DNA of 64,000 nt from Acidobacteriota bacterium (GTDB lineage Bacteria; Acidobacteriota; Thermoanaerobaculia; Multivoradales; Multivoraceae): the NCBI GenBank assembly GCA_029263415.1, contig JAJCXN010000008.1:1-64000 (forward strand). Direction: 5' to 3'. How positions within the stretch are numbered: position 1 is the first letter of the stretch; each line of letters starts with the position of its first letter. Of the stretch, positions 1 to 64,000 are shown in pieces. Made by a program: the position numbers and the translations under genes. The notes beneath the pieces were generated by a model, which was not told the DNA's origin, searched no databases, and saw only the letters and a program-made list of their open reading frames with translations.

Positions 1-123
1 GGTAGTAGTAAACCCGTTCCTCGCCCCATGAAACTCGAACCCTTACGTACGAGTACTCCGCGCCTCGATCTGGATGGAATGGGTGGGTGATCACAAACCG
101 CTCGACGACTGATCGCGGTGTAG

Positions 124-672
124 TTGATGACTCTTCCTCACGGGGTCAAAGAAAAATTGGTCAGCTCACCTCTAGATTGGCCAGGACTGCACTGCGCCAA
201 GGAGCTAGTGCAAGAGAACCCAATCGTGGAGGGCCATTGGGACGACTTGACTAAGAAGTACCGCCTCGAGAACGCCGGCAAGACTGCTACCACCGAAGAC
301 ATCCGTTCCGAGGAATGCCTTCAGCTCGATGTGCTCCCTTGCTGGCACGATCACGACCCCGAGTGGGTCAGAGAGTGGGTCTTGGCAAGAGTTGCTGAGA
401 TCGTCGAGGAGTACTCGGAACAAGCTGTGCTGGGAGCAGCAAAGGTCTTGACCCGGCCGGTCAGCGCCACTCCCAAGAAAGCCAAACGCTCCTACGCGGT
501 GGATTTTCACGTTCGCGATCCGGTGCTCAAGAAAGAGTGGCGCACAGTATACCGAGAGTTCGTGGGCGCGTTCCGCCAAGCCTGCCGGTACTTCCACGAA
601 TCAACCGACGAGTGCGGATTTCCACCGGGCTGCTTTCCGCCAAACGCCCCCTTCATTCCCGAAACGGCCTAG
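124..672 (+). pseudogene. C-terminal remnant of a REP-associated (RAYT/IS200-like) transposase
   Basis: The start of this frame (SSPLDWPGLHCAKELV, preceded by LPHGVKEKLV) matches the region that follows the catalytic Y1 domain in REP-associated tyrosine transposases, where 'LSHGVKENLV...DWPGVH' is typical. The 182 residues contain no HUH motif and no catalytic tyrosine region, so only the tail survives. The frame opens right after an in-frame TAG at 121-123, with another TGA at 88-90, and the first codon is TTG followed by ATG, so there is no convincing start. The C terminus is basic and ends in a Pro/Phe-rich tail. It lies next to a cluster of short intergenic repeats that such enzymes mobilise. 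Family recognition is from memory; calling it a decayed copy is inference. The rest could lie in another frame before position 1. Confidence 0.6.
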
Positions 673-894
673 TCCGCCTACTCGGCTCGGAGCCTTTCAC
701 CTCACAATCGCGAACTCATCGCCGCCTCCGCGTCGGGGCCTGGCGAAGCGTGTCAAATAGCCTGTCCGGAGGGGCTGATTCTGTGAAAAGTCGAATGCAA
801 GATGAGGGGCTGGCCGGCGCCCACGCTCTATAAGCGACCTGCAGCGGCTGAAATCGATCGGCAATGCGAACAGCAGGCTGGGCACCGCCCTAGT

Positions 895-950
895 TTCTCA
901 ACAATTGGCCGGCACTGTTTGGCTAGCACCATTTCTGGAGTTGGCGGCAC
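895..950. repeat. Intergenic repeat copy A (core ends CAATTGGCCGGCAC)
   Basis: Positions 895-915 carry a 21-base core (TTCTCAACA then ATTGGCCGGCAC) that recurs almost exactly at 2908-2928 and 5043-5063 and more loosely at 2965-2986. It is followed by degenerate GGCAC-containing segments (near 925 and 944). The 673-956 interval holds no convincing gene otherwise. The core lies just downstream of the end of the convergent DUF6616-like gene. Confidence 0.65.
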
Positions 951-956
951 TGTTGC

Positions 957-1322
957 CTACTGCAATTCCAGGCCAACAATGTCCGAGTTCAAGGCTGGTG
1001 GTGAGATCGCAACGCCGCTGAAGTTTGCCTGTTCGAAGTAGTCGAGAAAGCCGAGCTCTCTCGCTCCGGCCTCGAGCCGGTCAGAGAAGGCCTTGTCGGG
1101 AAGTCGCCACACCGCCATGTAGCGGTAGTCAATTCGCTCAGCACCGTCGTTGTTGTTGATCGCGCAAGCAAGAATCTCGGCTCCGCTTTCCACCATGAGC
1201 CCAAGAAATGGGCCAACCTTTTCGTCGAAGAAACGCTGGCGTTCCTCTACAGACAGCGATAGCCACGAAGGCCGGGCATTCCATATCTCGGTGAGGATGT
1301 ATCCAGAAGTTTCGTCGCTCAT
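957..1322 (-). CDS. DUF6616-like small protein
   Basis: A 121-residue soluble protein. The N terminus (YILTEIWNARPSWLSLSVEE) and the following RQRFFDEKVGPF segment match the conserved opening of the DUF6616 family as I remember it; the function of that family is unknown. No signal peptide or membrane segment is visible. The start at 1322 is supported by AAGGAAC a few bases upstream on the minus strand. It stands alone, followed by an intergenic repeat and preceded by a DNA alkylation repair gene in the same direction about 115 bp away. Confidence 0.7.
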   Translation of the reverse strand: MSDETSGYILTEIWNARPSWLSLSVEERQRFFDEKVGPFLGLMVESGAEILACAINNNDGAERIDYRYMAVWRLPDKAFSDRLEAGARELGFLDYFEQANFSGVAISPPALNSDIVGLELQ

Positions 1323-1438
1323 CTCTGTTCCTTAGCGTTGGGCATTGTTGAAAGTTTGCAGCCTAGCGGACACAGCATAGCCCCGGCACTGAGAAGTGCG
1401 TTTGCAGTTGTAAATGGAGGCCTCAGTTCGACCAACCC

Positions 1439-2077
1439 TCATTCTCGTTTCGCAACTTCGATTCGAATGAACTCTGGCAAGTATGAGGGCGTGCAGTTCT
1501 TGGCCACCGGGTCATCCTTGTACAACCCGGTTTGCTTGCCAAGCTTGATGCACCGGGATCGAAATTTCGGTTCATGAACACCGATCTGACCCGCGCAGAA
1601 GTTCATAGCCCACTGCACTTCCGGCGGCGCGTCCGCCATGTCCTGCTCCAAAGAATCAAGGAGCTTGTCGCTGTTCTCTGGAGCTGCCTTGCCGGTCCAC
1701 CGCAACCGTGCCTGGTGATACCAAAAGAGGCGGCGAAGAATCGGTGAAGCGTTCTCTTGCCACCTAAGGAGAAGGGCCCTGGTCTGCTTGTCCTTCATGA
1801 GTTGATTGGCTAAGAGCCAATCAGCTAGCTGGTTTTGTTCATTCTCGTTGTGCTGGCTCATGTCAGCGGCCAGCCTCTCAAGGACGTCCGGAGTTAAGAG
1901 CTTCTTGTCGAAGATCAAGGTAGAGAGAAGGCGAGGGTGATAGCCACCAATCGCCCACAGTTCGATGGCGAGTTCGTGGTCCTTCTTGATCACGGCGCCG
2001 CGCTTCTTGATTTCTCCGAGTTTCGTACCCGCACCGTTGATTTCAGAGGCGAGTCGCTTTGCCGTTGTGGTCGCCAT
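1439..2077 (-). CDS. AlkD-like DNA alkylation repair protein (HEAT-like repeats)
   Basis: A 212-residue helical protein with the pattern DHELAIELWAIGGYHPRLL and several Trp/Leu-rich helical pairs, typical of the DNA alkylation repair (AlkD/AlkC, ALR) superfamily. These are DNA glycosylases that excise alkylated bases without flipping them. The frame is open further upstream, but the start at 2077 (MATTTAKRLASEING) is preferred because a very strong Shine-Dalgarno (GGAAGGAAGGG) lies immediately before it. The conserved Trp-rich segment (QWAMNFCAGQIG) is present in the C-terminal half. Substrate specificity cannot be read from the sequence. It is monocistronic. Confidence 0.8.
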   Translation of the reverse strand: MATTTAKRLASEINGAGTKLGEIKKRGAVIKKDHELAIELWAIGGYHPRLLSTLIFDKKLLTPDVLERLAADMSQHNENEQNQLADWLLANQLMKDKQTRALLLRWQENASPILRRLFWYHQARLRWTGKAAPENSDKLLDSLEQDMADAPPEVQWAMNFCAGQIGVHEPKFRSRCIKLGKQTGLYKDDPVAKNCTPSYLPEFIRIEVAKRE

Positions 2078-2251
2078 TGTTCCCTTCCTTCCGTTCGGGC
2101 AGTTGCCCAATTGAACCGTTGGGCTGCGGAGCTTAGATGTACTCACCGGGCCCTAACCCGAAGCTCTGCACCTCCGCTGAAGTCTATGGCTAGCTACGGG
2201 GGTGCACTTCAAACTTGAAATCAGACCGCGTCCCACTCCGAGTTACCGGCT

Positions 2252-2833
2252 TCAACCCCTGCGAAGCGGTTTGATGCGTAACCGGTTCGCCGAGTCGTCG
2301 ATCAGCGTCGCCAGGCGCCGCTCCCGAGTATCCTCCCGCTTCGCGCTGGTCACCCAACGCGCCGCCTGCCTGCGGTAACCGGGCGGTTGCTCCTGATAGA
2401 ACTTCCACGCGCCCGTGGTCTCCTTGAAGCGGACTACCATCCGGTCCGTCAACGCTCCGTCCAGCTCGGCTGTCGCGTAGCCGCTATCGGGGTGCACTTC
2501 TTTGAAGGCGAAGGCAGCGAGACCTTCAGTTCTCATTCGGCCTTCCGCGATGAGCCGTTCGACAAGGTCGATGTTCCTTTGGCTCCAAACGCTCTTCGGT
2601 TTCCGAGGCGTGAAGCGGATCATGTAACTTTCGCTGCCCCGAGACTTCCGGATCCCGTCGATCCAGCCGAAGCACAGCGCTTCTGCGACCGTGTCTTCCC
2701 AAGTCACGGAAGGCTTGTTCGTCGCCTTCTTGTAGTAGCCCACCCAGAGGAGATCGGCCGTCGAGTGGTGCTCATCGAGCCACGCTCGGAAGTCAGCGGG
2801 TGCGGGGAAAAAGGTCGGGTTGGGCTCGGACAT
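2252..2833 (-). CDS. YdeI/OmpD-associated (OmdA) family protein
   Basis: A 193-residue soluble protein. Its opening (PTFFPAPADFRAWLDEHH), the segment LLWVGYYKKATNKPSVTWED and the core EALCFGWIDGIRKS are hallmarks of the YdeI/OmdA family. The C terminus carries the usual basic 'AKREDTRERRLATLIDDSANRLRIKP'-type tail. The biochemical role of the family is not settled; members have been linked to stress and peptide resistance. The start at 2833 is chosen because family homology begins there; the frame is open 27 codons upstream with no homology. No clear Shine-Dalgarno. The 3' end lies about 175 bp from the next gene. Confidence 0.8.
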   Translation of the reverse strand: MSEPNPTFFPAPADFRAWLDEHHSTADLLWVGYYKKATNKPSVTWEDTVAEALCFGWIDGIRKSRGSESYMIRFTPRKPKSVWSQRNIDLVERLIAEGRMRTEGLAAFAFKEVHPDSGYATAELDGALTDRMVVRFKETTGAWKFYQEQPPGYRRQAARWVTSAKREDTRERRLATLIDDSANRLRIKPLRRG

Positions 2834-2907
2834 GATCGACGCTCGATAGGAGGAGAACTGACTCCAAGCGCGAAACGCTATCGCACCACCAACCCGGCCT
2901 GCCTGGT

Positions 2908-3034
2908 TTCTCAATAATTGGCCGGCACCTTCCCCGGCAGCACCTTCCCGGCACCTTCCCCGGGTTTGTCAACAATTGGCTGGCACCCTTTCCTGGAAGC
3001 AAACAGCACCGTTCCCAGGAAAAGGGGGTCAATT
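2908..3034. repeat. Intergenic repeat copies B and B2 with REP-like inverted ends
   Basis: Two copies of the repeat core (2908-2928 and 2965-2986) are separated by iterated CACCTTCCCCGG-like units, and the block closes with GAAAAGGGGGTCAATTGAG (about 3016-3034). That end is partly the inverse of the opening TCTCAATAATTGG. The arrangement resembles a paired REP-type element. It fills much of the 2834-3218 gap upstream of the lectin-like gene, which otherwise shows nothing. Confidence 0.6.
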
Positions 3035-3218
3035 GAGGTTCTCGGTGTGTCCTCTCTGGTAACAGAACGCCGCTATTCGACAGTTCAGTATGGGCGAAGA
3101 CTCAAGCGCAGGTGAGCGTGCAACGCCAATCGCTCGATCACTGCTTTGTGCGCCGCTGCCAAACGATGTCTTCGGCCAAGGACCCGCTGCCTGTTTACTC
3201 AACTCTCGGAGCCCCAAG

Positions 3219-4544
3219 ATGCCAGCCCAAGTACGTCGTTCAATCGCCGCTGCTCTCGCCATCGTCTTCGCCCACATGATCCTGCCTGTCACCAACGCAG
3301 CCTGCGCACAGGCGCCTACCCCCGATCCGCTAACCGGCCACTACTATGAACTCACCACCGAAACCTACTTTTGGGACGCAGCGCGTGTCGAGGCTGTCTC
3401 GCGCACGTTTGGCGGCGAGCCCGGGCATCTGGTCACCATCTCCACGGTGCGAGAGCACAGCGTCGTTCGACGGCTCAACGATCAGTTTCTCGCCTGGTTA
3501 GGCCTCGTCGACAGCACCAGCACGAGCACAATCGACGGCTTCGATTACGCGAAACTCGGTACCGAGGAGCAGGGCGACACCAGCGGATCCCCTGATCCAC
3601 TAGCGAACACCGCGCCAGTCTCTGGCGAACGCGGCTTCGGCTTTCAATGGATCAACGGCGATCCATACACGTTTCAGCTGTGGGGACCCGGCGAGCCCGG
3701 AGACGCCTTTGGAGGCGAGGACGGGGTCGAAATGAGAGTGGGTGGCGTTTTCGCCGACCTCTGCATGGGAGCCACAGTGCCACCAGAACCGGGTTCAGGG
3801 CCCTGCGCCTTTCCGACTGTAAGGCGAGCCGGCATCGAGTACGACGTCGAGCTGCCCGATGTTCAGCGTTTGGACTTGTTGGAGCGTCGCCCGGATGCGT
3901 CCTTCATGGGCACCGGCAGCATCGCGAATCTGGCCGACGCCAACGCACTGCTGGCTTTGCCCAGCGGTCACACCGACATTGCAATGGAGGCTACTGACAA
4001 GGCCTACGTCTTGAGCTTCCATGACCCCGACGCTGGTGGCGGACTTAGCACCCTGGTGCGCTCTCCGATACTCACCGACTCACTTGGGTTGAGCGATGAG
4101 AACCTCGCGTTTCGTGCACTTGGCCAGGTCGTCATCCCGACCGCGGGGGATTGGACATTCGCGGCTTCACACAACAGCAGCATTCGGGTGGTCGTCGGCA
4201 ACAACAGCTTTACCAGTGAGGATGGAGTTAGCTCGCCATCCTCGACGCACCTGTTCCGGACCGGTGTAGGGAACGAGTTGATTGTCGCGCCGGGAGGTAG
4301 CGGCGATGTCTTCCACTTCCCCGATGCAGGCACCTACGAGATCAGCGTTACCTGGGCCTACGGAGCTCCACTGAACCGCTTCTTGCAGCTATTTGCCTCC
4401 CCAGGCGACGTAAGCGAGTTCGATGAGGCAATCTTCCCGCTAGTGGGCGACAACCTCAACGACGGCCTGATCGTGCTCGGCCCGGAAGTGCTCTTTGCGG
4501 ACGGTTTCGAGAGCGGCGACACCTCCGCGTGGTCGAATTCCTGA
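3219..4544 (+). CDS. Secreted C-type lectin-like protein with C-terminal FADGFESGD tail
   Basis: A 441-residue exported protein. Residues 1-32 form a signal peptide (MPAQVRRSIAAALAIVFAHM, ending near ACAQA). Residues of about 38-180 look like a C-type lectin fold: HYYELTTETYFWDAARVEA and GEPGHLVTIST at the start, then GFQWINGDPYTFQLWGPGEP. This is followed by beta-rich sequence with a PA14-like flavour (TAGDWTFAASHNSSIRVVV; DAGTYEISVTWAYGA). The C terminus, VLFADGFESGDTSAWS, is a tail seen on many exported proteins of Acidobacteriota and some other bacteria, probably a sorting or anchoring signal. ATG at 3219 is preferred to an upstream in-frame start because the signal peptide begins there and CGGAG precedes it. 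Ligand unknown. Confidence 0.75.
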   Translation: MPAQVRRSIAAALAIVFAHMILPVTNAACAQAPTPDPLTGHYYELTTETYFWDAARVEAVSRTFGGEPGHLVTISTVREHSVVRRLNDQFLAWLGLVDSTSTSTIDGFDYAKLGTEEQGDTSGSPDPLANTAPVSGERGFGFQWINGDPYTFQLWGPGEPGDAFGGEDGVEMRVGGVFADLCMGATVPPEPGSGPCAFPTVRRAGIEYDVELPDVQRLDLLERRPDASFMGTGSIANLADANALLALPSGHTDIAMEATDKAYVLSFHDPDAGGGLSTLVRSPILTDSLGLSDENLAFRALGQVVIPTAGDWTFAASHNSSIRVVVGNNSFTSEDGVSSPSSTHLFRTGVGNELIVAPGGSGDVFHFPDAGTYEISVTWAYGAPLNRFLQLFASPGDVSEFDEAIFPLVGDNLNDGLIVLGPEVLFADGFESGDTSAWSNS

Positions 4545-5042
4545 GCGAGCCTTCGCCCTCCAACCCAACGAGCCCACAGTGAATCAGTCGTTCCAAGCAA
4601 CGTGGGATCTGCCCTGGCGGCCTTGTGGCTACCGGTCACGCTGATTCACGGACGCACTAGAACCGTTAACGAACGCTTCGAACGGCCTCTTTCCGGCAAC
4701 AACAGGTGCCCCAACAACAGGTGCCTGCCAAGTGTAGGAGCCCAGGCGCCTGTCTTGGGCTTAGGACGCGTTTGCGCGGCTCAGCGTATTCGGAGCGAAT
4801 AGGCCGAATCAGCAAGGAAGGAGTGAGATGGAGGAAGCGCTGCAATCAGAACCCAGGCGCGGGCGAAACGAAGGAGCAAGATGGACATCCCCTTGACTCG
4901 AACGACCGACTCATAGGGACCAAGCGTAGAGCGGCTGATGTGGACGAAGCGGCCCAGCTCCGCGCCCGTGACCCTCAAGGGGTTGAGCGGAAACGGACGA
5001 GAGCGGAAGCGCAAAGCTCCTCACGAGTGGCCGGGTTGGTCC

Positions 5043-5150
5043 TTCTCGACAATTGGCCGGCACCTTTCTCTGGGCACCTTTCTCTGCACCTTTTCTCTCT
5101 CGGGCACCTTTTCTCGCCGGGCACCCTTTCTCTCTTTTCTCTGGTGAATA
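5043..5150. repeat. Intergenic repeat copy C with iterated GGCACCTTTTCTC units
   Basis: The 21-base core recurs at 5043-5063 and runs into at least five tandem, slightly varied units of GGGCACCTTTTCTC (to about 5145). The rest of the 4545-5222 gap shows no convincing gene. A short minus-strand stretch around 4920-5014 has a faintly HTH-like composition (GAELGRFVHISRSTL) and could be debris of a transposase accessory domain, but I do not annotate it. Confidence 0.65.
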
Positions 5151-5222
5151 CCGCACTAGTACTGCGTGTAGGCGTTGAGGACGATCTGCAACGGGGGCAC
5201 GTGAGTCCAACTCAAGTCGGAC

Positions 5223-5537
5223 TCACCGAGCGGTAAGGCCCGATCTCGGCGCCAAGAAACCCATCCAGAACTGCGCGGACTTGGTATTGACGGGCACCAA
5301 ATTTCTAAAGGAGAACGAGCCCTCGGCCCCAGACAACGCCTCGCCAACACGCTTGCGTGTACCGCTGGCCTCATCGATCAGAAGAAGCGTTACGTACGCT
5401 CCAGGCTGCTGCCTCAAGTCGTCTCCATCAAGAGACACAACGGTGCCGACAACTTGAACGCGAACAGGCCCAAGCGCCGCCGACGCGCAGCCAGCTGCTA
5501 TCGCCGCAGCCAACAAGTAAGACGTCCACCGCGGCAT
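5223..5537 (-). CDS. Small putative lipoprotein, function unknown
   Basis: A 104-residue protein beginning MPRWTSYLLAAAIAAGCASA, a short lipoprotein signal with a lipobox-like AAGC. The remaining residues (VQVVGTVVSLDGDD ... GEALSGAEGSFSFRNLVP) resemble a small beta-sandwich of the carboxypeptidase-regulatory type. No known family is recognised with confidence. The Shine-Dalgarno is weak. The 3' end abuts the repeat block C. It may be a real small exported protein or a truncated larger one. Confidence 0.45.
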   Translation of the reverse strand: MPRWTSYLLAAAIAAGCASAALGPVRVQVVGTVVSLDGDDLRQQPGAYVTLLLIDEASGTRKRVGEALSGAEGSFSFRNLVPVNTKSAQFWMGFLAPRSGLTAR

Positions 5538-5682
5538 AGCAAATAGAAGCTACCTGGCCTCATTGGCGAGAGCGCCAAGCGAAGCCAAGAGTGATGAGCC
5601 AAACGGCTGACGTTGGTTTGTGGCAAGCACCTATGGGGTCCAGTTCAGCGGTTGGTTCGGCGGCCAGCAGATACCGCTCAAA

Positions 5683-6111
5683 CTAGTCGGTTGCTGGCAG
5701 CTGGATGCAGCCCAACAGGAAAGCACCCGCCGCCGCAGACCAGACCGAGTACGACAGGGCAGGTTCGAAACCGTAGGCCGCGGTCATGCTTACAGCAAAC
5801 ACCATCAGCAGGGCCCCACTTCCGAACGCGAAAACCCGAGCTTTGACTCCCATCAGCAGACCCAATGCCAGGAAGATCTCCAGTATCGTGGCTCCCCAAC
5901 CTGCGGCTTTGACCAAGCTGGCAGGCAGATACCACAGTAGGTCGCCCGTATAGACGAGGAAAGCTTCGAAGTCGCCCCATGCCACCCCGGAGGTGCCCGC
6001 CGGACCCCACAGACCGAACCTGTCAGCGACAGCAGACAGAAAACCTGCCGCTAGAGCTAGACGTAGGAAGACTGCTGCGGGTTTCGTTGGACCAACTCCT
6101 TTATGGGACAA
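5683..6111 (-). CDS. DoxX family membrane protein
   Basis: A 142-residue protein with four hydrophobic segments and the DoxX-type opening LRLALAAGFLSAVADRFGLW, followed by a loop and the helix ATILEIFLALGLLMGVKAR. DoxX-like proteins are small inner-membrane proteins linked to quinone, thiol or oxidative metabolism; the specific role here is unknown. The start is TTG at 6111 as the frame stands, and a better start cannot be identified. It is a single gene between a lipoprotein and a long gap. Confidence 0.8.
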   Translation of the reverse strand: MSHKGVGPTKPAAVFLRLALAAGFLSAVADRFGLWGPAGTSGVAWGDFEAFLVYTGDLLWYLPASLVKAAGWGATILEIFLALGLLMGVKARVFAFGSGALLMVFAVSMTAAYGFEPALSYSVWSAAAGAFLLGCIQLPATD

Positions 6112-6978
6112 CTAGCTGGCCCGCGGAGCACAACTTGGTTGACTCTTGATCATCGGGACGGAGGATAACTTCAACCGCACCACCCAGGCCAGCAGCTGGG
6201 CCTGATCGGGTGGGGGCCGGGTCCTGGACGCCCAACTACCCAAGTCAACCTGCGAAATCATCGAACACCTCATTTGCGACCACTAAGTCTTTCGCAGCAT
6301 CCCCAGATCCTTCGCAAGACTCCCGGCCAGCCGGTCAGTCCTTTAGGGACAGTGATCTTCCACGCTTGAACTCAGTTTGCCACATCCTCTTACATTGCGT
6401 TGAACTCGCAGCATAGTGTGGTTGCTGAACCACGCAGTCTCTTCGTTTGCGCGACTCTGCCGAGTCCGGGAGCCGCGTGCTCCGGGCTGGGCCGTCTGGC
6501 ACAGAGTCAACGTGGAGTCGGCGACCCGCTGCGATGCGTAGCAGTTGGTGTCGTTATCTCTGGAATCCCTCTCACCTCCTGGCCCCATCGGCCTGACAAT
6601 CTGCCGCTTGCCTGGCAGCTAGCGTTCTTGTAATCGCGCTCGGCGATGACTCGGTCAGCCTGCATGACCGCGATGCATCGACGGGCTCTTATGCAACCTT
6701 CGCAGCGACTCTGCCAGTGCGAGGGAGGTTCGGCGGAACGCGGTTGCGATCACCCTATCGACGTTATGAGTCGGCGAGTCTTGCGACACAGGCGGCCCGG
6801 GAAAGACCACGTGGCCGGGTGGCACCCAAGCGCCGTGCCGACCACCTGGCATGCTCCACCGATAGACAACTCGATACTTTTGGCCGCCACCTAGGCGAAC
6901 GGTGGTCCCGCCATTCGGCTTTGAGTGCTCCATTGCTGACCCCTTTGATCCAGCGACACGCGGTGCTCGGTGCTCGGC
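6112..6978. other. Long intergenic region without a recognisable gene
   Basis: This 867-base stretch separates the DoxX gene from the 3' end of the kinase gene. Short open frames exist on both strands (the longest about 100 codons), but none has a family signature, a credible Shine-Dalgarno or a consistent composition. I see no tRNA, strong terminator or long repeat in it. Confidence 0.5.
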
Positions 6979-9900
6979 TCAGCGCTCCAAAACGGTCGTG
7001 CGCCAGCGTTCCCTGATCGCCTCGAACTGGACGTTGCCAAACAGCGGTTCGAGGTCGGCATCGTCCATGGCCGAAACGCGAGATTCGTCGCGCTGAAAGT
7101 AGAACTCGAGTGCCGCTAGAGCCCGATCGACCTCGCCGCGCTGAGCGTAGAAGCTCGCGCGCGTGATCAAGCTCTCAGGACTGTCGAGTGAGCAGGACGT
7201 CACTTCTGTGCACCCAGCCGCCTCGAGCGCGCGTTCAAAGCTAACTAGCGCATCCGCACTCAACCCACGCCCCTCTTGTTGCAGTGCGCGTTGCAGCCAC
7301 GCAAGGCCCTGTTGGCTTTCCGCCCCAACTACTGAGGACCCAAGCTGCTGCGTGCTCAAGAGTAGATCATCCGTGAGATCGATCGCTTCTTGGGTGCGGC
7401 CTTGCCAACGCAGCAACGTAGCGAGATCCCGTTGGTAGTTCAACGTACCGCCCTGATCAGCGACACTCATCTTGTCTGCGCTCAGCAGAGCCAATCGAAA
7501 CTGCTCTTCCGCCTCTGCGACTCGTCCTTGCAACCAGAGGCATCGTGCGAGCGGCCCACGAATTCGGGTCGCTGGCACCGTGTCACCCCCAACCGAGTTC
7601 TCTAGGATCTCTAAGCCCTCGCGAAAACTCGCCTCGGCGCCCACCAGGTCGCCTAAGTTGAGTTGAATCCAACCTTGATTCTGAAGTGCGTCCGCAAGCG
7701 AGGGGTGTTCGTTGCCCAACGCAAGCCGCCCCACCGTGATCGCCTTCGCCGACGCTTCGAGCGCTGCGTGCTGCCGGCCCATGCGTCGCTGCAGGACCCC
7801 GAGATTCTGGTTGAGCACCATGAAATTTGGGTGCCCTTCAGGAAGAAACGTTTCGAAGATCGTAATCGACTGCTGGATTAGATCGGCGGCGCGTTCTTCC
7901 TCGCCTAAGTAGAGAGCAATACTGCCCAGATTGTTGAGGACGGTCGCTACGCCGGCGTGCGGCGGGTTCTCATTGACCGTCGCTGCATCAAGCGCTCGCT
8001 GGTAGGCCGCTCGTGCCTCGTCGTATCGGCCCTGTTGGCGCAAGACCGTGCCCAGATTGTTGTACGCACCCCCTACCGCCTGATCTGTTGGACCGATTGC
8101 ACCTTCGTTGGAAGCGAGCTGCTCGCGCAGCACCGTTTCAGCAGCAGCGAGCTCGCCGCGGTTGCGCAACAGGCCGCCGAGGCGAGCGGCTGCCAATAGC
8201 CTCTGTCGGTGCAGTTGTTCAACATCAAGCGACCCTGGGGGTGGATCAAAACCCATGACCCTTCGCAAGAGAGCCTCAGACTCGTCGTAGCGCCCTTGAG
8301 CGCGATAGATGTCGCCAAACAAGGCAAGCAGGCGAAGCTGAGTCGCGTGCTCATCTTCGAGCGCGTCGATACTTTCGGCCCCTCGATCTAAGACTTCGTT
8401 GACCGTAATGTCGCGACCCGCGCGCTCACGTGGATCAGCCGCCTTGAACAGGTCACCCATGAATCGTACGGTTCGTTCCGCCGTTTGCCGTTGTGCCTCT
8501 GCTTCGCGCCCCGATGATCGCGCGGACAGCAGTCCATACGTTGTGCCAATCAACCCCGCAGTCACCGCTGCGGCAAGCAGGGCTGCTGCGAGCACACCCG
8601 CGCGGTTTCGACGGGCAAATTTCTGAGCGCGATATCGCAAGGTCGGAGGACCTGCTGATACCGGCTCATCGTTCAAGTGGCGATGGAGGTCGGCTGCAAA
8701 CTCAACAGCACTCTGGTAACGGCGCTTTCGATCTTTACCAAGCGCCTTGAGCAACACCCAATCGAGATCGCCCCGCAGCCGACGAGCAAGCGCATCGACT
8801 TCGAGCCCGCGTTGGGCCGCGGCGGAGTCTGTCCCGTCACCTGCTTCACCCGCTTCACCTACAGGCGGCGCTGGCAGCGTCACCGACCTTGCCGAACCCT
8901 GCAACGCAGTTGCGACCTTCTCGCTGGGTCTGGTGGCCTCCTGTTCACGAATCATCCTGCGCATTTCATCGAACCCAGCAGCGCGCAGCTCCCGCCGGGA
9001 AATTGGCAGCCCTCCGGTCAGCAACTCGTACAGCACAAGCCCGAGTGAGTAGATGTCACTGCGGACATCGACATCAATAGCGCCGAGCGACGCTTGCTCG
9101 GGGCTCATGTACTCGGGCGTTCCAACAAGATCTCCAACCCGCGTTGCTTGGCTTTCTGCAAGCAACGGCTCCTCAATCGCTTTGGCAATGCCAAAGTCGA
9201 TCACCTTGACCGTTCCAACGTCTCGAGAGCTGCGGCCTTTGTTCGAGTAACCCTTGGACCCGGCGCCTCGTGACGGAGTCTGTTCTTCGGACTCGGTCGC
9301 TGGGTCCTGCAAGCCGGCTGTCTTGGCCTCCGAAGAAGCTGCAGGCGACTCGGCAACCAGAATGTTCGAAGGCTTCAGGTCGCGATGAATCACGCCCTTC
9401 TGGTGTGCATGCTGGACTGCATCAAGCACAGCAAGGAACAGATGAATGCGGTCTTTGATGCCAAGACGGTGCTGGTCACAGTAGTGAGTGATTGAAACAC
9501 CGCGTACAAGCTCCATTACGAAGTAGGGCCTGCCATCCTCGTGAATGTCGGCATCTAGGACCCGCGCAATGTTTGGATGATCCATCACCGCCAGGGCCTG
9601 CTGTTCTGCCTCAAAGCGAGCGATCGCGGCCGCGTTAGACAATCCGCCACGAATCAACTTGAGCGCAACCGTCCGACGCAGCGGTTCCTCTTGCGTCGCC
9701 TCGAAGACCTGGCCCATTCCACCTTCGCCGAGCATGCGCCCCAGGCGATAGCGGCCGATCTGCTCGGGGACTTCCGCGCTTTCCTTGCGAACGGCAGCAA
9801 CCCGAGCAGCCAACCCTTCCACCCCTTCGACGCCCGCGCCACCGGATTCAGCCTCGCGCTCTCGTTTGAGCATCCTGAGGACTTCGTCGGCGACAGCCAC

Positions 9901-10023
9901 GTCCTCGGCCGCTTGAAGCTTGAGCCGCTTCTCTTGTGTCGTTCGATCGGCGTCCGCGAGCTCGTGGAACAGCTGCTCTGCAGCGCGGAACTGCACAGGA
10001 GAAAGAGTGATTGATGTGCTCAT
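6979..10023 (-). CDS. Transmembrane serine/threonine protein kinase with TPR repeats
   Basis: A 1014-residue Hanks-type kinase. The kinase domain spans about 88-440: glycine loop LGEGGMGQVFEA (98-109), catalytic Lys122 (VALKLIRGG), VIHRDLKPSN with Asp215, and VIDFGIAK with Asp277. Between HRD and DFG there is an unusual insert of about 45 residues (225-270) rich in Ser, Glu and Lys. A single membrane helix near 480 (AGVLAAALLAAAVTAGL) separates the cytoplasmic kinase from a C-terminal region of tandem TPRs (e.g. GGAYNNLGTVLRQQGRYDEA). It lies 12 bases downstream of the ECF sigma gene and is probably co-transcribed. In such pairs the kinase is thought to regulate the sigma factor by phosphorylation; that role here is inference. 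Confidence 0.9.
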   Translation of the reverse strand: MSTSITLSPVQFRAAEQLFHELADADRTTQEKRLKLQAAEDVAVADEVLRMLKREREAESGGAGVEGVEGLAARVAAVRKESAEVPEQIGRYRLGRMLGEGGMGQVFEATQEEPLRRTVALKLIRGGLSNAAAIARFEAEQQALAVMDHPNIARVLDADIHEDGRPYFVMELVRGVSITHYCDQHRLGIKDRIHLFLAVLDAVQHAHQKGVIHRDLKPSNILVAESPAASSEAKTAGLQDPATESEEQTPSRGAGSKGYSNKGRSSRDVGTVKVIDFGIAKAIEEPLLAESQATRVGDLVGTPEYMSPEQASLGAIDVDVRSDIYSLGLVLYELLTGGLPISRRELRAAGFDEMRRMIREQEATRPSEKVATALQGSARSVTLPAPPVGEAGEAGDGTDSAAAQRGLEVDALARRLRGDLDWVLLKALGKDRKRRYQSAVEFAADLHRHLNDEPVSAGPPTLRYRAQKFARRNRAGVLAAALLAAAVTAGLIGTTYGLLSARSSGREAEAQRQTAERTVRFMGDLFKAADPRERAGRDITVNEVLDRGAESIDALEDEHATQLRLLALFGDIYRAQGRYDESEALLRRVMGFDPPPGSLDVEQLHRQRLLAAARLGGLLRNRGELAAAETVLREQLASNEGAIGPTDQAVGGAYNNLGTVLRQQGRYDEARAAYQRALDAATVNENPPHAGVATVLNNLGSIALYLGEEERAADLIQQSITIFETFLPEGHPNFMVLNQNLGVLQRRMGRQHAALEASAKAITVGRLALGNEHPSLADALQNQGWIQLNLGDLVGAEASFREGLEILENSVGGDTVPATRIRGPLARCLWLQGRVAEAEEQFRLALLSADKMSVADQGGTLNYQRDLATLLRWQGRTQEAIDLTDDLLLSTQQLGSSVVGAESQQGLAWLQRALQQEGRGLSADALVSFERALEAAGCTEVTSCSLDSPESLITRASFYAQRGEVDRALAALEFYFQRDESRVSAMDDADLEPLFGNVQFEAIRERWRTTVLER

Positions 10024-10035
10024 TGGTGTAATGGC

Positions 10036-10689
10036 CTAGCGCTGCGGTAAACGCGCAGCCAGCCAATGGCGTGCAAACCGCCAGTCACGCTCTACAGTAG
10101 AAAGAGACGCTCCGAGTACTTGAGCAATCTCCGGCATCTCCAGACCCCAGAAGACGCGTAGCCGCACCACCTCGGCCTTGCGCTGGTCGTGCTTTTCAAG
10201 CTTGGCCAAGATCGGCGGCAACTCATCGACTTCAATCTCTGGATCACTGCCGACCGAGCCCACGTGGGACAGCGTGACACGAACCAAGTGACCTCCTCGC
10301 TTCTTCGCACGACGCGCCCGCTGGTAGTCCTGAAGAACGCGGATCATGACTTTCGTTGCGAATGAGTAGAAATGCCGCCGGTTGGCGAAATCGCGCGGGG
10401 CGTTGAGCAACTTGAGCAGCGTGTCGTGAACCAGCGCCTGCGGCTCAAGCGTTAGGTCCCCGCGCATCGGGCCATGCTGCGCACGCATCTGCTGTTTCGC
10501 GACCTGCTCCAAGCGAGCGTAAACCGCTGCGAGCAGGTCGTCGGTCGCTGTGCTGTCGCCCGCGGCGGCTCGACGAAGAAGCACGGTGATGTCACCTTCT
10601 ACATCGGCCGCAGGCTCGGCGAGATCAGGCTCCCCCTCGTTGAGGAGGTCAAGCGATGGACTGGTCGGTCCTGTGGGCGGTATGGCCAT
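10036..10689 (-). CDS. ECF-type RNA polymerase sigma factor (ECF_ACIDO-like)
   Basis: A 217-residue sigma factor of the extracytoplasmic-function group. The sigma-2 region contains RRHFYSFATKVMIRVLQDYQR and the sigma-4 helix-turn-helix is EMPEIAQVLGASLSTVERDW followed by RFARHWLAARL. The signature LEPQALVHDTLLKLLN and the 'RR..F...A...MR..L.D..R' pattern are typical of the TIGR02999 'ECF_ACIDO' type, which is commonly encoded beside a TPR kinase, as here. The kinase gene follows after 12 bases. No anti-sigma factor is visible nearby, so control may come from the kinase. Start at 10689 is the first ATG of the homologous frame. Confidence 0.88.
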   Translation of the reverse strand: MAIPPTGPTSPSLDLLNEGEPDLAEPAADVEGDITVLLRRAAAGDSTATDDLLAAVYARLEQVAKQQMRAQHGPMRGDLTLEPQALVHDTLLKLLNAPRDFANRRHFYSFATKVMIRVLQDYQRARRAKKRGGHLVRVTLSHVGSVGSDPEIEVDELPPILAKLEKHDQRKAEVVRLRVFWGLEMPEIAQVLGASLSTVERDWRFARHWLAARLPQR

Positions 10690-10927
10690 GAAGACCAGAG
10701 CTTAGTGCAACCCCGAGCCGCAAGCAGCTTGAGTGATCGTGGAGTTGGTTCCAGGGCCCCAAAGAGCATGCCTTGCGAAGGCTGAGGGATAACTCTCGGT
10801 TGCAGTCAACATTGCTTTCTTCGTTTCGGATAAGAGGGTGTTCCAAGCAGAAACTACCCGCTGACCGAAGCGGAGACAGGCGGTCGAGTGAGGCGGCAGG
10901 ATCGCACTACCGAGCCGACTCTGACTG

Positions 10928-11325
10928 TCATCTTCTCGGTGTAGTAGAAGACCCCGACCCCTCTCTTGCCCCCTCTACTCGGACCCCCTCTACTCGGACC
11001 TGGGGAAAGACAATGTGAACCAAGTGCTTTGGCCTAGAGCTACGGGGAGGAATCCAGGTACGGGCTGTTATGCGTTCTGGCCGGAGATCAACGGGTATCG
11101 ACCTTGGGTTCTCAATCGAAGCCAAGCTGAGGTCTACATCGAGATCGGGCCAGTGAAGGTGCCGGGCACCAGCTTGTTCGACCTTCAATATCGACTCAAC
11201 CGTCGCGCTCTTGAACCATGGGAAGTCGGCGAAAGGCAAGAAAAGTCCCGCTCCTCAAGCAGCACCCAGAATCCGTGCTGAGAGATGTTGATGACCTCAA
11301 CGGCCGAAGTGATGGTTCCAGGCAT
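10928..11325 (-). pseudogene. DUF2442 protein, frameshifted (antitoxin-like partner of DUF4160)
   Basis: Two minus-strand frames together give one DUF2442 protein. The first encodes ITSAVEVINISQHGFWVLLE (start ATG near 11325). The second, from about 11239, encodes FADFPWFKSATVESILKVEQ and HLHWPDLDVDLSL, the family's signature. The join falls at the A4/T4 run 11241-11244, where adding one base restores EERDFFLPFADFPWF. The C terminus runs longer than usual, through the 15-bp repeats at 10969-10998. DUF2442 and DUF4160 genes are frequent neighbours and are predicted to form toxin-antitoxin-like pairs; function is unproven. The start overlaps the DUF4160 gene by about 29 bases, suggesting an operon. 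This could be a pseudogene or a sequencing error. Confidence 0.65.
10969..10998. repeat. 15-bp direct tandem repeat, two perfect copies
   Basis: CCCCCTCTACTCGGA is repeated exactly at 10969-10983 and 10984-10998. It falls in the extended C-terminal coding part of the DUF2442 frame, giving a repeated VRVEG pentapeptide. Confidence 0.9.
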
Positions 11326-11527
11326 CTCGAATTTCCTGTTCGTGTTCATGCACCAGCTCAAGGATCCGCTGTTCATCCTTTCCACTGAAACCACTGAAAC
11401 CAGTGCTTCTTGCCAACTCTATCGTGGGCTCAACCCAGCACTTTGCTTCGCCATCTCCAGACAGTACATGGACATGGAGCGGTGGGGCATCGGTTGGCAA
11501 GTAGTCCGTAGCTACGGATGCGTGCAA
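11297..11527 (-). CDS. DUF4160-like protein, N-terminally short
   Basis: A 76-residue protein with the DUF4160 core: PPLHVHVLSGDGEAKCWVEP, then IELARSTGFSG and the helix RILELVHEHEQEIRDAWNHHFG. Members are small and usually encoded upstream of a DUF2442 gene, as seen here with a 29-base overlap. The usual N-terminal beta strand before the PPH motif is not clear; the frame begins at a TTG (11527) and continues open upstream without a better start. It may be truncated or start further upstream. It is divergent from the Xre-RES module. A toxin-like role is a prediction from gene pairing only. Confidence 0.6.
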   Translation of the reverse strand: MHASVATDYLPTDAPPLHVHVLSGDGEAKCWVEPTIELARSTGFSGFSGKDEQRILELVHEHEQEIRDAWNHHFGR

Positions 11528-11693
11528 AGCCTCAAAGGCAGGACGTGGCTTACGAAGCGTCTGAGAAACTCGTTCGTGGTCAGCCGGAGACGGAGGATCC
11601 GAGATTCGAGCGGGACCCGGGCAAATCAGCCAGCAGGATCATCAGTCCGAATCCGCACTCACTTACCGAATCGTACTGATGTAGACTATCTTC

Positions 11694-12113
11694 ATGTCCA
11701 ACACGGCCTACGACTACAAGCCCACCGCCACACATCAAGGCCTGCACCTAGACGCTGCAGCTTCGAGCGCTGCGTTGAAAGCATTCTTCCGCATCAGTGA
11801 ACTCTGGGGCCTAAGTGCTGAACAGGCCCGTATCCTGCTGGGACAGCCGGGCCGTTCAACGTTCTTCAAGTGGAAGAAGGGCGGCGCCAGCACCCTGCCC
11901 TACGACACCTTGCGTCGCATCAGCTATGTGCTCGGCATCTTCAGATCCTTAGAGATCATCTTCGGCAACGCAGCGCAGGGCGACGCTTGGATCAGCAAGC
12001 CAAACGCCAGCTTTGGTGGCCGAAGCGCCCTTGAGCACATGCTGGGCGGCGACGTGACCGACCTCGCTGCGGTCCGGCGGATGCTTGACGCTACCCGCGG
12101 CGCTGGCCTCTAG
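11694..12113 (+). CDS. Xre-type antitoxin of an Xre-RES module (ParS/MbcA-like)
   Basis: A 139-residue protein. The N-terminal half contains a helix-turn-helix around LSAEQARILLGQPGRSTFFK and KWKKGG. The C-terminal half has the toxin-binding (DUF2384) pattern: LRRISYVLGIFRSLEIIFG, the ISKPNASFGGRSALEHMLGG segment, and DLAAVRRMLDATRG. The gene directly downstream encodes a RES-domain protein, the classical partner, so it should act both as autorepressor and as an inhibitor that covers the toxin's active site. ATG at 11694 is the first start of the frame. The two genes are separated by about 40 bases if the toxin starts at 12154, or overlap if a TTG at 12085 is used. Confidence 0.87.
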   Translation: MSNTAYDYKPTATHQGLHLDAAASSAALKAFFRISELWGLSAEQARILLGQPGRSTFFKWKKGGASTLPYDTLRRISYVLGIFRSLEIIFGNAAQGDAWISKPNASFGGRSALEHMLGGDVTDLAAVRRMLDATRGAGL

Positions 12114-12153
12114 GCCTCGGTCACTCCTGCGCCGCACCGTAAACGCCTCTTCG

Positions 12154-12918
12154 ATGTCCACGGCCAGACTCGAATCGCTCGCCAAGCGAACACCACAGTC
12201 GCGGGTTGTGTGGTCCAAGACGGTGCGCATCCTGCCCACCCGGTTCCCCCCCGTCGCCTTGTTCGAGCGCATCGCAGACCCCGCCGAATGGGAGCTGCTG
12301 ATTGCAGTTGAAGCGCTCACCAACGAACGGATCAGAGACCAGGCTGGCGATATCAGTCTGGTAGCGGTAGAGGACCGCGTGTCAGGACCCGGAGCGAGCT
12401 GGGTCATGGGAGCATTCACACATATCGGTCATCCGTCTCGCTTTGGCGACGGATCCTTTGGGATCTATTACACCGCCCAAGATGAACGATGCGCAATTGC
12501 AGAGACATGCTTTCACTGGGCAAGCTTCCTCCAAGCGACCAAGGAAGGACCAACAGATCTCGATATGCGAACGTTGGTCGCAAGGCTCGATTCCACTCTC
12601 TTCGACTTGAGAGGCCAGCTGCGGCGCTTCTCCACGCTCTATCAAGCGGACGACTGCACCGCATCCCAAGAGTTCGGGCAGTTGCTCCGCGAGCAAGGCG
12701 CTAATGGCATTGTCTACGACAGCGTTCGCCTTCAAGGTGGGCGATGCGCCGCACTCTTCAAGGCCGGTGCGATCAAGCAACTACCGGTCGGTGACCGTAT
12801 GCTTCGCTACCACTGGGACGGACAGCGCTTCGATCGCATCTTTGACTACCAGAGGGAACTCTGGTCGCCACCGCCGGCATCGGCATCGGCATCGGCATCG
12901 GCATCGGCATCAATCTAG
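12154..12918 (+). CDS. RES-domain toxin (NAD+-degrading, ParT/MbcT-like)
   Basis: A 254-residue RES protein. Visible family features are RILPTRFPPVALFERIADP, the block EDRVSGPGASWVMGAFTH, then RFGDGSFGIYYTAQ and the conserved AIAETCFH, and near the C terminus GIVYDSVRLQGGRCAALF. RES toxins of Xre-RES modules deplete cellular NAD+ or ADP-ribosylate targets; which applies here is unknown. ATG at 12154 is preferred; the frame is open back to TTG 12085 inside the antitoxin gene. The C terminus ends in a run of Ala-Ser dipeptides encoded by a hexanucleotide repeat, absent from usual family members. The last 9 bases overlap the end of the convergent lyase gene. Confidence 0.87.
   Translation: MSTARLESLAKRTPQSRVVWSKTVRILPTRFPPVALFERIADPAEWELLIAVEALTNERIRDQAGDISLVAVEDRVSGPGASWVMGAFTHIGHPSRFGDGSFGIYYTAQDERCAIAETCFHWASFLQATKEGPTDLDMRTLVARLDSTLFDLRGQLRRFSTLYQADDCTASQEFGQLLREQGANGIVYDSVRLQGGRCAALFKAGAIKQLPVGDRMLRYHWDGQRFDRIFDYQRELWSPPPASASASASASASI
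12876..12911. repeat. Hexanucleotide repeat (GGCATC)6 at the toxin 3' end
   Basis: Six uninterrupted copies of GGCATC encode the Ala-Ser tail of the RES toxin and stop right at its termination codon. The unit is a multiple of three, so changes in copy number would alter tail length but not frame. Confidence 0.95.
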
Positions 12919-13935
12919 TGCGTCACGATTCCGTTGATAGAGCTCGGAGCGGGTCCCGGAAGCGAGGACTCGGCTAGCCATCGGCTTGCCCAAAAAGGCC
13001 TCGATCTCTCGCGAGACCGCGCGCACTCGATCCAGGTCCACTCCATGCTCAATGCTCAGTTCATCGCACAGATTGACAAAGTCTTCGGTCGCTATGTTGC
13101 CCGAGGCTCCCTTGATCAATGGGCAGCCACCCAAACCGCCGAGTGACACATCGAAGGTATCGATCCCAAGTTCAAGTGCAGACACCGCGTTCGTAATACC
13201 GAGTCCGCGTGTGTCATGCAAGTGCATCCGCAAGGCCATCGTCGGCAGAGCGTCGCGCACAGCACTGATCACTCGTCTGACCAGAACAGGATGTCCAAGC
13301 CCGGCTGAATCGGCCAGCCCAATTTCGTCAGCGCCTGTGTCGGCCACCTGGCGCGCGAAGGCGACCAGATCTGCGTCCGACTTCTGCCCCTCGAACGGAC
13401 AACCAAACGTTGCAGCCATGGTTGCCGTCACCGGCACCGCATCCCCAACAGACTTAGCCAACTCGACGATCTGACGCAGTGCATTGAGCGACTCCTGGCA
13501 ACTCAAACCCACATTACGCTGGTTGTAGCTCTCGGTCACGCAGATCACCAGGTGTAGCCCGTCGACCCCTGCAGCAAGAGCGCGCTCGGCACCCCGCACG
13601 TTGGGCACCAAAGCCGTGTAACGAGTCCCCGAGCGCCGACTGATCTGCCTCATGACCTCGTCTGCGTCGCGCATCTGAGGAACCACTCTGGGGTGCACAA
13701 ACGACACCGCTTCGATGTTCTCGATCCCACTGGCAGCAAGTGCCTGGATCGAACGCACCTTCAGTTCAGTCGGGATGAATGCTTGTTCCATTTGAAAGCC
13801 ATCGCGCGGTCCGACCTCTACGACGTGCACACGCTTTGGGCACGGCTCGATCTGGGCCGACTGGATCTGGGCCGACTGGATCTGGGCCGGCTGGATCTGG
13901 GCCGGCTGTTCATGCGCGTTAGTCCTGTGTTGCAT
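12910..13935 (-). CDS. Hydroxymethylglutaryl-CoA lyase-like enzyme
   Basis: A 341-residue HMGL-type TIM-barrel lyase. After a 33-residue extension the fold begins KRVHVVEVGPRDGFQME with the catalytic Arg-Asp (GPRDG); metal-binding histidines are in RMHLHDTRG; and the active-site loop GGLGGCPLIKGASGNIATED carries the conserved Cys. Such enzymes cleave HMG-CoA (leucine or mevalonate breakdown) or related 3-hydroxy-3-methylacyl-CoA thioesters such as citramalyl-CoA. The next gene upstream in the same direction is a CaiB-type CoA transferase, which suggests a small CoA-thioester degradation unit. ATG 13935 is preferred because GGGAGGAGG lies 8 bases upstream. The N-terminal extension is a pentapeptide repeat (AQIQP/S) encoded by 15-bp tandem repeats. 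Confidence 0.85.
   Translation of the reverse strand: MQHRTNAHEQPAQIQPAQIQSAQIQSAQIEPCPKRVHVVEVGPRDGFQMEQAFIPTELKVRSIQALAASGIENIEAVSFVHPRVVPQMRDADEVMRQISRRSGTRYTALVPNVRGAERALAAGVDGLHLVICVTESYNQRNVGLSCQESLNALRQIVELAKSVGDAVPVTATMAATFGCPFEGQKSDADLVAFARQVADTGADEIGLADSAGLGHPVLVRRVISAVRDALPTMALRMHLHDTRGLGITNAVSALELGIDTFDVSLGGLGGCPLIKGASGNIATEDFVNLCDELSIEHGVDLDRVRAVSREIEAFLGKPMASRVLASGTRSELYQRNRDALD
13846..13905. repeat. 15-bp tandem repeat, four copies, in the lyase N terminus
   Basis: Four copies of CTGGATCTGGGCCGA/G (first copy CTC instead of CTG) encode a repeated Ala-Gln-Ile-Gln-Pro/Ser on the minus strand, just before the conserved start of the lyase domain. Confidence 0.95.
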
Positions 13936-14054
13936 CACTGCTGCCTCCTCCCACTACTTGAAGATCAAGCCGGCTCAACTCTTCTCGAAGGGCGTCCGTT
14001 GGTTCTGTGTTCGGCATCCCCACCCAACACTACATCTCATCAGAAGTGGGACCG

Positions 14055-15254
14055 TCAGATCGCACCCGACGCTTCAAGCGCTTCGATCTGTTCGATCGAC
14101 AGCCCAAGCTCTTCAAAGACCTCGCGGTTGTGGGCGCCCACCTTTGGGCCAGGCCAATCCGTTCGCCCTGGAGTGTTCACAAGCTTGGGGAGGATCGCGG
14201 GAATCTTCAGCGGCTCGCCGCCAACCTCGACCTCTTCGAACAGCTCACGGGCCTGGTACTGCGGATCCGTCATCATCTCGCGCACGCTATAGATCGGACC
14301 ACACGGCACCTGTGCCTCTTGCAGTTTCGCAAGCACCTCATCGAGAGTCAGAGTGGCGGTCCACTCGGACAACGCGTCGTCGATCTCTTGTTCGTGAATC
14401 ACTCGATTCGCATTACCCGCGAAGCGCTCACTCTCCGCCATCTCGGGCCGATCTGCCGCGCGCATGAGTCGTTGATAGATGGATTCACCGTTGCCACCGA
14501 TGATCACGTACTTGCCGTCTTTGCACTGATACGTGTTGGTCGGCACGATTCCGGTGATGGTAGATCCCGAAGGTTCTCGCACCACACCAGCGCCGTCGTA
14601 CTCGGGCACCACCGCTTCCATCAGGTTGTACACCGACTCAAAGAGACCGATGTCGATGTCCTGACCGGCGTTGCCCCGATCGTTCTTCTTCTCGAGCAGC
14701 GCCAGGACCACACCGAACGCCGCATGCAAACCGGTCAGCGAATCACCCAGTGACAGGTTAGGTCGAACTGGCCTCTCGCCGGGAGCCCCATTGACGTAGC
14801 GCAAGCCCCCGAAGCCCTCACACACCGAGGCATAGCCGGGCTGATGAGCCAGAGGACCCGTTTGGCCGTAGCCGGAAATGCGCGCGACGATGAGGTCCGG
14901 GTTGGTCTCCCGTAACTGCTCAGGCCCCAAACCCCATTTCTCGAGAGTGCCGGGCCTGAAGTTCTCGAGCAGCACATCGGCACTGTCGATCAACTGGCGG
15001 GCAACAGCACAGCCGTCATCATCCTTGAGATTGAGAGTGACGCACTTCTTGTTGCGACCGAGGCTTGGCCACCATAGTGACTCGCCATCGCGGGTGACAC
15101 GCCAAGAGCGGATCGGGTCTCCCGCCTGCGCTTCGACCTTGATCACCTCGGCCCCGAAGTAGCCCAGCAAGGTCCCACAGAAGGGACCAGCCAAGAGCTG
15201 GCCCATCTCAATAACACGGATACCGTCGAGCGGCCTTGGTCGGTTGTCAGTCAT
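14055..15254 (-). CDS. CaiB/BaiF (family III) CoA transferase
   Basis: A 399-residue family III CoA transferase. Features: LDGIRVIEMGQLLAGPFCG at the start, GAEVIKVEAQAGDPIRSWR, the Asn/Arg cluster SLGRNKKCVTLNLK, and the catalytic aspartate Asp171 in NLSLGDSLTGLHAAFG. These enzymes move CoA between carboxylic acids through an aspartyl-CoA anhydride. The lyase gene follows about 120 bp downstream in the same direction, so the transferase may load the acid that the lyase then cleaves, similar in logic to itaconate or leucine catabolism (inference). The start at 15254 (MTDNRPRPLDG) is chosen by homology; an in-frame upstream extension lacks conservation. Confidence 0.88.
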   Translation of the reverse strand: MTDNRPRPLDGIRVIEMGQLLAGPFCGTLLGYFGAEVIKVEAQAGDPIRSWRVTRDGESLWWPSLGRNKKCVTLNLKDDDGCAVARQLIDSADVLLENFRPGTLEKWGLGPEQLRETNPDLIVARISGYGQTGPLAHQPGYASVCEGFGGLRYVNGAPGERPVRPNLSLGDSLTGLHAAFGVVLALLEKKNDRGNAGQDIDIGLFESVYNLMEAVVPEYDGAGVVREPSGSTITGIVPTNTYQCKDGKYVIIGGNGESIYQRLMRAADRPEMAESERFAGNANRVIHEQEIDDALSEWTATLTLDEVLAKLQEAQVPCGPIYSVREMMTDPQYQARELFEEVEVGGEPLKIPAILPKLVNTPGRTDWPGPKVGAHNREVFEELGLSIEQIEALEASGAI

Positions 15255-15370
15255 CGTCGAAGGTCGTCCTGCGTTTGTTTTGATGGTCGGCCCTGGATCG
15301 AGCAACTGCGTTGGGCAGTTCGGGCTGGGTCTGCCAAGTTCGTCAAAGCCAGGGCTGGTGCACCCTCAGC

Positions 15371-15418
15371 CAAGCGCCAGGCCAAGCGCCAACCCAAGCG
15401 CCAACCCAAGCGCAGCCA
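15371..15418. repeat. 12-bp tandem repeat, about four copies
   Basis: CAAGCGCCAACC is repeated four times with small changes (first copy ends AGGC, last is truncated to CAAGCGCAGCC) in the gap between the CoA transferase and the DinB-like gene. No gene is seen there. Confidence 0.9.
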
Positions 15419-15474
15419 ACACTATCCACGCCCCACAGCTATCCGCTACTGAGGGTACTGGCTTGAGCCAGACC

Positions 15475-16122
15475 TTACTGAGACGGGTAGCCTTCCGTCT
15501 CCATCACTTCGATCATCTGCCGTGAGTGCCTCACCGTATGTAGTGGCACATAGAGCACCCACTGATAGGCATTCAGCGTGTTAAAGACCGGGAAGGGGTG
15601 TTCGGTGGTGTGTGCCTTGAGCGGCTGCTCGGTGTTGAGCGCGAACTCTTCGATCTCGTCATACAGCCGAGTGAAACGCTCGATGATCGACTGTCGCGAT
15701 GGCTCGCCGCTAGGCCTGATCTCCATCGGAGCACTAGCACCTCCAGCTCCCATCGGTCGTCGGTTGGGCATGACCGTCAGTAAAAGGTCGGCCTTGCCCT
15801 TGGTCTTTTCACGCCACTCAGGGTTCGCAGGTGCCTCAAGCGCCTGCTTGGCCGCTGCAAACAAAGCCTCGTTCGACCGCAGAATGTGCTCGGCACACTC
15901 GCCTACTGACCAACGCTCAGGATTGGGTTTCCACTTCCACTGAGCATCGTTGGTGCCGGCGATGAGCCCTAGATACTGCTCGCGGGAAGTGTCCATCAAC
16001 TCAAGCAGCTGTGTTCGTTCCTCGGTGGTCACTTGTGCATCGTCCATGGCGAACGCACTCACTGCGGTGCTGCAGAGTGCTGAAAAGCACAGTGCTCCGA
16101 GGAAGAATCTCTGAATGAACAT
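15475..16122 (-). CDS. Exported DinB-like (DinB/YfiT superfamily) protein
   Basis: A 215-residue protein with a signal peptide (MFIQRFFLGALCFSALCSTA, then VSAFA) and a DinB-type four-helix bundle: ERTQLLELMDTSREQYLGLI, NPERWSVGECAEHILRSNEA and a C-terminal VPLHTVRHSRQMIEVM. The histidines in CAEHI and HTVRH are in the positions of the family's metal triad. DinB-like proteins are often thiol-dependent metalloenzymes, but exported ones have no assigned role. Start 16122 is supported by CGGAGAC upstream. Monocistronic. Confidence 0.82.
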   Translation of the reverse strand: MFIQRFFLGALCFSALCSTAVSAFAMDDAQVTTEERTQLLELMDTSREQYLGLIAGTNDAQWKWKPNPERWSVGECAEHILRSNEALFAAAKQALEAPANPEWREKTKGKADLLLTVMPNRRPMGAGGASAPMEIRPSGEPSRQSIIERFTRLYDEIEEFALNTEQPLKAHTTEHPFPVFNTLNAYQWVLYVPLHTVRHSRQMIEVMETEGYPSQ

Positions 16123-16240
16123 CGGCCGTCTCCGGGTTGGTGGCAAGTTGGTGCAAGAGGATGAGTCAGGTTAAACCACAGCCTATCGCCACTCGCTTCG
16201 ACGACTCCAGCGAGCACCAGCCAGCCGGCCGAAATGCTTA

Positions 16241-16259
16241 CCCCCTAAGATAGGGTAGA
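16241..16259. promoter_or_regulatory. Palindrome upstream of the nucleotidyltransferase module
   Basis: CCCTA-AGA-TAGGG (16244-16256) sits within a longer, near-symmetric TACCCCCTAAGATAGGGTA, ending only 4-7 bases before the ATG at 16263. Its position suggests an autoregulatory operator of the module, as is common for toxin-antitoxin pairs. It overlaps where a Shine-Dalgarno would be, so repression of translation is also possible. Function is inference. Confidence 0.4.
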
Positions 16260-16262
16260 GAG

Positions 16263-16697
16263 ATGAAACTACCCCCAGACATCCGGGCCCGCTTCAGAGA
16301 ATTCGGCAGGACCGGTGGGGTGGCCCGCGCCGCCAAGACCAGCCCGGAACGCCGACAAGCAATTGCACGCAAGGCAGCATTCAACCGTTGGACGCAGGCG
16401 CGTTTCGGCTCCACTAGCTTCGCGGCAATCGGCCTACCCGGCGGCGACCTGGTGGACGCAGGACTCGAGGACCTGGCCAATGGCCAAGTCAGTTTGGCGA
16501 GTCTGCTGGTGTCGCTTGCCGCTCCAAGACTTCGCCGTGAAGGGGTGCCCGTCACCGTGACGGATGACGATCCGGATCACAGGCTTTATGCGATGCTCTC
16601 GCAAACCGAAGGCGACCTAGCGCATGCCCGCTACAACGCATATCGCCAACGGATTGTGTCCTTCGCCAACGCTTGCTCAAGCGCTCGGATCGACTAG
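16263..16697 (+). CDS. Antitoxin-like partner of a DUF6036-type nucleotidyltransferase
   Basis: A 144-residue protein. Residues 13-45 carry the motif GRTGGVARAAKTSPERRQAI and ARKAAFNRW, a basic helical segment shared by several small antitoxin-like proteins. The middle reads GLPGGDLVDAGLEDLANGQV and SLLVSLAAPRLRREGVP, and the end is DLAHARYNAYRQRIVSFANA. I recall this protein as a recurrent partner of small nucleotidyltransferases in unrelated genomes, but it has no name I can give. It ends 4 bases before the nucleotidyltransferase start. Nucleic-acid binding or toxin neutralisation is inferred from the pairing and from the palindrome just upstream. Confidence 0.65.
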   Translation: MKLPPDIRARFREFGRTGGVARAAKTSPERRQAIARKAAFNRWTQARFGSTSFAAIGLPGGDLVDAGLEDLANGQVSLASLLVSLAAPRLRREGVPVTVTDDDPDHRLYAMLSQTEGDLAHARYNAYRQRIVSFANACSSARID

Positions 16698-16701
16698 GCC
16701 C

Positions 16702-17241
16702 ATGCGCCAACGACTCACGCGACGCAGGCTGGGACGACTCATGGAGGAACTCGCGCACGCCGGAAGGCACCTCGAAAGCTCGCGGGTGTTCGTCCTAGGC
16801 GGAGGAAGTGCCCTCCTCTACGGTTGGCGAGACTCCACGGTTGATGCCGATCTCTACACGGATCGCGAAGAGCTCTTCGCAAACATCCAGGCGATCAAGG
16901 AGAAGCTCAAGGTCAACGTCGAGTTGGTTCGCCCGGAGCACTTTGTCCCTGCCCTTGAAGGCACCGAGGAGCGACACTTGTTCATCAAGGAGATCGAATC
17001 GGTGAGCTTCTTTCACTACGATCCTTACGCGCAACTCCTGAGTAAGCTGGTTCGCGGTTTCGCTCAGGATCTGAGTGACGCGCGTCACTTTCTTGACGAC
17101 GGTTTGGTCGATTCCAACCACTTCCGCGATCTCGTGATTGGCATCGACACGGCCGAGTACGCGAAGTACCCTGTGCTTTCGAAAGCTGCGGTCCTCTCCG
17201 CGGTCGACGACTTCCTCTCCGCACACCTCACTCAGGAGTAG
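16702..17241 (+). CDS. DUF6036-like nucleotidyltransferase (AbiEii/MenT-type toxin candidate)
   Basis: A 179-residue protein with a minimal nucleotidyltransferase core: VFVLGGGSALLYGWRDSTVD followed by ADLYTD gives the GGS helix and the Asp-x-Asp metal pair. A later conserved segment, LLSKLVRGFAQDLSDARHFL, resembles the second part of DUF6036/AbiEii-like enzymes. ATG 16702 is chosen because homology begins there and it sits 4 bases after the preceding stop. Related enzymes (MenT, AbiEii) add nucleotides to tRNA acceptor ends and serve as toxins in abortive-infection systems. That this one is a toxin is inference; substrate unknown. The SnoaL-like gene starts 3 bases after its stop. Confidence 0.72.
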   Translation: MRQRLTRRRLGRLMEELAHAGRHLESSRVFVLGGGSALLYGWRDSTVDADLYTDREELFANIQAIKEKLKVNVELVRPEHFVPALEGTEERHLFIKEIESVSFFHYDPYAQLLSKLVRGFAQDLSDARHFLDDGLVDSNHFRDLVIGIDTAEYAKYPVLSKAAVLSAVDDFLSAHLTQE

Positions 17242-17244
17242 CTC

Positions 17245-17646
17245 ATGTCGCAATCCAACCTCGAACGCTGGCACCAACACATCCAGAATCCCACAGCGAC
17301 TTCCCTCGATGAGCTCCTGCACGACGACGTCGTCTTCACATCGCCGGTTGTTCACACACCGCAGAAGGGTAAAGCGATCACAACCGCCTATCTTTCAGCA
17401 GCTGGCGGCGTTCTCGGCGGAGACACCTTTCGCTACGTGCGCGAGTTCGACTGCGGGTCACGTGCAGTGCTCGAGTTCGAGCTGGAGGCAGATGGCATTC
17501 ACATCAACGGCGTCGATCTCATCGAATGGGACGAGGACGGCAAGATCACTGACTTCAAGGTGATGCTGCGTCCCTTGAAGGCAATCAACCTGGTGCACGC
17601 CCAGATGAAGGCCATGCTGGAAAAGATGGCTGCGAAGCAAGCGTAG
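17245..17646 (+). CDS. SnoaL-like / nuclear transport factor 2 family protein
   Basis: A 133-residue protein with an NTF2-like cone fold pattern: an N-terminal helix LERWHQHIQNPTATSLDELL, HDDVVFTSPVVHTPQKGKA, and alternating strands ending GVDLIEWDEDGKITDFKVML, the typical C-terminal SnoaL signature. Catalytic residues cannot be assigned. CAGGAG before the ATG at 17245 lies inside the end of the preceding gene, implying co-translation. An amidase gene follows 12 bases after its stop, so both could serve one catabolic step (inference). Confidence 0.8.
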   Translation: MSQSNLERWHQHIQNPTATSLDELLHDDVVFTSPVVHTPQKGKAITTAYLSAAGGVLGGDTFRYVREFDCGSRAVLEFELEADGIHINGVDLIEWDEDGKITDFKVMLRPLKAINLVHAQMKAMLEKMAAKQA

Positions 17647-17658
17647 GCCTTGAATCCA

Positions 17659-19074
17659 ATGAGCGACGATCTTTGCTTCTTGACCGCCACAGAACTCGCC
17701 AAGCTACTGCGTGCCAAGCAGGTCTCGGCAACCGAGGTGATGACAGCGCACCTCAAGAGGATCGATCGCCTCAACCCTGCAATCAACGCCATCATCTCGA
17801 TGGTGCCCGAGCGTGCTCTCAAGGCAGCACACGCTGCCGACCAGCAATACGCAAAGGGCGAAGAGATCGGGCCCCTCTTCGGCCTACCGATCGCGCACAA
17901 AGACCTCACCCCCACCGCTGGCGTCAGAACGACCTACGGTTCGCCGGTCTTCAAAGACAACGTCCCAACCGAAGACTCACTGCTGGTTGAACGCTTACGG
18001 AATGCCGGCGCACTGATGCTGGGCAAGACCAACGTGCCTGAGTTCGGCACGGGTTCGCAAACCTACAACCCGATCTTTGGCTCCACTAAGAATCCGTACG
18101 ATCTAACAAAAACTGCAGGCGGCAGTAGTGGTGGCGCGGCGGCCGCATTGGCAACACGTCTATTGCCGATCGCCGACGGCGGCGACTTCGGTGGTTCGCT
18201 ACGCAACCCTGCGAGCTTCTGCAACGTCGTTGGTTTCCGACCCTCGGGCCGACGCGTTCCGGCCTGGCCCAACCCCCATCCTTGGAACACTCTGCCGGTC
18301 GAAGGCCCGATGGGACGCACAGTCGAAGACACCGCCTTATTGCTCAGCGCCATGGCGGGACCCGACCCGCGCTCACCGGTGGCGATCAACGACGACCCGG
18401 CGCAGTTCCGAGAGCCACTCGAAAGCAACGTCAAAGGCAAGCGGATCGCCTGGGCGAGTGACTTCGGTGGGCTAATCCCAGTCGATCGCGCCGTGGTGCA
18501 ACAGCTCGACCGTCACCGTTCGACATTTGAAAACCTCGGTGCCACCACTTGCCGCGCCATGCTCGATCTCACCGGAGCAGACGAGGCATTCCGCACTTTG
18601 AGAGCCTTGATCTACGCCATCAGATGCGGTCCGCTCCTTGCTGAGCACCGTCATCAGATCAAAGACACTACGGTTGCCAACACCGAGATCGGCCTCCGAG
18701 CTACTGGGGAGGACATCGCCCGCGCCGAGACCCTCCGCAGCGAGCTGTTCCACCGCACTCGCACCTTCTTTGAAGAGTATGACTTCCTCGCGCTACCGGC
18801 AGCGCAGGTTCCGCCATTTGACGTCACTCAAGAGTGGGTGCACTCAATTGAAGGGGTCGAACAACCGGACTACCTTGGCTGGATGGCGGCCTGCTACCTA
18901 ATCACCGCCACCGGCCACCCCGCGATCTCGGTGCCCTGCGGTTTCACCGAAGCGGGACTTCCGGTGGGCATCCAACTCGTCGGCAAGGACCCGGACGACC
19001 TAGGCCTTCTGAAAATGGCCTACGCCTTCGAGCAAGCCACTGAACATTGGAAGCGACTGCCCCCCGTGGCTTGA
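17659..19074 (+). CDS. Amidase signature family hydrolase
   Basis: A 471-residue amidase. The Ser-cisSer-Lys triad is readable: Lys81 in GLPIAHKDLTPTAG, Ser156 in TAGGSSGGAAAAL and Ser180 in DGGDFGGSLRNPAS. This places it with enzymes that hydrolyse carboxylic amides, including indoleacetamide- and fatty-acid-amide-type hydrolases; the substrate is not predictable. The C terminus contains ATGHPAISVPCGFTEAGLPV, typical of the family. ATG at 17659 is preferred to the TTG at 17650. It is the last gene of a tight co-directional run starting at 16263. Confidence 0.9.
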   Translation: MSDDLCFLTATELAKLLRAKQVSATEVMTAHLKRIDRLNPAINAIISMVPERALKAAHAADQQYAKGEEIGPLFGLPIAHKDLTPTAGVRTTYGSPVFKDNVPTEDSLLVERLRNAGALMLGKTNVPEFGTGSQTYNPIFGSTKNPYDLTKTAGGSSGGAAAALATRLLPIADGGDFGGSLRNPASFCNVVGFRPSGRRVPAWPNPHPWNTLPVEGPMGRTVEDTALLLSAMAGPDPRSPVAINDDPAQFREPLESNVKGKRIAWASDFGGLIPVDRAVVQQLDRHRSTFENLGATTCRAMLDLTGADEAFRTLRALIYAIRCGPLLAEHRHQIKDTTVANTEIGLRATGEDIARAETLRSELFHRTRTFFEEYDFLALPAAQVPPFDVTQEWVHSIEGVEQPDYLGWMAACYLITATGHPAISVPCGFTEAGLPVGIQLVGKDPDDLGLLKMAYAFEQATEHWKRLPPVA

Positions 19075-19103
19075 GCCGCACACTGCGGTTGATCTAAGGC
19101 AAG

Positions 19104-19787
19104 CTAGATTGCGAGGCTCGAGCCGACGAGTTCAAGCGTTGCCTCTCGCACCTTCCGTTTGTTGGCGGCATACGCCGCGGTCGGCAGCTGAACTAGTTGC
19201 TGCGCGAGAGCAATGGCGGTTTCAACCACGTTAGCTTCGGGCGCCAAGACATCGAGGAATCCGGCGCTCACCGCACCTTCTGGATCGTAGATCCTCGATT
19301 GGACCACCGCCTGAGTGAGGTGAGCCGGATGCAGCCGATCCTTAGCAAGCTCGGTTCCGAAGGTCGGCAGAGGCAACCCAATCGCAGTCTCATTCAGGCC
19401 GAACTTGAACCCGCTTGTAGGCCCCACTCGCGTGTCGCAAGCGAGCAACAGGATTGCTCCCAGTGCGATCGCATGACCGGTGGAAGCAGCGACCAACGGC
19501 AGCGGATAGCCATACAACCGGTGCACCATAAGGCCACCTCTCCTGGAAAGCTCTGCCCGTTCTTCGGCCCCAGCGCCCTGCATGACCCGCAGATCGAAGC
19601 CAGCACAGAACTTGCCCGAGCGACCGGCGAGCACCACCGCCTTGGCTTCGGCTTCCGCGCTATCCAAGGCGTTCTCTAAGGCTTCGAGCAGCTGATGGGA
19701 CGCCGCGTTAGCCTTACCGTCGTCCATAGTGACGAGGGCGACCGCGCCGAACATTTTGGTGGTAACGAGGGCGGTGGTTTCAGTCAT
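19104..19787 (-). CDS. Crotonase-type enoyl-CoA hydratase/isomerase
   Basis: A 227-residue crotonase superfamily protein. It has the oxyanion-hole pair (GRSGKFCAGFDLRVM and GHAIALGAILLLACDTRVG) and the FGLNETAIGLPLP segment in place of the more usual catalytic Glu region, plus the C-terminal helix YAANKRKVREATLEL. It is shorter than typical enoyl-CoA hydratases (about 255), but complete. The start 19787 (MTETTALVTTK) is chosen by homology. It lies convergent to the amidase and just downstream of selO in the same direction. Exact reaction unknown. Confidence 0.85.
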   Translation of the reverse strand: MTETTALVTTKMFGAVALVTMDDGKANAASHQLLEALENALDSAEAEAKAVVLAGRSGKFCAGFDLRVMQGAGAEERAELSRRGGLMVHRLYGYPLPLVAASTGHAIALGAILLLACDTRVGPTSGFKFGLNETAIGLPLPTFGTELAKDRLHPAHLTQAVVQSRIYDPEGAVSAGFLDVLAPEANVVETAIALAQQLVQLPTAAYAANKRKVREATLELVGSSLAI

Positions 19788-19859
19788 CTTGCTCACATTC
19801 GTTGGTTTGTTGCCGCCGGCCAATCGAGCGCGATTCCGCAGCATCGGCGCTCGCGCTCT

Positions 19860-21410
19860 TTAGGTGCCGCAGAATGTAACGCAGGGTGGAGCGTTCGCGG
19901 GCGCGGGCGCGGCATACGCCTCAAGTCCATCCCGCTCGGTGAACGGATCGGAAAGAACACCAAGCAGCTCGTTGAACGACTCGAGGTCACTCCCACTCAC
20001 CGCCACATCCAACGCCGCTTCCACAAGGTGGTTGCGCGGGATGTACACCGGGTTGACCGCGTTCATCGCCTCCATCTGCAGTCCGCCATCTGACGATCCA
20101 TCTGGCGAAACATCCGCCAACTCGGCAGCCGAGCGCTCGACCCAGCGGTCGCACCACGCATCGAGGCCCTGGCGATCCTGGAACAACGTGTTCAATACTG
20201 ACCGGTCACCGACCGCCACCTGCGCCAGAGCTCGAAACGCGGCAGTAAAGTCAACGGCTTCAGACTCGAGCAGCTGAAACCAGTCGCTGACCAGTTTGCC
20301 ATCGTCAACATTCTGCGACTCAGACCCGGAGTCTGTTTGCACCGAGAGTCCGAGCTTGTTGCGCATCACGGCAAGCCAGCAGCCTTGGTAGTGGTCAACG
20401 AATCGATTCAGTTGTTCAGTGGCGAGTTCCACCGCCCGCTTCTCGTCTGTGTCGATCAGAGGCAACAGCGTTTCAGCTAACCGCGCAAGGTTCCATTGCG
20501 CGATGACTGGCTGGTTGGCGTAGGCGTAGCGACCTTGGTGGTCGATCGAACTGAACACCGTCCTCGGGTCATAGCCGTCCATGAAAGCACACGGACCGTA
20601 GTCAATGGTCTCACCTGAGACCGCCATGTTGTCGGTGTTCATCACTCCGTGGATGAAACCGACCGCCATCCAACGCGCTACCAACTCCGCCTGGCGTTGG
20701 CCGATGGAGACCAAGAGTTGAAGGTAGCGATCATCTCCGGCGCCATGCGCTGGGCCGGAATCCGCGAGTTCTGAGTAGTGGCGAGCGATCACATAGTCCG
20801 CGAGCTGCTGAACCTTGTCCGTTTCCCCGCGCGCCGCAAAGAACTGGAAGGTACCGACCCGCACGTGGCTTGATGCCACTCGAGTCAGTACAGCACCAGG
20901 AAGCATTCCATCGCGGCGTACCGACTCATTGGTGGCAACTGCTGCCAATGCACGCGTGGTTGGGATCCCAAGCGCGTGCATCGCCTCACCCATCAAGTAC
21001 TCGCGCAACACCGGCCCTAGTGGCGCCTTGCCGTCGCCGCCGCGCGAGAAAGGCGTGGGTCCTGAACCCTTGAGCTGAAGATCTCGACGATGACCTTGTT
21101 GATCCACCAGCTCACCGATGAGTAGTGCACGCCCATCGCCTAGCTGCGGCGAGAATCCGCCAAACTGGTGACCAGCATAGGCCTGAGCCAGCGGTTGTGC
21201 ACCTTCGGGCATCAGCTGTCCTGAAAAGACCGCTGCTCCGTCTGGCCCATCAAGGAGCTGCCCATCTAGACCCAACTCTTGAGCGAGCGCGTGGTTGAAC
21301 AGCAGCATCTCAGGATGCGCGACCGGCGCGGCTTTCCACGGGGCGTAGAACCCGTCGAGTTCCCTCGCGTAGCTGTTGTCGAACGCAAACGCGTTCCCTG
21401 CGTCAGTCAC
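19860..21410 (-). CDS. selO: Protein adenylyltransferase SelO (YdiU family)
   Basis: A 516-residue pseudokinase-fold protein that AMPylates hydroxyl side chains. Recognisable family blocks are AQAYAGHQFGGFSPQLGDGR, LQLKGSGPTPFSRGGDGKAP, AVATNESVRR, GFIHGVMNTDNMAVSGETID and YGPCAFMDGYDP. The C terminus ends CVTFCGT, with Cys where eukaryotic SELENOO has selenocysteine. SelO acts in redox and glutathione homeostasis. The GTG start at 21410 overlaps the msrA stop (TAGTG), indicating translational coupling. That pairing supports an oxidative-stress role. Confidence 0.93.
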   Translation of the reverse strand: MTDAGNAFAFDNSYARELDGFYAPWKAAPVAHPEMLLFNHALAQELGLDGQLLDGPDGAAVFSGQLMPEGAQPLAQAYAGHQFGGFSPQLGDGRALLIGELVDQQGHRRDLQLKGSGPTPFSRGGDGKAPLGPVLREYLMGEAMHALGIPTTRALAAVATNESVRRDGMLPGAVLTRVASSHVRVGTFQFFAARGETDKVQQLADYVIARHYSELADSGPAHGAGDDRYLQLLVSIGQRQAELVARWMAVGFIHGVMNTDNMAVSGETIDYGPCAFMDGYDPRTVFSSIDHQGRYAYANQPVIAQWNLARLAETLLPLIDTDEKRAVELATEQLNRFVDHYQGCWLAVMRNKLGLSVQTDSGSESQNVDDGKLVSDWFQLLESEAVDFTAAFRALAQVAVGDRSVLNTLFQDRQGLDAWCDRWVERSAAELADVSPDGSSDGGLQMEAMNAVNPVYIPRNHLVEAALDVAVSGSDLESFNELLGVLSDPFTERDGLEAYAAPAPANAPPCVTFCGT

Positions 21411-21955
21411 TAGCCGACTGACTCAAGCGCCTTCGCCAGATCCCAGCCCGCCCTTGGGAAGTGGCAGGTGTAGCCGTTCGGCCGCAATCTCAGGTAGTCC
21501 TGATGCACCGCTTCAGCTTCCCAGAAGTCACCTGCCGGGGCCACCTCGGTCACCACTTTGCCAGGCCACAGACCCGACGCTTCAACATCAGCGATGGTCT
21601 GCTCCGCGAGCCTTCGCTGTTCATCCGAGTTGGTCAGAATCAACGACCGATACTGACTTCCTAGGTCGTTGCCTTGCCGGTCCGAGGTTGTTGGATCATG
21701 GATCTGGAAGAAGAACTCGAGAACCTTGCGAAAGCTGGTCGCCTCGGGATCGAACTCGATCTCGATCGACTCGGCGTGTCCAGTGGTTCCGGTTTTCACC
21801 ATGTCGTAGGTGGCGTTGGCAGCATGCCCGCCGGCATAACCGACTCTAGTGGAAACGACACCCGGCTGGTGCCGGATCAGTTCCTGCATTCCCCAGAAAC
21901 AGCCACCAGCGAGAACGACGAATTCAGTTGTCACAGTCAAAGCTCCAGCGATCAT
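21410..21955 (-). CDS. msrA: Peptide methionine (S)-S-oxide reductase MsrA
   Basis: A 181-residue MsrA with the catalytic motif GGCFWGM (Cys19), [20 protein letters not shown], the [12 protein letters not shown] segment and [11 protein letters not shown]. It reduces the S epimer of methionine sulfoxide in proteins using thioredoxin. There is no fused MsrB. The N terminus before the catalytic motif is short, suggesting a cytoplasmic enzyme. The gene is immediately upstream of selO and overlaps it by one base, so the two are almost certainly one operon. The Shine-Dalgarno of msrA is weak. Confidence 0.93.
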
Positions 21956-22123
21956 TGGGTCGGCGTCGAGTCGGCAGCGAGTCGGCGCACGTCAGCAGTC
22001 AATACGACCACCGACACCTCTCGGACTCATTGCCCAATGGTACCGAAGCCTCCCGATTCACCCAACAGACCCTCGCGAATCAGCGTCCCCAGACCGTCCC
22101 CCAGCCGTCCATCGGGCCATCCC

Positions 22124-24847
22124 TCAAGCGTCCCTCAGCTCCTCGATCGGTTGGACCTTGAGACCTCGACGCGCCGGACCAACGACGGTCAGGGTGCCGA
22201 TCAAGAGCATCAGCGCGGCCGCCGCAGGAATGATCCCCGGCACTGACCATCCGCCAATCCGCTCGGCGGGAACAACATAATCGAGGATCGAGGCCATTGC
22301 CACGCCCGCAACTGCGCCGCAACCAAACTGCACAGCTGCCCGCTTGAACACCGCGCCCAACAAACGGCTTGGCTGGGCCCCCAGAGCGGCTCGAATTCCG
22401 ATCTCTCGTCGACGCTGATTGACGGTGAACGACATCAGCGCGTAGAGACCGGCAGCAGACAACAGCAGCACACTCAGAGTCACGGCTGAGATAACTGCAG
22501 CTCCGATGTTGTTACCCACCTGTTGACCGCGATAGACCTCCGACAGCAGCTCGACCTCCGCCACCCGCATCTCAGGGTCGACCGCAACGACAGTGTCGCG
22601 AAGCACAGCCGCCGCGTCCGCCACGTTGGGCGCGAAGCGCACCGACAAGGTTGCTGCAAAACGCTCATGTGGGGCTGCCGGGAGGTAGACCGTGCCGTGA
22701 TCCAAGTTGGAGGGACGATCCGCCACGACGCCAACGATCTCGTACCAGTCTTCGGCAAGGGTCGGAGCCTTGGGATCGGCCCGCTGACCCGAGTAGCGAA
22801 TCCGGCGCCCCAAGGGGCTGCGGCCTCCAACCAGTCTCTGAGCAAGAATCTTGTTCACAACCGCCACCCGGCGTACCGGTTCGAAGTCTGGTTGCCCAAG
22901 ACCCCGGCCTGCTAGGACCGGGATGTCGAATACATCGAAGAAGCCCGCATCCACGTGGTTGACTCGACCTCCATCGCGCGACCGTAAATCCTCCTCACCT
23001 ACTTCTGGATCCAGCTCGATACGGACCCAGGGCTCTGCCCCCGGCATCCCGGAGATCGTGGCACCTCTCACCTCAGGCTTGGATTCGAGTCGCCGGATCA
23101 ATTCGGTTTGCAACGCACCGAAACGCAAGGCGTACTGCTCGTCGGCCTCAGCAGCGGTCATGCCAAGCGACCTTCGATCCAAGTCGAGGCCTGCGGTGAG
23201 GTACTGCTCAGCGGCGAAGCCTGGGCCCAGTACACCCTGCCGAATGGTGCCCCACCCGAGTTCGACGGCCAATGGCAGAAACGCTAGTGAAATTGCGACT
23301 TGGGCGACCACGAGGATCGCCCAGGTCATACCGAGCTTGGCGCTTGTGCGAGCGCCAAGCGACTGGACACCAGACTCGATCTGACGGCCAGTAGCCTTGA
23401 GCGCTGGCCCTAGTCCAGCAATCAGCGCAGCGACCACCGCGAGCCCTGCGGCGAAGAGCACAGTCCGCAGCGATAGCGAGAAATCAAACCAAAACGGAGC
23501 GGCGTCCCCAGCGATCGCATTGACACTCGCAGAGACCCGCTTCAGGGCAAACGCCGCTACCAAGAGCGATACGCTCGCAGCCACTCCCGCTAGCACCAAC
23601 AGTTCGACAAACAACTGCGACACAATCCGCCTCCGGCCGGCACCGAGCGCGTAGCGAGTCGCGAACTCCTGCTGTCGGGTAATGGTCCGGGCATAGACCA
23701 AGATCGCGATGTTGGCGCAAGGAGGCGCGAGCAGGAATGCCCCGAGCAGGAAGATGATGCGTGCGACCCAGGCCATCTGGCCGCCGTCAAAGTCGCCCAT
23801 CAGAGCCAGGGTGTAGGGCGCCACCCGAGCGCGCACAAGGCGACCCTCTTCGATCGCCTGCGCTGTGAACGCCGATGGAACCAGCCCTAGCGCTGCGACT
23901 TCGGCTTGAGCACTCTTCAATGTGCTTCCTGGAGCAAGGCGCGCGAACACCGTCGAATTGGACTCCGCCGACAGGTGATCCCAACTCTCCCGTTGGAACG
24001 CAGTCCAGAAACCATGGTTCACTGGAAACGCAAAGCCCTCGGGCATCACGCCCACCACTGTGTGAGTTGTTGCGCCGAGTCGCACGGTCTGACCCACGAC
24101 ATTGGGATCCCGGTCAAACTTCGACGTCCAGACCTCTTCGCCGATCACCAGAATGGGAGGACTGCTGACATGCTCGTCATCATCGATGACGGTTCGCCCG
24201 AGAATCGGCAAGACCCGCGCTAGGCGGAAGCCCGACGCCGTGATCTCGGCGACCGACACCAGCTCAACTCGGCCTCCGCTGGAGCTATCAAAGGCTCCTT
24301 CACCGATGATCAGGTTGCGTTGCACGGTCTCGAAAGCGCCAACATCGTCCAACGCCTCAATCTCGATCCGCCATCTCTGGAAATCCTGAATCGAAGTGTC
24401 GATTTCCCGGCGACCTTTGACATCCCAGGCCTCGACCGCAACCACGCGCTCGCCCTCATCCAACGGCAGAATGCCCTGGAAGGCGAGCTCAAAGAAGGCA
24501 AACATCACCACGCCGATCGAGATCACCACGGTCATCGCTAGTCCCGCGACCAACGACAAGCCCCAGTGCTTGCGCAGCATGCGCAAACCCAACTTGGCAT
24601 CCAGAAGGAAGGGATCGACCCAAGGCAGCCCGCGTGCCTCGCGCCCTGCTTCGCGTAGCTGTGTGATGCCCCCTAGCTCGATCCGAGCTGCACGTCGTGC
24701 CTCATCCCGACTCATTCCCTGCCGAACCTTCTCTTCTTCGGCCATCGCCAAGTGTGCTTCCAACTCTTCATTGAATTCGCGATCAAGTGTGCTCGGACGA
24801 AAGAAACCCCGCAGCCGACTGACCATCACATTGAACCATGCCACCAT
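22124..24847 (-). CDS. ADOP-type ABC transporter permease (MacB/FtsX-like, duplicated)
   Basis: A 907-residue membrane protein of the 'acidobacterial duplicated orphan permease' type. Residues 1-75 form a soluble region (STLDREFNEELEAHLAMAEE), then a membrane helix about 95-120 and a MacB-like periplasmic domain (LARVLPILGRTVIDDDEHV; VVGVMPEGFAFP). Three helices form the first FtsX core (about 360-490), and the unit repeats with a second periplasmic domain and a second FtsX core ending NQRRREIGIRAALGAQPSRL. No ABC ATPase gene is nearby. It starts 2 bases after the PadR stop, so the two form an operon and the regulator probably controls it. Export substrate unknown. Confidence 0.87.
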   Translation of the reverse strand: MVAWFNVMVSRLRGFFRPSTLDREFNEELEAHLAMAEEEKVRQGMSRDEARRAARIELGGITQLREAGREARGLPWVDPFLLDAKLGLRMLRKHWGLSLVAGLAMTVVISIGVVMFAFFELAFQGILPLDEGERVVAVEAWDVKGRREIDTSIQDFQRWRIEIEALDDVGAFETVQRNLIIGEGAFDSSSGGRVELVSVAEITASGFRLARVLPILGRTVIDDDEHVSSPPILVIGEEVWTSKFDRDPNVVGQTVRLGATTHTVVGVMPEGFAFPVNHGFWTAFQRESWDHLSAESNSTVFARLAPGSTLKSAQAEVAALGLVPSAFTAQAIEEGRLVRARVAPYTLALMGDFDGGQMAWVARIIFLLGAFLLAPPCANIAILVYARTITRQQEFATRYALGAGRRRIVSQLFVELLVLAGVAASVSLLVAAFALKRVSASVNAIAGDAAPFWFDFSLSLRTVLFAAGLAVVAALIAGLGPALKATGRQIESGVQSLGARTSAKLGMTWAILVVAQVAISLAFLPLAVELGWGTIRQGVLGPGFAAEQYLTAGLDLDRRSLGMTAAEADEQYALRFGALQTELIRRLESKPEVRGATISGMPGAEPWVRIELDPEVGEEDLRSRDGGRVNHVDAGFFDVFDIPVLAGRGLGQPDFEPVRRVAVVNKILAQRLVGGRSPLGRRIRYSGQRADPKAPTLAEDWYEIVGVVADRPSNLDHGTVYLPAAPHERFAATLSVRFAPNVADAAAVLRDTVVAVDPEMRVAEVELLSEVYRGQQVGNNIGAAVISAVTLSVLLLSAAGLYALMSFTVNQRRREIGIRAALGAQPSRLLGAVFKRAAVQFGCGAVAGVAMASILDYVVPAERIGGWSVPGIIPAAAALMLLIGTLTVVGPARRGLKVQPIEELRDA

Positions 24848-24849
24848 CG

Positions 24850-25209
24850 CTAGCTCCCCTCAACTGGTTGCAGGACTCGAGCGATGACACCAGCAATCCG
24901 CTCCCAGTTCTCAGCTTCCGCCGCCAACTGTTTTTGGCCGGCCTTGGTGACCGCATAGAACTTGGCTTTGCGGTTGTTGTCGGACTTGCCCCACTCAGTA
25001 CTTACCCACTTCTTTTGAACCAGCCTCGTCAAGCACAGGTAGATCGTGCCTTGGTTGACCACCAAGGCTCCTTCACCCACCTGCTCGATGCGCCGGGCAA
25101 TGCCATAGCCGTGCAACGGCCCCATCTGTTCCAGCGTTTTGAGCACCATCAAGTCGAGAGTGCCCTGAAGTATCTGTGACCGCGTATCCACCACTGTTGA
25201 GTCCTCCAT
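24850..25209 (-). CDS. PadR-family transcriptional regulator
   Basis: A 119-residue PadR repressor: the winged helix contains ILQGTLDLMVLKTLEQMGPL, HGYGIARRIEQ, VNQGTIYLCLTRLVQKKWV and the wing SDNNRKAKFYAVTKAGQKQL, followed by a short dimerisation helix. It is of the short PadR class that usually precedes ADOP permease genes, which is the case here. The start at 25209 (MEDSTVVD) is chosen by homology. Two direct repeats (25209-25228 and 25242-25261) span the start and upstream region. The divergent P450 gene shares this 122-bp promoter region and may be a second target. Confidence 0.88.
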   Translation of the reverse strand: MEDSTVVDTRSQILQGTLDLMVLKTLEQMGPLHGYGIARRIEQVGEGALVVNQGTIYLCLTRLVQKKWVSTEWGKSDNNRKAKFYAVTKAGQKQLAAEAENWERIAGVIARVLQPVEGS

Positions 25210-25261
25210 GTGGGATGCAAAGAGGAAGGTATCGCCACTCCTGTGGGATGTCAATAGGAAG
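25209..25261. promoter_or_regulatory. Direct repeats in the padR/P450 divergent region
   Basis: TGTGGGATGCAAAGAGGAAG (25209-25228) and TGTGGGATGTCAATAGGAAG (25242-25261) match at 17 of 20 positions and are 33 bp apart, about three helical turns. Their place at the padR start suggests autoregulatory sites, but they are not palindromic like typical PadR operators, so the assignment is tentative. Confidence 0.4.
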
Positions 25262-25331
25262 AAGCGAAGGAGCGAGCTGAAGGCGTTTCACGCACCGAAC
25301 AGTCGCTGCATGTCTGATATCAATCAAGGTT

Positions 25332-26702
25332 ATGCAAGACCTCACCCCCACAAACTCTACGACCGCCCGGCCACCAATGCCTTCCATGGACCAGTTCACT
25401 GAAGTCGCAGGTGAATCTGGTCCACCGCTGATCGGCCACACCCTGCAGTTTGTTCGTGACACCACCGGCCTTATCGCCCGAATGCATCAGCAGCACGGCG
25501 CCAACTTCAGGATCCGCATGTTCGGACAGCCGATTTTTGTCGTCGGTGAGCCTGACTCCGTGCGGACCGTGCTGCTCGATCGAGACAAGAACTTCTCGAG
25601 TCAGTGGGGTTGGGACCACGCTATCGGCGAGCTGTTCTCACGTGGACTCATGCTGCGCGATTTCGAGCAACATCGGACGCATCGCCAGATCATGCAAATG
25701 GCATTTCGCGCCGACGCACTCAGGACCTACACCGGCATGATGAACCCGCTGATCGAGCGCGGTATCGAGGTTTGGGGCAGCGACAAAGAGTTCCGGTTCT
25801 ATCCCGCCATCAAACAACTCACGCTCGACCTCGCGGCCGATGTCTTCATGGGAGTCCCGCTTGGCCCTGAGGCAGACAAGGTGAACCAAGCGTTCGTTGA
25901 CTCGGTCCAAGCCTCGATTGCAGTGATCAAGAAGGAACTCCCTGGTTCGAGCTACCGACGCGGCATGAACGGGCGGCGTCATCTCGAACAGTTCTTTGGC
26001 AATCGCGTCGAAGAGAAGCGCGCCGGCAACGGCAAAGACATGTTCTCCGAATTCTGTCGAGCAACTAGCGACGACGGCGAACGCTTCAGCGATCGCGACA
26101 TCGTTGATCACATGATCTTCCTGCTGATGGCGGCCCACGACACCACCACCAGTTCGCTCTCGAGCCTGGTCTACCACTTGGCCCTCGATCAAGAGTGGCA
26201 AGATCGTTTGCGCGAGGAGGCCATGACGCTCGACAGCGACCATCTCCGCTACGACGAAAAGGACCGCTTGTCACTGATGGATCGGGCCTTCAAGGAGTCC
26301 CTGCGCCTCCACCCTCCAGTGCCGTTCATCGCACGCAGGGCGTTGCGTCCGCTCCAACTCGGAGGAGTCGACTTGCCGGCCGGCACGTCAGTCACCGTTT
26401 GTTCACTCGTCACCCACAATCTCGAAGAGCACTGGTCCGATCCTCAACGCTTCGATCCCGGGCGCTTCAGTCCCGAACGCGCCGAAGACCGATCACACTC
26501 TCACGCTTACTTCCCGTTCGGTGGCGGCGCTCACACTTGTATCGGAATGCACTTCGCCTACCTCCAGGTGAAGGCAGTCATGCTGCAGATCTTGAGGCGC
26601 TATCGATTCCGCCTAGCGCCGGGGCATCGCGTCACAATGATTCCGGTGCCTATTCCAAGACCGAAGGAGGGACTCGCCCTCCAACTTGAGGAGATTAGCT
26701 GA
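25332..26702 (+). CDS. Cytochrome P450
   Basis: A 456-residue soluble P450. Motifs: the I-helix oxygen-binding AAHDTTTSSLSSLVYHLAL, the K-helix ESLRLHPPVPFIARR, the meander region DPQRFDPGRFSPERAED, and the heme loop FPFGGGAHTCIGMHFAYLQV with the cysteine ligand near residue 402. The I-helix has the catalytic Asp-Thr pair, so oxygen activation should be intact. No reductase or ferredoxin gene is seen nearby. Overall form resembles the CYP51/CYP120-like sterol or terpenoid clan, but the substrate is unknown. The start is ATG 25332; AAGG lies very close upstream. A DUF998-like membrane protein gene follows. Confidence 0.92.
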   Translation: MQDLTPTNSTTARPPMPSMDQFTEVAGESGPPLIGHTLQFVRDTTGLIARMHQQHGANFRIRMFGQPIFVVGEPDSVRTVLLDRDKNFSSQWGWDHAIGELFSRGLMLRDFEQHRTHRQIMQMAFRADALRTYTGMMNPLIERGIEVWGSDKEFRFYPAIKQLTLDLAADVFMGVPLGPEADKVNQAFVDSVQASIAVIKKELPGSSYRRGMNGRRHLEQFFGNRVEEKRAGNGKDMFSEFCRATSDDGERFSDRDIVDHMIFLLMAAHDTTTSSLSSLVYHLALDQEWQDRLREEAMTLDSDHLRYDEKDRLSLMDRAFKESLRLHPPVPFIARRALRPLQLGGVDLPAGTSVTVCSLVTHNLEEHWSDPQRFDPGRFSPERAEDRSHSHAYFPFGGGAHTCIGMHFAYLQVKAVMLQILRRYRFRLAPGHRVTMIPVPIPRPKEGLALQLEEIS

Positions 26703-26787
26703 CGTGAACGAACGCACTGTAGCCGCCGCTCTTCCCTCCATTGCTGTGCGAGTTGAGATTCAGGATCGGCTGAAAGAGCAAGCAGCC

Positions 26788-27462
26788 ATGACTACAGGCG
26801 ACAATCAACTTGTGGTCTCTCATCTGATCCTGCGGCGCTGCGTGGGCATTATTGGCCTAGCTCTGCCCTTCGGCCTCGCCTTGGGCCTAGCAATCCATCC
26901 CCAAGGCGACGGCGTTCAAGAGTCCATAAGCCGCTACTACCACACGCCCATGCGGGACCTTCTGGTCGGTGCGCTGTGCGCAGTGGGTGTATTCGTCGCT
27001 GCTCACAACGGCTACCGACGCAAGGACCGAATCGCCGCTCGCATCACCGGTCTTGCCGCCATCGGCGTGGCGCTGTTCCCCATGTCGATTACCGATGCCA
27101 CGACTCTCGAAATCGTGCTCGACAAACTACACCTGGTCTCATCGGCGATCTTCTTTCTGGGACTGGCCTACATCTCGCTGCGCGTGTTTCCTGACCCGGA
27201 CCCGAATTCGCCGCCACTGCCGGGCAAACCGGCGCGCAACCGGCTCTACCGCTCCACCGGCATCGTCATCCTCGTGGCACTAGCTGCCATGGCGACCTAT
27301 AGCGTATTGCGGGATCCGGGCAACGACCCGCTTGAGAGCCTCAGGCCCTTGTTTTGGCTTGAATCGTTAGGCATCGTGTCCTTTGGAACCGCGTGGCTCG
27401 TCAAGGGTCGCACGTTGCAGGCGGTTGCGTCCGTGCTGAAACGTCGGTCTTCTCGCGGCTAA
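26788..27462 (+). CDS. DUF998-like multi-pass membrane protein
   Basis: A 224-residue protein with about six hydrophobic segments: LRRCVGIIGLALPFGLALGL, MRDLLVGALCAVGVFVAA, ITGLAAIGVALFPM, LHLVSSAIFFLGLAYISLRV, GIVILVALAAMATYSV and ESLGIVSFGTAWLVKG. The loop QESISRYYHTPMRDLLVG is characteristic of the DUF998/DUF998-like family of unknown function. ATG 26788 is preferred; a GTG 2 bases after the P450 stop (26704) would add 28 residues. The closeness to P450 suggests co-transcription. Role unknown, possibly linked to membrane lipid modification by the P450 (speculative). Confidence 0.72.
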   Translation: MTTGDNQLVVSHLILRRCVGIIGLALPFGLALGLAIHPQGDGVQESISRYYHTPMRDLLVGALCAVGVFVAAHNGYRRKDRIAARITGLAAIGVALFPMSITDATTLEIVLDKLHLVSSAIFFLGLAYISLRVFPDPDPNSPPLPGKPARNRLYRSTGIVILVALAAMATYSVLRDPGNDPLESLRPLFWLESLGIVSFGTAWLVKGRTLQAVASVLKRRSSRG

Positions 27463-27727
27463 GCGCGGCGGCCTTTAGCGCCGATCGGGCCAATCCCGAT
27501 TTCGAAGAAAGGCACCGCAAGTACAAGGCCTTGTCTGCCACTCTACACGCGCGCATCCGCTACTGCTCGGCACGAGCACAGCCTTGACGTGGAGGTACCG
27601 ACAGTTAGACCAGAGGGCGTGGGGCCACCCCTCCATCAAGTAGACCTCGTTTCACCGAAGACCCAGACCAAGGATCAGGCGCAGCGCGGCGGGTGATCAT
27701 CACACCCAGCCTTGACCGATCAGGATG
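27463..27727. other. Gap upstream of the second PadR operon
   Basis: The stretch between the DUF998-like gene and the PadR operator has no gene signature. It presumably holds the terminator of the P450 unit and the promoter of the PadR-ADOP operon. Confidence 0.45.
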
Positions 27728-27769
27728 ATGATGACATTGTTATCATTCATGGTGACATTGTTATCACCA
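27728..27769. promoter_or_regulatory. Paired PadR operator candidates
   Basis: TGACATTGTTATCA occurs twice (27732-27745 and 27753-27766), exactly 21 bp apart, i.e. on the same face of the helix. The first copy sits in a 19-bp near-perfect palindrome, ATGATGACATTGTTATCAT (27728-27746); the second is flanked by TGG/CCA giving a partial palindrome. The block ends about 30 bp before the padR GTG start, a typical place for an autoregulatory PadR operator overlapping the promoter. Confidence 0.7.
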
Positions 27770-27799
27770 GAACCGCTGAGCGACTGCCGGAGGCCTGAC

Positions 27800-28132
27800 G
27801 TGTCGAAAACCACAATCGCAGAATTCGAAGAACTCGTTCTGCTGGCCGCACTACGACTCGGCGATCGCGCCTACGGCCTGTCGATCACTAACGAGATTCT
27901 GAGCATCGCGCAACGCCCCGCAGTCCGAGCCTCGGTGTACGTCACCCTGCGGCGCCTAGAAAAGCGTGGGCTGATCGAGACCTGGCACGAGGCGCCCGAA
28001 GACGCTCCGCACGGCAAACCCCGCCGATTCGTCAAAGTACTGCCGCAAGCACTCGCCCTGCTGCGCGATTCGCGCCTATCGATGCAGCGCATGTGGTCAG
28101 GGATCGAAGACGTCCTGGAGGACGTCCAGTGA
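27800..28132 (+). CDS. PadR-family transcriptional regulator
   Basis: A 110-residue PadR protein: FEELVLLAALRLGDRAYGLS, ITNEILSIAQRPAVRASVYV, TLRRLEKRGLIETWHE, and a Gly-Lys-Pro-Arg wing (HGKPRRFVKVLPQALALL). The GTG start at 27800 is supported by GGAGG 6-8 bases upstream. The stop overlaps the start of the following ADOP permease gene by 3 bases, so translation is coupled. The twin operators just upstream suggest autorepression. The ligand sensed is unknown. Confidence 0.88.
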   Translation: MSKTTIAEFEELVLLAALRLGDRAYGLSITNEILSIAQRPAVRASVYVTLRRLEKRGLIETWHEAPEDAPHGKPRRFVKVLPQALALLRDSRLSMQRMWSGIEDVLEDVQ

Positions 28133-30819
28133 CCGACACGACCAGGGGCCTACCAAGACTGGCGATCGCTGTTCTCGCACTAACGGTGCCCGCCGACTGG
28201 CGCCACGACATTGTGCGCGACCTCGAAGAATCGCTCGCAGATCGACGCACCAACAGCCGGTGGTTTGCCATGGTGTGGCTGTGGTCACAGATCGCACAGT
28301 TCGTCATGCGCTTCTTCTTCGCCAACCTCTCAGACGCCCTCAACAGTGGCGGCGTCTCGCGCAACGGATGGGCAATCGATTTCAAGTATGCCGTCCGTTC
28401 GATTCAGCGGCGCCCTTGGGCTTCGTTGATGATGATTGTGACGATCGCGCTTGCGATCGGCTCTACGACCTCGGTCTACACAGTGGTCGAGGGAGTTCTG
28501 CTTCGACCTTTGCCGTATCCGCAACCAGAACAGATCGCGCGAGTTTGGGAAGTCCGCGAAGACTGGCTGAGGTCCCCCAACGTTCTGTTCAGATCCAAAG
28601 CTTCGAGCATCGACCCGATCGCACCAACGGTCTTCCGTTGGGCCGAAGATGGTGCAGGGTTCAAAGAACTCGGCGCCTACATCGACGCGAACTACGCCCT
28701 TCGCACCGGTGACGGAGTGTGGGCCGTCCGTGGCCAAGAAGCGACCTCGGGCTTCTTCCGTACTCTCGGTCTCGATCCTCTCATCGGCCGCGGCCTGCTT
28801 GAGTCTGACGATGTCGAAGGCGCGCCGCGGGTGGTGGTGCTATCCGAGAGCTTCTGGCGCGATCAATTTGGCGGTTCAGGCGAGGGCCTAGGCTCTACTC
28901 TCAACCTCAATGGTGACCCTCACACCGTCGTGGGCGTCATGCCCAGCGCCTTCGGAGGCCACCCTGATCAACAATCGGACTCCTTGTTACCTCCAGGGAA
29001 GCCTCAGCTCTGGACCCCATTGGGACGGGAAGCACGCACCGGTTGGAAGTCCGTTCGAGTGATCGGCAGGCTCAGCGAGCAGAGTTCACTCAGCAACGCA
29101 CGCACACGCCTGCACGCTGTGCAACAGCTACTAGCAGAGGAACGATCGGCCGAGGACGCGGCTCAAACTGGCGACCGCGGCGTGCGCGTGGTGGGCCTGC
29201 TCGACTCAATGGTCGGCAATGTGCGGTCGACGTTGTGGTTCTTGTTGGCTGCGACCGCCCTGGTCCTACTGGTCGCCACCGTCAACATCGCCAACATACT
29301 GACAGCGAGGGGTCTCGAACGCCGACGTGAGCTCGCGGTTCGCTCGGCGTTGGGTGCGGGATCAGGCCGCCTGGTTCGCGGACAACTAGTTGAGAGTCTG
29401 GTGCTGGTCGCTCTGGGCGGCGGGGCGGGAATCGCAACCGCCTGGGCGCTACTTCCCGTACTTCTCCACAGCTTGCCTCCAGGTGTCCCGCGGAGCTCCG
29501 AGATCGGGATCAGTTTTAGCGTACTTGCGTGCGGTCTTGGGGTGACCGCGGTCACCGCAATCTTGGCGGGGACCTTGCCCGCCTTGCTTGCAACCCGGGC
29601 CGATCCGCAAGACGCCATGCGCACGTCCACCCGCAACGCAACGGCGGGTGTCGGAGCCAGTCGAGTGCGATCAGCATTGGTCGCGATCGAAGTCGCCCTT
29701 GCGTTCGTGCTGCTGGTTGGCGCTGGTCTACTCGCTAGCAGCTACTCACACTTGTGGTCGCAAGAACGGGGGTTTGACCCGGCAGGAATCGCGGCGATGT
29801 GGATCGAGCCCGACTGGGACCGATACCGTGAAGACGAGGCTTACAACCAGTTCGTGCAGACCCTGGCGACGCAACTCAACGCCGAACCAAATATGCGCGC
29901 CTCAGCCTGCAACAACCTGCCGCTGTCGGGCCTGAGTAGTGGTACCCGGATCACTCTCGAGCAAGACGGGAGCACCACTACAGAGGTGCGTGCCCTGCTC
30001 AGCGTTGGACTCCACAACTATCGCGAGATCATGCGCATACCACTGAGGCAGGGCCGGGACCTCAACCTTAGAGACACCAGAACATCTCCCTTCGTAGCGA
30101 TGGTCAACGAGACCATGGCCAAATCCGGTTGGCCGAACGAGAGTCCGATTGGCAAACGCATCAAGGTCGACGACTCAGGCTGGCGCGAGATCGTGGGAGT
30201 GCTAGCTGATGCAAGACACGCTGGCCTAGAACATGCGGTCGACCCCAAGGTATACCTGGCAGCAACGCAGTCGAATCGCACCACCAGCGAATGGGTGTTG
30301 CGTATCGATGGCGATACGGCCACCGGGTTGGCTCGGGCTAAGGAGATCCTCGCCGGTGTGTCACCCACCTCACCCGTGACCCGAGAGCTGTTGCTTGAAG
30401 GCACCATCGCCGACTCGGTCGCGATCCCGCGTTTCAGAACAATGCTGGTGGTAGGCCTCGCCGGGTTAGCGGCACTGCTTGCACTGTTGGGGGTGTACGG
30501 GATGCTGACGTTCGCCGTCACCCAACAGAGGAAGGAGATCGGGGTCCGCATCGCGCTCGGAGCGCATTCCTCTCAAGTGATCCGGCGCATCGTGGCAACG
30601 GGCTTGGTGACCACCGGTATCGGAATCGCCCTCGGCGTCCCGATTGCTTGGCTGGCGGCCGGCTCGGTGGCCCCGTTTCTCTTTCGTGTCTCTCCGAGCG
30701 ACCCGACCACTCATCTGCTGATGACTGGGGCACTGCTCCTGACCAGCGCGGTTGCAGCAGCGTTGCCGGCCAGACGAGCCGCTTCGGTAAATCCAGTCGA
30801 AGTCTTGGGAGACGACTAG
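28129..30819 (+). CDS. ADOP-type ABC transporter permease (MacB/FtsX-like, duplicated)
   Basis: An 896-residue duplicated permease. The cytoplasmic N terminus (VPADWRHDIVRDLEESLADR) differs from that of the other ADOP in the window and is followed by a helix near 50-65. The first membrane helix of the MacB core is SLMMIVTIALAIGSTTSVYT; the periplasmic domain has LLRPLPYPQPEQIARVWEV and VVGVMPSAFGG; FtsX cores end in ERRRELAVRSALGAGSGRLV and QRKEIGVRIALGAHSSQVIR. The GTG start overlaps the PadR stop. No ATPase partner is encoded in the window. Export substrate unknown. Confidence 0.87.
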   Translation: MTDTTRGLPRLAIAVLALTVPADWRHDIVRDLEESLADRRTNSRWFAMVWLWSQIAQFVMRFFFANLSDALNSGGVSRNGWAIDFKYAVRSIQRRPWASLMMIVTIALAIGSTTSVYTVVEGVLLRPLPYPQPEQIARVWEVREDWLRSPNVLFRSKASSIDPIAPTVFRWAEDGAGFKELGAYIDANYALRTGDGVWAVRGQEATSGFFRTLGLDPLIGRGLLESDDVEGAPRVVVLSESFWRDQFGGSGEGLGSTLNLNGDPHTVVGVMPSAFGGHPDQQSDSLLPPGKPQLWTPLGREARTGWKSVRVIGRLSEQSSLSNARTRLHAVQQLLAEERSAEDAAQTGDRGVRVVGLLDSMVGNVRSTLWFLLAATALVLLVATVNIANILTARGLERRRELAVRSALGAGSGRLVRGQLVESLVLVALGGGAGIATAWALLPVLLHSLPPGVPRSSEIGISFSVLACGLGVTAVTAILAGTLPALLATRADPQDAMRTSTRNATAGVGASRVRSALVAIEVALAFVLLVGAGLLASSYSHLWSQERGFDPAGIAAMWIEPDWDRYREDEAYNQFVQTLATQLNAEPNMRASACNNLPLSGLSSGTRITLEQDGSTTTEVRALLSVGLHNYREIMRIPLRQGRDLNLRDTRTSPFVAMVNETMAKSGWPNESPIGKRIKVDDSGWREIVGVLADARHAGLEHAVDPKVYLAATQSNRTTSEWVLRIDGDTATGLARAKEILAGVSPTSPVTRELLLEGTIADSVAIPRFRTMLVVGLAGLAALLALLGVYGMLTFAVTQQRKEIGVRIALGAHSSQVIRRIVATGLVTTGIGIALGVPIAWLAAGSVAPFLFRVSPSDPTTHLLMTGALLLTSAVAAALPARRAASVNPVEVLGDD

Positions 30820-30829
30820 GCGAGGCTCG

Positions 30830-31969
30830 CTAGCGGCCCTCAGCGCCGGCGGCTTTTGCCGCGTCCGCTTCCAGCAATCGCGCACCGCGCAGAATATTGC
30901 CCATAGCGTAATTGCCTTCGTGGCAGGCGTACTCGTACACGCGGTCCTTGCTCCTCGGCCAAACGTACTCGCCGGTCCATGGTGCGGTCCAGGTTTCAGG
31001 ATCATCAACCGTGAACCGGTAGAGGATGGTCTCTGGATCTAGATAGGAGAACCGCTCCTCCACCACCATTGCCTGTGGTTGATCGTTGGCCAACTTGAAG
31101 GGGTAGCCAAAGCGGGTTCGGTGATGCTTGGTCACCACCACCAAGGCATCCCGGTCCCACGATGCTACCGAGTCGCCAAGCCAAGACTTGACGTCCTCCG
31201 GTCCGTGCTCGGCATCGATGCGCACGACACGCGCATCGTGCTGCATCTCGATCAAGATCATCACGTGATCCTCGGTCTGCACAATGCGTTTCGTGTTGTT
31301 GTAAAGCACCGGCATCATGGGTGGGCCCGCGGTATTGCCGAATCCAAGCAGGCATCGTTCGGCGAGAGGCCGCTGCTCGATGTCATCGTATGGACCGATC
31401 GGATCGTTGATCCACCAAGCTGTTGCCGTATCAACGTTGGCTCGCATGTACATTCCTAACGAAGCTTGGCCCTTGCGAGCACGATCGGTGAGTGGCGGAA
31501 ACTGTCCGTCGCGCGGTTCGACCATGATCGATGTACGCCATTCCCCGTCGATCTTGAACGCACCTTCACCGGGGTCGAGATAGAACGCGTTGTAGCCACC
31601 ACTCCCTCCCGAGGCGCCCTCGAGGCCGGGATCGAAGATTGGGGTGCCACCAACCGCAGGTGCTTCTCGATCGGGGTCACTCGGAACAGCGTCCGACGCA
31701 TAGAGATCCGCCTTGCGTTGAGCGATTGCTTCCGCTTCTTCATCGGTCAACGACATACGTTCGCCCAACTGGCGCGGTCTCACCAGGGGCGTGAGCGTGC
31801 CCGAGTTGTAGGTGCCACTGAAGTCGGGATGGCCACTCGCCGTCCGAGGGACGTCAGGCGCTGGTTGAGCACTCGTGGAGCTAGAGACAGCCACCGTTGC
31901 GAGCAACGTCGCCATCGACAACCGTCCAAGACTCGAGATCAGCGGGGTTTCGCTGCTAGAAGAAGTCAT
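30830..31969 (-). CDS. Conserved exported protein of unknown function
   Basis: A 379-residue protein with a signal peptide (SLGRLSMATLLATVAVSSSTS then AQPAP). The mature start ASGHPDFSGTYNSGTLTPLV is of the kind found in many exported 'hypothetical' proteins of Acidobacteriota and Gammaproteobacteria. Later conserved blocks are IEQRPLAERCLLGFGNTAGP, NNTKRIVQTEDHVMILIEMQ and YEYACHEGNYAMGNILRGAR. No catalytic motif is apparent. GAGGTGAG precedes the ATG at 31969. It lies just downstream of the large kinase gene in the same direction and is convergent to the ADOP gene. Confidence 0.75.
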   Translation of the reverse strand: MTSSSSETPLISSLGRLSMATLLATVAVSSSTSAQPAPDVPRTASGHPDFSGTYNSGTLTPLVRPRQLGERMSLTDEEAEAIAQRKADLYASDAVPSDPDREAPAVGGTPIFDPGLEGASGGSGGYNAFYLDPGEGAFKIDGEWRTSIMVEPRDGQFPPLTDRARKGQASLGMYMRANVDTATAWWINDPIGPYDDIEQRPLAERCLLGFGNTAGPPMMPVLYNNTKRIVQTEDHVMILIEMQHDARVVRIDAEHGPEDVKSWLGDSVASWDRDALVVVTKHHRTRFGYPFKLANDQPQAMVVEERFSYLDPETILYRFTVDDPETWTAPWTGEYVWPRSKDRVYEYACHEGNYAMGNILRGARLLEADAAKAAGAEGR

Positions 31970-32029
31970 CGTCGTCTCACCTCAGTTTCTGCACTGTGGA
32001 TGGGGGATGCACTTCGAACTGTATCGAGT

Positions 32030-35000
32030 TCACACATCGAGCCCTTGGGGGAAGCTCCGGGCGAGCGTCGTACGTACGCGGAGTGCTTCGGGGTGATCCG
32101 GGTGAATCTCGAGTGCGCGAGTAATGTGAGCGCGACCGCGTTTTGCCGCAACCTCAGGGTCGAGCCCACTTTTGTGCCGCCACTCGGCTTCGGCTAGAGC
32201 GAGCTGGGCGGCCTCCAGATAAACGGCAACGTCGCCTTTCGCCCCTTCTGCCTCAAGCGCTGCAACCTGGTTGAGCCTGGCGGACGCGAACTCTGCGCTG
32301 GGGTCTAGGCCCGCCGCGATCAACCGCATCGCTTGCTCCAAATGAACTCTAGCCAGCAACAAGCGCGCGGTCCGGACCGCAACACCATCACTAGCCGCCG
32401 TTCCGAAGTCCTTCGCCATGGCCAGCCACGGATCGGTTTCCTGGTTTGATCTCGTCAGCGAAGCGCTCGCTGCGATCAGCGCACATCGCCCTGCTTCAAC
32501 CCGAGCGACATCGTAGGTCGGTGAAAGCTCCAAAGCCTTGGCGTAGTGAGCTAGCCCGAGCAGGACCGAAGGCTCAGGATCAATCCCTGATCGACGCTTC
32601 GAGTCAGCCTCCAGACAGTCAATTCGCCCAAGATTGACACGCGGTTGAAAGGCGCCTGGTGCGAGTTCAGCGGCCTGAGTGACCGACGATCTCGCCTCAT
32701 CAAACAACCAGGACACGTCCTGCCCGTTGAGCGATTGCCAACGACCGAGCCGCCACAACGCCAGCCCAACGTTATTCAGCGGCGACGCGTAGTCAGGACG
32801 CACCTCAAGCGATTGGCGAAACCGATCGAGCGCTGAACGCAGCGCCGTCTCCGGATCCTCGCCCCTGATCGCCGACGCTCTGCCGATAGCGATCCACGCA
32901 TCGCCTAGGTTGTTCAACGCGAACGAGTTGCTCGGATTGATCTCGGTCGAGCGGTCCAGGGCCTCGATGGCACGCTGCAGCGTAGCGCGTTCATCCCTGC
33001 CCTGTCCTCGCTCATAGCGCGCACGGCGGATCCGTAGCCTCCCCAGGTTGTTGTAGACGTAGGTGCTCTGTTGAGCAAGTTCACTCGCTGCCTGGTAGCT
33101 CTGCTCGGCGGCGTCGAACATCTGCATAGGATCGCTGCCATTCGTGATCAGCTGTTGCGCCCAATAGTGCTGAATGAGCCCGAGCCAGTTCCCATGCTCA
33201 GCTCGAGCGGGGTTAAGAACGGACGCTCGTCGAACTGCAGCCACTGCTGCTTCGAGGCGGGCAAACGGGTCCTCACCCGCGCGGGTCAGCTGCCTTGCCG
33301 ATCGATAAAGCGCGGTGCCCAATTGGGCGTGCGCAAGATCAAAGGCCGGTTCGAGTTCGACGGCACGCCGCGCGTGCTTGATCGACTTGCTCAACTCAGC
33401 GTCCGCAGGGAGGCCGCGGAGATCCTGCGCCTCCGTCCAACGGTAGAAGACGTTGGACAGGACGTAGTGTGTTGAGGCTCGACTCTCATCGATTGCCAAA
33501 GACTGCTCACACGTCTCCGTGGCAGCCGCCAGAGCAGCTGCGAGATCGCCACCTCGTCCGTATAGGACGAGTTGCATCTCGCGAGCCGACAGATCACACA
33601 GCGCTTCGTGAACGGCAGGGTCGCTCTCACCAACAGCCACTGCCTTGCGGTAGGCATCGCGCGCCTCGTGCACCAGCGCGAGGGACTCCTCGTAGTCGCC
33701 TTGGTCGCGAAGGTCTTCGCCCATGCGCTTTAGGATCTGCCCTTCCAGCACCCGAGCCTGATGCAACCAGCTCGCACGCTCGGCTGCTTCACGAGCAAGT
33801 CCAAGAGCCTCATCGTGCCGCCCCGAGTAGAACGCAAGTAGAGCTCTTGGGTATTCAGGAAACAAGGACCCTGATGCCACGCCTTCCTCGACGCCCATCT
33901 CCAGCAGCCGCACCACTTCGCCTGCTTGAGCGCGCACTAGCTCGCGATGGTCGCGCACTTGTTCAGCGTCAGGAGTGCTGGACCATAGACCAACATCGCG
34001 CTCCAGGAGTTGGCCGAGGGCGAGCCCATAGGTATAGGAAACCTCAGGGGGGCGATAGCCGCTTTTCCAGGTGTCCTCCATCAGTCTGCGCGCGCGCTCA
34101 GCCTCACCGACGGAGAGAAAACCCTGGGCTAAGGCCAGCCGACCGGGGCCTCTGGCAACCGACCCCGCCTCAAGAACAGTCTGCTCAAGCTCAATTAGTC
34201 GCGCGAGTGCGGCCTCCTTCTCCGGGCGGATGTCGTGAGCTGGCAGCAGATAGGTGCTGCGCATCCTGGACTCAAGCTCCTTCACTTCTAAGGCCACCAA
34301 TTGAGCCAGGTTCGCTTGCCGCTCAAGCCTGAAACTTGCGAAGAGAAAGCTCCCGGCGATCACCAGGATCGTCGCCGCAACCAGCACCCGAACAACGGCA
34401 CGACGACGACGCTGCGGCTTTGCCCGAATCCACTGGAGGCGATCGCGGACTTCTCGTGCAGTCGGCCGCAGCTCAGGCTCGGGCTTGGTCATGCGGCGGA
34501 TGAGCTCAGTGAGTTCAGCACCTAGACCATGCGGCGGCTGAACCGAACCACTAGTTACTAGAGCCAGCAGCTGGTCACGAGCGACGCCTTTCGGATAGGA
34601 GCGCTGGCCCGAGAACAACTCACCAAGAATCAGCCCCAAGGAAAACACATCGCTGGCCTCGGTGACCGCCTCGGCGCGGGCCTGCTCGGGACTCATGTAG
34701 GGAACAGTGCCAACAACCGTCCCTTGTACGGTGAGATCATGGGTCTTAGCGTTTTTGTACGTTTCCTCGTCACTCAACGCATCCAGTTCACCGACCGAGC
34801 GGGCAATGCCGAAGTCGAGAATCTTAGGAGAACCGTCCTCGGTCACAATCAGGTTCTCAGGCTTGAGATCGCGATGCACCACACCCCGCCCGTGGGCGAC
34901 GGCTAGGGCCTCAGCGACGCGCTCAGCGATCTCTAGTCGTTTCTGATCGTCAATAGCGTCGTCATCGAGAACCTCCCTCAGGCCTCGCCCTGCGACGAAC

Positions 35001-35401
35001 TCCATCACCAGGTAGTCGGCCTCTTCCTGCTGAATCAACTCGTAGACCTGGCAGATCCCGGGATGGTTCAGTCGCGACAACAGGCGGGCTTCGCGGCGGA
35101 ACCTCTCTAGGGAGGACGGCCTCAAGCGGTGCTCAGCGCGGATGGTCTTGACTGCTACAACCCGTTCTAAGGACTCGTCGTATCCTCGATAGACATCCCC
35201 CATGCCACCACGACCGAGTTCCCCTTCGATTCGCACCTGTCCGACGCGTTCGGGCCTCCCAGCCTGCGAGGCCTCGACGACAGCCAGGCGCTCGCGACCC
35301 AGCCGTCCGCGCCAGGCTCCTCCGGTACCAAAGGAGATCGTGTCTCCAGGCTCGCGCGAGGCACGATCTGGGGGTTGCGGTGGGTCTTTGGTGCTGTTCA
35401 T
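32030..35401 (-). CDS. Large serine/threonine protein kinase with extended TPR region
   Basis: An 1123-residue Hanks-type kinase. The domain spans about 57-325: glycine loop GELGRGGMGDVYRG, catalytic Lys85 (VVAVKTIRAE), GVVHRDLKPENLI with Asp178, ILDFGIARS with Asp196, and GTVVGTVPYMSPEQARAE. A membrane helix near 350-370 (VVRVLVAATILVIAGSFLFA) leads to a C-terminal part of more than 700 residues that contains many degenerate TPR-like units (e.g. AEQSYQAASELAQQSTYVYN; NSFALNNLGDAWIAIGRAS). ATG 35401 is taken rather than the TTG one codon upstream. No sigma-factor gene accompanies it, unlike the kinase at 6979. Target unknown. Confidence 0.9.
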   Translation of the reverse strand: MNSTKDPPQPPDRASREPGDTISFGTGGAWRGRLGRERLAVVEASQAGRPERVGQVRIEGELGRGGMGDVYRGYDESLERVVAVKTIRAEHRLRPSSLERFRREARLLSRLNHPGICQVYELIQQEEADYLVMEFVAGRGLREVLDDDAIDDQKRLEIAERVAEALAVAHGRGVVHRDLKPENLIVTEDGSPKILDFGIARSVGELDALSDEETYKNAKTHDLTVQGTVVGTVPYMSPEQARAEAVTEASDVFSLGLILGELFSGQRSYPKGVARDQLLALVTSGSVQPPHGLGAELTELIRRMTKPEPELRPTAREVRDRLQWIRAKPQRRRRAVVRVLVAATILVIAGSFLFASFRLERQANLAQLVALEVKELESRMRSTYLLPAHDIRPEKEAALARLIELEQTVLEAGSVARGPGRLALAQGFLSVGEAERARRLMEDTWKSGYRPPEVSYTYGLALGQLLERDVGLWSSTPDAEQVRDHRELVRAQAGEVVRLLEMGVEEGVASGSLFPEYPRALLAFYSGRHDEALGLAREAAERASWLHQARVLEGQILKRMGEDLRDQGDYEESLALVHEARDAYRKAVAVGESDPAVHEALCDLSAREMQLVLYGRGGDLAAALAAATETCEQSLAIDESRASTHYVLSNVFYRWTEAQDLRGLPADAELSKSIKHARRAVELEPAFDLAHAQLGTALYRSARQLTRAGEDPFARLEAAVAAVRRASVLNPARAEHGNWLGLIQHYWAQQLITNGSDPMQMFDAAEQSYQAASELAQQSTYVYNNLGRLRIRRARYERGQGRDERATLQRAIEALDRSTEINPSNSFALNNLGDAWIAIGRASAIRGEDPETALRSALDRFRQSLEVRPDYASPLNNVGLALWRLGRWQSLNGQDVSWLFDEARSSVTQAAELAPGAFQPRVNLGRIDCLEADSKRRSGIDPEPSVLLGLAHYAKALELSPTYDVARVEAGRCALIAASASLTRSNQETDPWLAMAKDFGTAASDGVAVRTARLLLARVHLEQAMRLIAAGLDPSAEFASARLNQVAALEAEGAKGDVAVYLEAAQLALAEAEWRHKSGLDPEVAAKRGRAHITRALEIHPDHPEALRVRTTLARSFPQGLDV

Positions 35402-35517
35402 CAACGCATACTAAGACGGTCTACATAGCTGAGCCCCGTAGGCCGGGACCACTCGAAGCGAGGCTGGTTGGAACTGAGGTTCTCAAGATAACCCACTCTA
35501 CGCCCAAGATCGCGAAA

Positions 35518-35984
35518 CTAGTCAGCCACTAAGTGTTCGACCAACCGATCCAGCAGTCCGTTCCCGAGCCAAGCAAGTGCTGCAACTGAACCCGCTAGAA
35601 GCAGGGCGACAACCGCTACGCCGAAGAGGGTTCCAAGACTGATGATGACGCCACGCCTGACAAAGGACCAGTTCGGCTGACCGGGAATGAACCAACCGAT
35701 AACGGGGAACTCAATGAGGATGAGAAGCCGCCGCGCCGGCGTTGTTCGCGGTTCTGCATGCTGCCGCTCACGCCTGCGATCGCGGCCCGCGCATCGTCGA
35801 CATCCGTTTCGGAAACCAATAACACGCGCTGGTTGTAGCCAGGAATACTCGGACCTACGAACATCGCGCCGAAGTAGTCGTTGCGGACCAGGTAGGGAAT
35901 CGCCTGCGCCTGCAACAGCCCCTCGACCAACAGGTCTTGGGCCGGATCGACACAGGTCCAGACAGCGACTTCAGCAGTATGCAT
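35518..35984 (-). pseudogene. DUF2007 protein with C-terminal membrane segment, frameshifted
   Basis: The N-terminal part from ATG 35984 (MHTAEVAVWTCVDPAQDLLV, then RNDYFGAMFVGPSIPGYNQR and VLLVSETDVDDARAAI) is a DUF2007 'putative signal transducing' domain. After a GC-rich run (CGCCGGCGCGGCGG, 35727-35741) the frame as written turns into Ser-rich nonsense ending at 35616. The alternative frame continues LLILIEFPVIGWFIPGQPNW and SLGTLFGVAVVALLLAGSVA to a TAG at 35518. Adding one base would join both into a 155-residue protein with one or two membrane helices. Pseudogene or sequencing error. Confidence 0.7.
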
Positions 35985-36174
35985 GAGTCCTAATACGTAG
36001 CGCGGTGGCTGGAAATTCGTTGGCGGCAGCCCAGCAAACCAGCGGCCCGGTAGCCCGCCGAGCGCGACCGGACGGGGCGCGCTGGGGAGCCACGCCGACC
36101 TAGGCGCTAGTATCCGCACGCTACCCACAAGACCACGCAGCCCTCAGCCAAAGACTGACCAGCAGGAGACACCC

Positions 36175-36783
36175 ATGCTGAAGATTCATTTTGCACCTCA
36201 CTCTCGGGCCGGCCGAATCGTCTGGCTGCTCGAAGAGCTTGGCCTGGAGTACGCAGTGAATCGGATGGACTTCCATCCGAAAGACCTCAAGTCCGAGGAG
36301 CATCGCGAGCGCCATCCGCTGGGCCGAGTGCCGGTACTTGAGGACGGTGACGTCTCGCTGTTCGAGTCGGGCGCGATCGTTGAATACGTGATGGCCCGGC
36401 ACGGCGACGGCGGTCTCAAACCCGCGGTCAGCGCGATCGAGTTTCCTGAGTACCTGCAGTGGTTCCACTACTGCGAGGGCATGATGATGCCGCCGATGAA
36501 CACGGTAGTTGTGCACACGCGGATCTTGCCGCCAGAACGACGAGACGAAGTCGTGCTCGGCCAAGCGCAGCGCTTGTTGAGTAAGGCCGTCGTGCCGGTG
36601 AATGCTGCACTTGAAGGTCGCGACTATCTGATTGGCAACTTCTCAGCAGCAGACATCATGCTCGGACACTCGCTCTACATGGCCAACAAACTCGGCCAAG
36701 TCTCTGACGAAATGGTGAACGTCAAGAACTACGTCGAGCGGATCGCAGCCAGACCTGCGTTTGAGACTGCGATCAACCTGTAG
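36175..36783 (+). CDS. Glutathione S-transferase family protein
   Basis: A 202-residue GST. The thioredoxin-like N-terminal domain has FAPHSRAGRIVWLLEELGLE, GRVPVLEDGDVSLFESGAIV with the cis-Pro and the Glu-Ser pair that binds glutathione, and the C-terminal helical domain includes YLIGNFSAADIMLGHSLYMA, the conserved folding motif. The catalytic residue near Ser9/Arg11 resembles serine/cysteine-type bacterial GSTs. CAGGAGAC supports the start at 36175. Role in detoxification is by family; substrate unknown. Single gene. Confidence 0.88.
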   Translation: MLKIHFAPHSRAGRIVWLLEELGLEYAVNRMDFHPKDLKSEEHRERHPLGRVPVLEDGDVSLFESGAIVEYVMARHGDGGLKPAVSAIEFPEYLQWFHYCEGMMMPPMNTVVVHTRILPPERRDEVVLGQAQRLLSKAVVPVNAALEGRDYLIGNFSAADIMLGHSLYMANKLGQVSDEMVNVKNYVERIAARPAFETAINL

Positions 36784-36846
36784 CCAGACCAACAACGACC
36801 TAGGCGCTCGGGCGTCTGACTAGAGCGTCTTACTAGAGCTTCTGAC

Positions 36847-37239
36847 TCAAGCAGGCGGCCGCGAAGTCGTCTCGACGGTCCTCTTCAGCCGCAGCAACCG
36901 GTCTGCTGGCAACTGCTCGAAAGGCTTGATCCAGCGTCGATAGATCTGTTGAATCGGCACTGGGTTGAGGTGGTTGATGCGCTCGCGCCCCTGCCGCTCA
37001 ACCAAGACTAGGCCGGCGGCCTCGAGCACTCGCAGGTGCTTCATCACTGCGAAGCGCGAGAACTCGAACCTTGAGCAAAGCGCCGAGGTGGTCTGCGGAG
37101 CCTCGCGCAGAATATCCAGGATACGGCGGCGCGACGGATCACTAAGCGCACGCCAGACCTCGCTTTGTTCGGGGACGACGGTCTGTTCCTCAAGCACTTC
37201 GCTAGGTGCGGCAGGTCTTGATCGTGTTGGAGATGTCAT
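36847..37239 (-). CDS. ArsR/SmtB-type repressor of an SRPBCC gene
   Basis: A 130-residue winged-helix protein: EVWRALSDPSRRRILDILRE, TTSALCSRFEFSRFAVMKHL, RVLEAAGLVLVERQGRERIN. No metal-binding CxC motif is present, so this is the non-metal ArsR class that is regularly encoded divergently from or beside AHSA1/SRPBCC proteins. The divergent partner is exactly such a gene. The shared 119-bp region contains a 32-bp perfect palindrome that is almost certainly its operator. Confidence 0.87.
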   Translation of the reverse strand: MTSPTRSRPAAPSEVLEEQTVVPEQSEVWRALSDPSRRRILDILREAPQTTSALCSRFEFSRFAVMKHLRVLEAAGLVLVERQGRERINHLNPVPIQQIYRRWIKPFEQLPADRLLRLKRTVETTSRPPA

Positions 37240-37280
37240 GAGTTGCGGTGCACGCGAGGGAGGTTCACATCCGGGCCTAC

Positions 37281-37312
37281 TTGATTATGTGACCAAATGG
37301 TCACATAATCAA
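37281..37312. promoter_or_regulatory. ArsR operator: 32-bp palindrome with 14-bp perfect arms
   Basis: TTGATTATGTGACC (37281-37294), spacer AAAT, then its exact reverse complement (37299-37312). It lies between the divergent ArsR and SRPBCC genes, 46 bp before the SRPBCC ATG and 41 bp before the arsR ATG. Related ArsR-SRPBCC pairs have operators of the same GTxACC-AxxT-GGTxAC style. It probably represses both genes. Confidence 0.85.
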
Positions 37313-37358
37313 TCCCCACTTCAAACCAACCGATGCACCCCAAAGGAGACAAGAGCAA

Positions 37359-37844
37359 ATGACCTCATTAAACGCAGTCGGAATCTCGAGCACCGTTCTC
37401 GAAATCAAAATCAACGGCTCGGTGGAAACCGTTTGGAAGGCGCTCACCGATGACCTCGGGGCCTGGTGGCCCGACGGCGCTTACGCAGGCGGCACCGCAG
37501 GTGAGCGCTCGTTTCACCTCGACGCAAGACCTGGTGGCCAGATGATTGAGAGTTGGGGTGACGGAGGCGGCATCCTGTGGGGGCAGGTGGCTTCGGTTAG
37601 CCCACAGAAACAACTTCAAGTCTGTGGGAACACCTTCCCCAACTGGGGTGGCCCCATCGAATGGTACGGAACTTGGGATCTTGAGACGGACGGTTCTGAA
37701 ACCGTGCTTCGGTTCAGCGAGAGCATCATCGGTCCAATGCCTGATGCGAGCAAGGAAGATCGAGAGAAGGGGTGGCACTTCATCTACCACGATGCCTTGA
37801 AGGCTCACATCGAAGGCGGCCCTGCACCTGTGTGGAGTGAGTGA
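37359..37844 (+). CDS. SRPBCC/AHSA1-domain protein
   Basis: A 161-residue START-like protein: VLEIKINGSVETVWKALTDD at the start, GGQMIESWGDGGGILWGQVA, and a C-terminal helix ASKEDREKGWHFIYHDALKA. The fold makes a hydrophobic cavity for small molecules, but the ligand is unknown. It starts with ATG 37359 after AGGAGACAAGAGCAA. It is divergent from an ArsR repressor that should control it. A 10-bp perfect hairpin begins at its stop codon. Confidence 0.85.
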   Translation: MTSLNAVGISSTVLEIKINGSVETVWKALTDDLGAWWPDGAYAGGTAGERSFHLDARPGGQMIESWGDGGGILWGQVASVSPQKQLQVCGNTFPNWGGPIEWYGTWDLETDGSETVLRFSESIIGPMPDASKEDREKGWHFIYHDALKAHIEGGPAPVWSE

Positions 37845-37867
37845 GGCGCTCCCGGGCGGAGCGCCTC
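37843..37867 (+). terminator. Hairpin at the SRPBCC stop codon
   Basis: GAGGCGCTCC, loop CGGGC, GGAGCGCCTC: a perfect 10-bp GC-rich stem overlapping the last bases of the TGA. There is no T tract after it, so it may be a weak intrinsic or a 3' stabilising structure. Confidence 0.6.
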
Positions 37868-37961
37868 AGAGCTCAAGGAAAGATGATCGCGGCTCGCTGC
37901 GAGAGGAGCAGGGCGAGCGCTAACTGAACAGTCCATCGCTACCGGACCGGGCCGATGCATC

Positions 37962-38723
37962 TCAATCCGATGCAAGCAGATCCACAGCACGGACCATCAA
38001 TCGGCGAGAACTGTCGAGGCCGAGCGCATAGTCAACCACTGTGCCTTGCTGATCGATCAGCACCGTGGTCGGAATCGAACGAACCTGGAAGGCGGGGTAC
38101 AGGTCGGGTGTTGTCGACATGCCGGCAGGGTACGAGAACTTCCGCTTTTGCAAGAACGTCTTGGCTTTGGCTGTGTCGCTCTTGCGCTTCGATGGAGAGT
38201 CCGGCGAATCGAACCGGGTGACTGCTATCAGGTTGAGACCAGCGCCGGCATGCTCTTGATAGAGCTCCTCCAGCTCCCGCATCTCCTTCCAACAAGGTGA
38301 ACACCAACGAGCCCAAAAAGTAGCGATGGTGACCTGGCCTGTGGTCTGTGTTGCAAGGTCGAGGGCAGCCTGGCTGACGTTGAGCGCTTCAAGGCCACTG
38401 ATCGGCGGCGCGAGCGTGCCAACGATCAGAGCGGATCTCTCCAGCTCGCGAGCGCTGAGCGATTTGGAGACTTTGTCCTGGTGAACTGACCATCCGCCGA
38501 CGGGCAACAGCGCAGCGAGCAACAAGATCGTGATCCTCTGTGGCACCGCGAGGCGCGGCCGCATCGACCACACGTCTTTCAGACCGGTGAGCAAACAGAT
38601 GAGAGCAAAGATCAAGGGGAAGTTGTTGATCTGGCCAAAGGCTCCTTGCGCCGCAGCAATAGCTACAACCGCACAGACTGCAAACACGATGAGTGGTGAT
38701 CGATAGTGTGAACTGATGGGCAT
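37962..38723 (-). CDS. TlpA-like membrane-anchored thiol-disulfide oxidoreductase
   Basis: A 253-residue protein with hydrophobic helices in the first 85 residues (LIVFAVCAVVAIAAAQ; NFPLIFALICLLTGL; ITILLLAALLPVGG) followed by a periplasmic AhpC/TSA-type thioredoxin fold. The redox motif is FWARWCSPCWKEM; cis-Pro is in VRSIPTTVLIDQQG. It should reduce or isomerise disulfides outside the cytoplasm, for instance in cytochrome c maturation. AGGAGAA and GGGAGAC precede the ATG. Single gene. Confidence 0.87.
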   Translation of the reverse strand: MPISSHYRSPLIVFAVCAVVAIAAAQGAFGQINNFPLIFALICLLTGLKDVWSMRPRLAVPQRITILLLAALLPVGGWSVHQDKVSKSLSARELERSALIVGTLAPPISGLEALNVSQAALDLATQTTGQVTIATFWARWCSPCWKEMRELEELYQEHAGAGLNLIAVTRFDSPDSPSKRKSDTAKAKTFLQKRKFSYPAGMSTTPDLYPAFQVRSIPTTVLIDQQGTVVDYALGLDSSRRLMVRAVDLLASD

Positions 38724-38919
38724 GTCTCCCGGTTCTCCTCTTCGTTAGGGCTCAGACTCGGATTATTGTTGGGTCCCGGACCAGGGTACTACCCTCGGCT
38801 CCAGACCTGGGAATCAAGCAGGGACCAATCGCAACCCACGCACGTACTCAGGCAACCTAACCTCAAGTTCATTGCCGGACCGCCCTTCATCCACGACTCT
38901 CACACAGCGAGCACACATC

Positions 38920-39765
38920 TTGACCATCAACGCACCACTCTTCAAAGCGCTGCTCCCGGCCGCCGCCATACCGTTCGTCGCGGCGATCGGCTGCAGCCCG
39001 ACCCTTCCCACCGAATCCAACGCTCCACTTGACCTGTCTCAGTTCGAGATCGTGGACCTGAGCCACACCTATGGCGAGGACACTCTCTACTGGCCCACCG
39101 ACACTGCAGGGTTTGACCACCACGAGCTCGCGTTCGGCCCAACAGAGGCCGGGTACTTCTATTCGTCCTACAGCCTCAGCACGGCAGAACATGGCGGCAC
39201 ACACCTCGACGCACCGATCCACTTTGCCGAAGGTGGAACTACCCTTGACCGTCTTCCACTTAGCAAGCTGATCACTCAACTCGTCGTCATCGATATTTCG
39301 GCAAAGACCACCAACGTGGACTATCGCCTCAGCACCAGCGACATCCTGGATTGGGAATCTGAGCATGGACAGGTGCCGTCCAACGCATCCGTGTTACTAC
39401 GCACCGGCTGGAGCGCACGATGGCCAGACGCTCTTGCGTACCTGGGTGACGACACGCCTGGCGACGCTTCGAATTTGCACTTCCCCTCGTTCGGCGAAGA
39501 CGCAGCTCGGCTACTCATCGCAGAGCGGCAGGTGGCGTTGATCGGCGTCGATACAGCGTCCATTGACTATGGCCAATCTCAAGACTTCATCGTGCACCAA
39601 GTAGCGGGTGCGGCTGACGTTCCTGGCTTGGAGAACGCCACAAATCTCGACAAGTTGCCAGCGACAGGCGCATGGCTAATCGCCCTGCCGATGAAGATCG
39701 AAGCGGGATCGGGCGGCCCGGTGAGAGCTGTCGCACTCTTGCCTCAAGAGCCAACCGAACCGTAG
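38920..39765 (+). CDS. Cyclase-family (kynurenine formamidase-like) lipoprotein
   Basis: A protein of about 281 residues with a lipoprotein signal (LFKALLPAAAIPFVAAIGCS) and a metal-dependent cyclase fold: DLSHTYGEDTLYWPTD, the metal motif HGGTHLDAPIHF, VLLRTGWSARWP and the C-terminal IALPMKIEAGSGGPVRAVAL. Family members hydrolyse amides such as N-formylkynurenine or isatin; an exported lipoprotein version has no known substrate. The frame is open to 38872; TTG at 38920 is taken because the signal peptide begins there, but neither start has a good Shine-Dalgarno. Confidence 0.78.
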   Translation: MTINAPLFKALLPAAAIPFVAAIGCSPTLPTESNAPLDLSQFEIVDLSHTYGEDTLYWPTDTAGFDHHELAFGPTEAGYFYSSYSLSTAEHGGTHLDAPIHFAEGGTTLDRLPLSKLITQLVVIDISAKTTNVDYRLSTSDILDWESEHGQVPSNASVLLRTGWSARWPDALAYLGDDTPGDASNLHFPSFGEDAARLLIAERQVALIGVDTASIDYGQSQDFIVHQVAGAADVPGLENATNLDKLPATGAWLIALPMKIEAGSGGPVRAVALLPQEPTEP

Positions 39766-39797
39766 GTCCGGAACTTCAAAGGCAACGACGCGTACCA

Positions 39798-40541
39798 ATG
39801 AGCACCACCGACATGGAGAGCAGCAGCATGCAGAACGCGCCCACCACATCCGCCGAGTCGCGAAGCCAGGATCTTCGGCACGTGCAAGTCCGCAGACCGA
39901 TCGCTTTTTCGAACGACCTGTTCCACATGGCTCTGCTCTCGGTCCTTCTCTTCTGTGTTGTTCTAGGTGCGGCCGATCGCGCCGCAGCGAAGGCTGTTCC
40001 TGACGGGCTCGCAGGCTGCGACTACGGCACTCGCGATCCTGGTGCAGCCCAAGAGCTAGACCAATTCGCATTTTTGATCGGCAACTACAACATTCAGACC
40101 AAGCAACGGCTCCCTGATGGAAGCTGGTCGAAGACCGTCCGACCGGCGTACTGGGAGGGCCGTTGGATACTCGGCGGCACGGCTATCGCTGACTACTGGT
40201 ACGACCAACCACCGGTAGCGGGAAGCAACCCTGGCCGCGGAGTCAACGTCCGCATGTTTCGCACAGAGACCAAGCAGTGGACCAACATGTGGCAGCACTC
40301 AAGGCTCGCTGAGGTATGGACCCTGCTCTCAGAGGTGAGACCAGACGGTCTTATGCACATGTGGGCTACTGACCCTGACACCAGCGATCACCGCCGGATG
40401 CGCTTTGAAGTGGAATCAAAGGATCGATGGGTGCGAATCGAGGAGCGCTCGCGCGATCAAGGGACCACCTGGTTCGAGGTCGCCTTCATTGAGGCGACTC
40501 GAGCGCCGTGCCCGTGGGTTGCCCCTCCAGCGACCGAGTAG
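39798..40541 (+). CDS. Exported DUF1579-like protein
   Basis: A 247-residue protein. After a long polar N terminus there is one hydrophobic segment (HMALLSVLLFCVVLGAADRA, about 48-67) that could be an uncleaved anchor or signal. The mature part, LDQFAFLIGNYNIQTKQRLP then YWEGRWILGGTAIADYWYD, and a strand-rich remainder resemble the DUF1579/lipocalin-like group that also includes the 44982 gene. Function unknown. ATG 39798 is chosen because the in-frame upstream extension overlaps the previous gene and lacks homology. Confidence 0.65.
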   Translation: MSTTDMESSSMQNAPTTSAESRSQDLRHVQVRRPIAFSNDLFHMALLSVLLFCVVLGAADRAAAKAVPDGLAGCDYGTRDPGAAQELDQFAFLIGNYNIQTKQRLPDGSWSKTVRPAYWEGRWILGGTAIADYWYDQPPVAGSNPGRGVNVRMFRTETKQWTNMWQHSRLAEVWTLLSEVRPDGLMHMWATDPDTSDHRRMRFEVESKDRWVRIEERSRDQGTTWFEVAFIEATRAPCPWVAPPATE

Positions 40542-40940
40542 GTCGCCAACCCGATCCCTCTTGATGGACTCAAATTCGCTCGGCCTGGACCAAACCGCAA
40601 CATGGCGCAGCACCGGCGAACAGGCAGCATCAGCGGACAAGAAGCAGCAGACGACGCGCATCCCCCCGCAGCGACACGGGAATGGGTGCGGCCTCCTGTC
40701 GCCCTAGAGGAACGGGGCCGCGACCAAGGCACAGACCGCGAGGTCTCGATCACAATCGGCGCAAGAGCCTCTCGGCACGACCGGAGTCGAATTCGTCCTC
40801 AAGTGATGGAGAGCTCGGCCCAGGTTGCGAAGCTCAATACCATATCGAGCGCCAGCAGCCCCGTTTCCATTGGATAGGCTCTGCGAACCAAAGCCCGATA
40901 CAACTGTTCATTCACCCAAGAGAGAACCGAGACTTCCGCA
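40542..40940. other. Intergenic region without a recognisable gene
   Basis: About 400 bases between the DUF1579-like and DUF3297 genes. Open frames on both strands lack signatures. Only the last 50 bases, with a purine-rich stretch (AGAGAACCGAGA), look like a leader for the DUF3297 gene. Confidence 0.45.
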
Positions 40941-41231
40941 ATGACCGAGACCTCAAACACAGCACCCGATCGACTTTCTGTCGATCCTCGCAGCAAGTTT
41001 TTCGACGGCGACAAGCTCCAACGCGGCATCGGAATTCGATTCAAGGAGGTAGAACGGACGGACGTGCTCGAGTACTGTGTTTCCGAGGGGTGGATTCGAG
41101 TGCAAGCCGGCCGATCCAACGACCGACACGGCAATCCCATGACGGTAAAGCTGGAAGGTCCCGTAGAGGCATGGTTCAAGACCAACGATCCAAAGACCCC
41201 ACCGGACGCAGAACTCGCCGTCGCTGACTGA
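40941..41231 (+). CDS. DUF3297 family protein
   Basis: A 96-residue protein with near-textbook DUF3297 sequence: PDRLSVDPRSKFFDGDKLQR, GIGIRFKEVERTDVLEYCVS, EGWIRVQAGRSNDRHGNPMT and VKLEGPVEAWFK. Members are small, cytoplasmic and widespread in proteobacteria and related phyla; function is unknown. Start at 40941 follows a purine-rich leader. Single gene. Confidence 0.9.
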   Translation: MTETSNTAPDRLSVDPRSKFFDGDKLQRGIGIRFKEVERTDVLEYCVSEGWIRVQAGRSNDRHGNPMTVKLEGPVEAWFKTNDPKTPPDAELAVAD

Positions 41232-41366
41232 AGCCCGCTTTTAGGCCGCACCCCGGGATGGAGCTTTGCTGGCGGCGCCAGGTAGGTAGCGACCGCCGGA
41301 ATGGGCGGGATAAACTTGACCGAAGCCGCCGCGACCCACGCCAGGGCTTCTCAACCCAGAAGTCCA

Positions 41367-41888
41367 ATGACACCTCGGAGCCACATCGTGAAGCCAATCA
41401 CCATCCGTCGAATCCTGATTCAAGCGACCATCCTGACCCTGCTGCTGGCATCAACAACGATCGTGCTCGCCGAAGAGAAGCAGTACGGCGAAGCGGTGGG
41501 CAGTACCAACAACGAAGTTGTGTCGATTCGTCTGGGCGAACTCATGGCTTCACCTGAGACCTACGTCGATGAACGCGTGCGAATCGAAGGACTGGTGGAC
41601 GACGTCTGCCCGATGAAGGGTTGCTGGATCAACATCCTCGATCAGCAGAGCCAAGAGACAATCCGCTTCAAGGTTGAAGACGATGTCATCGTGTTTCCGG
41701 CCGAAGCCAAAGGTCAACAAGTCGTGGCTGAAGGCATCCTCCGAGCGAAGAATCTAGACGAAGCGGCTGCGCGCCGTTGGTTCAAGCACCTCGCCGATGA
41801 AAAGGGCGAGGCCTTCGATGAGGCCTCGGTGTCAGGGCCCGTCACCATCTACGAAATCGAAGGACTCGGCGCCCGCGTCGGCAAGTAG
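41367..41888 (+). CDS. Exported DUF4920 protein
   Basis: A 173-residue protein with a signal peptide (ITIRRILIQATILTLLLAST then TIVLAEE) and a DUF4920 domain: EVVSIRLGELMASPETYVDE, RVRIEGLVDDVCPMKGCWIN and FKVEDDVIVFPAEAKGQQVV. The paired cysteines in VCPMKGCWI are conserved and suggest metal or redox chemistry; function unknown. ATG 41367 is taken (AGAAG upstream); a GTG at 41388 is also possible. Confidence 0.8.
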   Translation: MTPRSHIVKPITIRRILIQATILTLLLASTTIVLAEEKQYGEAVGSTNNEVVSIRLGELMASPETYVDERVRIEGLVDDVCPMKGCWINILDQQSQETIRFKVEDDVIVFPAEAKGQQVVAEGILRAKNLDEAAARRWFKHLADEKGEAFDEASVSGPVTIYEIEGLGARVGK

Positions 41889-41992
41889 CCACCTCTCGGC
41901 TCCACAAAACCCATCGCCCTACTCTTGGTTTTCTGCGCCCCGAGTTGGCGAAATGCGGATCGCCGAGGAGACCCCTCGCACGAACTCCAGCT

Positions 41993-42544
41993 TCAGCCGA
42001 GTTCTTGCAGTAGATCCAGAATCCAATCACGCCTAGCGCGCGCCACTGCTAGCGCGCCCTTGGCAGCCAGGAATGCAAAGCGATCCTCGGTCTCTTGTCG
42101 TCGACAATCGTCCTCCAGAGCTAGGAGCTGCTGGTTGAGCATCTCAAGTGGTCGTTCGAGAAGTTCTCGACGGGCTCTGGGACCAAGAGTCGACAGGAAG
42201 AAAACACGGGTACGGAGCGGGTCGGGTGGGACCACAAGCTGTTCCCCAGCTCCTAACAGCCACTCCCGAAGCGCCTCGCGCCCCTGCTTCGTGACTCGAT
42301 AGTGGCGGGTCTTCTGCCGACCCCGTGCGACCTCCTCGGAGCGCAGCAAACCTCCGCATTCTAGGCGCTCCACCACCGGATAGATCGCGCCGGCGCTCGC
42401 CTTCCAGTGGTGCACCGGAGACGCCTTGAAGACCTTGCGCACCACGTAGGCGGTGCAAGGAGAGTGATTCTTGACCACGCCGAGTACCGCGCCCTCAAGT
42501 TCACTCAGCCGCCGATCGCGCGCCTTCACCTCTGTCTCTCCCAC
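41993..42544 (-). CDS. PadR-family regulator (long, with C-terminal dimerisation domain)
   Basis: A 183-residue PadR protein of the longer subclass: LSELEGAVLGVVKNHSPCTA, YVVRKVFKASPVHHWKASAG, AIYPVVERLECGGLLRSEEV, wing ARGRQKTRHYRVTKQGREAL, then a C-terminal helical domain (Vir-like) from about 105. It is divergent from the aspartyl protease gene, and a 17-bp palindrome lies between them, so it likely represses that gene and itself. Confidence 0.87.
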   Translation of the reverse strand: MGETEVKARDRRLSELEGAVLGVVKNHSPCTAYVVRKVFKASPVHHWKASAGAIYPVVERLECGGLLRSEEVARGRQKTRHYRVTKQGREALREWLLGAGEQLVVPPDPLRTRVFFLSTLGPRARRELLERPLEMLNQQLLALEDDCRRQETEDRFAFLAAKGALAVARARRDWILDLLQELG

Positions 42545-42614
42545 TGTCTCACCGCTGCCTCACCGCTGTGTTGCTCTCAGATTGGAACCTAGTCGGCATC
42601 TTAGCGTTCCATTA

Positions 42615-42631
42615 TAGTCCGAATCGGACTA
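42615..42631. promoter_or_regulatory. PadR operator candidate between padR and aspartyl protease
   Basis: TAGTCCG-AAT-CGGACTA, perfect 7-bp arms with a 3-bp spacer, within the 125-bp divergent region. It lies about 39 bp before the protease ATG, likely overlapping its promoter. Confidence 0.7.
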
Positions 42632-42669
42632 ACAGAGATCCAGGCACACTATGGCCAAGGAGCACCACC

Positions 42670-44634
42670 ATGCCTCAGACACTCACGCCTCTCTTGCTAG
42701 TAGCGACTCTTCTACTCGCCTCACCTGCGCTTACGCAAGAGTCGGCCCGCCCCAGCCCCACGCTCTCGTGGGCAGGAGAAGAAGTCGAAATCGCGATGCC
42801 GTCCAGCGATGGTCGCTCTCTGGTTGAGGTCTACGTGGGCGACGCTGGCCCTTTCGATTTCCTTATCGATACCGGAGCTTCTGTGAGCGTCTTAGATACC
42901 AGCACCATGGAGCTGCTCAATCTAGAGATCGTTGAGACCACGGAGATCGGAGCGCCCGGCGGGGGCAAGGTACCAACCGACGTTGTCAAGGCCCCACCAA
43001 TCACAGTCGGCGGGCTCACTGTGGCGAATGCACACCCGATCGTCTTGGGGATCTCCAAAATGACCGGCGGAATCATCGAGGGCGTTCTCGGCATGGATCT
43101 CTTCGCGGACGTGGTTCTGGCCCTCGATCCTGCGTCGGCCCGCGCAACAGTGTCCCGCCGAGCCCTGAGCGAAGGCGATCAAGGGGTGATCGCGCTCGAT
43201 ATGAGCGGCGGCCTCCTCAACTTCCCGATCACGGTGGCTGGCCGCACCGTCGTCGCCCACATCGACACCGGCGCACCCGGGGGCATCACGCTGCCGATCG
43301 AACTCATGGATCAACTGCCACTCGTCCCCGGCGCGGGGCAAACAGGGACTGCCAACCTCGTCGGAGGCGGTCGCACGCTCACCATCCGGACCCTCGACGG
43401 CACCGTCCAGATCGGCGATCGCGAGTACCAAAACCCAAAGGTGACCTTCATGGACCCCTCACCTGGCGCCGCCAACCTCGGCGCAGGCCTGATGGCCGAA
43501 TTGGTGCTCACCATCGATCAGCAGAACGGCCTGATGTTCATCGGCCCTTCGCTGCCGGCTGGCAAGGCAGGGCCCTCTAAGGCCAAGACCCCTGGTAGCA
43601 GCTCATGGTTCACTGAATTTTCAGGCGACAGCGTGGTCATACCCTCGACCTTTAATGGCCGCCATACCGTGGTGGAAGCAGAACTCGACGGTGCCGATGC
43701 GTTCAATGCAATCGTAGACACCGGCAGCGGAGTGAACCTGATCGACCCGGCACTCGTCGAAACGATGGGCTTTGAAAAGACGAGCGAGATGACCGTCATG
43801 TCTGGTGGCACCGATCCGATCACGGCGGACATCGTCATCCTTCCGGAGCTTCGAATTGGTGACCTCACCATCCGCAACGCGCCGTTCCTGGCTTTGCAGA
43901 TGCTTGGCGCTGAAAGGGCGATCGTCGGCATGGCCGCCTTCTCTGGCCATCTGCTGACGATTGATGCGGCCAACGACCAAATCATCGTCTCCAAAGGTTC
44001 CCTTGCTGCTAACGACCCGGACGTTGTTTCGTTTACTCAAACACGGTCGATTCAAATCGATGTCGCCGTCAACGGTACCGCCTTTCCAGTCACTCTCGAC
44101 ACAGGATCAAGGCACGGCCTCATCCTTCCCTACAGCATGCGCAGCACGGTAACCCTTGCCGGCGAGCTAGAGAAAATGCCTGACGCGAGACTGATTGGCG
44201 GCACCCGCACGATGTGGAAGGGGAAACTCGACGGCACCCTGAGCATCGCCGGACTGACCTATGAGAACCCGGACGTGCTGTTCATGGATCCGGCTGCATC
44301 GGGCAATATTGGTGGCCAGATCATCCGAGATGCCAAGCTGACCATCGATCAAAACAACGGCCTACTGGCCCTGCGCCCGTACTCGGAGAAGATCCACCGT
44401 CCGGCACCTGTCCAAGTGCGACGTGTGGGTGTCGGGTTCAATCCCGCTGCTGACCAGCCAGCAGTCCGTTCGATCGATCCCGGCTCCAAAGCCGACCTCG
44501 GAGGCCTGCGTGTTGGAGACATCATTTTGTCTTTGAACGGCAAACAAATCTCCGAGCACGGACCAGCCCTTGGTCCCCTCTTTCAGGGAACGACCCCCTG
44601 CTGTTCGAGATCGAACGGGCCACCGAACGCCTGA
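42670..44634 (+). CDS. Exported multi-domain aspartyl (retropepsin-like) protease with PDZ domain, 3' frameshift
   Basis: A protein of 654 residues as written. After a signal peptide (LTPLLLVATLLLASPALT) there are four retropepsin-like repeats, each with an Asp-Thr-Gly motif: FLIDTGASVSVLD (Asp67), AHIDTGAPGG (about 199), AIVDTGSGVNLID (about 351) and VTLDTGSRHGLIL (about 477). A PDZ domain follows (AVRSIDPGSKADLGGLRVGD; IILSLNGKQI). The last residues after LFQG are frameshifted: at GGGAA (44586-44590) one added base gives NDPLLFEIERATERLTIEIQ and a stop at 44651, the expected end of a PDZ domain. AAGGAGCACC precedes ATG 42670. Likely periplasmic or surface peptidase; whether active as intramolecular pairs is inference. 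Confidence 0.85.
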   Translation: MPQTLTPLLLVATLLLASPALTQESARPSPTLSWAGEEVEIAMPSSDGRSLVEVYVGDAGPFDFLIDTGASVSVLDTSTMELLNLEIVETTEIGAPGGGKVPTDVVKAPPITVGGLTVANAHPIVLGISKMTGGIIEGVLGMDLFADVVLALDPASARATVSRRALSEGDQGVIALDMSGGLLNFPITVAGRTVVAHIDTGAPGGITLPIELMDQLPLVPGAGQTGTANLVGGGRTLTIRTLDGTVQIGDREYQNPKVTFMDPSPGAANLGAGLMAELVLTIDQQNGLMFIGPSLPAGKAGPSKAKTPGSSSWFTEFSGDSVVIPSTFNGRHTVVEAELDGADAFNAIVDTGSGVNLIDPALVETMGFEKTSEMTVMSGGTDPITADIVILPELRIGDLTIRNAPFLALQMLGAERAIVGMAAFSGHLLTIDAANDQIIVSKGSLAANDPDVVSFTQTRSIQIDVAVNGTAFPVTLDTGSRHGLILPYSMRSTVTLAGELEKMPDARLIGGTRTMWKGKLDGTLSIAGLTYENPDVLFMDPAASGNIGGQIIRDAKLTIDQNNGLLALRPYSEKIHRPAPVQVRRVGVGFNPAADQPAVRSIDPGSKADLGGLRVGDIILSLNGKQISEHGPALGPLFQGTTPCCSRSNGPPNA

Positions 44635-44670
44635 CAATCGAGATCCAGTAGCCACCTACCTCGCGGTTCC

Positions 44671-44712
44671 GCGTTGGGGCCGCGTTGGGGCCGCACTGGG
44701 GCCGCACTGGCC
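44671..44712. repeat. 11-bp tandem repeat, almost four copies
   Basis: GCGTTGGGGCC occurs twice, then GCACTGGGGCC and GCACTGGCC, in the gap after the protease gene. The remaining 44652-44981 sequence shows no gene. Confidence 0.9.
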
Positions 44713-44981
44713 GGTTGATTGCAACCAACGTTCGGGGGTGTCACGAAACCGCCAACGAGGAGTCCTCAACGAGGGGGTGCCACCCTTCCAGCGGCGACCG
44801 TAGGCGCGCGCAAATCGAGCTGGCCCTTCAGGACTTAGAGGCAACGGCCTGCGGGGAAAGCAGAGAACCTTGCATTGAGACTCTACGACTGTCTCTGTGA
44901 TTGGCGCGCGCTTCGCGTATGCTCAAGCCAGCTCAGGTGCCAGCGCAGCTAGGCATCTGCCAACAGACCAAGGAGTCCACA

Positions 44982-45530
44982 ATGAAGTCCCGTCGTCAAA
45001 TTCCGATTTTCCTGCTCGCCGGTCTACTCTCACTGCTCCCACTGGCCAGTGCTATGGCGTCCAACAATGATGGCGAGATCGCGCCCGTCTACGACGCACA
45101 CTCCGCATTCGAAGCGCTCAAGAGTTTTGAAGGCGAATGGAAGAGCACCCCGGTTGGCGGCGACAGCACGCGCGCTTCCACCGTGGTCTACAAAGTGACC
45201 GCCAACGGCCACTCGGTGATCAAGACCTACGGCCCAGGCTCCAAGTATGAGATGTTCAGCGTGTACCACATGGACGGCGAAGAGCTGAAGATGACGCACT
45301 ACTGTGCGATCGGAAACCAGCCCAAGATGAAGTTCAAGGCGAGTGACAAGGCCGGCGAGATGTTCTTCGAGTTCGATGGCGGCACCAACTTCGACCCCAA
45401 CAAGGACGCACACGCGCACGAAGGACTGACCCGTGTCACGGGTTCTGACACCCAAGAGTCGATGTCGGTGGGCTACAGCGACGGCCAACCGCAAGAACCG
45501 CGCCGCTCGACGTTGGTGCGCGCCAACTGA
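44982..45530 (+). CDS. Exported lipocalin-like (DUF1579-type) protein
   Basis: A 182-residue protein with a signal peptide (RRQIPIFLLAGLLSLLPLAS, cleavage near AMAS). The mature part, AFEALKSFEGEWKSTPVGGD, VVYKVTANGHSVIKTYGPGS, FSVYHMDGEELKMTHYCAIG and NQPKMKFK, is a recurrent domain of small exported proteins in Acidobacteriota. Function unknown; the fold is probably an eight-stranded barrel. AAGGAGTCC before ATG 44982 settles the start. Single gene. Confidence 0.78.
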   Translation: MKSRRQIPIFLLAGLLSLLPLASAMASNNDGEIAPVYDAHSAFEALKSFEGEWKSTPVGGDSTRASTVVYKVTANGHSVIKTYGPGSKYEMFSVYHMDGEELKMTHYCAIGNQPKMKFKASDKAGEMFFEFDGGTNFDPNKDAHAHEGLTRVTGSDTQESMSVGYSDGQPQEPRRSTLVRAN

Positions 45531-45603
45531 AACGTTGGCAAGATCTCAGGCTTGGTTGGAGACCGCCCGAGACCGGTCGAGGCCGGTCGAGGCCGCCTGA
45601 GGT

Positions 45604-45663
45604 CAAGCCACCTGACATCAAGTCGCCAGATACCAAGCCGCCTGACATCAAGCGACCGGGCGT
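45604..45663. repeat. 15-bp tandem repeat, four degenerate copies
   Basis: Units CAAGCCACCTGACAT, CAAGTCGCCAGATAC, CAAGCCGCCTGACAT and CAAGCGACCGGGCGT, preceded by two GACCGGTCGAGGC-like copies (about 45571-45593). Intergenic, between the lipocalin-like and GNAT genes. Confidence 0.85.
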
Positions 45664-45814
45664 CACCATGCGCCTTGAAGCATTGCTTGGTCGTGTTGCG
45701 AGCATCATCTAAGATCGGCCTTGCTCCGCGGATGCAGAAGGTACGGGTTGCCGTACGGCAGAAGCGCGTCGTAGGCTCGCGCTATCCAATTCCGATGAAC
45801 TGAGATGTTCCCCC

Positions 45815-46462
45815 ATGCAGAACTCCCAGATCACGATTCGACCGGCCGGCCCGCTCGACGTCGAAGCTCTCATTCCGCTGGTGCACAGCTCCGGATATTC
45901 TGAGTTCGATTTTGTCTTCGTCGACAGAAAAGAACAGAAAACCGCCGATTTCTTACGGTTCTCTTTGCAGGACGAGCAAGGCGAGCACGGTTGGGGACAC
46001 CATGTCGTGGCGGTTCACGACGACCAAGTCGTTGGTGCCGGCGCTTGCTACGACGGTACCCAGGCTCGTGGTCACACGCTCGATGCGCTGCGCAAGATCT
46101 TCGGCCACTATGGGCTCTGGCGCGGACCAGGAGTGATTCGGCGCGGTTTGCAGATCGAGCGGGTGGTGCGGCCTCCGCGTGGTGATCTGCACTACATTGG
46201 CCACCTCGGTGTAACCAAGGACTGGCGCGGGCGAGGCGTCGGTACTCAACTGGTCGAGTTCCTGCTCAACGAGGGCCGGGCCCGCAAGAGCCCTCGCGCG
46301 GCACTCGACGTTTCGATTGAAAACCCGCAGGCTCAGGCGCTGTACGAACGCCTCGGGTTTGAAGTCACTGGCGAGACCGAAGCCAACCTCAAGTCGGCCT
46401 TTGGTCGCGTGGTAGCGCATCGCCGAATGGAGATCGAACTCTGTGCGCGAGACCACATCTAA
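45815..46462 (+). CDS. GNAT family N-acetyltransferase
   Basis: A 215-residue acetyltransferase. The acetyl-CoA site is visible in YIGHLGVTKDWRGRGVGTQL (Gln/Arg-x-x-Gly-x-Gly/Ala), followed by VEFLLNEGRARKSPRAALDV and the C-terminal NPQAQALYERLGFEVTGETE, classical GNAT motifs A and B. The N-terminal half is longer than in minimal GNATs. Acceptor substrate unknown. The 55-base gap to the sulfatase-like gene allows co-transcription, but the functional link is unclear. Confidence 0.88.
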   Translation: MQNSQITIRPAGPLDVEALIPLVHSSGYSEFDFVFVDRKEQKTADFLRFSLQDEQGEHGWGHHVVAVHDDQVVGAGACYDGTQARGHTLDALRKIFGHYGLWRGPGVIRRGLQIERVVRPPRGDLHYIGHLGVTKDWRGRGVGTQLVEFLLNEGRARKSPRAALDVSIENPQAQALYERLGFEVTGETEANLKSAFGRVVAHRRMEIELCARDHI

Positions 46463-46516
46463 CCGCGTCGTCCTGGACGGTCGCCTTCGCGACCGAGGAT
46501 CGACTTTGAGGCAACG

Positions 46517-49456
46517 ATGACATCTAACCACCTAGAGCGCTCTAGCGATGAAGGCGACGCTCAGACCTCACGGTGGTCTCCGAGCGAGGCGTTGGGATTG
46601 AGTGCAACAGCGAGTCTCGCGATCGCTCAACCCCTCTTTGAGCAACTCACAAGAACACCAGAGTTCTTTGTTGCTCGCGGTGCAGACGTGCAGGATCAGC
46701 TCCTGCTCGTGCTCGTCCTGGGCTTTGCGGTTCCCGCGCTTCTTGCCTTACCGTCAATCGTCACGCGTTGGCTCCGCCCGGCTCTGGGACCGGCTGCCTT
46801 CCAACTCACGACCGCGGTATTAGCGTTCGCTATCGGTCTCAGAATCCATCGCCTCCTGGGCTGGAACGACTGGTTGCTGATTGCCACAGCAGCGATCGCA
46901 GCAGGCGTCTTTGCGCTAGTTAGGCACAGTCGCAACGCAGGCCTCTTTCTTTCCTATCTGGCACCTGCGTTGATTGCCGTGCCCGCCCTCTTCTGGTTTC
47001 ACCCAGACACTGCTCGCGCCCGCGCGTCGGAGACGGGCAATGCGGTTGTTCATGAGACGACGGCCACAGCTCCTATCGTCGTCCTACTCTTTGACGAATG
47101 GTCAGCGACCTCGGTACTTAGCGCAAACGGAGGTATCGACCACCGGCGTTTCCCCAACCTCGCCCGAGTCGCAGGATCCGGTACCTGGTTTAGCAACTTT
47201 TTCTCTTCAACCGGAAGGACGCTCAACGCGATCCCGGCGCTGCTGAGCGGGCAAGACCCTAATGAGGGTTTGCTGCCTACCCTCGCCGACTACCCTGAGA
47301 ATCTCTTCACGCTGGTTGGCGGCAGCTACGACCTGTATGCGACCGAACCCGTCACTCGCCTGTGCCCTGAGTATCTCAACCGAACGACCACCAACCACCA
47401 AGGCCTCCTGGCTCGCTCAAAGCAACTACTCAGCGATCTGCGGTGGATCTGGCTCCACCAAGTGGCACCGGCGTCGATTCGGCAACGGCTCCCTCCGATC
47501 AGCGATCGCTGGAGTGACTTCGGCGACGATCTCGATCAAGACCGCGACATCAACACGTCGGATGATTTTCTGCGCACCGCGATGGCCAATATTAGGTCCG
47601 ATCGCACAGCGCCAGTTGCGAACTTCATAGACCATCTGCAGCAGGTGCGACCTCGATCGCTGCACTTTGGGCATTTCCTGCTTCCGCACCGACCGTGGAA
47701 CCTATTGGCAAACGGACACCGCTACGAAGATGGTGCTCCCGGGCTCCCGGGCTACACAGATACCGGATGGTCGAGCGACAAAGCTGCGGTAGGGCGCTCG
47801 ATCGAGCGCTACTTGGAACAGGTCGCACTGGTCGACAAGATCATCGGTGACGTGGTGGACACCCTCAAAGCAGCAGGCATGTACGACGACACTCTGTTGT
47901 TGATCGCCTCGGATCACGGAGTGACTTTCCAAGAGGGCTTCGAGGTTCGCCAACTCACGCAAACCACTGCCGGCGAACTGCTGGCTTCCCCTCTACTCAT
48001 CAAGCCTCCCGGAGGCCGTGCAGCACGCACCGACGAACGCGTGCTTGCGACTGCTGACTTGCTCCCCCTGCTGGCACAAGAACTGGGTATCGCGATCCCT
48101 TGGCGTAGCGGGGCACCAGACCTTCGCCCGACAAGCCGTTCGACCATCCCGATCGTTAGCGATGGGATTGAAGAAGACGCGATCGACGCTGCCGACATGG
48201 CTGCAGGTCGAGACCGCGCGCGCAACGAGATACTGAATCATGTGCGCGAGACGGCCTATGGCACCGCATTTCAATCGGGACCTCATAGTGATCTAGTCGG
48301 CATCCAAGCGCGTTCCATCACCCAGCGGCCTTCAACGGCATCGGTCATCATCGAGGGTGACGAGCTCTACGGTGACTTCAAGCCAGAACGTCACACCACC
48401 CTCCACTTTGTTCGCGGCTCACTCGAAGGCACGGCATCGCTAGAAGGCCGGATCGACCTAGCGATCACCCTTGGAGGCCAGATCGTCCGTACTGTCACCG
48501 CGACTGGCGAAGGCTCCTTCAATCGTAGCTTCCATACGTTTCTTCCCTACGGCTTCTTGGCCGAAGGCGCCAACGAGCTTGAGGTGTTCGTGATTCACGA
48601 GCGGCCCGACGGCATCGAACTCGAACACGCTCAACGCGAGCGGGCGAATGCAGAGCTTCGGCTCGATGCCGACGGCAGGGTTACAAGCATCTTGTTCGGC
48701 GACCAAGAGCTACCAGTCGATGGTCGCTTTCAAGGCGCGGTCAACGCAACGATCGTCGAGGCCTCGGGCCGCGTCACCGGCTGGGCGTTCTCCCGCATCA
48801 CCCGGCGGCCAGCGGATCGCATCCTTGTGTTCCAGCGCGGAAGACTGCTCACCTCAGTGCACGAAGCGCTCGACCTACCCTGGCTAGTCGCAGCGATGGG
48901 AACTCCGTACCGTGGGGCTGGTTTCCAATCTGACTTCCACGCCAATCTGGTGAGTGAGATCCAGCAAGTCGGGGTTCAGGTCTTCGCGATCTCCGAAGGT
49001 CGCGCGGGCGAGCTACAACCCACCTACCCCTCGGTCGTGGCGAGGTCGGCACTCAGCGAATCGCGTGTCGACGGCACGCCATTCGAATGGCTAGTCGTTG
49101 GCGATGGCAGCCGGATACCGATCGTCGACTCGCGCCTCGAAGCGGGGATCGACCTGGTGCGACGTCGGGATCTTCGCTGGGTGGTGTTTGGCTGGGCCGC
49201 CGACTCTGAAACCAAACGCGGTGCCGAGACGGTCGTGGCGTTCAAGAATGGTCGCTACTTCTCGTCCTTCACGCCCGACGTCGCGCGTCCCAACCTGGCG
49301 ACAAACGGGCTCGTTAGATCTGGGCTCGAAGCATTCGGTTTCAGGGGTTCGATCGCGACCGAAGACTGGCCTGACCCACGCTCCGGCGACTTTGAGTTCA
49401 TCGCTGTCAGTGACGGCATCGCGCAACGAATCCCGATCCCCGAACCCGAGGAGTAG
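46517..49456 (+). CDS. Membrane-anchored sulfatase-like phosphotransferase/hydrolase with duplicated C-terminal domain
   Basis: A 979-residue protein. Residues of about 55-165 hold four or five membrane helices (QLLLVLVLGFAVPALLALPS; LLSYLAPALIA-type). An alkaline-phosphatase-superfamily domain spans about 185-560: VVLLFDEWSATSVLS (metal Asp), SSTGRTLNAIPALLSGQ with Thr at the nucleophile position, HFGHFLLPHRPW and LLLIASDHGVTFQEGF. The nucleophile is Thr, not the Cys/Ser of true sulfatases, so phosphoglycerol- or phosphoethanolamine-type transfer is plausible. The C-terminal 250 residues contain two copies of a beta-rich unit starting VTGWAFSRITRRPADRILVF (about 753) and VVFGWAADSETKRGAETVVA (about 889). 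It is followed by MBOAT and SGNH genes, suggesting envelope glycan or lipid modification. Confidence 0.78.
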   Translation: MTSNHLERSSDEGDAQTSRWSPSEALGLSATASLAIAQPLFEQLTRTPEFFVARGADVQDQLLLVLVLGFAVPALLALPSIVTRWLRPALGPAAFQLTTAVLAFAIGLRIHRLLGWNDWLLIATAAIAAGVFALVRHSRNAGLFLSYLAPALIAVPALFWFHPDTARARASETGNAVVHETTATAPIVVLLFDEWSATSVLSANGGIDHRRFPNLARVAGSGTWFSNFFSSTGRTLNAIPALLSGQDPNEGLLPTLADYPENLFTLVGGSYDLYATEPVTRLCPEYLNRTTTNHQGLLARSKQLLSDLRWIWLHQVAPASIRQRLPPISDRWSDFGDDLDQDRDINTSDDFLRTAMANIRSDRTAPVANFIDHLQQVRPRSLHFGHFLLPHRPWNLLANGHRYEDGAPGLPGYTDTGWSSDKAAVGRSIERYLEQVALVDKIIGDVVDTLKAAGMYDDTLLLIASDHGVTFQEGFEVRQLTQTTAGELLASPLLIKPPGGRAARTDERVLATADLLPLLAQELGIAIPWRSGAPDLRPTSRSTIPIVSDGIEEDAIDAADMAAGRDRARNEILNHVRETAYGTAFQSGPHSDLVGIQARSITQRPSTASVIIEGDELYGDFKPERHTTLHFVRGSLEGTASLEGRIDLAITLGGQIVRTVTATGEGSFNRSFHTFLPYGFLAEGANELEVFVIHERPDGIELEHAQRERANAELRLDADGRVTSILFGDQELPVDGRFQGAVNATIVEASGRVTGWAFSRITRRPADRILVFQRGRLLTSVHEALDLPWLVAAMGTPYRGAGFQSDFHANLVSEIQQVGVQVFAISEGRAGELQPTYPSVVARSALSESRVDGTPFEWLVVGDGSRIPIVDSRLEAGIDLVRRRDLRWVVFGWAADSETKRGAETVVAFKNGRYFSSFTPDVARPNLATNGLVRSGLEAFGFRGSIATEDWPDPRSGDFEFIAVSDGIAQRIPIPEPEE

Positions 49457-49551
49457 GAGACGAGCGAGTCCGGAGAACAGCTCGAGACACCTTTCGCCCA
49501 CTTGGGCCAACCGCTGGCCGATCCGGCTTGACCGCGTTAGATTCCTGACCC

Positions 49552-51009
49552 ATGCTCTTCAACTCCTGGGCCTACCTAGCCTTTCTGCCAGCGGTCTTCG
49601 CGCTCCACTGGCTGGTGCTGCCCCGTCATCGCCCGCCGGTGTTGCTCCTCGCGAGCGCCGTCTTCTACGGCCTCTGGGATGCACGCTTTCTGGGGCTTAT
49701 GGGCCTCTCGATCTTGGTCGACTATGTCGCGGCTCGGCGCATGGGCGACGCAGGGCTGGCCGTCACCGACCAAGCGCGCCGTCGATGGTTGCTGCTCAGT
49801 GTCGCCACCAACCTTGGCATCTTAGGGGTGTTCAAGTACTTCGACTTCTTCTCCTTGAGCCTTTCGCGACTACTTCACACCGCAGGTCTTGATCGCTTCG
49901 CGGACGACCCACTGCTGCTAAACGTGGTCTTGCCAGTGGGCGTTTCGTTCTACACGTTTCAGTCGATGGCCTACACGATCGATGTCTACAGGCGAAAGAT
50001 TGCAAGCACGCGCAATCTCCTGCACTTCGCTCTTTACGTCAGTTTCTTCCCGCAGCTGGTGGCCGGCCCGATCGAACGGGCCAAGACCCTGCTGCCGCAA
50101 CTCATCGCCACTCGACGCTTGCGCGACGTGCGCTGGCGAGCTGCCTGGTGGCTCCTGGCCTGGGGCCTGTTTAAGAAACTGGTGATCGCCGACAACCTGA
50201 GTCCACTGGTGGGGCGCTGTCTCGATACCGACTCGGTCACCGGGCCCACACTCTTCGTTGGTCTACTACTGTTCGCATTCCAGATACTGTGCGACTTCTC
50301 AGGCTACACGGACCTTGCTCGGGGCTCGGCGCTGCTGTTTGGAATTGAGTTGCGACCCAACTTCAAACTCCCCTACTTTGCAGTATCGCCTTCGGACTTC
50401 TGGCGCCGCTGGCACATCTCGCTCTCGTCTTGGCTTCGCGACTACCTCTACATTTCCTTGGGGGGCAACCGAGGTAGTCAGTGGCAGACCAAGCGCAACC
50501 TCTTACTGACCATGCTGCTAGGCGGACTCTGGCACGGGGCAGCGTGGAATTTTGTTTTGTGGGGCGCCTACCATGGACTCTTGCTGGTGCTATATCAAGC
50601 GGCCGAGAGAACCCGAGTCTGGTCCGCGGGCGGCGGTCTAGGCACAGTCTTTCGGAGTGCAGGCTTCTTCCTGCTGACCCTGATCGGATGGGGCTTCTTT
50701 CGGGCGCAGCAGCCAGGACAACTGACCCGGTTCAGCCACGGTCTCCTCGATTGGACGATCACGGACCCACAGCTCCTCGTGGACTCCCTGCGTGATTTCG
50801 GATTCTTGGTTGCACCTCTGCTTCTGGTCATGGCGATCGAGAAGAGGCGCGAGTTCCCTGCCAACGAGAGCAGGTCGGCCGACAAGAATCGAGAGTTCGG
50901 TGAGAGCCTCCATCCCTTCGGCCTCGCCTCTGTTGTCCTGTTTCTGCTTGGCGCAGTAGCGATCTGGGGCGCCACCGGCGGCACCGAGTTCCTCTACTTT
51001 CAGTTCTAA
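49552..51009 (+). CDS. MBOAT family O-acyltransferase (AlgI/DltB-like)
   Basis: A 485-residue polytopic protein. It opens MLFNSWAYLAFLPAVFALHW, typical of AlgI, and contains LPVGVSFYTFQSMAYTIDVY, VSFFPQLVAGPIERAKTLLP, PSDFWRRWHISLSSWLRDYL, YISLGGNRG and the catalytic His near 328 in LLGGLWHGAAWNFVLWG. These enzymes pass acyl groups across the membrane to an extracellular polymer. The stop overlaps the start of the SGNH gene (TAATG), indicating a translationally coupled pair like AlgI-AlgJ/X or DltB-DltD. Acceptor polymer unknown. Confidence 0.92.
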   Translation: MLFNSWAYLAFLPAVFALHWLVLPRHRPPVLLLASAVFYGLWDARFLGLMGLSILVDYVAARRMGDAGLAVTDQARRRWLLLSVATNLGILGVFKYFDFFSLSLSRLLHTAGLDRFADDPLLLNVVLPVGVSFYTFQSMAYTIDVYRRKIASTRNLLHFALYVSFFPQLVAGPIERAKTLLPQLIATRRLRDVRWRAAWWLLAWGLFKKLVIADNLSPLVGRCLDTDSVTGPTLFVGLLLFAFQILCDFSGYTDLARGSALLFGIELRPNFKLPYFAVSPSDFWRRWHISLSSWLRDYLYISLGGNRGSQWQTKRNLLLTMLLGGLWHGAAWNFVLWGAYHGLLLVLYQAAERTRVWSAGGGLGTVFRSAGFFLLTLIGWGFFRAQQPGQLTRFSHGLLDWTITDPQLLVDSLRDFGFLVAPLLLVMAIEKRREFPANESRSADKNREFGESLHPFGLASVVLFLLGAVAIWGATGGTEFLYFQF

Positions 51010-52091
51010 TGAGATCTACACCTTTGAGCATCTGGAGATTCGGACGAAGCCTATTGGCCGCTCTGGTCGCGATCTTGATAGCAGGCGCTGCTCTGGAACT
51101 CTCGGTGCGCATAGCGAAGAGCATTGGGTTCGCCCAGGCAGTGCATGTCACCAACGAACCGCGCGACGCTCGACCGGTCGACGGCCTGTTCGCCGAGGAA
51201 CGATCGAGCTTTCGCATCCTGGTACTCGGAGACTCGATGGCCTATTCACCCGGCCTACCGGCCTCGGCCGTGTGGAGCACCGCGCTCGAAAAGGCACTTG
51301 AAGACACGTTGGACCGGAGTGTCGAGATCGTGAACGCCGCCCGGGGTGGCGACAACACCTTCAGCCAACTGCGCTTCCTCGAGTCCTCCTTGAAGGAGCA
51401 CGCTGGAGCACCCAGCAACGCCGCCGATCTGGTACTGCTGCTCTACAACCACAACGACGTCTACGGTACCCGCAGCTCGCCATCCACCGTAGTTTCTGAA
51501 CAGCCAGTGGCTAGACCGGCTCCGCAACCCAAGTCAAGTGTGCCTGTTCGTCCGGAAAGAGCTGCCCTAGTTGCCCGTATTGCTCGAACATTGCGGAGGA
51601 ACTCCAAGTTCGGCGAGTTGCTGCTCACCCGACTAGGAAACCAATCGCGAGCCTGGGGATACCTCGTGCCCGGCACCGAGTTCCATCACCTTGCCAGCGT
51701 GGCCTACGGGCCGGACTCGGCCGGGTGGCGTGCGGCCAGAACGGAACTCCAGGCCATCAACGACATCGTCCGGGCAAACGGAGCGCGGTTAGGCGTTTTC
51801 GTTCTGCCACAATTCGCTTCTCTCCAGCATGACTTCTTCGCCCAAGCCCGAGCCGAGATTGAAGCCGTTGCCTCCGGGCTTGGAGTCCCAGTCGGTTTCG
51901 GCTACCCGGAGTTCAGGGGCCGGCCCTGGCAGGAACTGGCCATGTCTCCGTTTGATGGGCATCCCAACGCCCAAGCCAACCAGGAGATCGCCATCGTTGT
52001 GCAGGAATGGTTACAGCGGACTCAGCTTCTGAAGCGTCGCAACCCGCGCAACGAACAGCAACCGAACGACACTTCAACGAGCGGCGACTAG
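51009..52091 (+). CDS. Membrane-anchored SGNH/GDSL-type hydrolase (AlgJ/DltD-like partner)
   Basis: A 360-residue protein with an N-terminal anchor (RFGRSLLAALVAILIAGAAL) and an SGNH fold. Block I is RILVLGDSMAYSPGLPASAV (Ser about 75), block II-like ARGGDNTFSQLRFLES, and the final block LAMSPFDGHPNAQANQEIA supplies the Asp-x-x-His dyad (about 315). It overlaps the MBOAT gene by one base and should act with it in acylating an extracellular polymer. A central Pro/Ser-rich loop (about 155-185) varies from family norms. Confidence 0.85.
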   Translation: MRSTPLSIWRFGRSLLAALVAILIAGAALELSVRIAKSIGFAQAVHVTNEPRDARPVDGLFAEERSSFRILVLGDSMAYSPGLPASAVWSTALEKALEDTLDRSVEIVNAARGGDNTFSQLRFLESSLKEHAGAPSNAADLVLLLYNHNDVYGTRSSPSTVVSEQPVARPAPQPKSSVPVRPERAALVARIARTLRRNSKFGELLLTRLGNQSRAWGYLVPGTEFHHLASVAYGPDSAGWRAARTELQAINDIVRANGARLGVFVLPQFASLQHDFFAQARAEIEAVASGLGVPVGFGYPEFRGRPWQELAMSPFDGHPNAQANQEIAIVVQEWLQRTQLLKRRNPRNEQQPNDTSTSGD

Positions 52092-52179
52092 ACTCCGCGA
52101 CGCACTCAAGCTTCTTGCCTTCGCCAGCAACCGGCGCAGGCCCCAAGACATCGCGATCGCAAACAGAAGGAACAGCACT

Positions 52180-52947
52180 ATGGAACTGCAAGGCAGAGTG
52201 GCCGTCATCACTGGCGGCAGCGGTGGCATCGGCAAAGCAATGGGTAAGGCGTTCCTGGCGGAAGGGGCGACCGCGGTCATCCTCGCCGATGTCTCTGCCG
52301 AGGCGGTAGCAGCCGCAGCCCAAGAAATCGGATGTGAGAGCGCTGTTTGCAACGTCACCGACGAGGCGCAGATTCAACAACTGGTCGACCGCACCATTGA
52401 GCGTCACGGCAAGATCGACCTCTTCTGCTCAAACGCGGGCGCGGGTGGACCAGGCGTTCTCACCGATGCCGGCAACGAGGTGTGGCAAGAGCAGTGGGAG
52501 TTGAACGTCATGTCCCACCTCTACGCTGCCCGGGCGGTTCTACCAGCGATGATCGAGCGGGGCGAAGGCTACCTACTCAACACGGCCTCTGCTGCTGGCC
52601 TGCTCGCCGCTCTAGGCACGGGGCCCTACACTGTGACCAAGGCGGCTGCGGTGAAGCTTGCCGAGTTCATCAGCATCACTCACGGAGACGACGGCATTGG
52701 CGTCTCGGTGCTCTGCCCACAAGGGGTCAACACCGCGATGGCGCCACGGCGATTGGGCGACGGCCAAACGGATGGCATCATCGAACCAGAGCAACTCGCT
52801 GAAACGGTGGTCGAAGCGCTCCGCGAGCAGCGTTTTCACGTGCTGCCTCATCCTGAAGTCGAGGAGTATGTGCGGCGCAAGGGCGACGACATCGAGCGCT
52901 GGCTTGGTGGCATGCGCCGCTTGCGTCGCAAGTCGCTGTCGATCTAA
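52180..52947 (+). CDS. Short-chain dehydrogenase/reductase
   Basis: A 255-residue classical SDR. Cofactor motif TGGSGGIG (11-18), SNAGAGG (84-90), catalytic Ser137 and the Tyr150-x-x-x-Lys154 pair in GPYTVTKAAAVKLAEF. The acidic residue after strand 2 (LADVS) suggests NAD rather than NADP. Substrate not predictable. The start at 52180 follows AAGGAACAGCACT. It lies 88 bp after the SGNH gene, possibly unrelated to it. Confidence 0.9.
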   Translation: MELQGRVAVITGGSGGIGKAMGKAFLAEGATAVILADVSAEAVAAAAQEIGCESAVCNVTDEAQIQQLVDRTIERHGKIDLFCSNAGAGGPGVLTDAGNEVWQEQWELNVMSHLYAARAVLPAMIERGEGYLLNTASAAGLLAALGTGPYTVTKAAAVKLAEFISITHGDDGIGVSVLCPQGVNTAMAPRRLGDGQTDGIIEPEQLAETVVEALREQRFHVLPHPEVEEYVRRKGDDIERWLGGMRRLRRKSLSI

Positions 52948-53157
52948 GGGGCCAAAGGGGCCAATGCGCAGGTCGAGGCAGCCTTGCGGAGAAGCCTTCT
53001 CGGAGCACATATCGGAAGAAGAATCGTAGTAGGCGGCCGCGTCTCCCTCAGAATGCGTGGGAACAAGCTCGGTCAGACTTGGGTCTAACCCTAACGCTGG
53101 TAAAACGTAGTAGGAACCTCAACGCCTCAGAACCCCACAGTCACCAGGAGACTAAAC

Positions 53158-53622
53158 ATGAAACGTCGACTCATCCTCAGCATCGGATTGCTCGTTCTCG
53201 CCGCTCTCCTTGGCCTCGCCCAGGCTTTCGCCGCCGATCGAAGCGAGACCACCGCGATCAAATCGTTGATCGAAGAGAGCTACGTGCACGGCGCGTTCAA
53301 CGAACTCGACGCAGACGCCATGCGCCGGGGCTTTCATCCGGATTTTGCCATCTACTCCCCAAAGGGAGAAGAGATCTCCAAGTACCCCATCGCAGCGTGG
53401 GCGGATGGCACAGCAAAGAGCAAGGCCAAGCCCGACTTTGATGCCGCGAAGAACAAGTGGGATCACAAGTTCGCGTCGGTTGATGTGACCGGCAAGGCTG
53501 CCGCGGTAAAGATCGAACTCTCCAAGGATGGCAAGCTGATCTACACCGACTACCTCTCGCTGCTTCGCTTCGATAGTGGCTGGCGGATCGTGGCAAAGGT
53601 CTACCACAATCACAGCAGCTAG
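53158..53622 (+). CDS. Exported putative lumazine-binding (NTF2-like) protein
   Basis: A 154-residue protein with a signal peptide (RRLILSIGLLVLAALLGLAQ then AFAADRS). The mature part, TTAIKSLIEESYVHGAFNEL, ADAMRRGFHPDFAIYSPKGE and YTDYLSLLRFDSGWRIVAKV, matches the 'putative lumazine-binding' NTF2-like family; true ligand unknown. CAGGAGACTAAAC precedes the ATG. A strong hairpin lies 14 bases after its stop. Confidence 0.82.
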   Translation: MKRRLILSIGLLVLAALLGLAQAFAADRSETTAIKSLIEESYVHGAFNELDADAMRRGFHPDFAIYSPKGEEISKYPIAAWADGTAKSKAKPDFDAAKNKWDHKFASVDVTGKAAAVKIELSKDGKLIYTDYLSLLRFDSGWRIVAKVYHNHSS

Positions 53623-53635
53623 CTCGCAACCGCGA

Positions 53636-53656
53636 CCGACTCGCTAAGCGAGTCGG
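53636..53656 (+). terminator. Hairpin terminator after the lumazine-binding-like gene
   Basis: CCGACTCGC, loop TAA, GCGAGTCGG: a perfect 9-bp stem with a 3-base loop, followed 12 bases later by a short CCCCTTTTC tract. Positioned right after the stop at 53622. Confidence 0.75.
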
Positions 53657-53998
53657 CCTGCGTCAGCCCCTTTTCTGGCCCTGGTGGCGGATCGCAAAAG
53701 GCCCAGACGCCACAACCGTCATCAGAACGGTTCGCGTTCGGCTCTCGATCCCGTAGAGTGGGGACTACCCGTGGGCGATGCTGCGACGGATCTTTGCTGG
53801 AGCACAAGGAATTCTTCTCCTGCCAGCATCCAAAGATCGACGCCACCACTCGCCACACGCCAGATCAAGTCGCCTGCGCCCGCGCCCTGCCCTCTCCAAA
53901 GAAGGCCAGAGCCATAAGAGGCCCGTAGAGACTTGAGCTACATCCAGTGGATTTCAGTTGCCGTCCGCGCAGTTAGCGCTTACGCCAAGGGAGAGCGA
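53657..53998. other. Intergenic region upstream of icd
   Basis: No gene signature is seen here. It should contain the promoter of the isocitrate dehydrogenase gene. A strong Shine-Dalgarno (AAGGGAGAG) ends it. Confidence 0.5.
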
Positions 53999-56224
<2,226 letters not shown>

Positions 56225-56430
56225 AGGCAGCGTCGACAAGTCACCGGAACACGGTGCAGGCACACGGTCGCTGGCGAGCCCAGCGACCGCCTGCATCCTC
56301 GGTTTACGCGAGCGTTGCAGTACCAGCTCCTCCAGGAGTCGACGGTAGGCGGCGCAAACTCACCACCCATGCGCGACCGCCCGAGAGAGCGGTGATTGGG
56401 ACTCCAAGACCAAAACCTAAGGCAGCTGCG

Positions 56431-59175
56431 CTAGCGCCCGATGGTGATCTTCACCACCTCCGTCGGTCGCTGTTCCAAGCTCACATCGAGGCCCGCCTGT
56501 TGCTCAATGTTCTCGAGCACGTTCTGAAGGAACTGGGTACCGCTGGCAGATCGATGCAACCGCACGGTGAACTGCTCAGGGAAATCACCGACTGTCTCGT
56601 CGATGACTTGGATGCCAAGGAACCGCTTGAGGGCCGACGCCAGCGAAGGCCCATCAGCTGCGCCACTGAACCCCGCGCCGCTACGTGGATCCGGATCCTT
56701 CTCGTCGTTGAAGATGTGAAGCACCGGCGCGTTGCCAAGTGCGGGTTCCTTGGCAAGTACCCCCATGCTTCCGCGCAGCACAATCGTCGGGCGCTGTGCA
56801 ACGCGTTGCTCCCAAAGCACTGGCACGTTCAGAATGCTCTCAACCTCAGCGGCGAACCCATCAAGCAACTCTTCGTCGCTCGCGCCATCACGCACGATCA
56901 TGTCCCCTCCTCCGATCACAGCCGACTCCGTCTCTGGGCCTAGGGCAACTTCGACAACCAAACCGCTGTGGTCCCGCAGGTACCCCAAGGCCGTACCTTC
57001 CTCCATAGAAGACATGCCCGCCTGCCTTCGACGGCGGTCAATCGTTAGCAGCCAACACGATCCATAGCAGTTTCCACGCACCCTGCCGCCGAGCCCGGCC
57101 TCAGTCCAAGCGAGGATCATGCCCGCCGGGCCGTTTGTATGGCGACGAGCAGCGCTGGGATCGAGACTGCGAAAGAGGTCGAGGCGCGCTGGACCAAACG
57201 GTGCCGGGACGAACTTGACCGAGTCCCCTTCGCCAAGCGAGTACGCCGAAGCAAGTTGGTCACGCCATTCGTCACCGGGCGGCGCGTAGGTGACGATCGT
57301 AGGCTTGCCGTTCTGGATCCGCAGATCAAGTGATGTCAGCACCTTGGTCGCTGGCGGCTCGATTGTGTACGACTGAAACTGCAGGCGCTCGATCCATGGA
57401 GTCAGTTGTTCCGTTAGCTGATTCAAGGCCTGACCTCCTTCACCCATCAAGGTCTTTGCCGCGCCAAGGCGCTCGACAGCTTCGACCTCACCCAAGCGAT
57501 TTAGGATGACCCCAAAGCTCAAGTCACCCTCCAGCGCTTGATCCACTGCACCTTGGAAGTCCGGCTTGTCGATTACAGCGAGGTGGGCTGGCACTTCCGC
57601 GAGCAGCGCCGGCGAAAGCCGCGAATCGTCCTGGTCTAACGCGCCAACCACCTCCGCTACCTCTCCAAGAGTTGGACGAAAAGCTTCGAAGGACCGCAGC
57701 TTGGGCACGATCGCGAGGTTGTACATCATCTCTACTCCCACCGCACCAAAGGCCTTGTGCATGGTGGGCTCGAAGCGATGAGTACGGATCGCCGGTAGCA
57801 ACGCCGGTACGGCCGCAGAATCCTGCCCGGTCATCACGTCGACCGACGACGGTGCGCCATCTGTTCCAACCCGAAGGCGGACTTGGATTCTGCCCTCCTC
57901 CGCCTCGCCCAGATTGATCGTCCGCAGACTCTGTCCGCTGACTAGGCCGCCAAGCACGACATCACCGTTGAACACCTCGGCGTTCTGCCAATCAATCTGC
58001 CCGTCTTGGCCAGGTGGAGAGTAGGTCGCGACCGTACGAACGGCCTCGAGGCGCATTCTCGAACTGACGGTATCGTCGCCGCCAGTCCGTGTGCTGCCTC
58101 CGACAAACGCCGCAGAGGCAAGGACCACCATCGCCACGGCACTGACTCCCGCAAACTTGCGAACAGTCCCACTCTGATAGGTGCTGTTGGTGATCCGTCT
58201 AATCCGACTCTCCAACGAGTTCGCACCGTCAGTAACACCGAGCGAGGCAGCGACCCGTCGACCGGGGGCTCCCGCTGAGTGCAGCAGCGCGTGGAGGTAG
58301 TCCTTCTCGCGTCCGCCGCGCAGTTGCCTCATGACCGCATCGTCGCAACACAGCTCGCGCTCCGAGAGAACGAACCGGCTCACAAGCCACACAAGTGGAT
58401 GGAAGAAGAACAGACACAAGACGACCTGCTGCAGTGCCAAGACCCAAAGGTCGCCTCGCTTGATGTGCGCTAGCTCATGAACCAGAGCCGCGCGCAGATC
58501 CTGCGCTGGCCAGTTCGAAACCGCCTCGGCCGGAACGACGATGGTCGGGTGCAAGAGGCCTGTCACCACTGGCCCTCCTGTCAACGAGCCTTTAGCAGCC
58601 ACATGCACTGGCGCGGGCGCCGTCCCTATCTCCACAGCAAGACCGCGGACCGTCGTTGTGAGATCGTCAGACAAGAGAGCATCACGAACCAGGCGCTGGG
58701 CCCGCCGCACACTGGCGAGAACCACGCAGGCAAAGAACCCGAAACCGCACCACCACAAACCGAAGGCCGCTATCCGAAGTGAGACCAGCGAGTGTGCTCC
58801 TCGGCCAGAGTCAAGTCGCAGTGGCGCAGGATCCTCTGGCCCTATCGAAGGCAAAGCCCCAGGTGACGCCGCCGTGTTCGCACTTGATCGTCCCGGCACT
58901 TCAGCGCTCCGCTCGGCAAACGAGGTGGCCCGGCCATCGGAACTGGTCCAAGCGATCAACGATTCCGCCGTTCCCAATCCGAGCGGCGTCGACAGATCGA
59001 ACGGGACCAGCAAGCGGCCCAGAACCAGAACCCACATGGCGTAGCGCAGACGCGGATCCCGGTTGCGCAGGAGCCAGTGAAGGCAAAGCGCTACCGCTGT
59101 GAGCAGAATGAACTGTGTGCTGAGTGAGACCATGGTCGCCCACCATGCGCTTGCGACAGATTCAAGTACGGTCAT
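56431..59175 (-). CDS. M56-family (BlaR1-like) membrane metallopeptidase with TonB-like and DUF3738-like C-terminal regions
   Basis: A 914-residue protein. The first 100 residues include two helices (TMVSLSTQFILLTAVALCLH; YAMWVLVLGRLLVPF). The M56 core has LVHELAHIKRGDLWVL (zinc HEXXH, about 232) and LSERELCCDDAVMRQL. After a further helix (GVSAVAMVVLASAAFVGG), a TonB/energy-transducer-like segment reads IQVRLRVGTDGAPSSVDVMT with RTHRFEPTMHKAFG. The tail (LGIQVIDETVGDFPEQFTVR; QAGLDVSLEQRPTEVVKITI) resembles the DUF3738 (TIGR03435) family. ATG 59175 follows GGGGGAAG. Paired with blaI 28 bases upstream. The signal it senses is unknown; there is no beta-lactam-binding domain. Confidence 0.85.
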   Translation of the reverse strand: MTVLESVASAWWATMVSLSTQFILLTAVALCLHWLLRNRDPRLRYAMWVLVLGRLLVPFDLSTPLGLGTAESLIAWTSSDGRATSFAERSAEVPGRSSANTAASPGALPSIGPEDPAPLRLDSGRGAHSLVSLRIAAFGLWWCGFGFFACVVLASVRRAQRLVRDALLSDDLTTTVRGLAVEIGTAPAPVHVAAKGSLTGGPVVTGLLHPTIVVPAEAVSNWPAQDLRAALVHELAHIKRGDLWVLALQQVVLCLFFFHPLVWLVSRFVLSERELCCDDAVMRQLRGGREKDYLHALLHSAGAPGRRVAASLGVTDGANSLESRIRRITNSTYQSGTVRKFAGVSAVAMVVLASAAFVGGSTRTGGDDTVSSRMRLEAVRTVATYSPPGQDGQIDWQNAEVFNGDVVLGGLVSGQSLRTINLGEAEEGRIQVRLRVGTDGAPSSVDVMTGQDSAAVPALLPAIRTHRFEPTMHKAFGAVGVEMMYNLAIVPKLRSFEAFRPTLGEVAEVVGALDQDDSRLSPALLAEVPAHLAVIDKPDFQGAVDQALEGDLSFGVILNRLGEVEAVERLGAAKTLMGEGGQALNQLTEQLTPWIERLQFQSYTIEPPATKVLTSLDLRIQNGKPTIVTYAPPGDEWRDQLASAYSLGEGDSVKFVPAPFGPARLDLFRSLDPSAARRHTNGPAGMILAWTEAGLGGRVRGNCYGSCWLLTIDRRRRQAGMSSMEEGTALGYLRDHSGLVVEVALGPETESAVIGGGDMIVRDGASDEELLDGFAAEVESILNVPVLWEQRVAQRPTIVLRGSMGVLAKEPALGNAPVLHIFNDEKDPDPRSGAGFSGAADGPSLASALKRFLGIQVIDETVGDFPEQFTVRLHRSASGTQFLQNVLENIEQQAGLDVSLEQRPTEVVKITIGR

Positions 59176-59203
59176 CGTTGCTTCCCCCAGACAGTCATTG
59201 GTT

Positions 59204-59614
59204 TCATTGATCGTCACTCTCGATCGAGAACCGCTCGACCAGGGTTTCGAGCGTGGCTCGCTCCGCATCACTAAGGTCTTCTTGGTCGGCGAGGTGCAGG
59301 CAGAGCGGCGCCAGCGAGCGCCCCAGTACCGTGTCCACAAAGTCCCCGACCGCCGCAGAGAGCGCTGTGCGTCGACCGATCGCCGGGGTGTAGATAACCA
59401 GCGGTCCCAGCTTCTCCGTTTGAAGGTAGCCCTTGGCTGCGATCCGATCGAGCAAGGTCTTGACGGTTTGGTAGCCGCGCTGTTGCTCGGCCAACGACTG
59501 CTCATAGACCTGCCGAGCAGTTGCCTTACCGAGCTGCCAGCAGATGTTCATCAGTTTCCACTCAGAACGCGAGAGCTTCTTCACCGAGGTCTTAGGGCCA
59601 TGTTCAATCTTCAT
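59204..59614 (-). CDS. BlaI/MecI-family transcriptional repressor
   Basis: A 136-residue winged-helix repressor: KKLSRSEWKLMNICWQLGKA, TARQVYEQSLAEQQRGYQTV, KTLLDRIAAKGYLQTEKLG, with a C-terminal dimerisation region where BlaR1-type proteolysis would act. It precedes an M56 peptidase gene that should inactivate it on a signal. The ATG at 59614 directly adjoins a palindrome and lacks a Shine-Dalgarno, suggesting a leaderless mRNA. Confidence 0.88.
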   Translation of the reverse strand: MKIEHGPKTSVKKLSRSEWKLMNICWQLGKATARQVYEQSLAEQQRGYQTVKTLLDRIAAKGYLQTEKLGPLVIYTPAIGRRTALSAAVGDFVDTVLGRSLAPLCLHLADQEDLSDAERATLETLVERFSIESDDQ

Positions 59615-59630
59615 GTGGTGACGTTACCAC
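59615..59630. promoter_or_regulatory. BlaI operator candidate, proximal
   Basis: GTGGTGACGTTACCAC: perfect 5-bp arms and a near-symmetric centre, immediately abutting the blaI ATG. It would overlap the -10 region and the transcription start of a leaderless blaI-M56 mRNA. Confidence 0.65.
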
Positions 59631-59632
59631 AC

Positions 59633-59652
59633 TTGTAGCGATCCGACTACAA
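59633..59652. promoter_or_regulatory. BlaI operator candidate, distal, overlapping -35
   Basis: TTGTAG-CGATCCGA-CTACAA, two perfect 6-bp arms. TACA/TGTA half-sites are characteristic of BlaI/MecI operators. On the minus strand TTGTAG is 17 bases from TGGTAA, a plausible -35/-10 pair that would place the transcription start at or next to the blaI ATG. Confidence 0.65.
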
Positions 59653-59784
59653 ACGACGTCCTGGAGCCCGAAACAGGATCACGACGCGGGATCGCCGCCG
59701 GTTCACTGCTCGACCGGCAAGGCCCTCAGCCTTGACCTCAGGCCCGCCGCCACTGCAACTTTGAGGTCAGAGTTCCCAGTAGCG

Positions 59785-62544
59785 CTACAGCGAGAACACC
59801 CAAATCGACGCGCCGCCCTTAGGCAGGCTCACAGGCTCCACATCTCGGTCCGACGTCAGTGCGGCGTAGGCTCCGTTGAGCGCCTGAACGTGGATGTTGG
59901 AGATGCCGACCAAGATGGCCACGTACTGCGTCCGCCCAACACTGTAGGTGATGATGCTCGAGCTCGGGACATCGTCCAGTTGTTGACGCCAGAGCACGGC
60001 ACCGGTCTCTGCATCCAGCGCCTTGAGTGATGGTTCGAGGTCGCCCGAGAAGATCACGCCACCGGCTGTCGCAAGCAGGCCGGTCGAGATCGGTGCCACT
60101 TGTTCGTGCTTCCAAGCAAGCTTCTGGTTAGCAACGTCGATAGCTTGCAGCTTCGCCAACTTGCCATCCACTGCATCAGGATGCACTGCTTCAGAAATGC
60201 CGACTCCAGAGGTGAGAAGCCGGGCACCCTTGGGGCCCAGGGTCATGCACCACTCGGTGATCGGGACATAGACCATGCTAGTTGCAGGACTGTAGGCGGT
60301 GGGCGGCCAGCTGCGACCGCCGGCAGCGCTGGGGCAAACGACAGTCTCTTTCTTGGGATCGGGCATCTTCGAAAGATCGAAGGTCTTGGCGCCGGTTTCA
60401 GGATCGATGGAGGCGATCACATTCTGGGTGCCCGGATCGACCGAGAACAGGTACTCGCCAGTTGCAGCATCCACCGCTTCGAGAATCGCGACCTTGCCGA
60501 CGTTCATCACCGCTTTGCGCTTCTTACCGTCGATCATCACCGAAGCGATCTGACGCTCGAAGACCCAGTCGAGGTCCCACTGATCGTTCTGCATGTGCTG
60601 GTAGTACCAAACCAGTTCCCCGGTCTCAGGATTGAGCGCGATCGTGCAGTTGGTGTATAGCGCCTCGCTGGTGATGCCCTCCTTCTCGATGGACTTGAGC
60701 AACGGTCCGGTGTCGTAGGTGGGGGCCACACCGTAATAGACCAGGTTAAGTTCCGGGTCATAGGTCCCCTGGTGCCATACCGAGCCACCACTGCGCTTGT
60801 CGTATTCCACTCCGTTCCAGGTGTTGCCACCCTCCTCACCCGGCTTGGCAATGGTGTCGAAGCGCCACGATTCCTCTCCCGTTTCAAGATCAATGGCGAC
60901 CAAGAAACCACCGCGTGAGGCGAAGCTGGCAGTCACGCCTTGGATCACCTGGCCACCCGCAATCAGCGGAGCGCTGCGCAGCTGTTGGCCACCTCTCCCA
61001 CCCTTAGGCACTTCAATCTTGATCGCGTGATCCCAAACCACCTTGCCGGTCTTGGCTTCGAGCGCTACAACATGCAGGTCGGACGTTGGCACTAAGACCT
61101 TGTCGCCAGACAGAGCGATGCCCATCTTCTGACTTGAACCCATAATCCCGGGCCGTTGGTAGCGCCAAAGCACATCACCGGTTTGTGCGTCGAGCGCAAG
61201 GGTGGTGTCGGGAAAGGTCTGCATGAACATGATGCCTTGATGAACCAGAGGGATCGACATGCTGGGGCCACCGCGCAGAGCGGTTCGCCAGGCCGGGACA
61301 AGTTCAGCCACGTTCTCTGTGTTGACCTTGTCCAGCGAGCTGTAGTTGAGGCCACGAGCACTGCCTCCCCAAGACAACCAGTCTTCGGCAGGCGGATTGG
61401 ACCGCATCTCATCGGTCACCGGCTCGAGTTTTGAGAGCGTGATCGTCTGCCGTCGCGACAGCTCTACCGGCACGTCTGGATCAAACGTAGCCCCTTCAAG
61501 CTGAGGAATCTCGACCGAACCCAAAGTCATGAGATCGGACGCCAGTGCAGCACCCGCTTCAAACGCGTTTGCCTGCAAAACATAGGCGAGCAGGTTGGTG
61601 TGGGTTTCCTCCGTCAGCTGCACCGCCTCCGCTTCAGGTGGCATGCGACGGATGTGAAAGGACAGCACATCTGCCGTCTTGCCGCGCCAGTTCTGATCAA
61701 AGCGTGCGCCGATGAGTCCGGGCGAAATGTGCGACCCGCTCAAGTCGGGCGCATGACAAGACGCACAGTGCTCGGCATAGGCGATCTTGCCGGCGGCAGC
61801 CTGCGCTTCGGAGTAGCTGATCTTGGTCGTTCCAGCTTCCGCCTCCGCTGCGGGCCGATCAAACAGCGACTCGTCAAGTTCAGTGTCAAACAGGGTCACC
61901 GCGTCGTACTCGTAGCTCATCTTGAGACCCGCAACCGCAATCGACATGACACTCGCATGCGGTAGCTGGACTCCATCAACCGCCTTGTAGTCACTGAAGG
62001 TGAACTCCAAGATGGGAGGTAGTGCGACGGCTTCCAGCAGATGAGTTTTCTTGTTCAAGTAGATCGACAACGGACTTCCACCGATGGTCAACACATCGCA
62101 CATGACGCCCTTGAACTCACTCTCCTCACCTACTTGAAAGACCCCAAGGCCGTACTGTTGAACAAGCGATGCGACGAAGCTCGGCGTCGCTGTGATCTTG
62201 GCCAAGCCGAGTTCATCAGACCCCACATCGTCCGGCCCTTCAACCGAGTGCGACTTCCAACCCCTCTCGCCAACCCAACCCGTCACTTGACTGAAGGAAG
62301 TGGTGGCCAAAGAAACTGAGCCGCGATCGTTCTTGAGGTCGTAGACCTCCTGAAACTTGCCCGAGAACCGGCCTTCAGCGCTCTCGATATCGGCAGTTCC
62401 AGAACGCTGCATCGACTTGAGCGCAGCCAGCTTAGCCTCGCCACCGACGGCCTCGATGTGCAACTCGGCAGGGTGCTGTGACTGAACCGGAGCCGAAAAG
62501 AGGCTAGCGGAGAGAATGGCGATTGCTAAGACTAGGCGCAACAT
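59785..62544 (-). CDS. Fused exported cytochrome c - PQQ quinoprotein dehydrogenase with N-terminal lipoprotein-like domain
   Basis: A 919-residue exported protein. Signal peptide MLRLVLAIAILSASLFSAPV. Residues of about 25-235 form a beta-rich domain resembling outer-membrane lipoprotein (LolA/DUF4292-like) proteins (GGEAKLAALKSMQRSGTADI; YDAVTLFDTELDESLFDRPA). A cytochrome c domain follows, AEHCASCHAPDLSG (CxxCH about 260), with distal Met in RRMPPEAEA. From about 385 a PQQ-type eight-bladed propeller contains DWLSWGGSARGLNYSSLDKV, TTLALDAQTGDVLWRYQRPG and ETGELVWYYQHMQNDQWDLD. Likely an alcohol/aldehyde-type quinoprotein dehydrogenase donating to the periplasmic electron chain; the substrate is unknown. 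GGAG precedes the start. Monocistronic. Confidence 0.87.
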   Translation of the reverse strand: MLRLVLAIAILSASLFSAPVQSQHPAELHIEAVGGEAKLAALKSMQRSGTADIESAEGRFSGKFQEVYDLKNDRGSVSLATTSFSQVTGWVGERGWKSHSVEGPDDVGSDELGLAKITATPSFVASLVQQYGLGVFQVGEESEFKGVMCDVLTIGGSPLSIYLNKKTHLLEAVALPPILEFTFSDYKAVDGVQLPHASVMSIAVAGLKMSYEYDAVTLFDTELDESLFDRPAAEAEAGTTKISYSEAQAAAGKIAYAEHCASCHAPDLSGSHISPGLIGARFDQNWRGKTADVLSFHIRRMPPEAEAVQLTEETHTNLLAYVLQANAFEAGAALASDLMTLGSVEIPQLEGATFDPDVPVELSRRQTITLSKLEPVTDEMRSNPPAEDWLSWGGSARGLNYSSLDKVNTENVAELVPAWRTALRGGPSMSIPLVHQGIMFMQTFPDTTLALDAQTGDVLWRYQRPGIMGSSQKMGIALSGDKVLVPTSDLHVVALEAKTGKVVWDHAIKIEVPKGGRGGQQLRSAPLIAGGQVIQGVTASFASRGGFLVAIDLETGEESWRFDTIAKPGEEGGNTWNGVEYDKRSGGSVWHQGTYDPELNLVYYGVAPTYDTGPLLKSIEKEGITSEALYTNCTIALNPETGELVWYYQHMQNDQWDLDWVFERQIASVMIDGKKRKAVMNVGKVAILEAVDAATGEYLFSVDPGTQNVIASIDPETGAKTFDLSKMPDPKKETVVCPSAAGGRSWPPTAYSPATSMVYVPITEWCMTLGPKGARLLTSGVGISEAVHPDAVDGKLAKLQAIDVANQKLAWKHEQVAPISTGLLATAGGVIFSGDLEPSLKALDAETGAVLWRQQLDDVPSSSIITYSVGRTQYVAILVGISNIHVQALNGAYAALTSDRDVEPVSLPKGGASIWVFSL

Positions 62545-62861
62545 GAACTGCTCCAGACTGTTTGATTCGGCTCACGGCAAAGCCCGCCATGAAAGCCAAT
62601 GCTTGAGAAACTGAGAAATGAAGACCGACTCTACCCCTTTGGCACAGCGACGAGTTTGGTCAACACGTTGTTCCACCCTACGTACCGCCGGCCGAACTCA
62701 TTCGCCCCCACCGCCTTCATAGCCCAAGAGACTCACGATCCGAGCCTCGGCCACGCCGCCAACACCAGCGCACACCAAGCCGCCGAGAGGCGACATTCAT
62801 AGTTGCTGCGGCTCCCTCCTCAATCGCAGCCCAGTGCGCCCCTGCTGCTAGGCTTGAGCCC
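62545..62861. other. Divergent promoter region, no gene seen
   Basis: A 317-base stretch between the quinoprotein gene and the disrupted exported-protein gene on the other strand. It presumably holds both promoters. No clear palindrome, tRNA or small gene was found. Confidence 0.45.
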
Positions 62862-63515
62862 ATGATTGGAGCCCAAATTCTCATCGCCTTTCTGCTCGCA
62901 CAAGACCCGGCAGCCGCCAGTCCCCACGAGGATCCACCGAAGCCCATTCGGCCCTCCTCAGCCCCATCGTGAAGCGGCTGACCCGGCGAGGGCGCGCCGC
63001 TCCGGGGGAGTGGCATTCACACAGATTGGACGGTCTCAGCACGCTGGGCGGATATCGATATCGATCGTGCCAGGTGGCGCACCACGCTGGCCTATCGATT
63101 CCATCCACGGCTTCAAGCGGGAATCGAGTTCAACCCAGAAGTCAGCGAGATCAACCCGCTACTGACTATCTTCCTCGCCACCGAGACCGCTCGGCGGCCG
63201 GTGATCTTTCTAGGGACCAGCTCGGATCGGATCGGCTCTCCGGAAGGCACGCAGTCCTACTTCGCCACGGCATCGAAGCGGTTCGGCAACTCTCGATTCT
63301 CGGGATACGCGAGTCTCAACTACTCAGAATGGGATCGGGGTTTCAACGTACCCTTCGGCGTAGAGATTGGAATCGCAGAACGCTTCTCTGTGCGCGCAAT
63401 GTCCGACGGAAAACGCCCTCACCTGATGCTCAACTATATGGGCGACCGTTGGAGCGTGAGCCTGTTGGCCATCGACCTGGAAGATATTGGAGTGTCATTC
63501 GCATGGGGCTTTTAA
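62862..63515 (+). pseudogene. Disrupted exported beta-rich (outer-membrane-like) protein
   Basis: From ATG 62862 the sequence MIGAQILIAFLLAQDPAAAS is a signal peptide, but the frame meets TGA at 62970 and 62979. Downstream, the same frame is open from 62982 and encodes WTVSARWADIDIDRARWRTT, LAYRFHPRLQAGIEFNPEVS and, after GTG 63201, alternating strands ending DRWSVSLLAIDLEDIGVSFA. Between them another frame reads RRSGGVAFTQIG, which fits just before WTVSARW if one base is added near 63024. At least two, more likely three, frame changes separate a working gene from this one. A 12-base overlap joins it to the TRASH-thioredoxin gene. Confidence 0.6.
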
Positions 63516-64000
63516 CCGTCACCCTTCTCATCGCCTCTCTCGTGTCGACGCCAATGGTCGCTGTGGCAGAAACTTCAGAAGAGGTCGCGCACCCGGACAA
63601 GGCGGTGTGCCGAGTCTGTGCCGCGCGCTCGACCCACGGCACCGATCCTGAAGCGGAGGAGGTCGCAGGAACGAGCCTGCACAACGGAACCCACTACTAC
63701 TTCTGCTCGGACGAATGTAAGACCGAGTTCGACGCAAGCCCTGAGTGGTGGGCACCCTTGGAGCTGCCGTTCGCCATCCCGGATCTTGGAGTGCGCAACC
63801 TCACAGGGGATGTGGTGCCGCTCGAGGTTGGCGGAGGACAACTCACCATCCTCGACTTCTGGGCAACCTGGTGCCAACCCTGTCGGAAGACCATGCGTGA
63901 ATTGCAGGAGTTGTACGCAACAGGGGATCAAGACCTACGCATCATTGGCCTCTCGATTGACGAGGGAAAGAACGCGCTCAAGAAGGTTCGCAAGGCGATC
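63504..64000 (+). CDS. Exported TRASH/YHS-like plus thioredoxin (TlpA-type) protein, cut by the window end
   Basis: The first 165 residues are present. A signal peptide (GLLTVTLLIASLVSTPMVAV) is followed by a small metal-binding-like module with four cysteines, Cys36/Cys39 (AVCRVCAAR) and Cys68/Cys72 (YYFCSDECKTEF), of TRASH/YHS type. From about 88 an AhpC/TlpA-type thioredoxin fold begins (LPFAIPDLGVRNLTG) with redox pair WCQPC (124, 127). The ATG overlaps the end of the preceding gene by 12 bases, suggesting coupled translation. A copper- or thiol-related periplasmic function is inference. The 3' end lies outside the window. Confidence 0.8.

Follow-up and report, generated by a model that had tools for sequence, protein, structure and literature searches.

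A predicted Thr-nucleophile membrane protein of the alkaline phosphatase superfamily, its probable NoeA-like partner and a neighbouring MBOAT-SGNH pair in an Acidobacteriota genome

The stretch of 64,000 nucleotides of Acidobacteriota DNA analysed here (the window) encodes P0001, a protein of the alkaline phosphatase (AP) superfamily, upstream of an MBOAT-SGNH gene pair (P0002 and P0003). On the basis of sequences, predicted folds, active-site residues and co-occurrence in related genomes, the preferred reading, with a probability of roughly 0.6, is that P0001 is an outward-facing phosphotransferase or phosphodiesterase with a Thr nucleophile, working with a NoeA-like protein on a surface glycan, and that the acyltransferase pair forms a separate module. 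Topology, chemistry, substrate and any target common to the two modules are what we infer from these observations. The earlier note on this DNA had taken the three genes for a possible cluster. Gene order and chance-level co-occurrence lead to the rejection of a conserved three-gene cluster, and the regular partner of the P0001 family is a kinase-like/methyltransferase protein of about 470 residues, homologous to NoeA. This corrected partner is the useful point, an AP-superfamily enzyme family found in several phyla being seen to track a NoeA-like kinase-methyltransferase.

Architecture and active site of P0001

P0001 (46517..49456, + strand) had been described as a 979-residue membrane protein with an AP-superfamily domain, and the open reading frame, the Pfam Sulfatase match (PF00884, 6.4e-20, in two stretches) and the fold comparison agree with this, the membrane anchor being predicted. 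In the AlphaFold2 model (pLDDT 85.5, pTM 0.81), the five predicted membrane helices (residues 22-170; 46580..47026, +) appear as long helices and, judged from their hydrophobic sequence, would span the membrane. They are followed by a catalytic domain (residues 184-570; 47066..48226, +), in which both the model and PF00884 place the AP-superfamily core fold, and by three C-terminal beta domains. VIA-align relates this alkaline-phosphatase/sulfatase fold to those of sulfatases, phosphonate monoester hydrolases and LapC/YejM, with Z 27.7 for 7oz8 (rmsd 3.0, 300 aligned) and Z 24.9 for 5i5h, an AP domain from E. coli (rmsd 2.9, 268 aligned), the latter being the LapC/YejM domain as judged by its neighbouring entries in the match list.

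The Thr reported at the nucleophile position is Thr235 (47219..47221, +), the predicted nucleophile, and it pairs with the Cys of the five Cys-type sulfatases of the same genome that were compared. In an alignment of 68 family members, the nucleophile column holds Thr in 52, Ser in 16 and Cys in none; Asp193, Glu194, His386, His391, Asp440 and Asp466 are invariant, and His467 is kept in 66/68. Thr235, Asp193, Asp466 and His467 correspond by alignment to the nucleophile and metal-ligand residues of the AP superfamily. The S1 sulfatase signature requires Cys or Ser in C/S-x-P/A-x-R. It is absent from the P0001 family (0/68 Cys, 0/68 Arg at +4), the +4 column being occupied by V, I, L or T, so that the members with Ser also lack the Arg and none of the 68 relatives displays the Cys/Ser sulfatase active site. 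These columns support P0001 as a predicted AP-superfamily membrane enzyme without formylglycine signature.

Two other functions were weighed for this fold. Genuine sulfatase activity, or hydrolysis of sulfate esters by some other route, would fit the nearest folds of P0001, which are sulfatases, and a genome with 45 PF00884 matches, but is highly improbable given the active-site columns (no Cys, no +4 Arg, His467), on which sulfatase chemistry is rejected. Indeed, the five own-genome sulfatases carry CxPSR at the place of Thr235 and D-N-G where P0001 has D-H-G, His467 replacing their Asn, whereas the phosphoethanolamine transferase EptA has both the Thr and D-H-G in common with P0001. In the tree, the P0001 family and the NoeA-partnered AP proteins also split from eight own-genome PF00884 proteins (five Cys-type, three Thr-type), LapC, EptA and OpgB with support 94/87, a value just under the starred level and accompanied by long-branch warnings. 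This split is suggestive only, because long branches meet there (EptA, LapC, OpgB, a Singulisphaera LTA-synthase-like protein and Smac51). A non-catalytic sensor or scaffold of the LapC/YejM kind, with the fold kept, is unlikely as well, even if the helical membrane part joined to an AP domain, the YejM-type fold match (Z 24.9) and an hhalign probability of 81% with LapC are in its favour. Indeed, the P0001 family retains the nucleophile and metal residues, whereas LapC has G-R-G in place of D-H-G and has lost both His.

The C-terminal part starts with beta domain 1 (residues 619-719; 48371..48673, +), present in most aligned family members and with no detectable kinship to the two domains that follow it, which are named GWA after a motif found at residues 755 and 892. 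Copy 1 (residues 720-839; 48674..49033, +) and copy 2 (residues 855-979; 49079..49453, +), the latter an Ig-like beta sandwich, align in hhalign with probability 99.2 and E 2.7e-19, which bears out the duplication first noticed at about 753 and 889. From P0001 alone, the duplication score is 58 versus a shuffle maximum of 57 (0/1000 shuffles reach it). A PDB sequence search with the C-terminal domain found nothing up to E 1, while the structure check proposed in the earlier note returned generic Ig-like sandwiches, the best at Z 7.8 and within background; such background-level matches are no proof of a new fold. In relatives, P0001-like genes lie in arrays with AftB-like membrane proteins bearing the same C-terminal duplication. 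The GWA domain was recovered on these neighbours with E 1.9e-53 to 7.4e-60 in 8 frames, of which two belong to one gene. In a PDB search, the profile of these neighbours hits AftB at 5.8e-8. The duplication common to P0001 and to AftB-like proteins is a first lead on this domain, which the earlier note did not recognise.

The acyltransferase pair and its link to P0001

P0002 (49552..51009, +) is an MBOAT O-acyltransferase of 485 aa (PF03062, 3.4e-28), and P0003 (51009..52091, +) is an SGNH acyltransferase/esterase-like partner of 360 aa (PF13472, Lipase_GDSL_2, 2.9e-10) with GDS at 74 and DGHPN at 316. The stop of the former and the start of the latter overlap as TAATG. The MBOAT C-terminus, FLYFQF (residues 480-485; 50989..51006, +), fits the FXYXXF acyl-shuttle motif, whose role in the MBOAT tail is described in PMC12148441. 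Domains, overlapping genes and tail all uphold the view that this is a standard acyl-transfer unit, and they support an ordinary MBOAT-SGNH pair with predicted acyl transfer to a polymer. The pair itself is rare among the 148 genomes of the class, as P0003 homologues occur in 5/148 at E 1e-10, the close ones in the window genome (G000) and G003 only. The closest relative of the pair is that of G003, on a contig ending 97 bases upstream of the MBOAT gene and therefore uninformative on a link to P0001.

The absence of a nearby glycan polymerase holds within the range searched, no glycan-synthesis family being detected at E 1e-4 in the 10 ORFs tested (30.8-62.5 kb of the window), nor in the two genes flanking the trio, one GNAT and one SDR. 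The scan of the region yielded zero promoter-like sites, a count below that of shuffles, and a single terminator-like site, inside the MBOAT gene. None lies between the genes of the trio; this terminator scan says little because it yields fewer sites than its shuffles.

Could the three genes form one unit adding a phospho-alcohol and an acyl group to the same surface polymer? P0001 and the MBOAT gene stand on the same strand, 95 nt apart, without a terminator-like site in that uninformative scan. In the class survey (P0001 family in 49 genomes, MBOAT in 60), two adjacent P0001-MBOAT pairs were found versus 0.027 expected, and outside genus g2 there is a mild excess of genomes with both (19 vs 13.2 expected, p 0.018). 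Acetyltransferases also accompany NoeA and NoeB, namely NodL in S. meliloti and, according to PMC9758233, those in NoeA/NoeB-type operons of Legionella. Such a single unit is nevertheless rather unlikely. Overall, the P0001 family and MBOAT occur together in 19/148 genomes versus 19.9 expected by chance, and are side by side in only 2 of these 19. Because the window pair prompted the search, only one of the adjacent cases counts as independent (the probability of finding one or more by chance is 0.026); it is divergent, with an SGNH protein of a different AlgX type. Among the 77 named P0001-family loci from the best 80 of 122 matches (several per genome, many cut by contig ends), a single one has an MBOAT in the surrounding stretch, in divergent orientation, and 76 have none; neighbourhood ORFs were called as longest frames, including some wrong frames and missing some real genes. 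The cluster proposed earlier finds no support in gene order or in overall co-occurrence, both named as checks in the earlier note, and the acyltransferase pair is read as a separate module. One open library returned no literature on MBOAT, SGNH and sulfatase together, nor on MBOAT with phosphoglycerol transferase.

A NoeA-like protein as probable partner of the P0001 family

The host-range genes noeA and noeB date from 1995 (cited in PMC9758233), and to our knowledge no chemistry is established for their products. In S. meliloti, noeB, itself encoding a PF00884 protein, adjoins noeA, whose product shows 36% identity over 98% of a member of the NoeA-like family. Among the 77 named loci (best 80 of 122 matches), a NoeA-like profile match is present at 26, in 25 cases within 1 kb of a P0001-like gene, and absent at 51, many loci being cut by contig ends. 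A coarser first clustering had given 18/77, because the longest-frame ORF calls missed real genes.

At the level of genomes, the NoeA-like protein occurs in 51/148 of the class and together with the P0001 family in 44, where chance predicts 16.9 (p 1.7e-24, with no correction for kinship, which inflates this value); the counts depend on the cut-offs E 1e-25 and 1e-20. Without the over-sampled genus g2, both are found in 24 genomes versus 6.8 expected, and at the genus level all 19 P0001 genera have a NoeA-like protein (19/19, p 9e-13), genus g43 through a different genome. Hand reading placed the two genes within 1 kb in 12 of the 44 genomes. No NoeA-like match was obtained for G015, G025, G084, G092 and G094, five of the 49 genomes with the P0001 family, and seven genomes have a NoeA-like protein without the P0001 type. 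The window genome has one NoeA-like gene, on contig C44, and P0001 is on C8. This gene is beside none of the four P0001-family genes of the genome, and no AP-family frame was found among the ORFs called in the surrounding 18 kb.

NoeA-like genes with AP-fold neighbours were already noted in 2022 in PMC9758233, so the P0001/NoeA-like pairing extends a known kind. The open library returned no literature on a kinase-methyltransferase with the AP superfamily, and a plasmid search (72,556 records) gave 4 weak partial matches to P0001, nothing of use.

Proposed model and comparison with known systems

Under the preferred reading, two independent envelope-modification modules would lie side by side in the window. 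In the first, the cytosolic NoeA-like protein, encoded on another contig, would phosphorylate and methylate a saccharide precursor through its kinase-like and methyltransferase domains, as WbdD does. P0001 would hold its catalytic domain outside the cytoplasm by its five-helix anchor, Thr235 attacking a phosphodiester with the help of metals bound to Asp193, Asp466 and His467, and would hand the phospho-group on to a glycan or, alternatively, to water, while the GWA domains may hold the glycan or dock enzymes. In the second, an acyl group would move from acyl-CoA to the Tyr of the MBOAT tail, then to the Ser of P0003 and on to a surface polymer.

A wider and tentative idea, somewhat doubtful at present, is an unnamed but widespread phosphate decoration of surface glycans. 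A NoeA-like kinase-methyltransferase would mark a saccharide with (methyl)phosphate and one to several P0001-type Thr enzymes would transfer or trim it, with GWA as a docking module common with AftB-like glycosyltransferases. In some species, an acyltransferase would act on the same glycan (that of the window and, by analogy, that of nodL-noeA-noeB). A free-living relative with both genes side by side would make NoeA/NoeB function directly testable.

Among known systems, the nodL-noeA-noeB module of S. meliloti includes an AP protein, NoeB, identical to P0001 at all eight active-site positions compared (8/8, Glu194 included), and the P0001 family likewise co-occurs with a NoeA homologue, often adjacent in relatives. 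However, NoeB has 553 aa versus 979 aa with three beta domains, and its gene adjoins noeA, whereas in the window genome the P0001 gene is not next to the NoeA-like gene. NoeB orthology is ruled out by a profile score of 15 bits (LapC 25, the eight own-genome PF00884 proteins 20-74) and by separate clades, that of the P0001 family being supported at 100/99, even though the active-site residues agree.

LapC/YejM/PbgA, which controls LPS synthesis by way of partners of its own, combines, as P0001 does, a helical membrane part with an AP-fold periplasmic domain, whereas P0001 retains metal and nucleophile residues and adds beta domains. LtaS has the AP fold, a membrane anchor and a Thr corresponding to Thr235, but matches P0001 only weakly in sequence. 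OpgB and EptA also have the fold, an anchor (predicted in P0001) and a Thr paired with Thr235, but hhalign with single sequences gives probabilities of 3.5% and 3.0%, respectively. S1 sulfatases and phosphonate monoester hydrolases have the catalytic fold of P0001 with 14-21% identity over about 300 residues, whereas P0001 is predicted to be membrane-anchored and lacks the formylglycine signature. As for P0002/P0003, overlapping genes, the FXYXXF tail and the GDS and DxxH motifs of the SGNH protein are common to them and to PatA/PatB-type MBOAT-SGNH systems.

The three genes and their conservation

The reading frames of P0001, a 979-residue membrane protein with an alkaline-phosphatase-superfamily (AP) domain (46517-49456, + strand), P0002, an MBOAT (49552-51009, +), and P0003, an SGNH protein (51009-52091, +), were confirmed, with 95 nt between the first two genes and a TAATG overlap between the last two. 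Their Pfam families are Sulfatase (in two stretches), MBOAT and Lipase_GDSL_2, respectively. Pfam places a GNAT acetyltransferase (45815-46462) and a short-chain dehydrogenase (52180-52947) on their flanks. Ten more ORFs at 30.8-62.5 kb (E 1e-4) gave a Ser/Thr kinase with TPR, a thioredoxin-like protein, DUF4920, an aspartyl-protease/PDZ protein, a monomeric isocitrate dehydrogenase, an M56 peptidase and a PQQ protein, three ORFs having no family at this threshold. Glycan genes were absent from these ten ORFs, in agreement with the earlier note, which had seen no glycan polymerase nearby. The aspartyl-protease/PDZ protein (42568-44634) has a PDZ domain as well as four stretches of aspartyl-protease type.

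P0002 ends in FLYFQF and P0003 carries GDS and DGHPN motifs; the two form a standard acyltransferase pair, as had been proposed. The motif F-[IL]-Y-[FY]-x-F closes each of the 33 MBOAT frames listed, which include P0002 and some duplicates. PMC12148441 shows PatA to acetylate itself on the tyrosine of its C-terminal FXYXXF motif before passing the acyl group to PatB, and argues for the same relay in other MBOAT-SGNH pairs. The window genome encodes one other MBOAT. Among the 148 genomes of the class, only one other (G003) has a close P0003 homologue, which adjoins an MBOAT.

The three genes had also been regarded as a possible envelope-modifying cluster, and its conservation was not borne out. 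An MBOAT occurs at one of 77 named P0001-family loci (from the best 80 of 122 matches, flanks up to 10 kb each side, many cut by contig ends); this locus, L132, has it in divergent orientation, followed by an AlgX-type SGNH. In the class, the P0001 family is present in 49 genomes (E 1e-25) and MBOAT in 60 (E 1e-20); they coincide in 19 genomes where 19.9 are expected (p 0.86), and still in 19 where 13.2 are expected once the 21 genomes of genus g2 are left out (p 0.018). The two genes lie less than 1 kb apart in 2/19 genomes with both, namely the window genome and G094, apparently the same genome as L132 from contig coordinates. Chance predicts 0.027 adjacent pairs; because the window pair prompted the test, a single independent pair remains, and the probability of one or more by chance is 0.026. 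Side-by-side placement is less frequent than would be expected of a functional trio, though above nothing. It is unlikely that P0002/P0003 share a glycan target with P0001. The nearest relatives' genomes are presumably of sponge or coral origin, judging from isolate names.

The NoeA-like partner

The recurrent partner of the P0001 family is a NoeA-like protein, not the MBOAT-SGNH pair. Clustering of neighbours around P0001-like genes returned this single recurrent family. A profile recount over all frames places it at 26/77 named loci, less than 1 kb from the P0001-like match in 25, the exception (L107) standing at 1081 bases. Record titles of its hosts include Actinomycetota, Gammaproteobacteria, Planctomycetes, Elusimicrobia, Vampirovibrio and Acidobacteriota. 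In the class, both genes occur together in 44 genomes versus 16.9 expected (24 versus 6.8 without g2), and every one of the 19 P0001 genera has a NoeA-like gene, although in g43 the two genes come from separate genomes. The NoeA-like gene is missing from five of the P0001-positive genomes, and seven others have it but not the P0001 type. A compact natural two-gene module, a NoeA-like gene followed by a protein annotated 'LTA synthase family', is found on Singulisphaera acidiphila plasmid pSINAC01. A NoeA-like/P0001-like pair resembling those in other MAGs of actinobacteria lies on CAMDLG010000076.1, titled Bifidobacterium breve, a title that may reflect a mislabelled bin.

The family is homologous to S. 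meliloti NoeA (36% identity over 98%). Its N-terminal half has D-x4-N and a later D, resembling kinase catalytic loops (D122, N127 and D139 in 16/16), and its C-terminal half matches Pfam methyltransferases weakly. By analogy with WbdD, P0001 and the NoeA-like protein may divide their labour. PMC9758233 sets WbdD beside another Legionella kinase-methyltransferase and regards these two as clearly distinct families of remote kinship. The same paper already describes NoeA-like kinase-methyltransferases with conserved neighbours, an AP-fold NoeB-like protein in 38% of 816 neighbourhoods and also an O-acetyltransferase in these operons.

Six of the seven NoeA-like genomes without the P0001 type (all but G093) were inspected. 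Beside the NoeA-like place in G120, G142, G144 and G146 lies a frame of AP type with more remote kinship to P0001, and none was seen there in G143 and G113; the G144 and G146 proteins are NoeB-like (phmmer 5e-35 and 3e-40). NoeA-like proteins thus seem to have partners from more than one AP subfamily. In a tree with long-branch warnings, all of these group apart from the own-genome PF00884 proteins, LapC, EptA and OpgB (94/87). Against this one-sided grouping counts the P0001-profile score of NoeB, 15 bits, below LapC (25) and all eight own-genome PF00884 proteins.

The C-terminal GWA duplication

The duplicated C-terminal beta domain reported earlier is confirmed: P0001 residues 720-839 and 855-979, termed the GWA domain from its motifs, match each other (hhalign 99.2%, E 2.7e-19), with a single-sequence score reached by 0/1000 shuffles. 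The preceding domain (619-719) matches neither copy. The C-terminal model (pLDDT 82.0) retrieves generic Ig-like sandwiches alone (best Z 7.8), and PDB sequences gave no match.

In genus g2, several relatives carry P0001-like genes near what we take from sequence to be ispG, in tandem at two of the loci shown, accompanied by membrane proteins of ~810 residues that are without Pfam family. The GWA duplication is present on eight such frames (E 1.9e-53 to 7.4e-60), two of which (L058 and L071) are one gene, and their profile hits a PDB entry, the arabinosyltransferase AftB, at 5.8e-8 over residues 52-251. A distant relative is encoded in the window genome (C3:121185-121439), as a membrane-protein frame that bears a GWA domain and falls in no Pfam family. 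P0001-like genes, tandem in some, adjoin AftB-like GWA proteins at L057:3387-18307, L071, L072, L074, L075, L077 and L080. That a glycosyltransferase-like protein and an AP enzyme of the same array both carry this domain suggests that they act on one glycan or in one complex. One TAA stop is reported within the match of the P0001-like frame G043:C32:136891-139314.

Fold and active site compared with known enzymes

The AlphaFold2 model of P0001 (68 sequences; mean pLDDT 85.5, pTM 0.81) orders helices within 22-170, a catalytic domain at about 184-570, and beta domains after it. The closest folds to the catalytic domain are those of S1 sulfatases (Z up to 27.7, with rmsd 3.0 over 300 aligned residues). 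Phosphonate monoester hydrolase 4uph follows at Z 26.9 (rmsd 3.3 over 308), and then the periplasmic domain of LapC/YejM, 5i5h, at Z 24.9 (rmsd 2.9 over 268; 6vc7 similar). The Thr previously noted at the nucleophile position stands: Thr235 aligns, in a reference-protein alignment, with Cys in five own-genome sulfatases, the other three of the eight PF00884 proteins compared being Thr-type, and in the family column 52 of 68 rows have Thr and the other 16 Ser. The 6.9-Mb genome has 45 PF00884 matches, in some cases several to one gene. With Thr or Ser in the nucleophile column and Arg at +4 in 0/68 aligned rows, formylglycine chemistry is not expected. Residues, motifs, predicted folds and co-occurrence are direct results; we infer the topology of P0001, phosphodiester chemistry and a glycan target.

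At eight active-site positions P0001 reads D-E, T, H, H and D-H-G, and S. meliloti NoeB is identical at all eight. EptA agrees with P0001 in T, H, H and D-H-G. In the five Cys-type sulfatases D-N-G takes the place of D-H-G, and in LapC the metal motif is lost (G-R-G).
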